The translations under genes and the position numbers were made by a program. Positions 1-39,405 of a stretch of 39,405 bases of DNA are shown in pieces. Source of the stretch: Bacteroidota bacterium (lineage in GTDB: Bacteria; Bacteroidota; Bacteroidia; B-17B0; Aurantibacillaceae); NCBI GenBank assembly GCA_947487905.1, contig CANLAV010000007.1, forward strand, positions 1-39,405, in the 5' to 3' direction. How positions within the stretch are numbered: the stretch's first letter is position 1; each line of letters opens with the position of its first letter. The notes under the pieces are model-generated. The model was not told the origin of the DNA, did no database searches, and saw only the letters and a list, made by a program, of their open reading frames with translations.

Positions 1-2
1 TT

Positions 3-86
3 GGTATTTCTGATTCTTTTATAAGTGTTTATAAAGATGGCAGAAAACTATATGGGATGGAAGCTACTCAATATTTAAACAAATAA
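3..86 (+). CDS. 3' end of an unknown gene (27 codons, SPOR-like tail)
   Basis: An open frame enters from the left edge and stops at TAA 84-86, 10 bases before clpS. The readable tail contains FISVYKDGRKL followed by a short helix-like end, ATQYLNK. That pattern resembles the last strand of SPOR-type peptidoglycan-binding domains in Bacteroidota proteins, which often end in a phrase like DAFI-A--NGKRI. With only 27 residues this is a weak family guess, and the main function cannot be told from this window. Confidence 0.4.
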   Translation, partial: GISDSFISVYKDGRKLYGMEATQYLNK

Positions 87-96
87 AAGTCAACTT

Positions 97-378
97 ATGA
101 TTTATAGTACCTGGACAGAAACAGCTGAATGTTTAGAAATTAAATCTCAAATAGAAAAATTGAATCGCATTATTTTATTTAATGATGATGTGAATACATT
201 TGAATGGGTTATCGAATGCCTTATGTTATATTGTCAACACGATGCCATTCAAGCTGAGCAATGCGCAACGATAGTTCATTATAATGGAAAGTGTGAGGTA
301 AAAACAGGTTCACTAAAAGCATTAAAACCAATATGTGAAACACTGCTAGAAAAAGGTTTGAGTGCTGAAATCAATTAA
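97..378 (+). CDS. clpS: ATP-dependent Clp protease adaptor ClpS
   Basis: At 93 residues this has the usual ClpS length. ClpS binds the N-domain of ClpA/ClpC and delivers N-degron substrates to the Clp protease in the cytoplasm. The diagnostic core starts at about residue 25 with IILFNDDVNTFEWVIECL, the NDD-N-T segment that forms part of the N-end-rule pocket. The later HDAIQAEQCATIVHYNGKC segment matches the family helix and the strand with conserved His and Gly. The gene ends 7 bases before the M48 protease start at 386, so the two are probably cotranscribed. No Shine-Dalgarno sequence is seen, as is normal in this phylum. Confidence 0.93.
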   Translation: MIYSTWTETAECLEIKSQIEKLNRIILFNDDVNTFEWVIECLMLYCQHDAIQAEQCATIVHYNGKCEVKTGSLKALKPICETLLEKGLSAEIN

Positions 379-385
379 TTTTAAA

Positions 386-1186
386 ATGATAAAAATAATT
401 TTCTTAATAAGCGCATGTGGTTTTATTTTTTCGGCTTGTCAGAAAAATGCCATAACAGGCCGTCGCTCCTTAAATTTAATCCCAGAATCAGAAATGATTG
501 CAATGAGCTTAACTCAGTACGATCAATTTTTAAAAGAACACCAAACTTTGCCAGGATATCATAAAAATACAATCTTGGTAAGGACTGTTGGAATAAAAAT
601 TCAGAAAGCAGTTGAAAAATACTATGCTGAAAAAGGGTTAAGTAATCAATTAGCTGGATTTAAATGGGAATTCAATGTTGTTGAAGATAATGTTGTGAAT
701 GCTTGGTGCATGCCTGGTGGTAAAGTAGTTGTTTATACAGGTCTTTTGCCTGTGACGCAGGATGAGGCTAGCTTAGCCATAGTTATGGGACATGAAATAG
801 CTCATGCGATTGCTGGTCATGGAAATCAAAGAATGAGTCAAGCCATGATGGTGCAGTTTGGAGGTGCTGTTTTATCTACAGCAATGCAGCAAAAACCCCA
901 AATCACCCAATCTGTATTTCAACAAGCCTATGGATTAACAACCAATTTAGGCATGTTAAAATACGGTAGAAGTCACGAAACAGAGGCAGATAAAATGGGT
1001 TTAATTTTTGCCGCAATGGGCGGATATAACCCAGAAGTATCGATTGCGTTTTGGGAACGCATGGCATCGGCAAACAATGGGTCGAAACCTTTAGAGTTAT
1101 TAAGTACTCATCCTAGCGATGAAACAAGAATTAAAGCATTAAAGGCGTTTATGCCGGAGGCAAAAAAACATTATTTAATAAATTAA
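386..1186 (+). CDS. M48 family zinc metalloprotease, lipoprotein
   Basis: This is a periplasmic, membrane-anchored peptidase of the M48 (Oma1/BepA/LoiP-like) family, 266 residues from ATG 386. A longer reading from GTG 362 would overlap clpS and spoil the signal peptide. From 386 the protein starts MIKIIFLISACGFIFSAC, a lipoprotein signal with the lipobox FSAC. The zinc site HEIAH is at about residues 136-140 and the third ligand lies in ETEAD near 198-202. The central MPGGKVVVYTGLL segment is typical of the family. These proteins usually degrade or help fold outer-membrane proteins. That role, and the link to ClpS, are inferences from family and adjacency. Confidence 0.9.
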   Translation: MIKIIFLISACGFIFSACQKNAITGRRSLNLIPESEMIAMSLTQYDQFLKEHQTLPGYHKNTILVRTVGIKIQKAVEKYYAEKGLSNQLAGFKWEFNVVEDNVVNAWCMPGGKVVVYTGLLPVTQDEASLAIVMGHEIAHAIAGHGNQRMSQAMMVQFGGAVLSTAMQQKPQITQSVFQQAYGLTTNLGMLKYGRSHETEADKMGLIFAAMGGYNPEVSIAFWERMASANNGSKPLELLSTHPSDETRIKALKAFMPEAKKHYLIN

Positions 1187-1191
1187 AATTA

Positions 1192-1223
1192 TTTGACATT
1201 AATAAATAAATAATGTATATTTG
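1192..1223 (+). promoter_or_regulatory. Promoter of the cold-shock gene
   Basis: TTTG at 1192-1195 (-33 element) is followed after 20 bases by TATATTTG at 1216-1223 (-7 element). This is an exact match to the Bacteroidota consensus TTTG-N19-21-TAnnTTTG. Transcription would start near 1229-1231, giving a very short leader of about 20 bases before ATG 1251. Confidence 0.75.
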
Positions 1224-1250
1224 TTTATTAATAATTTTTAAAATAATAAA

Positions 1251-1442
1251 ATGAGCACAGGAACAGTAAAATTTTTTAACGAAACAAAAGGATTTGGTTT
1301 CATTAAAGAGGACGAATCAGGAAAAGAGTACTTTGTACACGTAACAGGTTTATCTGACAAAATCAGAGAAAATGACACAGTAACTTTCGATATTCAAGAA
1401 GGTAAAAAAGGATTAAATGCAGTAAACGTAAAACTATCATAG
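1251..1442 (+). CDS. Cold-shock domain protein (CspA family)
   Basis: This 63-residue single cold-shock domain is a small OB-fold protein that binds single-stranded RNA/DNA and melts RNA structure. Both RNA-binding motifs are present: RNP1 as KGFGFI at about residues 13-18 and RNP2 as YFVHV at about 27-31. The opening GTVKFFNETKGFGFI is close to the family consensus. The gene is a self-contained unit, with a consensus promoter 28 bases upstream of the start and a strong terminator 25 bases after the stop. The leader is too short for the long thermosensing 5' UTR of E. coli cspA, so cold induction cannot be inferred here. Confidence 0.95.
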   Translation: MSTGTVKFFNETKGFGFIKEDESGKEYFVHVTGLSDKIRENDTVTFDIQEGKKGLNAVNVKLS

Positions 1443-1466
1443 TTATATAATACCATTTAAAATCTA

Positions 1467-1498
1467 TCCCCTCGTTGTGAAACGAGGGGATTTTTTTT
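1467..1498 (+). terminator. Rho-independent terminator after the cold-shock gene
   Basis: A perfect 10-bp stem, TCCCCTCGTT / AACGAGGGGA, has a GTGA loop (a GNRA tetraloop as RNA) and is followed by eight Ts. It is among the strongest hairpins in the window and one of its most GC-rich short segments. Confidence 0.92.
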
Positions 1499-1582
1499 GA
1501 TTATTAGTTTGATTAAATTGTTAATTATGTTAAAAAATGGTATTTTAGAACTTTAAATAAATAAAATCTAGTCAGAAAAATT

Positions 1583-2959
1583 ATGGAAGAAACGGTAACA
1601 ACAAAAGGTCACCCAAAAGGATTATACTTATTATTTGCCACGGAAATGTGGGAGAGATTTTCTTATTATGGAATGAGAGGTATATTGATTTTATACCTTA
1701 CAAAATCTTTAGTAGAAGGTGGATTAGGTATTAATGAGCAATCAGCTTCTTTAATTTATGGTTTTTTTACTGGTTTCGTTTACTTTACTCCATTAATCGG
1801 TGGTTGGTTAGCAGATAAATACTTAGGGCAAAGAAACGCAATAACCATTGGTGGTATCACCATGATGATCGCTCAGTTTGTTTTATTTGGAATAAATACT
1901 CAAACTGGACTTTATATTGGCTTATTTTTATTAATTATTGGTAACGGATTTTTCAAACCAAATATTTCTACAATAGTAGGAAGATTATATTCAGCTAACG
2001 ACCCAAAAAGAGATTCTGCTTTTTCAATTTTTTACATGGGTATAAATTTAGGTGCATTCATAGCTCCTTTAGTTATTGGTTTATTTGCCGAAAATTTATT
2101 TGCGACAAAAGACGAAACTGGTAAGATTTTAACTTACGGTTATAAATATGGATTTTTAATTGCTGGTTTAGGCATGTTATTGGGTCAAGTGTTATTTAAT
2201 ACCATGGCTAAAAAATACCTTGGTAACATAGGCGAATCTCCAGCCAAACAAAAAGCAAGTGCTGATTTAGAAAATAAAGTAGCTGATCCTGAAAAACCAT
2301 TAACAAAAGAAGAAAAGCAAAGAGTTAGTGTGATTTTTATATTAACGGCATTCGTCATATTCTTTTGGGCTGGGTTTGAACAAGCAGGCTCTTCATTAAG
2401 CTTATATACAGATAAATTCATCGATAGAACTGTATTTGGTTTTGAAATTCCAACATCTTGGTTTCAGTCAGTTAATCCATTATTTATTGTAGCTCTAGCG
2501 CCATTATTTTCTATTTTTTGGACAAGTAATCTTGGTAAGAAATTAACAACACCAGTTAAAATGGGCTTAGGTATGATTTTATTAGGCATTGGTTTTTTCT
2601 TCATGCTTGGTGCCGTTTCAGAAAGAGGTGGAGACAATCAAGATATCACCATTAAGGCAAGTTTATTTTGGTTAGTAATGACATATTTAATTCATACGTT
2701 GGGAGAATTGTGTTTATCACCAGTTGGTTTATCAGTTGTTACCAAGTTAGCACCTGTTAAATTAGCATCTCTTATGATGGGAGTTTGGATGTTAGCAACA
2801 TTTGTAGCCAATATTATTGGTGGTTTTGTATCAGCATATGTTGAAGCATTAGGTGCATTTGCAATTTTTGCGACAATTGCAGGTTTTGTAATTGTTTTAG
2901 GCGTTGTCATGATTGCTTTAAGTAAGCCTATTTTAAAAATGATGCACGGCGTTAGATAA
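1583..2959 (+). CDS. POT/PTR family proton-coupled peptide transporter (first copy)
   Basis: This 458-residue inner-membrane protein of the proton-dependent oligopeptide transporter family (MFS fold) imports di- and tripeptides with protons. The E-x-x-E-R-F proton-coupling motif appears as EMWERFSYY at about residues 21-29. The PTR2 signatures are visible as GFFKPNISTIVGRLY (about 122-136) and FYMGINLGAF (about 151-160). A second-half signature, GELCLSPVGLSVVTKL, matches the family. Hydrophobic segments run almost end to end, with one charged linker near residues 215-245. It is followed by a terminator hairpin and then by a second, divergent POT gene. Substrate specificity cannot be read from sequence. 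Confidence 0.92.
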   Translation: MEETVTTKGHPKGLYLLFATEMWERFSYYGMRGILILYLTKSLVEGGLGINEQSASLIYGFFTGFVYFTPLIGGWLADKYLGQRNAITIGGITMMIAQFVLFGINTQTGLYIGLFLLIIGNGFFKPNISTIVGRLYSANDPKRDSAFSIFYMGINLGAFIAPLVIGLFAENLFATKDETGKILTYGYKYGFLIAGLGMLLGQVLFNTMAKKYLGNIGESPAKQKASADLENKVADPEKPLTKEEKQRVSVIFILTAFVIFFWAGFEQAGSSLSLYTDKFIDRTVFGFEIPTSWFQSVNPLFIVALAPLFSIFWTSNLGKKLTTPVKMGLGMILLGIGFFFMLGAVSERGGDNQDITIKASLFWLVMTYLIHTLGELCLSPVGLSVVTKLAPVKLASLMMGVWMLATFVANIIGGFVSAYVEALGAFAIFATIAGFVIVLGVVMIALSKPILKMMHGVR

Positions 2960-2980
2960 TTTTCACAATACAATACATAA

Positions 2981-3013
2981 AAAACCTCTCTGAGTCATTA
3001 GAGAGGTTTTTTT
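2981..3013 (+). terminator. Hairpin between the two POT genes
   Basis: The stem AAAACCTCTC (2981-2990) / GAGAGGTTTT (3001-3010) has a 10-base loop and a T run to 3013. It looks like a rho-independent terminator 21 bases after the first POT gene. The second POT start is only 24 bases beyond the T run, which leaves little room for a separate promoter. It may act as a partial, read-through terminator. Confidence 0.85.
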
Positions 3014-3037
3014 ATTAAACTGAATAATTGAACACTT

Positions 3038-4549
3038 ATGGAACAACAATTAACAATAGAAGATATTCAAAACTTTAAGGGTAAATATCCAAAACAAATT
3101 TGGCCTTTGTTTTTTAGTGAAATGTGGGAACGGTTTAGTTTTTATGGAATGAGGGGAATGTTAGCCTTCTTTATGGTTAATCAACTTGATTTTGATAAAG
3201 TAACTGCAAACCTTCAGTATGGTGCTACACAAGCTTTTGTGTATGCTTTTACATTTATAGGTGGGTTATTAGCAGATAAAATTTTAGGTAAAAGACGTTC
3301 TTTATTTTGGGGTGGATTATTAATGATTGTTGGAAGCGTTTTATTAGCGATTAATCCAAAAGATTTTTTCTTTTTAGGAATAGCCTTTAATATTATTGGA
3401 ACAGGTTTTTTTAAACCTAATATTTCCAGCATGGTTGGTAATTTGTATAAAGAAGGTGATGGTAGAGTAGATGCTGGTTTTATGTTGTTTTATGCTGGTG
3501 TAAATGCAGGTGCTTTTTTTGGCGGGTATTTATGCATTGCCATCGGTAAAGGTGAAATGCTGTCAACAGTAATCGCTGAAGAGTTGCGTTGGAATATTGC
3601 ATTTGGTATTTCATCAATTTTTATGATTATAAGTCTATTAACGTTTTCTCAAACTCAAAAAAAATTAGGTCAAATTGGTTTATCGCCATTATTAGATAAA
3701 GATCCAAGTTACCGAAAGCGTTTAGAAATCATCACCTGTGTTGGCTCTATTTTAGCTATTCCACTTATTATGGCCATGGTTTCTAAAACAGAATATACCG
3801 ATTATTTTATGTACACAATCGGACCTGCTTCATTGTTGTACGTTTTGTATGAAATGAAAAACTTTTCAGTTGCAGAGAATAAAAAAATTATTGCAGCTGT
3901 TTTATTTATGTTTTTTTCAATCATTTTTTGGGCATTTTTTGAGCAGAGTGGAGGTTCACTTAGCTTTTTTGCTGCAGAAAATTTAAACCATAATTTGTTA
4001 GGATTCAATTTGGATCCAAATGGGGTTAATAATTCATCCAATTCATTATTCGTTATCATTTTTGCAACACCATTAGGTTTGCTTTGGTTGTTTTTGCATA
4101 AAAGGAAGTACGAACCAAATACCATTGTAAAATTCGGTTTAGGTTTTGTATTTCTTGCACTTGGTTTTTATGTATTTTATTACACTAAGTTTTTGAGTGA
4201 TGCAAATGGAATGACATCTTTAAATTTATTCACGTTTGGTTGGTTTATTATAACCTTTGGAGAATTATGTTTATCGCCAATTGGAACGTCAGTCATGACA
4301 AAATTATCACCTCAAAAACTACAAGGTGTAATAATGGGTATGTGGTTTTTAGCAAGTGCATATGGTCAATATTTTGCGGGATTATTAGGCGCTAATATTG
4401 CAGAAGCTTCAGAAAATTCTACAAATATGGAGAAGCTTACAATTTATGCAGATGGTTATAAAGAGCTTGCAATTTATGCATTCATAGCTGGTGTTTTATT
4501 GATTGTAATTTCTCCATTCATCAAAAAATTGATGGGTAACGTCAAATAA
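3038..4549 (+). CDS. POT/PTR family proton-coupled peptide transporter (second copy)
   Basis: This 503-residue paralogue of the gene before it has the same architecture: EMWERFSFYGMRG near the N-terminus (about residues 28-40), GFFKPNISSMVGNLY (about 129-143), FYAGVNAGAFFGG (about 156-168) and GELCLSPIGTSVMTKL near residue 410. It carries longer loops than the first copy, notably around residues 170-190 and 435-470. The two proteins share motifs but differ widely elsewhere, so this is an old duplication rather than a recent one. Tandem POT genes with different peptide preferences are common in protein-degrading Bacteroidota. Different specificity here is an inference. Confidence 0.92.
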   Translation: MEQQLTIEDIQNFKGKYPKQIWPLFFSEMWERFSFYGMRGMLAFFMVNQLDFDKVTANLQYGATQAFVYAFTFIGGLLADKILGKRRSLFWGGLLMIVGSVLLAINPKDFFFLGIAFNIIGTGFFKPNISSMVGNLYKEGDGRVDAGFMLFYAGVNAGAFFGGYLCIAIGKGEMLSTVIAEELRWNIAFGISSIFMIISLLTFSQTQKKLGQIGLSPLLDKDPSYRKRLEIITCVGSILAIPLIMAMVSKTEYTDYFMYTIGPASLLYVLYEMKNFSVAENKKIIAAVLFMFFSIIFWAFFEQSGGSLSFFAAENLNHNLLGFNLDPNGVNNSSNSLFVIIFATPLGLLWLFLHKRKYEPNTIVKFGLGFVFLALGFYVFYYTKFLSDANGMTSLNLFTFGWFIITFGELCLSPIGTSVMTKLSPQKLQGVIMGMWFLASAYGQYFAGLLGANIAEASENSTNMEKLTIYADGYKELAIYAFIAGVLLIVISPFIKKLMGNVK

Positions 4550-4567
4550 TTTTAAAGTTTTATAAAT

Positions 4568-5134
4568 ATGCACACAGCAAATACAAATTCTGAAATTATT
4601 TCTAACATAAATTTTTTACAATCAAAATCTGAACGAGATCATTATGAAAATTGTGAATTTGTCAATTGTGTACTTTCTGATATCTCTCAATTAACCTTTA
4701 TCAACTGTTCTTTTAAAAATTGTAACTTAAGTAACTGTGTTGTCAATAATAGTATGATACAAGATGTTAGTTTTTTAGATTGTAAATTATTAGGTATTAA
4801 TTTTTCTCAAGCAAAAGATTTTGCTTTTACTGTTTTTTGTAAACATTGTAATTTAGATTATGCTTCATTTGATAAAAAGAAATTAAATAAAAGTGTTTTT
4901 GATCACTGTAAAATGCATCACGTTAACTTCACGTTGGCTGATTTAAGTAAAAGTAAATTAATTAACTGTGATTTATTAGAAGCCCATTTTTCTCAAACAA
5001 ACATCGCAACCGTTGATTTTACAAGTTCTCACAATTTTTTAATCAACCCGGAAAATAACCAAATTAAAAAAGCTAAATTTTTAATGCAAGATTTAGAAAA
5101 ACTATTATATCAATACGACATTATTGTAGAATAA
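4568..5134 (+). CDS. Pentapeptide-repeat protein
   Basis: This 188-residue protein consists mostly of repeats with a central Phe or Leu every five residues, for example FINCSFKNCNLSNCVV and HVNFTLADLSKSKLINCDL. These are expected to form a right-handed quadrilateral beta-helix. The first 25 and last 35 residues lie outside the repeats. The spacing, with two repeat blocks split by VFCKHCNLDYASFDKKKLNKS, resembles Qnr-like chromosomal proteins, which can bind DNA gyrase. Quinolone protection is only a family-level possibility. It starts 18 bases after the second POT gene, so it is probably cotranscribed. The last codons form half of a terminator stem shared with the convergent gene. Confidence 0.85.
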   Translation: MHTANTNSEIISNINFLQSKSERDHYENCEFVNCVLSDISQLTFINCSFKNCNLSNCVVNNSMIQDVSFLDCKLLGINFSQAKDFAFTVFCKHCNLDYASFDKKKLNKSVFDHCKMHHVNFTLADLSKSKLINCDLLEAHFSQTNIATVDFTSSHNFLINPENNQIKKAKFLMQDLEKLLYQYDIIVE

Positions 5135-5163
5135 CGCTTGGTCATTATTCTACAATAATTTTT
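5121..5163. terminator. Convergent terminator built into two coding ends
   Basis: TTATTGTAGAATAA (5121-5134) and TTATTCTACAATAA (5145-5158) form a perfect 14-bp inverted repeat with a 10-base loop, followed on the plus strand by five Ts. Each arm contains the last codons and stop of one of the two convergent genes. On the minus strand the T run after the stem is weak, so termination may be better in the plus direction. Confidence 0.75.
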
Positions 5164-8100
5164 GTACTTTTTGAATGACTTGAACTTGTCAGTTTAATAA
5201 TATATAATCCTTTTCCAAATGCGCCTAAGTGTATTTCTTTTTTCATTTCTTTAGATAATTGAGGAATGTTTTCACTGTAAAGGATTTGACCAATGGCGTT
5301 ATAAATATCTAATGTGTAGTTTTCACTACTCACCGAGGTAACTACAATATTGATTTTTCCAGTTGTAGGATTTGGAAACACTTGATAGGTAGTTTGTAAA
5401 TCAGTATCGGTTAGCCCCGTATTTAAAGGACTCACAATGTTTATGTTATCTAAATAAATTGCTTGTCCATAAAATCCTCTATTCTGAAAAGCAAAGATAA
5501 CGTTAGGTTGTCCGGCATAAGTAATTAAATCAACAGTGTCAGTTTCCCATTGTGAAGAATTTGGTACAAAGATTGCCGCAGTTTCATCTGGAGCTGTTGC
5601 TAATTGAATATCTCCTTTATTGTAAATTTGAGTAAATGTAACGCCGCAGTCTGTTGAAACTAGCACTGCTAAGGTATCTGTATTAGCCCCACTATAGCGC
5701 GCATAGGCTCTATCGAAAAATAATTTTGGATGAATGGCTGATGTGAAATTAAATTTCGGCGACCTAAGTTCATCCCGTTTGCGGTTAACATCATTATTGT
5801 AATTATCAAAAAATACAGATGCTGTGCTTAATCCAAAACCACCAATAGTATTGCTATGTTGCCAGGTAACGCCATCATTTCCTTTATCAATATTTTCCCA
5901 ATTGATTGGTGTAACGGTTGAGGTAAAACCTTCTGAATAGGGCAAAGATTGAGGTGTTACAACGTTGATATAAGCCGTTTCTGTCAAGGAATTTGGTCCA
6001 TTTACATTTGAAACAGTTAAGCTTACATTATACATGCCAGATGCTGAATACGTAATGACTGGATTTTGTAAGGTTGAGGTTGACGGTGTTCCCCCAGGAA
6101 AATTCCAATTCCAACTGGTTGGTGTGGGTGTTCCAATACTAAGATCTGTAAACGTAACCGTTTGACCTGCACAAATACTTTTAGCACTAGCATTGAAAAT
6201 AGGAGCAGGAGGCATACTTGTATTAATTGGTAGTTCCCAAACACCTCGTCCGTAATAACCAACTCTTAATAAACTAGCAGCATTGCCTACGTTGTAAAAC
6301 ATAAAGTCTTGAATAGGGGCAATGGTTGGTAAATTGTAGGTCATGTTTGTCCACGATGACATCGTTATATCTTTATAATAAACTCCACTGGCATTGCACA
6401 CATACATGGCTTCATTGGCGTTAAATTCATCGTGATATATTTTTAAAATATTGATGGTTGGTAAGGTTAATGTAACGTTTGTCCAAGTAGCGCCTTTGTT
6501 TGCCGATCGGTAAATTTTATTTCCACAAGAGATGTAAACAACATTTGAATTTGTTTTAATACTTGCAATATTGGCAACTATACTTGTTCCTGCTGGTGTA
6601 TTGTAATTTGTGAAGGTTGGAGTGGTAGATAAAGCATTATCACTTCTGTAAATTTTTCCTGCCGCTGTTATTACATATAGTAAATTTGAATCTTTAGGCG
6701 AAGAATGTATCGCCATCACTTTTTGATTAAAGTTTGAAATTTTTGTCCAAGTTGGACTTGTATTATTTAAATCAGTTGTACGCCAAACATCTTGTTCGCC
6801 AGAAAAACAAAGGTTCGGTATTTTTTTTTTGAATTCTAAAACAATGTTATCTGTAGCTGTAAATGGTAGGTTATAACTTACTTCAGATCCTGTGACAACA
6901 CGTCTATTTCCATTACCATGATAATACACTACATTATTTGTTTGGTAATCAAATGATGCTCTTGCACCCCAATCGCCTCCACGATTGGTTTTCCAGGTGT
7001 TTGAAGCATAAAATAATTCACCATTATCTTGTGTTCCAATACTAATCATATCTCTCTTAATTGGACTCTGAGCAGCATGATATATTTCTGTAGCACTTAA
7101 GCTATCACATTTAGGAAACCAATTATCACCATCATCATTACTTAACCAAACACCGCCATCGTTGCTATTAAATAATTTATTTGTATACGTTGGATGAAAT
7201 TTAATTTCATGCATATCAGTATGCAATTGTGCCCACCAATCCGTTAGTTTTGCCCATGTAATACCACCGTCTGTGCTTCTCCAAACAACATGTGCAACTA
7301 CAAAAACAGTATTGGCATCGGTTGGATCAGCCGTCATACTAAAATTGTAATTGCCCTGCCCGCCGCCTGTTGCATCATAACCAACTAAACTTTGTGAGGG
7401 ATTGTTGTATACAGTTGTAAATGTATTTCCTCCATCGATTGATTTCAAAATAGTTCCTTCATCTTTAATCATTCCAATATAAACAACATTAGGATTAACA
7501 GCACTTAATGCTAATCGCATGCCGTTTCCACTTCCACCTCCAGGAATGACAACTCCAGCAGTAATTTGAGCCCATGTTAAACCAAAGTCGTTTGATTTCC
7601 AAAATTGAGAGGATGTTACTGCAAATAGTGTATTTGTTGTGCCGTGTTTTAATTGCATATCTTGAAAATCACCTCCTGTTTTTACTAAGGTCCAATTTGC
7701 ACCAGCATTCGTTGTTCTATAAATTCCATTATCTGTAGCAGCAACCAAAACGTTAGCGTTAGTTGGATCCATCAAAATTTCAATAGCTAATCTATTTCCC
7801 ATCCCAGTTGTGGATTGTAGCCAATTCAAGCCTCCGTCAATACTTTTCCAAACTCCGAAATCAGTTCCATAATAATTTGCGTCGCCTGTTCCTAAGTATA
7901 AAATATTATCGTTGGTATGATCAACACAAATTGATGCACACGCCGATTGTGGCAATTTATCAGTTCCTGTTTTTTTCCAAGTTGTAGCTGTGTCAGAACT
8001 TATCCATAATCCGCCCGATGCACTTACAGCATACATTTTATTTGGATTTGTAGGATGGAATTTTATTTGACTTACACGTCCAATCCCATTTATTTGCCCG

Positions 8101-8219
8101 CTAATATCTGTTGGAAATAGAGTTGGTCCAGTTGTTTTCCATGAAGTAGCAGGTTGAGAAAAACACACGGAATAAAGTGTACATTGAATAGCGAATATTA
8201 AGCGATAATTTAATTTCAT
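5145..8219 (-). CDS. Large secreted BNR/PKD protein with T9SS type A sorting domain
   Basis: From the ATG at 8219 the protein is 1024 residues and opens with a clean signal peptide (MKLNYRLIFAIQCTLYSVCFSQ). An upstream in-frame ATG at 8261 would overlap the previous gene and hide the signal. Domains in order are: sialidase/VPS10-like BNR repeats over about residues 25-665, with many S-x-D-x-G-x-x-W Asp-box turns such as SIDGGLNW and STDGGITW; one PKD domain at about 675-755 (FTDLSIGT, SWNWNFPGGTP, YNVSLTVSN); a jelly-roll choice-of-anchor J-like domain at about 758-930; and a T9SS sorting domain at about 947-1024 (VFPNPTTGKINI, YNAIGQ, KGLYIIKL). It should be exported through the Sec system and type IX secretion system to the surface or medium. 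The ligand or enzyme activity is unknown. It starts 20 bases after its small partner gene. Confidence 0.92.
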   Translation of the reverse strand: MKLNYRLIFAIQCTLYSVCFSQPATSWKTTGPTLFPTDISGQINGIGRVSQIKFHPTNPNKMYAVSASGGLWISSDTATTWKKTGTDKLPQSACASICVDHTNDNILYLGTGDANYYGTDFGVWKSIDGGLNWLQSTTGMGNRLAIEILMDPTNANVLVAATDNGIYRTTNAGANWTLVKTGGDFQDMQLKHGTTNTLFAVTSSQFWKSNDFGLTWAQITAGVVIPGGGSGNGMRLALSAVNPNVVYIGMIKDEGTILKSIDGGNTFTTVYNNPSQSLVGYDATGGGQGNYNFSMTADPTDANTVFVVAHVVWRSTDGGITWAKLTDWWAQLHTDMHEIKFHPTYTNKLFNSNDGGVWLSNDDGDNWFPKCDSLSATEIYHAAQSPIKRDMISIGTQDNGELFYASNTWKTNRGGDWGARASFDYQTNNVVYYHGNGNRRVVTGSEVSYNLPFTATDNIVLEFKKKIPNLCFSGEQDVWRTTDLNNTSPTWTKISNFNQKVMAIHSSPKDSNLLYVITAAGKIYRSDNALSTTPTFTNYNTPAGTSIVANIASIKTNSNVVYISCGNKIYRSANKGATWTNVTLTLPTINILKIYHDEFNANEAMYVCNASGVYYKDITMSSWTNMTYNLPTIAPIQDFMFYNVGNAASLLRVGYYGRGVWELPINTSMPPAPIFNASAKSICAGQTVTFTDLSIGTPTPTSWNWNFPGGTPSTSTLQNPVITYSASGMYNVSLTVSNVNGPNSLTETAYINVVTPQSLPYSEGFTSTVTPINWENIDKGNDGVTWQHSNTIGGFGLSTASVFFDNYNNDVNRKRDELRSPKFNFTSAIHPKLFFDRAYARYSGANTDTLAVLVSTDCGVTFTQIYNKGDIQLATAPDETAAIFVPNSSQWETDTVDLITYAGQPNVIFAFQNRGFYGQAIYLDNINIVSPLNTGLTDTDLQTTYQVFPNPTTGKINIVVTSVSSENYTLDIYNAIGQILYSENIPQLSKEMKKEIHLGAFGKGLYIIKLTSSSHSKSTKIIVE

Positions 8220-8239
8220 GTATTTTATCTTATTTAAGT

Positions 8240-8677
8240 TTAGTGTTGTTGGTTTTGCCATAATTTCAAACGTTCATCCGCATCAAGAATGCTTCCATCT
8301 TCTTGCACAAATGGCATGACTTTTAGTTTCCAATGTTTAAATTTTTTAATATCGAAACTGTATTTTCTTATTTCTTCTTCTTCTCTTTCTTCTTTTGATT
8401 TAAACCATTTTGATAAAAAGTTTTTTTTTGTAGGTTCTTTTTTTGTTTGACCTATGACATCGTCTTCTTCTAATGGTAATTTTTTATTTTGCCAAAATTG
8501 TTCATAGGCTTTAATTGTTTCAAAGTAATTTGCTTTTGGATCATTCATCATTTCAATCCAATACGGATGTTTACTGTAATTTAATTTTTTAGCAGTTGAT
8601 TGAGCAATCATTTCAGGTGAAATAATTATTAACGTTAAAAAGGAGATAATCGCGATAAAGTGGATTCTATTTTTCAT
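8240..8677 (-). CDS. Small secreted protein paired with the BNR/T9SS protein
   Basis: The ATG at 8677 gives 145 residues with a signal peptide ending near MIAQS. The upstream in-frame ATG at 8704 adds nine residues that spoil it. The mature part opens with HPYWIEMMNDPKANYFETI and continues with KAYEQFWQNKKLPLEEDDVIG. A highly charged Lys/Glu stretch follows (about residues 80-105), then a segment beginning KHWKLKVMPFVQEDG. I recall similar small proteins encoded directly before VPS10/BNR T9SS proteins in other Bacteroidota, so the two probably work together. No biochemical role is known to me. Confidence 0.8.
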   Translation of the reverse strand: MKNRIHFIAIISFLTLIIISPEMIAQSTAKKLNYSKHPYWIEMMNDPKANYFETIKAYEQFWQNKKLPLEEDDVIGQTKKEPTKKNFLSKWFKSKEEREEEEIRKYSFDIKKFKHWKLKVMPFVQEDGSILDADERLKLWQNQQH

Positions 8678-8701
8678 GTTAGGATTTAAATGGTAGTTAA
8701 A

Positions 8702-8709
8702 CAAAATTA
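8702..8709 (-). promoter_or_regulatory. Possible -7 box for the minus-strand secreted-protein operon
   Basis: Read on the minus strand this is TAATTTTG, fitting TAnnTTTG, about 25 bases before the ATG at 8677. No clear TTTG is found at the expected -33 distance, so support is limited. Confidence 0.4.
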
Positions 8710-8861
8710 TAATAAAACTTAAATTTTACACCATTTTTAATGTTAAAATAGCCGCTTTTTTTTGATATGTAAATTCATTTCTTAACAATTTGATAGCGTT
8801 TTTCGGTTATTTCTTTACGTTTCTTTAATGTTCAAAAAATATTTAGCTCATAATGCGACAG

Positions 8862-8869
8862 TACATTTG
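8862..8869 (+). promoter_or_regulatory. -7 promoter box for the metallophosphoesterase operon
   Basis: TACATTTG fits TAnnTTTG and lies 12 bases before ATG 8882. It lies downstream of an alternative in-frame ATG at 8828, so it helps decide the start in favour of 8882. The -33 element is poor. Confidence 0.5.
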
Positions 8870-8881
8870 AAAAAACTAATT

Positions 8882-9700
8882 ATGTATAGTAAAAGAGAAT
8901 TACAAACTTTAGTTATCAGCGATATTCATTTAGGTACATTTGGCTGTCACGCAAAAGAATTACTACACTACCTTAAAACAGTAAATCCCAAAACTTTAGT
9001 ACTCAACGGAGATATTATTGATATGTGGAATTTTAGCAAAAGTTATTTTCCTCCATCTCACATGGATGTATTGAGACAGATTTTAAAAATGTCGAGTACA
9101 GGAACACACGTGTATTACATTACAGGAAATCATGATGAAATGCTTAGAAAATATACTGACTTACAATTGGGTAATTTTGAGATTGTAGATAAATTATTAA
9201 TGGAATTAGACGGCAAAACAGCATGGTTTTTCCACGGAGATGTTTTCGATGCCAGCACAAAAGGATATGCCAAATTTTTGGCAAAGCTCGGAGGAAAAGG
9301 CTATGATTTACTGATTCTGATCAATCGTTTTATCAATTGGTTTTTGGAATTATTAGGACGTGACAAAATGAGTTTTTCTAAAAAAGTAAAAGACGGTGTA
9401 AAAAAAGCTGTTGCATTTGTCAATGATTTTGAAAGCACAGCTGCTGAATTGGCCATTGAAAAAAATTACGATTATGTTGTTTGTGGTCATATTCACATGC
9501 CACAAATAAAACAAGTTACTAATGAAAAAGGTACTGTTACGTATTTAAACAGTGGCGATTGGGTTGAAAATTTAACCGCGTTAGAATACAATCATGGTAA
9601 ATGGGAAATTTTTAATTACGATCAAAATTTTGAAAACTTGATTTACCTCAAAGATAATTTTGAACAAGAAGATATTGTTTCTAAAATTTTAGCATCCTAA
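8882..9700 (+). CDS. Metallophosphoesterase of the UDP-2,3-diacylglucosamine diphosphatase (LpxH-like) family
   Basis: The product is 272 residues from ATG 8882. The calcineurin-like metal site is complete: DIHLG (Asp14, His16), GDIID (Asp44), GNHD (Asn83, His84), FFHGDVFD and GHIHMPQ. The insertion containing a Trp/Phe/Leu-rich helix (about residues 135-160) is typical of the Bacteroidota proteins annotated as LpxH-like. The expected reaction is hydrolysis of a UDP-linked lipid sugar or similar phosphodiester at the inner membrane, but the true lipid A enzyme could be another paralogue. The glycosyltransferase starts 11 bases after the stop, forming an operon. The start was chosen because the residues from ATG 8828 lie upstream of the promoter-like box. 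Confidence 0.82.
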   Translation: MYSKRELQTLVISDIHLGTFGCHAKELLHYLKTVNPKTLVLNGDIIDMWNFSKSYFPPSHMDVLRQILKMSSTGTHVYYITGNHDEMLRKYTDLQLGNFEIVDKLLMELDGKTAWFFHGDVFDASTKGYAKFLAKLGGKGYDLLILINRFINWFLELLGRDKMSFSKKVKDGVKKAVAFVNDFESTAAELAIEKNYDYVVCGHIHMPQIKQVTNEKGTVTYLNSGDWVENLTALEYNHGKWEIFNYDQNFENLIYLKDNFEQEDIVSKILAS

Positions 9701-9711
9701 ATTTAATATTC

Positions 9712-10713
9712 ATGAAAATATTTTATGCAGTACAAGCTACTGGAAATGGACATATTAGTAGAGCGCAACAATTATATCCTTATTTAAAAAAGTTTGGAGA
9801 CGTTGATTTTTTTTTAAGTGGTAACAATGCAAATTTAGATTCTTCTTTACCAATTAAATACAGAAGCGAAGGTTGTAGTTTACATTACAGTAAATGTGGT
9901 GGACTTAATTATGTTGATGTCATCAAAAACATTAAACCGATCATGATGTATAAAGACGCAAAATCGTTGCCTTTAGAAAATTATGATATTATAATTAATG
10001 ATTTTGATTTTGTAACCTCGTTAGCATGTAAATTAAAAAAATTGTCTTCTGTTCAGTTAGGACATCAAGCCAGTTTTCAATCCGATTTAACGCCACGCCC
10101 AAAGAAGAAAAATGTATTAGGTGAGGCTATTTTAAAACATTATGCGCACGCTACGAAACATATTGGATTTCATTTTGATGCCTACGATACATTTATCGTT
10201 CCACCAGTTATTAAAGATGAATTTATTAATGCAGAAGTACAAGATTTAAAACATGTAACCGTTTATTTACCTTCCTTTCAAGAGCATTGTTTGTATGATG
10301 CATTTAATAAACTAAAAGACATACAGTTTCATTGGTTTTTGGATGGAATTAAAGAAATAAAAACAGTAGAAAATATTACGTATTATCCCATTAATCAAGC
10401 TTACTTTAACAAAAGTTTATTAACCTGTCATGGATTAATAACTGGTGGCGGTTTTGAAACTCCAGCTGAAGCATTGTATTTAAATAAAAAGTTAATAAGC
10501 ATTCCCATTAAAAATCATTATGAGCAACAATGTAATGCCGCAGCTTTAGAAAAAATGGGCGTTAGCGTATTAGAAGATGTGGATGAGCAATTTGCTGATA
10601 TTGTTGAGAAATGGTATGATCAAAAAAACACAAACCCAATTATAAAAGCGAATAATATCAATGAAACGCTTCAGTTATTAATGGATACGTATCCAAACAA
10701 GAATTACTATTAA
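9712..10713 (+). CDS. Glycosyltransferase-family protein (MJ1255/MurG-like fold)
   Basis: This 333-residue protein starts MKIFYAVQATGNGHISRAQQ, the glycine-rich first loop of GT-B glycosyltransferases. The nucleotide-sugar side is seen near residues 240-270 as LITGGGFETPAEALYLNKK and HYEQQCNAAAL, the same layout as MurG and UDP-glucuronosyltransferases. The overall pattern matches a family of uncharacterised proteins first named from Methanocaldococcus MJ1255. It most probably transfers a sugar to a lipid or other envelope acceptor. The pairing with the upstream phosphoesterase supports an envelope glycolipid role, but donor and acceptor are unknown. Confidence 0.78.
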   Translation: MKIFYAVQATGNGHISRAQQLYPYLKKFGDVDFFLSGNNANLDSSLPIKYRSEGCSLHYSKCGGLNYVDVIKNIKPIMMYKDAKSLPLENYDIIINDFDFVTSLACKLKKLSSVQLGHQASFQSDLTPRPKKKNVLGEAILKHYAHATKHIGFHFDAYDTFIVPPVIKDEFINAEVQDLKHVTVYLPSFQEHCLYDAFNKLKDIQFHWFLDGIKEIKTVENITYYPINQAYFNKSLLTCHGLITGGGFETPAEALYLNKKLISIPIKNHYEQQCNAAALEKMGVSVLEDVDEQFADIVEKWYDQKNTNPIIKANNINETLQLLMDTYPNKNYY

Positions 10714-10771
10714 ATGAGGTTGATGTTTTTTTTGTTGGTGATATAGATTTTTTATTCATTAAAAAAAGATG

Positions 10772-10779
10772 TAGCTTTG
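10772..10779 (+). promoter_or_regulatory. -7 promoter box before the J-domain/KTSC gene
   Basis: TAGCTTTG fits TAnnTTTG and is followed by CAAAA. It lies 17 bases before ATG 10797, and T-rich sequence but no exact TTTG is at the -33 position. Confidence 0.55.
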
Positions 10780-10796
10780 CAAAATATTTGTAAAAC

Positions 10797-11246
10797 ATGA
10801 GAAAAGTTATTGAATACCGTAAATTATTAGGAGTTGATAAAGCAGTCACATTAAGTGAATTAAAAAGCATTTATCGTAATTTCATGAAAGAATTTCATCC
10901 TGATAAAATTCAAGATAACGAAGAAGCTAAATTAGCTGCTGAAGAAAAAAGTAAATTGGTTATTGAAGCGTATCATTTTTTAGTGAGTATTGCTCCAGAA
11001 ACAATTGCTGCAACTCTAGAAGAATATACTAAAACAACCACCACTAGTAATATTGCAGATATTAATTACAAAGGAAAGCGTTTGCGTATTGATTTTACAG
11101 ATGGTTCTGGTTACGAATATTATGGTGTTCCCGAAAACACATTTTCTAAGTTAATTAATGCCGATTCTCAAGGCAGATTTGCACGTCGCCATATTTACAC
11201 TTCTTTTCTTTATAGAAACGTCAGTAAATTAAGCGTAACAGTTTAA
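10797..11246 (+). CDS. J-domain plus KTSC domain protein
   Basis: This 149-residue two-domain protein has an N-terminal J domain (about residues 1-65) carrying the essential HPD motif in EFHPDK, which would stimulate a DnaK-type Hsp70 ATPase. After a Thr-rich linker (about 78-86), the C-terminal half (about 88-149) matches the KTSC domain: RIDFTDGSGYEYYGVPENTF and GRFARRHIYTSFLYRNV, with conserved Tyr-Tyr and Arg residues. KTSC domains occur in lysyl-tRNA synthetase relatives and phage proteins and may bind nucleic acid. The fusion suggests an Hsp70 co-chaperone aimed at an RNA- or DNA-associated client, which is inference. The gene is monocistronic. Confidence 0.82.
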   Translation: MRKVIEYRKLLGVDKAVTLSELKSIYRNFMKEFHPDKIQDNEEAKLAAEEKSKLVIEAYHFLVSIAPETIAATLEEYTKTTTTSNIADINYKGKRLRIDFTDGSGYEYYGVPENTFSKLINADSQGRFARRHIYTSFLYRNVSKLSVTV

Positions 11247-11276
11247 TTTTATTTTTTAGTTTTATTAGGATATTTT

Positions 11277-11309
11277 TTTGCTATCCTTAACGATTCAAGT
11301 GTATCTTTG
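11277..11309 (+). promoter_or_regulatory. Promoter of the M3 peptidase gene
   Basis: TTTG at 11277-11280, a 21-base spacer and TATCTTTG at 11302-11309 match the Bacteroidota consensus. The predicted start near 11315 leaves a leader of about 22 bases. Confidence 0.7.
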
Positions 11310-11337
11310 ATTTGTAATAATGACAAATTAAAAACAC

Positions 11338-13380
11338 ATGACGAACAATCCTTTTCTTTCTGATTTCAATACGCCTTTTGATACGTATCCTTTTGATAAA
11401 ATTAAAGTTGAACATTATTTACCAGCCATCGAAGAAGGCATTAAGCAAGGTTTAGCAGAAGTTGATGCGATTAGTCATAATCAAGAAACACCTAATTTTT
11501 CAAATACCATCGAAGCTTTAGAAAAAGTGGGTGGATTGATGGAATTAGTAAGCTCTGCGTTTTTTAATTTAAATTCTGCAGAAACATCAAAAGAAATGCA
11601 GGAATTAGCAAAAGAAATTTCTCCGAAGTTAAGCGATTATTCAAATGACATTATGTTGAATGACGCACTTTTTAAACGTGTGGAATTAGTTTACACTACA
11701 AAAGATTCATTAACGTTAACACCAGAACAACATACTTTACTGAATACAACTTATAAAAGTTTTGTGCGTAATGGTTCAACATTAAATGCAGAGCAAAAAG
11801 AAAAAGTAAGAGCCATTGATAAAGAAAAATCACATTTGTCATTAGTATATAGCGAAAATGTATTAGCTGAAAGTAATGGGTATGAATTGGTAATTACTAA
11901 TTCAGCTGATTTATCAGGCTTGCCCGATGGTATTATCGAAGCAGCTAAACTTACGGCCACCGAAAAAGGAAAAGAAAATACATGGGTGTTTACTTTAGAT
12001 TATCCGAGCTACGGACCTTTTATGACGTATTCGGACAACAGAGTATTGAAAGAGCAATTATTTAAAGCGTATGGTTCTAAGGCATATAAAAACAATGAGC
12101 ACGATAATCAACAAGTCTTAAAACAAATAGCTGTTTTAAGACATGAACGCGCTGTGATATTAGGTTATAAATCGCATGCCGATTTTGTGTTAGAAGAACG
12201 CATGGCTGAATCTCCAAATAAAGTAGTTGCCTTTTTAGAAAATTTATTAGACAATTCTTTATCCTTTGCTAAAGAAGAGTTAGCAGAATTAAAAGCGTAT
12301 AGTCAGTCTATTGGTGGCCCATCAGATATAAAAAGATGGGATGTGACCTATTATGCCGAAAAATTAAAAAAAGAAAAATTTGCTATTGACGATGAATTAC
12401 TGCGCCCGTATTTTAAATTAGAAAACGTGATTGCTGGTGTTTTTGAAATAGCCAAAAAATTATATGGTTTATCATTTGTTCAAAGAAATGATATACCGTT
12501 ATATCATAAAGATGTAACGACCTATGAAGTAAAAAATGCAGCTGGCGATTTTTTAGCTGTATTTTATGCTGATTTTTTTCCACGCGCAGGAAAGAGTCAA
12601 GGCGCTTGGATGACAGCTTTTAAAAATCAAAAAATAGTAAATGGCGTAAACGTCAGGCCTCATATTTCTATCGTTTGTAATTTTACCAAACCAACCGAAA
12701 GTAAACCTTCTTTGTTAACGTTCAATGAAGTCACAACATTATTTCATGAGTTTGGACATGCTTTACATGGCATGTGTGCAAATACACAATACGCGAGTCT
12801 TTCGGGAACAAGTGTGTATTGGGATTTTGTTGAATTACCTTCTCAAATTTTAGAAAATTGGTGTTATGAAAAAGAGTGTTTAGATTTATTTGCTAAACAT
12901 TATGTAACTGGAGAAACAATACCTTCTGAGTATATTCAAAAAATAGTTGACTCATCCAATTTTCAAAGTGGCTTAGCTACTATCCGACAAATTGGTTTAG
13001 CTACGTTGGATGTGGCTTGGCACAGTCAAAATCCTAAAGATGTTACAAGCATAAAAGATTTTGAAACACAGGTTACATCAAAAACAGATTTAATGGAACC
13101 CGTTTTAGAAACAAGTATCTCATGTTCTTTTTCTCATATTTTTTCAGGTGGTTATTCTTCTGGATATTATTCCTACAAATGGGCTGAAGTTATTGATGCA
13201 GATGCCTTTGAAGCTTTTAAGGAAAAAGGAATTTATAATAAAGAAGTGGCTGATTCGTTTCATGATAATATTTTATCTAAAGGTGGAAGCGAACATCCAT
13301 CTATCTTATATAAACGTTTCAGAGGCAGAGATGCTGATCCGAAAGCTTTATTAAGAAGAGCTGGTTTAGTAAAACCATAA
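11338..13380 (+). CDS. dcp: M3 family metallopeptidase (peptidyl-dipeptidase Dcp-like)
   Basis: At 680 residues this has the normal length for the Dcp/oligopeptidase A branch of family M3. The zinc site HEFGHALHG is at about residues 470-478 and the third ligand Glu499 is in DFVELPSQ. The N-terminus (NPFLSDFNTPFDTYPFDKIK) matches the family opening. It has no signal peptide, so it acts in the cytoplasm and trims short peptides, probably including those brought in by peptide transporters. Dcp removes C-terminal dipeptides while PrlC/OpdA cuts internally; the sequence alone does not settle which. It is transcribed from its own promoter and converges on ridA through a shared hairpin. Confidence 0.9.
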   Translation: MTNNPFLSDFNTPFDTYPFDKIKVEHYLPAIEEGIKQGLAEVDAISHNQETPNFSNTIEALEKVGGLMELVSSAFFNLNSAETSKEMQELAKEISPKLSDYSNDIMLNDALFKRVELVYTTKDSLTLTPEQHTLLNTTYKSFVRNGSTLNAEQKEKVRAIDKEKSHLSLVYSENVLAESNGYELVITNSADLSGLPDGIIEAAKLTATEKGKENTWVFTLDYPSYGPFMTYSDNRVLKEQLFKAYGSKAYKNNEHDNQQVLKQIAVLRHERAVILGYKSHADFVLEERMAESPNKVVAFLENLLDNSLSFAKEELAELKAYSQSIGGPSDIKRWDVTYYAEKLKKEKFAIDDELLRPYFKLENVIAGVFEIAKKLYGLSFVQRNDIPLYHKDVTTYEVKNAAGDFLAVFYADFFPRAGKSQGAWMTAFKNQKIVNGVNVRPHISIVCNFTKPTESKPSLLTFNEVTTLFHEFGHALHGMCANTQYASLSGTSVYWDFVELPSQILENWCYEKECLDLFAKHYVTGETIPSEYIQKIVDSSNFQSGLATIRQIGLATLDVAWHSQNPKDVTSIKDFETQVTSKTDLMEPVLETSISCSFSHIFSGGYSSGYYSYKWAEVIDADAFEAFKEKGIYNKEVADSFHDNILSKGGSEHPSILYKRFRGRDADPKALLRRAGLVKP

Positions 13381-13403
13381 TGGTTTTGCAAAATTAATAA
13401 CAT

Positions 13404-13440
13404 AAAAAAACCTTCAAGAATTTCTTGAAGGTTTTTTTTT
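13404..13440. terminator. Bidirectional terminator between the M3 peptidase and ridA
   Basis: CCTTCAAGA (13411-13419) pairs with TCTTGAAGG (13423-13431) across a 3-base loop. The stem is flanked by seven As on the left and nine Ts on the right, so it has a U tract in both directions. Confidence 0.9.
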
Positions 13441-13454
13441 ATAAATGAATAGGT

Positions 13455-13841
13455 TTATTTAACAGCTATGACTGATATTTCAACATTAACGTCAAGCGGT
13501 AATCTTACAACCTGAACCGTTTCTCTTGCTGGAAAATTTCCAGTAAAAAAAGAACCATATACTTCATTCATGGCTGCAAAATTATTCATGTCTTTCATAA
13601 AGATGGTTGTTTTAACTACGTGTGTGAAATCCATATTGGCTTCACTTAAAATAGCTGAAACATTTTCCATCACTTTTTGTGTTTCACTTTTAATATCGCT
13701 TAAGGTTAATTCTCCTGTTTTCGAATCTTTAGCAACTTGGCCTGATACAAACAATAAATTGCCTGAGGCAGGAACCATGTTAGCGTGACTATAAGGACCA
13801 ATTGGTTTTGGTGCATGTTCTGATGTGATTATTGTTTTCAT
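13455..13841 (-). CDS. ridA: RidA family reactive enamine/imine deaminase
   Basis: This 128-residue protein of the YjgF/YER057c/UK114 family is a trimeric cytoplasmic enzyme that hydrolyses 2-aminoacrylate and other reactive imines released by PLP enzymes. Family marks are PKPIGPYSHA near the start, LFVSGQVAKD (about residues 29-38), the catalytic Arg in FPARETVQV (about 105) and the end VEISVIAVK with the conserved Glu. Length and residues all fit active RidA. It converges on the M3 peptidase gene. No clear promoter box was found upstream of the minus-strand start. Confidence 0.92.
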   Translation of the reverse strand: MKTIITSEHAPKPIGPYSHANMVPASGNLLFVSGQVAKDSKTGELTLSDIKSETQKVMENVSAILSEANMDFTHVVKTTIFMKDMNNFAAMNEVYGSFFTGNFPARETVQVVRLPLDVNVEISVIAVK

Positions 13842-13986
13842 AGGGTATGTATTTTTTTGTTTTTAAAAATACGAACTTATTTATGATTTTTCATGAAGGA
13901 TTGAAACGAAATGTCAGACCCTTTAGAAAGCTATTGCTAGGCAAGGCGAATACCCAAATAAATTAACACATCAAGAAATTCTTTAG

Positions 13987-13994
13987 TATGTTTG
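13987..13994 (+). promoter_or_regulatory. -7 promoter box before the 87-residue gene
   Basis: TATGTTTG fits TAnnTTTG and ends only 4 bases before ATG 13999, so any transcript would begin at or near the start codon. No TTTG is seen at the -33 distance. Confidence 0.45.
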
Positions 13995-13998
13995 TGGT

Positions 13999-14262
13999 AT
14001 GCAAATAAACGATGTGATACTAGAAATTAAGAATTTAAAAAATAGTTCAGTGCATAAATCTGCTTTAGATATTTTTAGATTATTGGACACAAACAAAACG
14101 TTATTTGTAGATAAAATGGATAGTGATAATTTTAGTCATTTATTAAAAGGCTTTGAGCAATTGAGTTATGCTAACCCTAAAGAATACGCTACCACTAGTT
14201 ACCAGAGAGATTATCAAACACATTACGATTTATTAGTGTTTTATTTAAGTAAAATCGTTTAA
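13999..14262 (+). CDS. Small hypothetical protein, 87 residues
   Basis: I do not recognise this protein. It has no signal peptide or membrane segment and looks fully helical: an opening MQINDVILEIKNLKN, a middle FSHLLKGFEQLSYANPKEY and a Tyr-rich end YQRDYQTHYDLLVFYLSKIV. It is acidic to neutral with many Leu, Tyr and Asp residues. It lies 55 bases upstream of the DEAD-box helicase gene, which has its own promoter-like box. The promoter-like box ending 4 bases before its ATG and the regular amino-acid use support it as a real gene, but no function can be given. Confidence 0.6.
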   Translation: MQINDVILEIKNLKNSSVHKSALDIFRLLDTNKTLFVDKMDSDNFSHLLKGFEQLSYANPKEYATTSYQRDYQTHYDLLVFYLSKIV

Positions 14263-14305
14263 TTAATAGTGCAAGTTTGAAATAGGGCAAAAGGTTAAAT
14301 TTTGT

Positions 14306-14313
14306 TACCTTTG
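14306..14313 (+). promoter_or_regulatory. -7 promoter box of the DEAD-box helicase gene
   Basis: TACCTTTG followed by CA is an exact TAnnTTTG box ending 4 bases before ATG 14318. A TTTG lies at 14276-14279, but the 26-base spacer is longer than usual. The position predicts a leaderless or nearly leaderless mRNA. Confidence 0.6.
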
Positions 14314-14317
14314 CACT

Positions 14318-15550
14318 ATGAAGTTTGAAGAGTATCATATCATTCCCGAATTAAAACAAAGTTTACAAGAGTTAGGATTTAAACGTCCAACTGATATTCA
14401 GTTTAAAGCGATTCCTAATATTTTAAATGGAGAAGATGTTTTAGCAATTGCACAAACGGGTACGGGTAAAACAGCAGCCTTTGCCATTCCAATTATTCAT
14501 TTAATTTCTAAATCAGGAACAAGACAAGGTGTGCAAGCAATCGTAATGGTTCCAACGCATGAATTAGCTATACAAATTACAGATGTGTTTGATAAATTAG
14601 GAAAATATACAGATGTTAAAACACTCGGTATATATGGAGGTGTGGAGCAAGATCCTCAAATCAAAAAATTGCACGAAGGTGTAGATATTGTGATTGCAAC
14701 ACCAGGAAGAGTGTTTGATTTAGTTAATCAAGGTTATTTGGTATTGAGAGATATTAAAGTGTTGGTGTTAGATGAAGCTGATTTGATGTTGGATTTAGGT
14801 TTTTATAAAGACATTGAAGACTTAATAAAATATTTACCTCGCCAGCGACAAACTCTTTTTTTCTCAGCAACTATCAATGAAAAAATAAAAAAACTGGCGT
14901 ATTCAATTGTAAGAAATGCCATTCGTATTCAAATTTCGCCTAAAGATCCTGTTTCTAAAAACGTAACTCATTCGGTTATGTTTGTGAGTATGGATGATAA
15001 ACGTTTCTTTTTAGAACGCATCGTTCATGAAAATCCTGAAAGCAGAATTTTAGTGTTTGTAAGAACGAAAGTGCGAGCTGAACGTGTGTTTGAGGCGATG
15101 AGTAGAGTAGGAATTAAAACTCAAACAATGCACGGTGGAAAAGATCAAGAAAGTAGAATGGGAGTGATGAACGAATTTAAGAATGGCACATTCAACGTTT
15201 TAGTGGCTACAGATATTAGTGCGCGTGGTGTTGATATAGCCAATGTAGATTATGTGATAAACTATGATTTACCTGAAGTTGCCGAAAATTATGTGCATCG
15301 AGTTGGTAGAACAGGACGTGGAAATAATAAAGGAGTGGCTGTTTCGTTTTGCAGTCCAGAAGAAAAATCTATTTTGGGAGAAATAGAATCATTTATGGAT
15401 AAAAAAATAAATGTATTGCAAGTTGATAAAGCAGATTATTCAGAAACATTAGCCTTAACAGAAGATGTAAATGATAATTGGAAAAAATTAATTGCTGACG
15501 CAGAAAAAGAAAACCAAGTTTACCAGGCTAAAAAGAAGAAGAAAAAATAA
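14318..15550 (+). CDS. DEAD-box ATP-dependent RNA helicase
   Basis: This 410-residue helicase has every superfamily-2 motif in order: Q motif (FKRPTDIQ, about residues 21-28), motif I AQTGTGKT (45-52), Ia PTHELAIQ, TPGR, motif II DEAD (152-155), motif III SAT (183-185), then ARGVD and HRVGRTGR in the second RecA domain. It ends in a short tail of lysines (AKKKKKK), suited to RNA binding. It most resembles the RhlE/RhlB-like group. It probably unwinds RNA in ribosome assembly or mRNA turnover. The pseudouridine synthase gene starts 20 bases after its stop, which fits an RNA-processing operon. Confidence 0.93.
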   Translation: MKFEEYHIIPELKQSLQELGFKRPTDIQFKAIPNILNGEDVLAIAQTGTGKTAAFAIPIIHLISKSGTRQGVQAIVMVPTHELAIQITDVFDKLGKYTDVKTLGIYGGVEQDPQIKKLHEGVDIVIATPGRVFDLVNQGYLVLRDIKVLVLDEADLMLDLGFYKDIEDLIKYLPRQRQTLFFSATINEKIKKLAYSIVRNAIRIQISPKDPVSKNVTHSVMFVSMDDKRFFLERIVHENPESRILVFVRTKVRAERVFEAMSRVGIKTQTMHGGKDQESRMGVMNEFKNGTFNVLVATDISARGVDIANVDYVINYDLPEVAENYVHRVGRTGRGNNKGVAVSFCSPEEKSILGEIESFMDKKINVLQVDKADYSETLALTEDVNDNWKKLIADAEKENQVYQAKKKKKK

Positions 15551-15570
15551 TTGAATTTTAAATTACATAC

Positions 15571-16266
15571 ATGAAAGTAGATAAATATATAGGTTTAAAT
15601 GGATTTACATCACGACGTAAAGCCTATGATATGATTGAGAATAAACGAATTTTGGTAAATGGAAAATTAGCAAACTTTAGTACTAAAATAAAAGAAGGTG
15701 ACGAAATTTTGATTGATGGAGTTCCATTAACTCAAAAAGAATTTACACCAACTTACATTGTCTATAACAAACCAAAAGGCATTGAATGTACAAGTGAAAA
15801 AATAGAAAACAATATCATTGATGCCATTGGACATACGCAAAGTATTTATCCAATTGGGCGATTAGATAAAGAATCGGAAGGTTTAATTTTATTAACGAAC
15901 CACGCAGAAATAATTAATAAGATTGGAAACTCTAAATACGCTCATGAAAAAGAATACATCGTTACACTGAATTTACCTGTTAGAACGCAATTTTTAAAAG
16001 AAATATCAGAAGGTATCAATATACAAGGTGACCTCACTAAACCTTGTAAAGTGAGCCGCGAACCAAACGCCAAACGTATTTTTAGAATTACCCTAACTCA
16101 AGGATTAAATCGCCAAATACGACGTATGTGTAATGCGTATGATTACCAAGTGATTAAATTACAACGTGTGCGTGTGATGAACATTAAATTAGATAAACTG
16201 AAAATAGGTGAATGGAGAGATTTAACTGAAGTTGAATTAGAAGAATTAATGGGGCAATTGGTGTAA
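15571..16266 (+). CDS. rluF: RluF/RluB-type pseudouridine synthase
   Basis: The 231-residue protein has an N-terminal S4 RNA-binding domain (about residues 1-55; KVDKYIGLNGFTSRRKAYDM) and an RsuA-type catalytic domain. The catalytic aspartate is Asp99 in GRLDKESEG. Other marks are YNKPKGI and the ending motif LNRQIRRMCNAYDYQV. The family converts a uridine in rRNA or tRNA to pseudouridine; the RluF subgroup acts on 23S rRNA helix 80 (and tRNA-Tyr in E. coli). The exact target is inferred from similarity to RluF. It lies in an operon between the DEAD-box helicase and an outer-membrane protein. Confidence 0.87.
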   Translation: MKVDKYIGLNGFTSRRKAYDMIENKRILVNGKLANFSTKIKEGDEILIDGVPLTQKEFTPTYIVYNKPKGIECTSEKIENNIIDAIGHTQSIYPIGRLDKESEGLILLTNHAEIINKIGNSKYAHEKEYIVTLNLPVRTQFLKEISEGINIQGDLTKPCKVSREPNAKRIFRITLTQGLNRQIRRMCNAYDYQVIKLQRVRVMNIKLDKLKIGEWRDLTEVELEELMGQLV

Positions 16267-16288
16267 ACAATAAAATTTTTAATTTCAT

Positions 16289-17194
16289 ATGAAGTTATTT
16301 TTTATATTTTTTAATCTGTTTGTTTTTGAGTATGTTTCATCTCAAAATTACATTGATGTATTAAAAGTAAACTTCAATTCAACTCCTTATGCGGTGTTTG
16401 ATTCTAGTGAATCTAAAACACGAGTGAAAGAAATATTTTTTGACTTAACAACTCCTATAAAGTTAAATGATAAATGGTCTATCATTACAGGTTGTGTTTT
16501 TGAATCTATTCAAGCTAAATTATTTGCTAGTGAGTCTGAAAAAACATTTTGCTCTACAACTTTAAAAATAGGTTTTAATAAAATAGTCAATGATAAATAT
16601 GCTTTTACTTTCGTTCTTCTTCCAAAAATAGCCTCAAATTACAAGAACATTGGTAATAAAGATTTTCAATTTGGAACTCTTTCCTTATTGAAATACAAAA
16701 AAAATAAGCAACTGAGTTACAAGTTTGGCTTTTATCAAAACTTTGAATTATTTGGACCTCTGTTTGTACCTATGTTTGGGTTTTATTATTTAAGTCCAAA
16801 TAAAAAATTAGAAGCTAATGTTTTTTTACCATTACAACTTGATGTGAATTACAAATTATCACATCGTATTTTTGGAGGAATCAATTTTAATGGCTTAATA
16901 AGAACGTATCATCTTACAGATATCAATTCGAGTTACAAAAGCACATATTTGAACCGTTCAACAAATGATATTTACGCTTATTTAAAAATGAATGTAAATG
17001 AAAATATTAGTTTTCAAACAAAAGTTGGCTATTCAATGGCTAGAAAATTTATAGTATATGGTGACGGTGATGGAATAGCATTTGCCTTACCTGCCACCTA
17101 TATTGGTGATCATCGAACGCCTCTAAACACAAAGTTCTCTAATGGTTTATTATTTCAAATTAGTTTTCTTTATAGAATTCACTTGTTAGATTAA
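16289..17194 (+). CDS. Putative outer-membrane beta-barrel protein (DUF6268-like)
   Basis: This 301-residue protein has a short hydrophobic N-terminus (MKLFFIFFNLFVFEYVSSQ) that serves as a signal peptide. The rest consists of alternating hydrophobic/polar strands with aromatic ends, such as LSYKFGFYQNFELFGPLFVP and NISFQTKVGYSMARKF, and it closes on ISFLYRIHLLD, all fitting an outer-membrane barrel. The opening VLKVNFNSTPYAVFD suggests the DUF6268 family, from memory. It starts 22 bases after rluF and is probably read through from the helicase promoter. Substrate and role are unknown. Confidence 0.68.
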   Translation: MKLFFIFFNLFVFEYVSSQNYIDVLKVNFNSTPYAVFDSSESKTRVKEIFFDLTTPIKLNDKWSIITGCVFESIQAKLFASESEKTFCSTTLKIGFNKIVNDKYAFTFVLLPKIASNYKNIGNKDFQFGTLSLLKYKKNKQLSYKFGFYQNFELFGPLFVPMFGFYYLSPNKKLEANVFLPLQLDVNYKLSHRIFGGINFNGLIRTYHLTDINSSYKSTYLNRSTNDIYAYLKMNVNENISFQTKVGYSMARKFIVYGDGDGIAFALPATYIGDHRTPLNTKFSNGLLFQISFLYRIHLLD

Positions 17195-17229
17195 AAGAAA
17201 TATTCGCATAGTTAGTTAATCTATTTTCA

Positions 17230-17874
17230 TTAAAATGATGAAATGGTTAACATCTCATCATTTTCTTTTACAAAAAATCCACGTTCAGTGTGGTTCATAA
17301 AATGAATCATAGCCAAAGCTACTTGCACATCATAAATTGCTCTGTATTTTTTAGGAATTAAAAATGAAAGTGAAATCATGAAAAATTTTACAATAAGTTC
17401 ACCAATTCTAAATTCTTTACGATTCCCTAAAAGTAATGAAGGACGAATGACATAGGTAGAATCAAAACCAATCGCTTTAATGGCTTCTTCCATTTCTCCT
17501 TTTGTTTTATTATAAAATATGTTAGACTGTTTATCTGCGCCCATTGAAGAAACAACAGCAAAATGATTGATTCCATTGCCTTTTGCAGCCTTTGCAACAT
17601 TCACAACATAATCTAAATCTACCTTACGAAATGCTTCTTTGCTACCCGCTGTTTTTATAGTTGTGCCTAAACAACAAAATAAATCATCACCTTTTAAGAG
17701 TGTGTTATCAATAGCATCATAATTAAAAATGTGTTGTTTTAATTTGGGATGGTTGATGTTTAATGGTTTTCTAACTAAAATAATGACTGTTGAATAGGTA
17801 TCATTTTTTAATAAGTGTTCAGTTACTTTTTTTCCAATTAATCCAGTTGCTCCTAATACGATAGCTGTTTTCAT
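17230..17874 (-). CDS. Atypical short-chain dehydrogenase / NAD(P)-binding protein
   Basis: This 214-residue protein has an N-terminal Rossmann loop, AIVLGATGLIGKKV, with the Gly-x-x-Gly-x-x-Gly pattern of atypical SDRs. The middle contains VVSSMGAD and a Tyr-x-x-x-Lys-like segment (YNKTKGEME). The length and the C-terminal IRPSLLLGNRKEFRIGE fit the HTATIP2/YbjT-like group of NAD(P)-binding epimerase-like proteins. Substrate unknown. Its last codons form one arm of a hairpin facing the convergent outer-membrane protein gene. The space upstream, between it and ligA, holds a structured repeat element. Confidence 0.82.
   Translation of the reverse strand: MKTAIVLGATGLIGKKVTEHLLKNDTYSTVIILVRKPLNINHPKLKQHIFNYDAIDNTLLKGDDLFCCLGTTIKTAGSKEAFRKVDLDYVVNVAKAAKGNGINHFAVVSSMGADKQSNIFYNKTKGEMEEAIKAIGFDSTYVIRPSLLLGNRKEFRIGELIVKFFMISLSFLIPKKYRAIYDVQVALAMIHFMNHTERGFFVKENDEMLTISSF
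17232..17264. terminator. Candidate hairpin terminator inside the 3' end of the SDR gene
   Basis: AAAATGATGA (17232-17241) pairs perfectly with TCATCATTTT (17255-17264) over a 13-base loop. It lies 38 bases past the plus-strand outer-membrane gene and inside the last codons of the minus-strand SDR gene. The flanking T runs are only four long, so strength is uncertain. Confidence 0.5.
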
Positions 17875-17933
17875 TTTTTATTATTTTGATTAGGTTCGAT
17901 GTAAGATAGGATTTTAATTATTTTTCCGTTTCC

Positions 17934-18016
17934 ATGCGAGACAGTCTTTTCGTTTCAATCTTTTGAGCTTCGCAAGCTCAGCTATCAAAAGGATTTTCTC
18001 GTCAATCCTTAACGCC
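17934..18016 (-). repeat. Structured intergenic element, copy B, downstream of ligA
   Basis: On the minus strand it starts 5 bases after the ligA stop. The order is GATTGACGAGAAAATCC, then TTTTG, a perfect GAGCTT-GCG-AAGCTC hairpin, CAAAAGATT, and CGAAAAGACTG. The outer arms AATC-C-TTTTG and CAAAAGATT pair with one bulged C. The same plan occurs at 35056-35133. It could be an RNA element in the ligA 3' UTR or a dispersed repeat. Confidence 0.6.
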
Positions 18017-18021
18017 AAAAT

Positions 18022-20094
<2,073 letters not shown>

Positions 20095-20102
20095 TTACAT
20101 AC

Positions 20103-20110
20103 TAAATTTG
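20103..20110 (+). promoter_or_regulatory. -7 promoter box of the metal operon
   Basis: TAAATTTG fits TAnnTTTG, 18 bases before the TTG start at 20129. The nearest TTTG upstream (20075) gives a 24-base spacer, longer than the usual 19-21. Confidence 0.5.
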
Positions 20111-20128
20111 TAAGCAGAAATTAACAAC

Positions 20129-20539
20129 TTGAAAAAGCAATTACATAAATTTATTTTTACGCTCATCGTTTTTACGTATGTGTTTTCTGCTGTTGGTGTT
20201 AAAATTGTTGCCCATTATTGTGGCGGCGAATTAGAGAAGATTGCTTTATTTTCAAAACCAACATCGTGTTGCGGAGAAGATGAAGATGCCGAAATGGCTG
20301 ATGAAGATGGATGTTGTAAAAATGATTCAAAACACGTTGCTTTTAAATCTGATTTCACATTTTATACATTTGTTTTAGCTTGTAAGGCCTCAGTTACTGA
20401 TTTATTTATTATTCCGAATCAGCAAGACAATTTATTTTCTAATCAAATTTCGGACGTTGTTTTTATAATCAATAAAAAGTACCATCCACCTAATTTGGTT
20501 CAGCATCATATTGTTTCAATACGTAATTTAAGAATTTGA
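20129..20539 (+). CDS. HYC_CC_PP family small protein (putative metal-handling)
   Basis: This 136-residue protein starts at TTG; no in-frame ATG precedes the hydrophobic N-terminus and the promoter box is just upstream. It opens with a signal or membrane segment (about residues 8-25) followed by HYCGGELEKIALF. It then has a CC pair in TSCCGEDED, a second pair in DGCCKND, and HPPN near the C-terminus. The HYC, CC and PP landmarks match the NCBI-named HYC_CC_PP family of Bacteroidota. The His/Cys clusters and acidic loop suggest periplasmic metal binding. The neighbours (HMA protein and TonB receptor) support copper or similar metal handling, which is inference. Confidence 0.78.
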   Translation: MKKQLHKFIFTLIVFTYVFSAVGVKIVAHYCGGELEKIALFSKPTSCCGEDEDAEMADEDGCCKNDSKHVAFKSDFTFYTFVLACKASVTDLFIIPNQQDNLFSNQISDVVFIINKKYHPPNLVQHHIVSIRNLRI

Positions 20540-20607
20540 TTTTTTATTTTGTCAATGTGCTGACCAAATAATTTATTAAAATACATCAAATCTTAAATTT
20601 AAAACAT

Positions 20608-20952
20608 ATGAAAACAGTATTTATTATCATTTCTATTTTTATTTCATTTACAATTAAATCTCAAACTGGTATAATTACACAAACCATAACCGTGAAAGGA
20701 AATTGTGATGAATGTAAAGAACGTATTGAAAACGCTGCCGATATTAAAGGTGTGAAAACCAGCATTTGGAATAAAGATGAAAAAACACTAACAGTAACTT
20801 TCGATTCCAAAAAAGTGAGTTTGGAACAAATTGAAAAAGCCATTGCAAATGCGGGGCATTCAACAGTTAGCCAAAAAGCAAATCAAAAAGCATATCAAAA
20901 ATTACCTGATTGCTGCAAGTACGATGATGGAATTTGTAAGGAGAAAAAATAA
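20608..20952 (+). CDS. Secreted heavy-metal-associated (HMA) domain protein
   Basis: This 114-residue protein has a signal peptide (MKTVFIIISIFISFTIKSQ) followed by an HMA fold (about residues 25-90). The metal-binding loop is GNCDECKERI with the Cys-x-x-Cys pair, and the strand pattern KGVKTSIWNKDEKTLTVTFD is typical. An extra Cys-rich tail (LPDCCKYDDGICKEKK) follows. It probably carries a soft metal such as Cu(I) in the periplasm or on the outer membrane. Its stop overlaps the next ATG by one base (TAATG), so it is translationally coupled to the TonB receptor. The 68-base gap to the previous gene has no terminator. Confidence 0.85.
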   Translation: MKTVFIIISIFISFTIKSQTGIITQTITVKGNCDECKERIENAADIKGVKTSIWNKDEKTLTVTFDSKKVSLEQIEKAIANAGHSTVSQKANQKAYQKLPDCCKYDDGICKEKK

Positions 20953-23189
20953 TGAGAACGTTCTTTTTTGTTGCGATAGCGTGTGTATACGCCTTGCAAA
21001 ACTCTGCTCAAATAAAAGGCCGTATTTTAGAAGTCAATTCTAAAAACGATACCTCTGTTGTTGTTGGTGCTATGCTATTTTGGAAAAACACACAAATAGT
21101 ATCAACAACAAATTCAAAAGGATTTTTTTCTATCCAGTCGATTTTGTCTGAAAAACAATTGATTGTAAATGCGATGGGATATAAATCTGAAACAATTCTT
21201 ATTTCTGATACATCTAAATTTATAACGCTGATATTAAAAAATGGTCTTGAGTTAAATGAGATTCAAATTATTTATGAATCAAGTGGAACAGACATTTCTT
21301 ATTTAAATCCAATTAAGATTGAAACACTTGGTGAGCGTTCGTTAATGAAAGCAGCTTGTTGCAATCTCTCCGAAAGTTTTGAAACAAATCCAAGTGTGGA
21401 TGTCAATTTTGCGGATGCAATTACAGGAACGAAACAAATTCAACTACTTGGATTGTCTGGTCAATACGCCCAAATTACCAAAGAAAACATGCCTTATTTA
21501 AGAGGATTAGCAAGTGGTTATGGATTAGGTTTTGTTCCCGGAACGTGGATTCAATCCATACAATTAAGTAAAGGTGCAGGTTCTGTTATTAATGGTTATG
21601 AAAGTTTTACAGGACAAATTAATACGGAATTGCAAAGTCCGGAAACATCAGATAAATTAAATTTTAATACCTACGTCAATCAAAATGCACGTAACGAATA
21701 TAATTTAAATATAAAGCACCGTTTCAACGAAAAATTTTCTGCAGGAATTTTATCACACGCTAGCTATAATCCTTTAGTTCAAGATATGAATCATGATGGT
21801 TTTGCTGATATTCCCATTGGAAAGCAATACAATATCATGAATAAATATAGCTACAATACTGGCAAAGGTTTTGAAGCACAGTTTGGAGGCTCTTATTTAG
21901 AAGATAGCAGAACAGGTGGACAATTTGCATCTACTGTAAAATCAGATTCTGTTGCATTATATAACATTTCAATTGAAAATAAAAAGTGGGAAGTGTTTAG
22001 TAAAACTGGTTTTGTTTTTAAGAAGAAACCAGCTACAAGCATGGGCTTGCAATTATCGTATTTAAACCATGACCAAAAAAATACGTATGGTATAAATGCG
22101 TATAATGGTTTGCAGACTACCTTCTATGCTAATTATATTTTTCAAAGTTTTATTAAAACAACAGATAACACTTACAAAATTGGAGCTAGTTTTATGAATG
22201 ATAAAACAGATGAATCATTTAAGTTATTTCAATACAATCGAAATGAAAGAGTAGGTGGTGCATTCGCTGAATTTGCTCATAACAATGGTGAAAAATTTAA
22301 CATCGTAGCAGGCATGCGGGCAGATTATCACAATTATTATGGTTTATTTTTTACACCACGTTTGCATTTGCGTTATGCCTTTAATAAAAGTAAAACAGTG
22401 TTTCGTTTAAGCGGAGGACGTGCCTTAAAAACAGCCAATGTGTTTTCTGAAAATATGGCATACATGGCAACGGCCAGAGAATGGGTCATAGAAGCAAATG
22501 ATTTAAAAATGCCTTATGGTTTAAAGCCCGAAGTTGGTTGGAACTATGGATTTAATTTTACACAAATAATGACATTGAATTTTAAAAAGGCGTATGTAAC
22601 GGTTGATGTTTATCGCACTGATTTTACTCAGCAAGTTGTGGCTGATGTAGATAGAAATACGCATCAAGTATGGTTTTATAATTTAAATGGACCTTCTTTT
22701 TCTAACACTGCACAAGCCGAATTTGGTTGGGAAATACGCAAACGATTGCATGTAAAAGTGGCATACCGTTATGTAGACACAAAGGTAAATTACAAGAGTG
22801 GGTTAATGCAAAAAGCATTTGTATCAACACACAGAGCATTTATTAATTTAGGTTACGAAACAAAAAATAAACATTGGTTATTTGATGCAACGGTGCAGTA
22901 TAACGGTAGAAAACGTTTACCACAAACCACTTTAAATCCAACAGATTATCAAAGAGCTTCTTATTCACCAGAATTTTATAATGTGTTAGCGCAAATAACG
23001 TATGCTACTAAACTTAAACAATCAGATTTTAATGTTTATTTAGGTGTTGAAAATGCTTTGGATTACAAACAACAAAATCCAGTAGTGGCTGGTGATGCTC
23101 CGTTTAGCAAATATTTTGATGCGAGTATGGTTTGGGGGCCTATTTATGGAAGAATGTTATACGCTGGTTTGAGGTTTAAAATTAAATAG
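20952..23189 (+). CDS. TonB-dependent receptor linked to metal-binding proteins
   Basis: This 745-residue outer-membrane receptor begins with a signal peptide (MRTFFFVAIACVYALQNSAQ), followed by a carboxypeptidase-regulatory-like domain (about residues 20-95), a plug domain (about 115-225) and a 22-strand-type barrel to the end (YGRMLYAGLRFKIK). An unusual Cys-Cys pair sits in the plug (LMKAACCNLSESFETNP), followed by DAITGTKQIQLLGLSG. A receptor group with this plug is often found with copper or heavy-metal genes in Bacteroidota. With the HMA and HYC_CC_PP neighbours, a role in uptake or sensing of a metal or metal complex is likely, but the ligand is unknown. Confidence 0.87.
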   Translation: MRTFFFVAIACVYALQNSAQIKGRILEVNSKNDTSVVVGAMLFWKNTQIVSTTNSKGFFSIQSILSEKQLIVNAMGYKSETILISDTSKFITLILKNGLELNEIQIIYESSGTDISYLNPIKIETLGERSLMKAACCNLSESFETNPSVDVNFADAITGTKQIQLLGLSGQYAQITKENMPYLRGLASGYGLGFVPGTWIQSIQLSKGAGSVINGYESFTGQINTELQSPETSDKLNFNTYVNQNARNEYNLNIKHRFNEKFSAGILSHASYNPLVQDMNHDGFADIPIGKQYNIMNKYSYNTGKGFEAQFGGSYLEDSRTGGQFASTVKSDSVALYNISIENKKWEVFSKTGFVFKKKPATSMGLQLSYLNHDQKNTYGINAYNGLQTTFYANYIFQSFIKTTDNTYKIGASFMNDKTDESFKLFQYNRNERVGGAFAEFAHNNGEKFNIVAGMRADYHNYYGLFFTPRLHLRYAFNKSKTVFRLSGGRALKTANVFSENMAYMATAREWVIEANDLKMPYGLKPEVGWNYGFNFTQIMTLNFKKAYVTVDVYRTDFTQQVVADVDRNTHQVWFYNLNGPSFSNTAQAEFGWEIRKRLHVKVAYRYVDTKVNYKSGLMQKAFVSTHRAFINLGYETKNKHWLFDATVQYNGRKRLPQTTLNPTDYQRASYSPEFYNVLAQITYATKLKQSDFNVYLGVENALDYKQQNPVVAGDAPFSKYFDASMVWGPIYGRMLYAGLRFKIK

Positions 23190-23220
23190 GAATTTGCGTC
23201 TTAATTTTCTATCTTAGTTT

Positions 23221-23229
23221 TAAAATTTG
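23221..23229 (+). promoter_or_regulatory. Near-consensus promoter box before the RlpA-like gene
   Basis: TAAAATTTG resembles TAnnTTTG with one extra base, ending 5 bases before ATG 23235. A TTTG is at 23193-23196. Spacing is not ideal. Confidence 0.35.
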
Positions 23230-23234
23230 ACACA

Positions 23235-23633
23235 ATGACGATTCGTTTTTTTATGTTCTTGTTATTAGTTTCTTTAAATGGTTACGCTCAAGATTCGAGT
23301 TTAATAAAAGTAACTGTTTATAATACTCATTCTACAATCATAGGCATTGCTAGTTTTTATGCTAACAAATTTAATGGAAGAAAAACTTCTTCAGGAGAAA
23401 TTTTCAGTAACGATAAATTAACAGCTGCTCATAAAAGTTTTAAGTTAGGCACTTATGTCAAGGTTCGAAATCTTAAAAATGATTCTACTGTTATTGTTAA
23501 AATAAATGATAGATTACCACAACAATCGAAACGAAGCATTGATTTAAGTTATAAAGCTGCTCAACAGTTGAACTTTATCAAAAAAGGTTTAACAAAAGTA
23601 GAAATAACGGTTTTAGATTCTTTAAAGAAATAG
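23235..23633 (+). CDS. RlpA-like double-psi beta-barrel protein
   Basis: This 132-residue protein has a signal peptide (MTIRFFMFLLLVSLNGYAQ). The rest is a single RlpA-type double-psi beta-barrel: GIASFYANKFNGRKTSSGE, TAAHKSFKLGTYVKVRN and NDRLPQQSKRSIDLSYKAAQ. These match RlpA's conserved G-x-A-S-x-Y, T-A-A-H, N-D-R and I-D-L-S-x-A-A positions. RlpA cuts bare (denuded) glycan strands at the septum, or acts as a scaffold. There is no SPOR domain and no lipobox, so it is shorter than E. coli RlpA. Enzyme activity is plausible because the Asp and His positions are kept. It lies 21 bases before the dihydroorotase gene. Confidence 0.85.
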   Translation: MTIRFFMFLLLVSLNGYAQDSSLIKVTVYNTHSTIIGIASFYANKFNGRKTSSGEIFSNDKLTAAHKSFKLGTYVKVRNLKNDSTVIVKINDRLPQQSKRSIDLSYKAAQQLNFIKKGLTKVEITVLDSLKK

Positions 23634-23641
23634 ATTAATTT

Positions 23642-23649
23642 TATATTTG
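23642..23649 (+). promoter_or_regulatory. -7 promoter box of the dihydroorotase gene
   Basis: TATATTTG is an exact TAnnTTTG box ending 5 bases before ATG 23655. The -33 element is poor. The position again suggests a leaderless mRNA. Confidence 0.5.
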
Positions 23650-23654
23650 TATTC

Positions 23655-24992
23655 ATGACACAAAAAACGCTAATAAAAAATGCCACCATCGTAAACGAAA
23701 ACGAAATTTTTGTTTCGGATATTTTAATTGAAGGACAATTTATTTCTAAAATCGAAAAAGATATAACGGATTCAGATGCAAAAATAGTTGATGCTCAAGG
23801 TTTAATATTAATGCCAGGAGCGATAGATGATCAGGTACATTTTAGAGAACCGGGTTTAACTCATAAAGGTGAAATTTATACGGAAGCTAAGGCAGCTGTA
23901 GCAGGAGGAGTTACAACGTATATGGAAATGCCAAATACAGTTCCGCAAGCTGTTACGATTCTTGAATTGGAAAAAAAATACGCCCGTGCAAAAGAATGTT
24001 CGTTAGCAAACTACTCCTTTTTTATGGGAGGCACTAACCTTAATCTAGAAGAAACATTAAACGTGGATTACACAAAAGTGTGTGGTTTGAAAATCTTCAT
24101 GGGTTCAAGTACAGGTGATATGTTAGTAGATAATGAAAAAACATTAGAAGGTTTTTTTGAAAAATCAAATGCTTTAATTGCTACACACTGTGAATATGAC
24201 CCAATGATTAAAGAAAACCAAACCCGAATTATTGCTGAATATGGTGAAGACATCCCAGCCTATTTCCATCCAATTATTCGTAATGAAGAAGCCTGTTATA
24301 GATCATCTTCTTTTGCGGTTGAATTAGCAAAGAAATATAATACAAGGTTACATGTTTTACATATTTCGAGCGCTAAAGAGTTGAGCTTGTTTTCCAATAA
24401 AATTCCCTTGAAGCAAAAACGCATCACTGCCGAAGCATGTATCCATCATTTATGGTTTAATGATGAAGATTATAAGGCAAAAGGCAATTTTATTAAATGG
24501 AATCCATCAATTAAAACAGAATACGATAGAGCTCAAATTTTTGAAGCTGTTTTAGATGGTAGAATTGATGTGATAGCAACCGATCACGCTCCTCATACGA
24601 TGGAAGAAAAAAGCCAATCGTATTTAAAAGCACCAAGTGGAGGGCCATTGGTTCAGCATTCTATTTTAGCGATGTTAGAATTCTATAAGCAGAAAAAAAT
24701 CTCTTTAGAAATGATTGTAAACAAAATGTCTCATAATGTGGCTGATATTTTTAATATCGATAAACGAGGTTATATCAGAGAAGGTTATTTTGCTGATTTA
24801 GTATTAGTTAATTTAAATAAGCCTAATACAGTTACCAAAGAAAGTTTGTTATACAAATGCGGGTGGAGTCCATTTGAAGGGCATACCTTTGCGTCTAGTA
24901 TTGAAAAAACATTTGTAAGCGGTCATTTGGTTTATGATAACGGAACATTTGATGAAACAAAAAAAGGAGAGCGTTTGACTTTTATTAAATAA
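23655..24992 (+). CDS. pyrC: Dihydroorotase, Bacteroidota type
   Basis: This 445-residue amidohydrolase catalyses ring closure of carbamoyl aspartate to dihydroorotate, the third step of pyrimidine synthesis. Visible are DDQVHFREPG (residues 58-67), the carboxylated-lysine candidate Lys146 in GLKIFMGSSTGDML, His178 in IATHCEYD, LHVLHISS, and ATDHAPH with the catalytic aspartate. The first metal motif is Gln-Val-His instead of the usual His-x-His. As I recall, the same DDQVHFREPG occurs in the Porphyromonas gingivalis enzyme, so it is a lineage trait and not damage. The gene appears to have its own promoter. Confidence 0.92.
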   Translation: MTQKTLIKNATIVNENEIFVSDILIEGQFISKIEKDITDSDAKIVDAQGLILMPGAIDDQVHFREPGLTHKGEIYTEAKAAVAGGVTTYMEMPNTVPQAVTILELEKKYARAKECSLANYSFFMGGTNLNLEETLNVDYTKVCGLKIFMGSSTGDMLVDNEKTLEGFFEKSNALIATHCEYDPMIKENQTRIIAEYGEDIPAYFHPIIRNEEACYRSSSFAVELAKKYNTRLHVLHISSAKELSLFSNKIPLKQKRITAEACIHHLWFNDEDYKAKGNFIKWNPSIKTEYDRAQIFEAVLDGRIDVIATDHAPHTMEEKSQSYLKAPSGGPLVQHSILAMLEFYKQKKISLEMIVNKMSHNVADIFNIDKRGYIREGYFADLVLVNLNKPNTVTKESLLYKCGWSPFEGHTFASSIEKTFVSGHLVYDNGTFDETKKGERLTFIK

Positions 24993-25072
24993 TCTGTTTT
25001 TAAGGAAAATTTCCTCAATAAGATTACTGTAATTATCTTAAAATAATGCCTTTTTTTAACCGTATTAAATGT

Positions 25073-25080
25073 TATTTTTG
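25073..25080 (+). promoter_or_regulatory. -7 promoter box of the TonB receptor/adenosyltransferase operon
   Basis: TATTTTTG fits TAnnTTTG and lies 22 bases before ATG 25103. It lies downstream of an earlier in-frame ATG at 25046, so it supports 25103 as the true start. The -33 region is T-rich only. Confidence 0.5.
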
Positions 25081-25102
25081 TTTTCCTATTTTTAAATTAT
25101 TT

Positions 25103-27439
25103 ATGACTCGATTATTTCTTTCTTTCACGTTTGTTCTTATGACAATTTTTGGTGTTTCCCAAAATGGAACTATCAGAGGTTTTATATATAATAAATCAAA
25201 TGGCGAACCTGTTGCATTTAGTAATGTCTATTTAAAAGGTACGACCAATGGCGGTACATCAGATATGAATGGTTTCTTTACTATTCCGAAAATTAAACCT
25301 GGTACCTATTTACTTTTAGTTACTAATTTAGAATTTGATTCTATTCAAGAAACGGTTACGGTAAAGGCAAATGATATTATCACCAAAAAATATTTTGCAG
25401 CTTCAGGTGGCATTACAACCGGTCAAATCGATATTACAGCAGAAACACTTGAGAAAATAGAAACTCCTAATGTAGGTGTTCAAAAAATTGATCCTATTGC
25501 CATTAATAAATTACCGAGTGTTGGAGAACCTGATTTAGCCCAATATTTACAAGTATTGCCGGGTGTTGTATTTACAGGAGACCAAGGTGGGCAGTTATAT
25601 ATACGAGGAGGATTGCCTATTCAGAATAAAGTGTTAATGGATGGTATGGTGATCTATAACCCGTTTCACTCGATTGGATTATTTTCAGTATTTGATAATG
25701 ATATCATGCGAAGTGCAGATGTTTATAGCGCAGGTTTTGGCGCCGAATATGGTGGAAGAACCTCTTCAATCATGGATATAACAACGCGTGATGGAAATAA
25801 GAAACGCATGGCTGGAAAAGTTTCAGCCTCAACGTTTGGTGCAAAATTAACCTTAGAAGGACCACTCAAAAAATTAAAAGAAGACGGAAAAGGAAGCACT
25901 TCCTTTTTGTTTTCTGGAAAAACATCGTATCTACCTCAAACTTCTAAAGTTATTTACCCTTATGCTAACAAAGATGGTTTACCATTTTATTATACAGATT
26001 TGTATGGCAAAGTTTCTATCAATGGTGGTAATGGAAGTAAAGTAAATTTATTCGGATATAATTTTACGGATAAAGTTGTCTATAAAGATTTAGCGTCTTT
26101 TAATTGGGCATCATTTGGAGGTGGAAGTAATTTTGTTTTAATACCAGCTGCTTCATCATTATTAATTGAAGGGAATTTCGCGTATTCTCGTTATAAAATC
26201 AATTACCAAGGCTCGCAAGAAACAGATAAAAAAAATAGCACAGTTGGTGGTTTTAATGGAGGGTTTAATTTCTTAAAATACATTGGCCGTAACGAACTTA
26301 AATATGGCTTCGAATTAGTTGGAACAAATACGGTTTACGAAATTCAAACGCCATTATTATCTAAAATAAACTATTCCAAAAACTCCATTGAAATTGCTGG
26401 TCACATGAAGTTTAGATGGTTAGATAGAAAGAAATTTATCGTTCTAGAGCCAAGTTTTAGAGCGCAATATTATGCTACATTTAATAATTTTTCACCCGAA
26501 CCTCGTTTGCAAGGAAAATTAAATTTTACAAAGAAAATAAGAATGAAGTTTGCTGGAGGTTATTACAGTCAGAGTTTAATGAGTGCTAGTTCAGATAGAG
26601 ATGTTGTTAATTTATTCTATGGCTTTTTAAATGGTCCTGAGAATTTACCAGCAACATATAAAGATAAAAACAATAATACTGTTTCTACTAATGGTGTTAT
26701 TCAAAAGGCAAGACATGTTGTAGCTGGTTTTGAATTAGATGTATTTAAAGGTTTAGAAATTCAAATTGAAGGGTATCAAAAATATTTTACGCAATTGCCA
26801 GCAGTTAACCGTAATAAAATTTATGACGATACGGAAGCAAATGGAACGAAGTCTGATGCACTTAAAAAAGATTTTATTATTGAACAGGGCGAGGCGTTAG
26901 GACTTGATTTTACAGCTAAATACGAAAAAAATCGTTTTTATTTTTGGGGAGTTTACAGTTTATCAAAAAACACTCGTTATACTGGAAATACTGTAAGTGG
27001 TGATGTTCAAAGTTACGCACCTATTTTTGATAGACGTCACAATGTAAATTTAGTTGGAACTTATACATTCGGTAAAAAACGTAATTTAGATTTAAGTATT
27101 CGATGGAATTTTGGTTCAGGCTTTCCATTCACTCCAACTCAAGGTTTTTATCCTCAAGTTGATTTTAATAATCAGTTTACATACGATTATACAACTGGTA
27201 ATGCTGGTTTAGGTTATGTTCCTGGAGATTTTAATTCAAAACGATTACCTGATTATCATCGTTTAGATATTAGTTTAAAATGGTTATATAATATTAGCGA
27301 GCGAATGAAATTTGAATTAAACATTGGAGCAACCAATGCTTACAATCGTGAAAACATTTTCTATTACGACCGTGTTAGAAATAAACGCGTTAATCAATTG
27401 CCAATTTTACCAAATATTAATTTAAGTTTAAAGTTTTAA
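25103..27439 (+). CDS. TonB-dependent receptor with carboxypeptidase-like domain
   Basis: From ATG 25103 the protein is 778 residues with a clean signal peptide (MTRLFLSFTFVLMTIFGVSQ). Starting at 25046 would add 19 residues and bury it. A carboxypeptidase D regulatory-like domain (about residues 22-105; VAFSNVYLKGTTNGGTSDMN) precedes the plug, with YIRGGLPIQNKVLMDGM and YNPFHSIGLFSVFDND, and then a barrel ending in LPILPNINLSLKF. It imports an unknown large substrate through the outer membrane using TonB energy. The adenosyltransferase gene begins 4 bases after its stop, which hints at a corrinoid, but no cobalamin riboswitch is visible upstream. Confidence 0.88.
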   Translation: MTRLFLSFTFVLMTIFGVSQNGTIRGFIYNKSNGEPVAFSNVYLKGTTNGGTSDMNGFFTIPKIKPGTYLLLVTNLEFDSIQETVTVKANDIITKKYFAASGGITTGQIDITAETLEKIETPNVGVQKIDPIAINKLPSVGEPDLAQYLQVLPGVVFTGDQGGQLYIRGGLPIQNKVLMDGMVIYNPFHSIGLFSVFDNDIMRSADVYSAGFGAEYGGRTSSIMDITTRDGNKKRMAGKVSASTFGAKLTLEGPLKKLKEDGKGSTSFLFSGKTSYLPQTSKVIYPYANKDGLPFYYTDLYGKVSINGGNGSKVNLFGYNFTDKVVYKDLASFNWASFGGGSNFVLIPAASSLLIEGNFAYSRYKINYQGSQETDKKNSTVGGFNGGFNFLKYIGRNELKYGFELVGTNTVYEIQTPLLSKINYSKNSIEIAGHMKFRWLDRKKFIVLEPSFRAQYYATFNNFSPEPRLQGKLNFTKKIRMKFAGGYYSQSLMSASSDRDVVNLFYGFLNGPENLPATYKDKNNNTVSTNGVIQKARHVVAGFELDVFKGLEIQIEGYQKYFTQLPAVNRNKIYDDTEANGTKSDALKKDFIIEQGEALGLDFTAKYEKNRFYFWGVYSLSKNTRYTGNTVSGDVQSYAPIFDRRHNVNLVGTYTFGKKRNLDLSIRWNFGSGFPFTPTQGFYPQVDFNNQFTYDYTTGNAGLGYVPGDFNSKRLPDYHRLDISLKWLYNISERMKFELNIGATNAYNRENIFYYDRVRNKRVNQLPILPNINLSLKF

Positions 27440-27443
27440 AATT

Positions 27444-27998
27444 TTGGCATTTAAAATCTATACAAAAACAGGAGATCAAGGTCAAACATCCTTAATAGGA
27501 GGAACTCGTATACCTAAATTTGACGTTCGAATCGAAGCTTATGGAACCGTTGATGAATTAAATTCTAATATTGGTTTGGTGAGAGATCAAGAAATAGATG
27601 AACATTCAAAATCTGTTTTAATTGAGGTTCAAGATCGTTTATTTACAATCGGGTCTTTATTAGCAGCTGATCCTGAAAAAAACAAAATGGTTTTACCACA
27701 AATTTCCGAAATTGATATCGAATTTTTGGAACAAGAAATTGATGCTATGAATGAAACGCTCCCTGAAATGAAACATTTTATTCTTCCAGGAGGGCATACA
27801 ACTATTTCATTTTGTCACGTGGCACGTTGTGTTTGCAGAAGAGCAGAACGCTGTGTATTAGCGCTTAACGAAGTTCATCCTGTTGATGAATTAATTTTTA
27901 AATATTTAAATCGTTTATCTGATTATTTATTTGTTTTATCACGCAAGATTACGGTTGATTTAAAGGCTATTGAAACGCCCTGGAAACCGCGATTATAA
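27444..27998 (+). CDS. PduO-type cob(I)alamin adenosyltransferase
   Basis: The 184-residue protein starts at TTG 27444, only 4 bases after the TonB receptor stop. The start MAFKIYTKTGDQGQTSLIGG is the expected N-terminus of the family, so the TTG is well supported. It transfers the adenosyl group of ATP to cob(I)alamin to make adenosylcobalamin. Key segments are YTKTGDQGQTSLIGG (ATP binding), EAYGTVDELNSNIG and RCVCRRAERCVLAL with the catalytic arginines. It is cytoplasmic and trimeric by family. It overlaps the next gene by one base (TAATG), giving translational coupling. Confidence 0.92.
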   Translation: MAFKIYTKTGDQGQTSLIGGTRIPKFDVRIEAYGTVDELNSNIGLVRDQEIDEHSKSVLIEVQDRLFTIGSLLAADPEKNKMVLPQISEIDIEFLEQEIDAMNETLPEMKHFILPGGHTTISFCHVARCVCRRAERCVLALNEVHPVDELIFKYLNRLSDYLFVLSRKITVDLKAIETPWKPRL

Positions 27999-28408
27999 TG
28001 CCTTCGCCAAAAGAAATAGTAAATGTAATGATGGCTAGCGATTATTTTAGTCAATGGCTTGGTATTGAAGTTTTAGATATAACCGAAGGTAATTGCAGAT
28101 TAAAAATGCAAATTAAAAAAGATATGTTAAATGGATTTGGTATAGCCCATGGAGGAATTGCTTATTCATTTGCAGACAGTGCTTTGGCATTTGCATCCAA
28201 TAGTTATGGACAAAAAGCCGTTTCAATTGAAACCTCCATTTCTCACTTAGTTTCTTTAGTTGAAAATGATGTTATTTTAGCTGAAGTCGTTCAACAATCA
28301 AACAGTCATAAAATTGCTATTTATACCATTGATATCATACATGCAATTACATTAAAAAAAGTGGCCTTGTTTAAAGGAACGGTTTATAAAACAGATAAAA
28401 ATTGGTAA
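27998..28408 (+). CDS. Hotdog-fold thioesterase, PaaI family
   Basis: This 136-residue single hotdog domain has the active-site helix segment NGFGIAHGGIAYSFADSALAFASNS, with the His-Gly-Gly turn and the acidic catalytic residue (Asp in FADSA). It matches the PaaI subgroup, which hydrolyses phenylacetyl- or hydroxyphenylacetyl-CoA thioesters. No other phenylacetate degradation genes are in this window, so it could act as a general acyl-CoA thioesterase. The start overlaps the adenosyltransferase stop, so the two are coupled. The QueA-family gene starts 18 bases downstream. Confidence 0.87.
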   Translation: MPSPKEIVNVMMASDYFSQWLGIEVLDITEGNCRLKMQIKKDMLNGFGIAHGGIAYSFADSALAFASNSYGQKAVSIETSISHLVSLVENDVILAEVVQQSNSHKIAIYTIDIIHAITLKKVALFKGTVYKTDKNW

Positions 28409-28426
28409 TTTGGCCTGTTATCTTTT

Positions 28427-29641
28427 ATGAATTCTCCTTCCCAATTACATATTTCCGATTTTAATTACGATTTACCAGAATCGTACATTCCTTATTTTCC
28501 TAGTGAAAATCGCGAAGATGCAAAACTATTAGTATATAAATCATCTCAAATTGAAACTCATTATTTTAAACATATAACTCAACAATTGCCACCACATGCC
28601 GTTCTTGTGTTTAATAATACGAAAGTAATTCAGGCACGTTTATATTTTAAAACGTTAACTGGTGCCATTATCGAACTGTTTTGTTTAGAACCACATGATA
28701 GTTATAGTGATGTGGCAATAGCAATGGCTTCAACAGGATCAGTTAAATGGAAATGTCTAGTTGGAAACATACGTAAATGGAAAGATGGTCAATTAGTTTT
28801 AATGCATGATGAGTTAGAGTTAAGGGCTATAATCCAAGAAAAAAAAGAGGCACACGTAAATATTGAATTTAACTGGAACGATCAAACACTTAGTTTTGCA
28901 GAGGTGTTGAGTAGATTAGGAGAAATACCGATTCCGCCCTATTTTAAAAGAAAAACTACAGAAGCAGATATTGATAGATATCAAACTGTTTATGCGCAAC
29001 ACAAAGGTTCTGTGGCAGCGCCAACGGCTGGTTTACATTTTACGGACACTATTTTAAATGAATTGAAAACTGCAAATATCCAACAATTGCAAGTGACATT
29101 ACATGTTGGTGCTGGCACATTTATGCCAGTAAAGTCTGAAAAAATTGGAGATCATATCATGCATGCCGAATGGATTGATGTGGATTTTGACACTATTGAA
29201 AGTCTATTAAAAAATTGTCAGTTTCCTGTTATACCAGTTGGAACGACATCATTCAGAACCATAGAATCACTTTATTGGATGGGATTAAAAGCATATTTTA
29301 ATCCAAATGCAACTATTCAAGAGCTTGAAGTAAAACAATGGGATGCTTATCAATTGAATGATAAAGTCATTTCAGTTGAAAAAAGTATTGAATCACTTTT
29401 AACGTGGATGACTTTATACGATCTACGAAAATTAGTATGTAAGACACAAATTTTAATCGCACCACCATATCAATTAAAAATGGCGAAAGGAATTATTACT
29501 AATTTTCATCAACCAAAAAGTACGCTGTTATTGCTTATTAGCGCCATTGTAGGTGATAATTGGAAGGTTATTTACAACTATGCTTTAAAAAATAATTTTC
29601 GTTTTTTAAGTTATGGAGACAGTTCATTACTCTTACCTTAA
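28427..29641 (+). CDS. queA: QueA-family S-adenosylmethionine:tRNA ribosyltransferase-isomerase (long form)
   Basis: This 404-residue protein of the QueA family transfers the ribosyl part of SAM onto preQ1 in tRNA to form epoxyqueuosine. Conserved parts are FNYDLPESYIPYFPSENREDAKLL, VFNNTKVIQARL, GEIPIPPYFKR, the substrate loop KGSVAAPTAGLHFT and LHVGAGTFMPV. It is longer than the usual approximately 350 residues and lacks the I-A-Q--P wording of classic QueA (it has YIPYFP). I recall that some Bacteroidota carry two QueA-like genes, and this looks like the divergent longer one. True queuosine activity is likely but not certain. Confidence 0.8.
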   Translation: MNSPSQLHISDFNYDLPESYIPYFPSENREDAKLLVYKSSQIETHYFKHITQQLPPHAVLVFNNTKVIQARLYFKTLTGAIIELFCLEPHDSYSDVAIAMASTGSVKWKCLVGNIRKWKDGQLVLMHDELELRAIIQEKKEAHVNIEFNWNDQTLSFAEVLSRLGEIPIPPYFKRKTTEADIDRYQTVYAQHKGSVAAPTAGLHFTDTILNELKTANIQQLQVTLHVGAGTFMPVKSEKIGDHIMHAEWIDVDFDTIESLLKNCQFPVIPVGTTSFRTIESLYWMGLKAYFNPNATIQELEVKQWDAYQLNDKVISVEKSIESLLTWMTLYDLRKLVCKTQILIAPPYQLKMAKGIITNFHQPKSTLLLLISAIVGDNWKVIYNYALKNNFRFLSYGDSSLLLP

Positions 29642-29654
29642 TATCAAAAAAACA

Positions 29655-30014
29655 ATGAAAAAAGTAACCATACTTCATAATAACCGCTGCTCAAAAAGCA
29701 GATGTGCTTTACAAGTTTTAAAAGATGAAAACTGTGAAATTGAAATCATAGATTATATAAAAAATACACCTTCAAAAAAAGAACTAAAAACTATTTTAGA
29801 TAAATTAGGATTAAACGCTTTTGATATCGTTCGAAAAAAAGAATCTATTTTTCTTGAAAAATTTAAAGGCAAAACATTTACCAATTCAGAGTGGATTCAG
29901 ATTTTAACCGAATACCCCATTTTGATAGAAAGACCAATTGTTATTGATGGATATAAAGCAGTCATTGGGCGTCCAATCGAATTAGTTATAGATTTATTAA
30001 AACGAACAAGTTAA
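29655..30014 (+). CDS. ArsC-family (glutaredoxin-type) arsenate reductase-like protein
   Basis: From ATG 29655 (119 residues) the protein starts MKKVTILHNNRCSKSRCAL. An earlier in-frame ATG at 29613 lies inside the QueA-family gene and was rejected. The catalytic Cys of the ArsC/Spx family is in NNRCSKSR, and the family Arg-rich end is present as ERPIVIDGYKAVIGRP. It may reduce arsenate with glutaredoxin, or be a YffB-like thiol protein without arsenic activity. No arsenic pump or ArsR gene is nearby. It lies 13 bases after the QueA-family gene, so it probably shares its transcript. Confidence 0.83.
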   Translation: MKKVTILHNNRCSKSRCALQVLKDENCEIEIIDYIKNTPSKKELKTILDKLGLNAFDIVRKKESIFLEKFKGKTFTNSEWIQILTEYPILIERPIVIDGYKAVIGRPIELVIDLLKRTS

Positions 30015-30045
30015 TTGTGAATAAATCCTTTTAAAATAATATTAT

Positions 30046-31613
<1,568 letters not shown>

Positions 31614-31623
31614 TATCAAAAAA

Positions 31624-31860
31624 ATGAAATTAGAAATTATTACACCCGATAAAAAAGTATTTGAAGGACAAGTTAAATCTGCAGTTTTTCCTGGTGCTGA
31701 AGGCTCTTTTGGAGTTTTAAATAACCATTCAGCTATGATTGCAACCTTGAAAAATGGTACGATAGAATTGGTTGAAGAAAACAATACAACACATTCATTT
31801 GATGTAAAAGGTGGAGTAGTTGAAGTTTGTAAAAATAACGTGATTGTTTTAGCTGAATAA
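31624..31860 (+). CDS. atpC: ATP synthase F1 subunit epsilon, short form
   Basis: This 78-residue protein contains only the N-terminal beta-sandwich of epsilon: KLEIITPDKKVFEGQVKSAV, FPGAEGSFGVLNNHSAMIAT and GGVVEVCKNNVIVLAE. The C-terminal helical domain, which in other bacteria can inhibit ATP hydrolysis, is absent. This short form is typical of Bacteroidota, so it is not a truncation. It couples the central stalk to the c ring. It follows atpD by 10 bases and ends at a strong terminator. Confidence 0.95.
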   Translation: MKLEIITPDKKVFEGQVKSAVFPGAEGSFGVLNNHSAMIATLKNGTIELVEENNTTHSFDVKGGVVEVCKNNVIVLAE

Positions 31861-31876
31861 TTTCAATTTAATATTT

Positions 31877-31910
31877 AAAAAACCTGATTAAATTTTTAAT
31901 CAGGTTTTTT
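31877..31910 (+). terminator. Terminator of atpD-atpC
   Basis: AAAAAACCTGATTA (31877-31890) pairs with TAATCAGGTTTTTT (31897-31910) across a 6-base loop, ending in a T tract. Confidence 0.9.
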
Positions 31911-31938
31911 TATGCGGTTAATTTAAATATTGTATCAA

Positions 31939-31971
31939 AAAAAATTCTCAATATTTTATTGAGAATTTTTT
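31939..31971 (-). terminator. Terminator of efp (minus strand)
   Basis: ATTCTCAAT pairs with ATTGAGAAT around a 5-base loop, flanked by As on the left and Ts on the right, so it can work both ways. It is the nearest hairpin to the efp stop at 31994. Confidence 0.8.
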
Positions 31972-31993
31972 CGAATGATATGGTTATTTAACT

Positions 31994-32545
31994 TTATTTT
32001 ACACGCTCAACGTATTCTCCAGTCTCCGTATTTATTTTTAATTTATCACCAATGACAACAAATATTGGAACTTGAATTTTCACATTACCTGTTAATTCAG
32101 CTGTTTTTAAAGATTTACCTTTCACTCCTTCTTCCGTATAAGTTACTTCTAACTCAACATATTGAGGTAATAAGCCACTTAATGGCTTATCATTTTCATC
32201 GAAACGGATTTTAAGAACCATCCCTTCTTGTAAAAATTGCAAACTATCTGCAAACAAAATTTTAGGTATGTGTGATTGGTCGTAAGTTTCTTGGTTCATA
32301 CAAACTAAAAAATCACCTTCCATAAATAGGTATTGCATTTCGTATTCATCTACTCTAATGATGTCAATTTTTTCTCCTGATCGAAAACGAACTTCACTTT
32401 GTTTACCAGTTTCAACGTTTCTGCATCTTACCGAATAAATGGCATTTCCTTTTCCAGGAGTAATATGATCATAGTCCATTACCTGAACTAATTCATTATT
32501 GTGTCTTAAAAAAATATTTTTTGAAATATCAGATGTCGTAGCCAT
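31994..32545 (-). CDS. efp: Translation elongation factor P (divergent)
   Basis: This 183-residue EF-P has three beta-barrel domains by family. EF-P enters the ribosomal E site and relieves stalling at polyproline. The modified-lysine loop is TPGKGNA with Lys32; the second part has GDFLVCMNQETYDQ, and the third ends GDKLKINTETGEYVERVK, the typical EF-P tail. It departs from common Bacteroidota EF-P around the loop (GNAIYSVRCRN rather than G-AFVRTKL-N) and is slightly short. It may be a second EF-P or a lineage-specific form. A GTTG-N20-TATCTTTC promoter-like pair lies about 23 to 55 bases upstream. Confidence 0.9.
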   Translation of the reverse strand: MATTSDISKNIFLRHNNELVQVMDYDHITPGKGNAIYSVRCRNVETGKQSEVRFRSGEKIDIIRVDEYEMQYLFMEGDFLVCMNQETYDQSHIPKILFADSLQFLQEGMVLKIRFDENDKPLSGLLPQYVELEVTYTEEGVKGKSLKTAELTGNVKIQVPIFVVIGDKLKINTETGEYVERVK

Positions 32546-32568
32546 AATTTGTTTAAATTTTTAGAGTT

Positions 32569-32600
32569 GAAAGATACTACCTTGTAATGAGATTGACAAC
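32569..32600 (-). promoter_or_regulatory. Possible promoter of efp
   Basis: On the minus strand GTTG (32600-32597) is followed after 20 bases by TATCTTTC (32576-32569). This differs from TTTG/TAnnTTTG by one base in each box. Confidence 0.4.
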
Positions 32601-32645
32601 ATTATATCCTTCAAAACACTATAAAAATGAAACAATTTTAGGTTG

Positions 32646-33977
32646 TTATTTCATGTATTTTTGTTTCACATCACTGTAGCTAGGGAAATTATTATAGTGC
32701 CAGTTCATAATAACCGTTCCGTTTTTAATCAAAACTAAACCAGGATTTGAACGAATGATTGTTTTTAAAACGACACCGTCTGAAGTTGCAAAATCATACA
32801 AAGCTTGATGTTTGTGTTTGTAATCATCCACTTGTTTAGCATCAGATGCTGTTAGTCCTAATACATTTATTTTATCGATAGAAGCTAACTTATTTAAATC
32901 ATTAATTTTAGCATGAAGGGTCTCATCATCGGCTGTTTCAGTTATATCATAACATACCAATAAAAACTGATAATTTGGATTGTTTAAAACACTATCCGTT
33001 ATCGGTTCTCCATTTTGATTGTTTATTGAAAAGTCTACAATTTTCGGTGGGTTAATCGCATCATGTACTAATTTATTTACGGTGTTGTGCCAAGCCCATG
33101 TTAATGTATCTTCCCAAATTTTAGAATCCATATAATCTTTTTGACTGAATGCTTTTATTTCGCCAGTTTTTAAGTTTTTATATTCAAGTAACGATTCGTA
33201 AACGGCTGGTTGGTAACCAATTCCAGGTTTCATATTTTCTTTGATATTATCCCCAATTTTATACGCTCTAAAATCAAATATTGGTAGATTACGGTAGGTG
33301 TAAATTGGAAAGGCAATTGATAGTACAATGGCTATAATAGTTACAACAGTTGTAATTAAAGGATTGAATCGTTCGTTGATATTTTCTTTACCCGCAAATA
33401 GAAGTGTAATAGCAACCATTAATACAATATCTTTCCAGAAACTTTCCCAAGGTTTTAAAACTAAAAAATCACCAAAACAGCCACAGGTAGTTACTTTGTT
33501 ATAACACGCTGAATAAAATGTAAGGAACGTGAAGAAGGTTATTTGAGCTAGTAATAATCCAAGGGTTAAATTTCTTTTGTAGCCAACTAATAACATAAAG
33601 CCTAGCGCCATTTCGCTCACACATAAAATAATAGACAATGGTAATGCAATATGGGCCATGCTTTCAAAGATTGATAAACCTGAATCAGCCGTAAATACTT
33701 CAAAGTATTCTTTCAGTTTATAACTAAAGCCTAAAGGATCGTTGGCTTTTATAAAACCAGAAAAAATAAATAATCCTCCAACAAATATTCGTGTAATATG
33801 TGTTACAATGGGTGCTTTACTAATTATAGAAGATGCATTAACCAATACAACTAAAGTACCGAGTACAATGGCAATGGTTGTTTTACTTATACATGGCGGA
33901 CAAATCCAATATAATAAAGCTGCTAAGCCTATTGACCAAATGGCACGAAATAGTTTTGATGCAAGAAATTTTTTCAT
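32646..33977 (-). CDS. DoxX/MauE-type membrane protein with thioredoxin-like C-terminus (BT_3928-like)
   Basis: This 443-residue protein is predicted to lie in the inner membrane. The first half holds six to seven hydrophobic helices, including FVGGLFIFSGFIKANDPLGF and a CGCFGDFL segment, matching the DoxX/MauE-type domain of the BT_3928 family. After the last helix (about residue 225), the remainder is extracytoplasmic or soluble. Its end (NKLASIDKINVLGLTASDA, GLVLIKNGTVIMNW) resembles a thioredoxin fold lacking an obvious Cys-x-x-Cys active site. A role in quinone- or thiol-linked redox chemistry is a family inference. It lies 106 bases downstream of the S24 regulator gene. Confidence 0.78.
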   Translation of the reverse strand: MKKFLASKLFRAIWSIGLAALLYWICPPCISKTTIAIVLGTLVVLVNASSIISKAPIVTHITRIFVGGLFIFSGFIKANDPLGFSYKLKEYFEVFTADSGLSIFESMAHIALPLSIILCVSEMALGFMLLVGYKRNLTLGLLLAQITFFTFLTFYSACYNKVTTCGCFGDFLVLKPWESFWKDIVLMVAITLLFAGKENINERFNPLITTVVTIIAIVLSIAFPIYTYRNLPIFDFRAYKIGDNIKENMKPGIGYQPAVYESLLEYKNLKTGEIKAFSQKDYMDSKIWEDTLTWAWHNTVNKLVHDAINPPKIVDFSINNQNGEPITDSVLNNPNYQFLLVCYDITETADDETLHAKINDLNKLASIDKINVLGLTASDAKQVDDYKHKHQALYDFATSDGVVLKTIIRSNPGLVLIKNGTVIMNWHYNNFPSYSDVKQKYMK

Positions 33978-34083
33978 AAGGTTTGATATATTGATATTCT
34001 CTAAATTAATTATTTAAGCAATCTAATTTACAATCTTATTGTTTAATAATACAATAGCTTTAATTTTTTTTAACGTTTCGTTT

Positions 34084-34872
34084 TTATGAAATTAACTTCT
34101 TATTTCCTTGTTTCTTTATGACTTCCATTTCTACTTGTAAATTACGAAGCATATTCATAATACTTTCTACATTCAATTCTTCTTCTTTATAGTCGGTCAT
34201 ATTAATGCAACATGTATATTCCCATAACTCTACAATGTCTTTTAAATTTACTTTATAAGGCTGATAAATTTTGTTATCGGAATGACATTCTAAAAAACCT
34301 TTTTTTAAGTTAAGATTAAATATACGTTTATAAGATAAGCCTTCGTCTTTGGTAACAACGATATACGTATGTCCGTTTTTCACTTCTTCTAATTTCTCTA
34401 AGTATTTAGCAACAATAAAAGAACCTTCTTTAATAGGCGGCATACTGTCTCCTTTGATTGGAAACGCGCGGTGTTTTCCAGTTGGTAAAAATGGTAATTT
34501 CATGCGAGGTAAGCGTTCAACGTAATCAGGATCGGCATAACCTTGTAAATAACCAGCACTTGCTTTTAATGGTACTAATTCTACGACGTCTCTTCCGTCT
34601 TCATCAATTAAAATTGGAAACAACATACGGTTTTTTCCAATTTTCATTAGACCATCCAAACTTGTTTTACTGAAATCACCTCTTACAAGAGCGTCAACTG
34701 CTACATGAAAATAATCTGAAATAGTAATTAATAAATCAATCGATGGTTCATTTCTATTTTCTTCATAAGCACCAAGTCTTGAACGGGTAATGCCTAAGTT
34801 ATCTGCTAATTGTTCTTGCGAAAGGCCTTTTTGCAAACGCAAGTATTTTAAATTGCTAAAAATTTTACTCAT
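34084..34872 (-). CDS. XRE-type repressor with S24 LexA-like autoprotease domain
   Basis: This 262-residue regulator has an N-terminal helix-turn-helix (about residues 6-60; LRLQKGLSQEQLADNLGITR) and a LexA/UmuD-type peptidase domain (about 95-230). The catalytic pair is present: Ser143 in KGDSMPP and Lys182 in YKRIF. A plausible self-cleavage site, Ala106-Gly107 in KASAGYL, lies before the catalytic serine as in LexA. It is therefore likely to be an SOS-like repressor inactivated by RecA-stimulated cleavage. The C-terminus has an extra acidic helix (about 225-262). A 17-bp palindrome 34 bases before the start may be its own operator. No SOS repair genes lie in this window. Confidence 0.87.
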   Translation of the reverse strand: MSKIFSNLKYLRLQKGLSQEQLADNLGITRSRLGAYEENRNEPSIDLLITISDYFHVAVDALVRGDFSKTSLDGLMKIGKNRMLFPILIDEDGRDVVELVPLKASAGYLQGYADPDYVERLPRMKLPFLPTGKHRAFPIKGDSMPPIKEGSFIVAKYLEKLEEVKNGHTYIVVTKDEGLSYKRIFNLNLKKGFLECHSDNKIYQPYKVNLKDIVELWEYTCCINMTDYKEEELNVESIMNMLRNLQVEMEVIKKQGNKKLIS

Positions 34873-34905
34873 TTTATTAAATTGCTACAAATTATAGCAC
34901 TAATA

Positions 34906-34922
34906 TACTACATTAGGTAGTA
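34906..34922. promoter_or_regulatory. Candidate operator palindrome upstream of the S24 repressor
   Basis: TACTAC-ATTAG-GTAGTA is a perfect 6-bp inverted repeat with a 5-base centre, 34 bases before the repressor ATG. It overlaps by two bases a plus-strand TACATTTG promoter-like box. Position and symmetry fit autoregulation by a dimeric HTH protein. Confidence 0.5.
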
Positions 34923-35005
34923 CATTTGCAAAGAGTTTTTGATAAAAATAAGGTTTGTTGTTGACATGGTTTTGTAAATAAGTTTTTACTCGTTTAAAAA
35001 GTCAT

Positions 35006-35039
35006 AAAAGGCTATCTCTTTTAGAAGGGATAGCCTTTT
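35006..35039. terminator. Orphan hairpin with terminator shape
   Basis: AAAAGGCTATC (35006-35016) pairs with GATAGCCTTTT (35029-35039), and two inner pairs can extend the stem. It is flanked by As and Ts. No gene on either strand ends here, so it may end an unannotated RNA starting near 34934. Confidence 0.6.
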
Positions 35040-35055
35040 AAATTATAATTAATAT

Positions 35056-35133
35056 CCTAGCCCTGATTGAAGCGGCATCCTTTTTGTCTTTTTTTTAAAG
35101 GCAAAAAGATATAGCGGAAAGCAGGAACTAGCT
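35056..35133 (+). repeat. Structured intergenic element, copy A
   Basis: Read on the plus strand: CTAGCCCTGATTGAAGCGGC, ATCC, a TTTTTG/CAAAAA stem with one bulged C, GATATAGCGGAAAGCAGGA, then CTAG. The ends close with CTAG/CTAG and CCTG/CAGG. I recall very similar sequences between genes in many Flavobacteria. The Rfam Flavo-1 RNA is one candidate name, not verified. Copy B is at 17934-18016. Confidence 0.65.
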
Positions 35134-35171
35134 CCAAAAAAACAGTATAATCAAACTGAATTTGAAGCCAA

Positions 35172-35204
35172 ATTGAGATCGTAAAGCTTAAAATAGTATA
35201 TTTG
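35172..35204 (+). promoter_or_regulatory. Promoter of dedA
   Basis: ATTG (35172-35175), a 21-base spacer and TATATTTG (35197-35204) lie upstream of ATG 35234. The -33 box has one mismatch and the -7 box is exact. Confidence 0.65.
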
Positions 35205-35233
35205 TTTTCGACTTTAATTCTTTAAATCAACTT

Positions 35234-35872
35234 ATGATAGACTTATTTAAACACATATTACACTTAGACTTTGTATGGTTATTTCAAAATTATGGAACTG
35301 CTATTTATGTGGTTTTATTTTTAGTGATTTTTATTGAAACAGGCTTAGTGGCTATGCCTTTTTTACCTGGAGATTCTTTATTATTTACAGCTGGCTTATT
35401 TGCAAGAACAGGACAGTTGAATATGAGTTATTTATTGATTTTTCTTTTTATTGCTGCTGTTTTGGGTGATAATTGTAATTATTGGATTGGCAGAAAAATA
35501 GGTGTAAAAATATTTGACTTTAAAATTAAAGGTCGACCTGTTGTGAAGAAAGAATATTTAGATAAAACGCATGTGTTTTTTGAAAAATATGGCACGAAAG
35601 CTATTATTATGGCCCGTTTTGTTCCATTTGTAAGAACATTTGCTCCTTTTGCAGCTGGTGTTGGAGAAATGAATTATAAAAAATACATCCTTTTTGACAT
35701 CATGGGTGGTGCTTTATGGATTGGTTCTTTAACAACTGCTGGTTATCTTTTAGGCGAAGTTGAGTTTATTAGAAATCACATTGATTTGGTTTGTCTTGGT
35801 ATTATCGCATTTTCTGTATTTCCAATTCTAATTTCATTGCTTAAAAGTAAATTAGGAGCAGAAAAAAAGTAG
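35234..35872 (+). CDS. DedA family membrane protein
   Basis: This 212-residue inner-membrane protein of the DedA/SNARE-associated (VTT) superfamily is a group linked to undecaprenyl phosphate or phospholipid flipping and to envelope stress. Marks are FIETGLVAMPFLPGDSLLFTAG (the E-x-G-...-P-G-D-S signature, about residues 34-55), GDNCNYWIGRKIG and the arginine-rich ARFVPFVRTFAPFAAG (about 131-146). Four to five hydrophobic segments are seen. It has its own promoter, and the DUF5808-type gene follows 16 bases after its stop, so they probably form an operon. Confidence 0.92.
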   Translation: MIDLFKHILHLDFVWLFQNYGTAIYVVLFLVIFIETGLVAMPFLPGDSLLFTAGLFARTGQLNMSYLLIFLFIAAVLGDNCNYWIGRKIGVKIFDFKIKGRPVVKKEYLDKTHVFFEKYGTKAIIMARFVPFVRTFAPFAAGVGEMNYKKYILFDIMGGALWIGSLTTAGYLLGEVEFIRNHIDLVCLGIIAFSVFPILISLLKSKLGAEKK

Positions 35873-35888
35873 TATTTTTTTAACTATT

Positions 35889-36122
35889 ATGAAAGAAAAA
35901 CCAAGCGAAGAAACATTACGACACTGGCACTCTGATCCTAACAATTGGAAGTTTGGTATATTTTATTTTAATAGAGCAGATAAACGCATTTTTCCACCAA
36001 AAAAAATAGCTTGGATGGGCTGGACGGTGAATTTTGCAAATCCATTATCAGTATTAGCAATTGTTGTTGTTTTAGCCTTTGTTATTATGATGACTAAACT
36101 ATTAGATAGGACTAAACACTAA
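35889..36122 (+). CDS. Small membrane protein, DUF5808-like
   Basis: This 77-residue protein begins with a soluble part containing DPNNWKFGIFYFNRADKRIF, followed by GWTVNFANP and one membrane helix (about residues 54-70), leaving a short basic tail. The D-P-x-x-W-x-x-G-x-x-Y-x-N wording and the W-T-x-N-F-A-N-P segment match DUF5808 from memory. Function unknown. It lies directly behind dedA, so it may act with it at the inner membrane. No terminator was seen before the convergent RluA-type gene, 15 bases away. Confidence 0.77.
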   Translation: MKEKPSEETLRHWHSDPNNWKFGIFYFNRADKRIFPPKKIAWMGWTVNFANPLSVLAIVVVLAFVIMMTKLLDRTKH

Positions 36123-36137
36123 ACGTTTGTAAAAAAA

Positions 36138-36845
36138 TCAAGCCAATTTCACTAATTCTTTCCAAACAACATCGGTTATATCTGGTTTGCAAGTGACTGA
36201 AATTTTTTCGAGTTTGATAGGATGAATAAACTCTGTTTTATAAGAATGTAAGTGAATTGATGCATTGGAGTTTGAACGGTCAAATCCATATTTTAAATCA
36301 CCTTTAATAGGACAGCCAATAGCACTCAGCTGCGCTCTAATTTGATGATGTCTTCCTGTAAATAAATTTATTTGCAGCAAGTGATAATTTGAGATAGAAG
36401 CAAGTAACTCATATTCTAATTCAGCTTTTAACGAACCATTTTTTTCAGTGTCAAATGCTTTTGATTTATTGGCTTGTTCGTTTTTAATTAGATAATGTGT
36501 TAAGCGTTGTTTTAATTGTGGCGGCCTATTTTTTACAACAGCCCAGTAGGTTTTTGTAATGGTTTTATCTCTAAATAATTCATTCATTCGAGATAACGCT
36601 TTACTTGTTTTTGCAAAAATAACAATACCTGAAACGGGCCTATCTAAACGATGACATACGCCACAAAATACATTGCCTGGTTTATTATCGCGTTGTTTCA
36701 AAAAGTTTTTTACCTTTTCTGAAAGTGGCATATCACCTGTTTTATCTCCTTGTACAATTTCCGACGATTTTTTATTGATAATTATTAAATGATTGTCTTC
36801 GTATACAATTTGTGAACTTTCTATGATTTCGCTGGGATTAAACAT
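36138..36845 (-). CDS. RluA-family pseudouridine synthase
   Basis: This 235-residue RluA-type synthase lacks an S4 domain. The catalytic aspartate is Asp68 in CHRLDRPVSG, and other family segments are VYEDNHLIIINKKS near the start and FTGRHHQIRAQLSAIGCPI near residue 170. It isomerises uridine in rRNA or tRNA. Short S4-less members include RluA, TruC and several Bacteroidota-specific types, so the target cannot be named. It is the third gene of a minus-strand set after folK and the deoxynucleoside kinase, 21 bases after the latter. Confidence 0.9.
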   Translation of the reverse strand: MFNPSEIIESSQIVYEDNHLIIINKKSSEIVQGDKTGDMPLSEKVKNFLKQRDNKPGNVFCGVCHRLDRPVSGIVIFAKTSKALSRMNELFRDKTITKTYWAVVKNRPPQLKQRLTHYLIKNEQANKSKAFDTEKNGSLKAELEYELLASISNYHLLQINLFTGRHHQIRAQLSAIGCPIKGDLKYGFDRSNSNASIHLHSYKTEFIHPIKLEKISVTCKPDITDVVWKELVKLA

Positions 36846-36866
36846 GGAGTAAAAGTAAACTATTTT

Positions 36867-37460
36867 TTATTTTAATTGTAAAGCCTCTATAATTTTAGTA
36901 CAACATTCATCTGTGGTGTGACTATCATACTTTTTAAGTGTCATTATCATCACCGGAACCGACATTGTTTTTTTAAATGCGTAATGTTTTTGATATGATT
37001 TATTGACTTTTTCTAAATAGTCTTCTTGTATATTTTTCTCCATAAATCTCCCTCTTTTTTTGATGTTTTTTAACAGCAAATCTGTTTCAACATTTAAATA
37101 AACTACTAAATCAGGATTAGGAATGGTTAATTTAATTTGATTAAAATTCTTTTTATAGAGTTTGAAGTCATTAGACTTTAGGTTAGCTTTTGCAAAACAT
37201 AAGCATTTGTCAAAATGAAAATCGCTGACTGTTATTTTTTTGGAATGCTTTTTAAAATAAGTTGATAATTGATTTTGTCTTTCAATTAAAAATGAAAATT
37301 CAGTCAGGAGCGCTAACTTTTTTTTGTTTTCATAAAACAATGGTAACAATGTATTTTCCTCAAATTTTTCGGGTAAAAAATGAGCGTTTAATTTTTCTGC
37401 TAATGCTTTTGCAATGGTTGATTTTCCAGCACCAATATTACCTTCTATGGATATGTACAT
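36867..37460 (-). CDS. Deoxynucleoside kinase
   Basis: This 197-residue P-loop kinase of the dNK/dCK family phosphorylates deoxynucleosides in the salvage pathway. The Walker A motif GNIGAGKST is at residues 7-15, followed by an acidic substrate-contact region (LPEKFEEN) and the family SDFHFDKCLCFAK, which takes the place of the D-R-S/Y motif. The lid has KKRGRFMEKNIQEDYLEKV with its arginines. It is encoded 5 bases after folK. The two activities are fused in some Bacteroidota, which supports a joint role in nucleotide and folate supply for DNA synthesis. Confidence 0.88.
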   Translation of the reverse strand: MYISIEGNIGAGKSTIAKALAEKLNAHFLPEKFEENTLLPLFYENKKKLALLTEFSFLIERQNQLSTYFKKHSKKITVSDFHFDKCLCFAKANLKSNDFKLYKKNFNQIKLTIPNPDLVVYLNVETDLLLKNIKKRGRFMEKNIQEDYLEKVNKSYQKHYAFKKTMSVPVMIMTLKKYDSHTTDECCTKIIEALQLK

Positions 37461-37465
37461 ATTTT

Positions 37466-37954
37466 TTAGTTATAAAGTAAAACTTCGCATTGATCTTCAC
37501 ACTCAGCCAACAAGGCTTGAATAGTTTTATGAAACGTAGGATGAGAAAAATTTGGAGCAATTTCATGTAATGGAATCAAGACGAAATTACGTAAATGCAA
37601 ACGGGGATGCGGAATGATTAAATCTTTGGTTTGAATTACATCAACATTATAAAACAATATATCAATATCAATGGTGCGTGGTTCATAGGTCTCTTTATGA
37701 TTTCGTTCACGTCCAAAATCCAACTCGATTTTAAGTGTTTGTTTTAAAAGTTGGTGACTTGACAAGACTGTTTCAACGCAAATGCATTGATTTAAATATT
37801 TTTCTTGATTATCAACACCCCAAGCCTCTGTCTCATAAAAGTTGGATTGACTGATGACGCGTCCAATTTCAGTATTAATTTTTTCAACAACTTGCTTTAA
37901 GGTAAACGCTCTATTACCCATATTACCACCCAAACATAAAAAAGCTGTATTCAT
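37466..37954 (-). CDS. folK: FolK, hydroxymethyldihydropterin pyrophosphokinase
   Basis: This 162-residue enzyme transfers pyrophosphate from ATP to 6-hydroxymethyl-7,8-dihydropterin in folate synthesis. It begins FLCLGGNMGNRAFTLKQ, where the family has L-G-S-N-x-G-D-R (here Gly-Gly-Asn). The metal-binding RTIDIDILFY and the HPRLHLRNFVLIPLHEIAP segment are complete, and length is normal. It is the first gene of the minus-strand folK-dNK-RluA set and is divergent from sppA across a 62-base space. Confidence 0.94.
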   Translation of the reverse strand: MNTAFLCLGGNMGNRAFTLKQVVEKINTEIGRVISQSNFYETEAWGVDNQEKYLNQCICVETVLSSHQLLKQTLKIELDFGRERNHKETYEPRTIDIDILFYNVDVIQTKDLIIPHPRLHLRNFVLIPLHEIAPNFSHPTFHKTIQALLAECEDQCEVLLYN

Positions 37955-37961
37955 AAAATTA

Positions 37962-37993
37962 TTTGTAAAAATACATTAAAGTAAGGTAACTTG
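37962..37993 (+). promoter_or_regulatory. Promoter of sppA
   Basis: TTTG (37962-37965), a 21-base spacer and TAACTTG (37987-37993) form a near-consensus pair, one T short in the -7 box. ATG 38017 lies 23 bases further on. Confidence 0.5.
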
Positions 37994-38016
37994 CGTCAAT
38001 ATTATAAATATTCAAT

Positions 38017-39405
38017 ATGAAAAATTTTTTTGGCGCTTTTTTTGGTTCATGCTTAGGCATTTTAGTAACGGGTTTAGTTGTTACAATTGTTGTTATCGTT
38101 TCAATTACGAGTTCTTTTAAAGATGCCCTAAGTAAGAATAATGATGATACTTATGTAGCTGTCGAAAATTCAGTTTTGAAAATAAATTTGAATAACGAGA
38201 TTAAAGAACGCGGATTCGAAAATCCATTTGGTAAGTTAAATTTAGGTCCATTTATGCCTGAAGCAACTATTGGGTTAAATACCATTGTTTTGAGTATTCA
38301 AAAAGCAAAGGTTGATAAAAACATCAAAGGTATTTACCTCGAAATTAGTAATCCAGTTGCAGGATTTGCAACGTTAGAAGAGATTAGAAATGCGCTATTA
38401 GATTTTAAAAAGTCTGGTAAATTTATTTATACCTATTCTGAAACGTACAGTCAAAAAGCCTATTACATTGCAAGTACAGCTAATCAAATTTATTTAAATC
38501 CACAAGGTACTTTAGAACTAAAAGGGTTAAGTGCTCAAATGATGTTTTTTAAAAAAATGTTAGATAAACTCAATGTAGAAGTTCAAATTTTTAGACATGG
38601 TAAGTTTAAAAGTGCTATTGAGCCGTTTATGCTTGATAAAATGAGTGAAGCCAATCGTGCTCAAGTAGAAATATACTTAGGCTCTTTATGGAATCAAATG
38701 ATTACAGGTATTAGTAATAATAGATCCATTTCTACATCCGAACTAAATAATATGGCAGATCGCTTATTAATTCGAAGTCCTGAAGATGCTTTAACCTATA
38801 AATTAATTGATGGTTTGAAGTATGAAGATGAAGTCATGGACGACATAAAAAATAAGATTAACCTTTCACCTAGTGATAAAATTCATTTTGTTTCCTTAAC
38901 GAAGTATTCAACTTCACCAAATAAGCTAGTATTAAGTCGTGATAAAATTGCAGTTGTTTATGCTGTTGGCGAAATTGTAAGTGGCGAAGGAGATGATAAT
39001 AGCGTAGGTAGCGAAACTGTTGTTAAAGCATTGCGTGAGGCACGTTTAGATTCAACTATTAAAGCCATTGTATTTCGTGTTAATTCACCTGGAGGAAGTG
39101 CACTCGCTAGTGATGTGATGTGGAGAGAAGTTTGTCTGGCAAAAGCGGCTAAGCCAGTTGTGGTTTCGATGGGCGATGTAGCGGCAAGTGGTGGTTATTA
39201 TATTAGTTGTGCCGCTAATCGCATTTTTGCTCAACCCAATACCATCACCGGTTCAATAGGTGTGTTTGGTATGATTCCTAACGTTCAAAAAGCACTTTCT
39301 GAAAAACTAGGAATCACCATTGATACGGTTAATACAAATAAACACAGTGATGTTGGAACAATCTTACGCGCAGCTACTTCTGATGAATTCAATTATATTC
39401 AAAAA
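38017..39405 (+). CDS. sppA: Signal peptide peptidase SppA, 67K type (3' end outside the window)
   Basis: 463 codons are present and open to the right edge; full-length relatives have about 580-600 residues, so roughly 120 are missing. SppA is a membrane-bound serine/lysine protease that digests cleaved signal peptides. The N-terminus has one membrane anchor (about residues 8-30). The catalytic Lys198 is in RHGKFKSAIEPF and the nucleophile Ser391 in GDVAASGGYYIS, preceded by FRVNSPGGSALAS. The order (Lys in the first repeat, Ser in the second) is that of the 67K form. It has its own promoter, divergent from folK. Confidence 0.93.
   Translation, partial: MKNFFGAFFGSCLGILVTGLVVTIVVIVSITSSFKDALSKNNDDTYVAVENSVLKINLNNEIKERGFENPFGKLNLGPFMPEATIGLNTIVLSIQKAKVDKNIKGIYLEISNPVAGFATLEEIRNALLDFKKSGKFIYTYSETYSQKAYYIASTANQIYLNPQGTLELKGLSAQMMFFKKMLDKLNVEVQIFRHGKFKSAIEPFMLDKMSEANRAQVEIYLGSLWNQMITGISNNRSISTSELNNMADRLLIRSPEDALTYKLIDGLKYEDEVMDDIKNKINLSPSDKIHFVSLTKYSTSPNKLVLSRDKIAVVYAVGEIVSGEGDDNSVGSETVVKALREARLDSTIKAIVFRVNSPGGSALASDVMWREVCLAKAAKPVVVSMGDVAASGGYYISCAANRIFAQPNTITGSIGVFGMIPNVQKALSEKLGITIDTVNTNKHSDVGTILRAATSDEFNYIQK

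Follow-up and report, generated by a model that had tools for sequence, protein, structure and literature searches.

The window analysed here, a 39,405-nt stretch of a Bacteroidota contig (CANLAV010000007.1), carries two structured intergenic elements, copy A on the plus strand and copy B on the minus strand, the latter lying between ligA and an NAD-epimerase-like gene (Table 1). As described in the first-pass annotation, both copies read GATTGA, a short spacer, an (A)ATCC-TTTT(T)G arm, a hairpin, a CAAAA(A)GAT arm and a CGnAAAG tail, and in both the arms pair with one bulged C. When the window was subjected to the Rfam scan proposed in that annotation, copy A was identified as Flavo-1 (RF01705; cmscan, 79.8 bits, E 3.2e-16) with the whole 76-position model matched, while copy B reached 36.3 bits (E 3e-4; 17935-18020, minus strand) and thus stayed below the gathering cut-off of 42 bits that copy A exceeds. 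With R1, a covariance model of 32 elements that included neither window copy but had two rows from elsewhere in the same genome, copy B scored 47.7 bits (E 1.1e-9; span 18018-17920) and copy A 32.0 bits (E 8.6e-6), demonstrating that the shared design goes beyond chance. Copies A and B are two subtypes of one family, copy A belonging to subtype I and copy B to subtype II. Copy A has the ends TAGCCCTG...CAGGAACTAGCTCC and is devoid of the hairpin P3; T-A/C-G covariation between orthologous copies was seen in its outer stem, and its 3' tail, judged by sequence and composition, corresponds to the conserved CGCCCAA tail found in subtype II. Copy B has the ends GCGTTAAGG...AACG and is degenerate, as its P3 is decayed and its central R-Y pair consists of GA facing AC (G-C plus an A.A mismatch).

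Table 1. Coordinates of the two Flavo-1 copies, their parts and neighbouring features in the window.
Feature	Position	Strand	Basis or remark
Copy A, Flavo-1 subtype I (without P3 hairpin)	35055..35132	+	cmscan RF01705; R1
Copy A outer stem, 5' strand AGC	35059-35061, pairs with GCT 35131-35133	+	sequence
Copy A outer stem, 5' strand CCTG	35062-35065, pairs with CAGG 35122-35125	+	sequence
Copy A 5' arm GATTGAAGCGGCATCC(bulged C 35080)TTTTT	35065..35085	+	sequence; central R-Y pair 35072-35073
Copy A 3' arm AAAAAGATATAGCGGAAAGCAGGA	35103..35126	+	sequence, RF01705 alignment; central R-Y 35114-35115
Copy A 3' tail AGCTCCAA	35130..35137	+	sequence, tail composition
Copy B, degenerate subtype II	17920..18020	-	RF01705, R1, intact orthologue in congener G083
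ligA	18022-20073	-	neighbour of copy B
NAD-epimerase-like gene	17230-17874	-	neighbour of copy B
Terminator-like hairpin AAAAGGCTATCTC...GGATAGCCTTTT	35005-35043		strong, bidirectional; just upstream of copy A
Region with intrinsic terminator AACCTTCAAGAA...TTCTTGAAGGTTTTTTTT	13290-13440		downstream of M3 peptidase gene; RNA-family matches overlap the terminator

Two further structures were noted in the window. The terminator-like hairpin upstream of copy A is common to the window and the congener G082, which is without copy A. Sub-threshold matches to His_leader and other RNA families overlap the intrinsic terminator behind the M3 peptidase gene and are probably merely this terminator.

In the source genome (an assembly of 2.45 Mb in 205 contigs, 95% complete) 30 Flavo-1 matches were obtained at E <= 1e-3, some of them in local arrays such as four copies at C1:23120-23577 and two at C52:4835-5084. 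Side-by-side comparison of these copies gave TAGCCCTGATTGAAGCGGCATCC...GATATAGCGGAAAGCAGGAACTAGC for subtype I and GCGTTAAGGATTG...AAAGCCTGGCCGAAGGCAACGCCC for subtype II. Subtype II has a conserved CCCAAA tail, and both of its arms are GATTGNARYGNAAANCC. Elements end in (Y)GCGTTAG...CGCCCAAA or in TAGCCC...AGCTCC. In two Flavobacterium-like complete genomes (L307-L336) many subtype I copies are directly preceded by an extra box, TTCTTTTGAAAAC, which makes the repeat unit of these genomes longer than RF01705. Subtype II copies from distant genera repeatedly show the apical loop motif GAGGNACGA (for example L104, L106, L109, L128, L143 and copies of the source genome), which suggests loop subfamilies common to several lineages.

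One strand of Flavo-1 folds into a long irregular helix, in which GGG/CCC is followed by a GNA/GNA internal loop, covarying R-Y/R-Y pairs, a second GNA/GNA loop, AAUC/GAUU with the bulged C, and a variable apical stem. In most copies outside the Rfam-like subtype this helix is part of a three-way junction that also comprises the outer stem P1 and the hairpin P3, both missing from the RF01705 model. For 32 aligned copies from many genera, RNAalifold recovered P1 (GCGTT/AACGC), P2 and P3 unprompted, with both sides changed in 13 of 24 pairs; as these copies were picked partly for a P1 match at 4/5 positions, the P1 counts are biased while those of the other stems are not. Pairing amounted to 97.6% as compared to 85.3% after shuffling, with 96 versus 25 doubly changed cells, and none of 500 shuffles was as high. 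The result was the same for 66 additional copies, taken from six other genomes, with 99.5% pairing and 231 doubly changed cells, figures to be read with caution because this alignment was fitted to the model. Across 142 distinct elements the central pair was GT/AC in 52, GC/GC in 50, AC/GT in 14 and AT/AT in 7. In the same elements G.U mismatches outnumbered A.C mismatches in the apical stem (28 versus 10) and in P1 (6 versus 0); it is thus the plus strand that folds, be it as RNA or as single-stranded DNA. Membership of Flavo-1 is thus reflected in a conserved helix with covarying pairs. The first-pass annotation had tied its proposal to the presence of further genomic copies and of covariation, and both were found.

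Copy number ranged from 0 to >140 per genome and, among congeners of one genus, from 0 to 47+. In a phylum-wide sample of 296 genomes, RF01705 was detected in 38 at E <= 1e-6 and R1 in 35 at E <= 1e-8. By a DNA-pattern search the element was found in Flavobacteriales, Sphingobacteriales, Chitinophagaceae and MAGs labelled Spirochaetales and Leptospirales. Three termite-gut spirochaete MAGs yielded at least 141, 145 and 150 R1 matches, lower bounds because 150 candidates were scored per MAG; the Leptospirales MAG gave 92 R1 matches and two Bacteroidota genomes gave about 150, each among the candidates scored. Binning error is possible for single contigs, but cannot plausibly account for so many spirochaete and Leptospirales copies, and the closed replicon p74 of Leptospira biflexa also harbors one copy (63.4 bits). 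Plasmid copies span Bacillota, Pseudomonadota, Bacteroidota and Spirochaetota, with 79.8 and 75.9 bits in Paraclostridium bifermentans, 53-63 bits in Moraxella and about 52 bits in Bacteroides/Phocaeicola; they were found with a subtype II query, whereas copy A alone as query gave no plasmid matches. The searched E. coli genomes contained no element and the searched phage records no match, and among viral contigs the 5' arm pattern occurred in five, four of which had the full element. Hence the earlier suggestion of a known widespread Flavobacteria element was right as to the family, Rfam Flavo-1, and too narrow as to its hosts, since fitting elements are carried by other phyla and by plasmids.

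On MOB-F plasmids of Moraxella bovoculi, M. ovis and M. catarrhalis the element adjoins the TrwA/TraD/MobF genes; it lies towards the leading region and on the strand opposite to these genes, the position of oriT being inferred from gene order. The Moraxella element retains P1, the GNA helix, P3 and the tail but has a different long stem in place of the UCCUUUU/AAAAGA part. The M. bovoculi plasmid (L465:35875-40703) contains four near-identical 300-nt direct repeats across the leading region with one element each; the four elements are identical and lie inside the duplicated 300-nt segment. A plasmid of Acinetobacter indicus (L466:3800-4090 and 7345-7640) carries two near-identical large hairpins, which have only P1 and P3 in common with Flavo-1 and are each located upstream of an antirestriction gene cluster.

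Chromosomal elements are mostly intergenic and lie among housekeeping genes in either orientation; in spirochaetes, simple ORF calling gave an overlap with an ORF of 90 aa or more for 14 of 21, a result that high G+C may render spurious. Clustering of the flanking ORFs revealed no recurrent neighbour gene or gene cassette. No bias between sense and antisense was detected, with 10 versus 15 among newly fetched loci and 21 versus 23 among earlier loci (31 versus 38 in total), and divergent and convergent intergenic sites were both common. Gene 3' ends were slightly preferred, the median distance being 55-66 nt as compared to about 100 nt for 5' ends. Copies were distributed over the replichores without significant bias (41 versus 28, p 0.15; two complete genomes, terminus placed approximately), and 104 elements showed no clear excess of target-site duplications over shuffled partners. 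In the congener G082 the copy A site is empty, with 38 nt in place of about 146 nt and a flank identity of 88-89%, and the element is also missing from the orthologous site in G083, each species being represented by one genome in this comparison. The simpler reading is an insertion of copy A in the source lineage, with a deletion as a possible alternative. For copy B, an intact orthologue is present in G083 and no more than a remnant in G082, indicating that copy B is older.

Several subtype I copies occupy a shared locus in related species. Five congeners have one near a DegT aminotransferase gene and four have one near bioA, and several are common to the two Flavobacterium-like complete genomes. 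Among these orthologues the arms were 0.74-1.00 identical and the 60-nt flanks 0.43-0.83, with compensatory changes in the apical stem. In the pair L328/L329 the change from AC/GT to AT/AT kept the rare GATCG signature, a combination for which conversion alone hardly accounts. Conserved arms together with compensatory changes in place point to selection on some copies, and some Flavo-1 copies therefore appear to be constrained in place.

The first-pass annotation had offered two readings, a structured RNA and a mobile repeat. Copy number, arrays, the lack of orientation or replichore bias, the lack of target-site duplication, the empty copy A site and the spread on plasmids favor a mobile-type repeat over an RNA gene, and the strong covariation fits that proposal as well. 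With moderate confidence we regard Flavo-1 as a repeat family, interspersed, palindromic and non-autonomous, that behaves like REP sequences and works as a folded single strand, with some copies apparently kept in place. A trans-acting enzyme would use the fold, formed by single-stranded DNA or possibly by RNA, as its substrate for copying the element to new sites, and the fold would be conserved because only folding copies spread. Settled copies, such as those near the DegT aminotransferase gene, bioA and gcvT, may later have been kept by selection or gene conversion, and on Moraxellaceae conjugative plasmids the same fold was maybe recruited as a leading-region single-strand site. Against this reading stands the better conservation of arms than of flanks with compensatory changes, suggesting a cellular function and not selfish spread alone; in addition, no mobiliser was found by the RAYT searches described below, no insertion was observed between strains with one genome per species compared, and some copies adjoin RAYT genes. 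A bolder version, which we put forward only tentatively and consider less likely than not, would make Flavo-1 a class of mobile palindromic repeats that spans several phyla, has a three-way-junction fold of its own, is moved as a folded single strand by an unrecognised enzyme other than RAYT and has been recruited on conjugative plasmids as a leading-region single-strand element.

The constraint on settled copies could also mean that Flavo-1 is a structural housekeeping site of DNA or RNA, for example a transcript 3'-end structure, a transcription barrier or a landing site for a host protein. Duplication and gene conversion would then have spread the site, and selection would have kept it. Conserved arms with compensatory apical stems at orthologous sites and the slight preference for gene 3' ends agree with such a role, and the GGATTGNARYGNAAATCC arm is itself an inverted repeat. 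We nevertheless consider it unlikely, as some close relatives have zero copies, two congeners lack copy A at its site and the spread across phyla is patchy.

Somewhat less probable still is that Flavo-1 elements are small RNA genes or cis-acting RNA regulators, as implied by their Rfam type 'Gene; sRNA'. The strong single-strand covariation with tolerated G.U pairs, the conserved arms of subtype I copies at the same locus in related species and the finding that, of 30 copies sampled in two Flavobacterium-like complete genomes, 19 precede a gene of the same direction would be in line with an RNA. However, the classifiable elements showed no orientation bias, and so lack the consistent orientation to a regulated gene expected of a cis-regulatory RNA; no common promoter was seen upstream by eye, and >140 copies per genome and the occurrence on plasmids also argue against RNA genes. 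In RNA-seq of F. psychrophilum, Flavo-1 lay 'indistinctly' sense or antisense to transcripts, with many copies outside transcripts, and no functional clue emerged (PMC9723704). A box upstream of Flavobacterium copies, TTCTTTTGAAAA, was rejected as promoter owing to its inconsistent spacing to a -33 box.

The published description of the Bacteroidetes subclass 2.6 of Y1/RAYT transposases as flanked by 'atypical secondary structures' (Quentin et al., PMC6006769) hinted that Flavo-1 might be a REP sequence moved by this subclass, and two subclass 2.6 genes adjoin a Flavo-1 element (L260, L246). However, subclass 2.6 was missing from 11 of 18 Flavo-1-rich genomes, including G079 (99% complete, 41 Flavo-1 matches) and G061 (100% complete, 43), and a profile search for PF01797 found no match in the source genome, G061, G079 or the spirochaete G391. 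Most of the subclass 2.6 genes read were flanked by other palindromes, e.g. GCGCACGGATTGCAAATCCGCGCGAACGGG, rather than by Flavo-1. Next to L245, L248, L255 and L257 such short palindromes have a GAACGGG or GAGCGGGG tail and are likely, as read from the sequence, the cognate REPs of these RAYT genes. An element within the fetched stretch was present at 5 distinct of 61 Y1 loci, by rough estimate not far from the expectation from copy density. The repeat was not seen to flank a cognate RAYT gene, and the element ends show no GT[AG]G foot at the hairpin base. As profile, neighbourhood and a dedicated alignment all left RAYT/Y1 unsupported as mobiliser, we consider this origin very improbable.

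Equally improbable, in our estimate, is that Flavo-1 as a whole derives from conjugative elements, where it would act as a single-strand DNA promoter or priming site of the Frpo/ssi kind, with further copies scattered over chromosomes. Known Frpo sites occupy leading-region positions (PMC11541004) such as that of the Moraxella MOB-F element, and the A. indicus element sharing P1/P3 lies upstream of two antirestriction operons; this resemblance to Frpo single-strand promoters provides a lead. Chromosomal copies, however, sit outside any leading region between housekeeping genes in either orientation, and the Paraclostridium and Leptospira plasmid copies are without such a layout. Three further candidates were dismissed: IS200-like movement (no significant lagging-strand bias, which would be expected), a DDE-type MITE (no target-site duplication) and an integron attC site (wrong box order by sequence, no R''...R' arrangement and no cassettes).

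RF01705 has been without function since 2010 and is annotated as small RNA in many genomes. If Flavo-1 is a dispersed folding repeat, these annotations should change, and surveys that count it among the most abundant sRNA families (PMC9029176) count a repeat; if the mobile-class reading is true, an Rfam 'sRNA' family is a class of transposable repeats. The extended fold and its model make the class findable outside Bacteroidota, and because RAYT is missing in copy-rich genomes, what moves Flavo-1 becomes a direct question. In the literature searched, no description of the extended fold, the cross-phylum range or the missing RAYT link was found.

Compared with known systems, copy A shares with Flavo-1 RNA (RF01705; Weinberg et al., 2010) the same arms, bulged C and apical stem. 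The Rfam model covers the subtype without P3, whereas P1, P3 and the CCCAAA tail of the main subtype fall outside it, and the 2010 table lists Bacteroidetes only (PMC2864571), in contrast to the three further phyla reported here. Like REP/BIME sequences (TnpA-REP, RAYT), Flavo-1 elements are short, palindromic and intergenic, occur in high and variable copy number, in either orientation and in local arrays, and lack target-site duplications; unlike these simple hairpins they form a three-way junction with GNA/GNA loops, end without a GTRG foot and have no matching RAYT in many copy-rich genomes. DDE MITEs are likewise non-autonomous and dispersed with imperfect terminal complementarity, but differ in that Flavo-1 lacks both a target-site duplication and, as far as found, an autonomous parent. 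With attC sites Flavo-1 has imperfect palindromes, extrahelical bases and variable loops in common, whereas its boxes read 5'-GTTAG...AACGC-3' and not 5'-AAC...GTT-3', with no gene cassettes between copies. Finally, Frpo/ssi sites, compared by position and fold, resemble Flavo-1 in being folded single strands with mismatches and in the leading-region position that Flavo-1 has on Moraxellaceae plasmids, whereas Flavo-1 is set apart by its dispersal on chromosomes.
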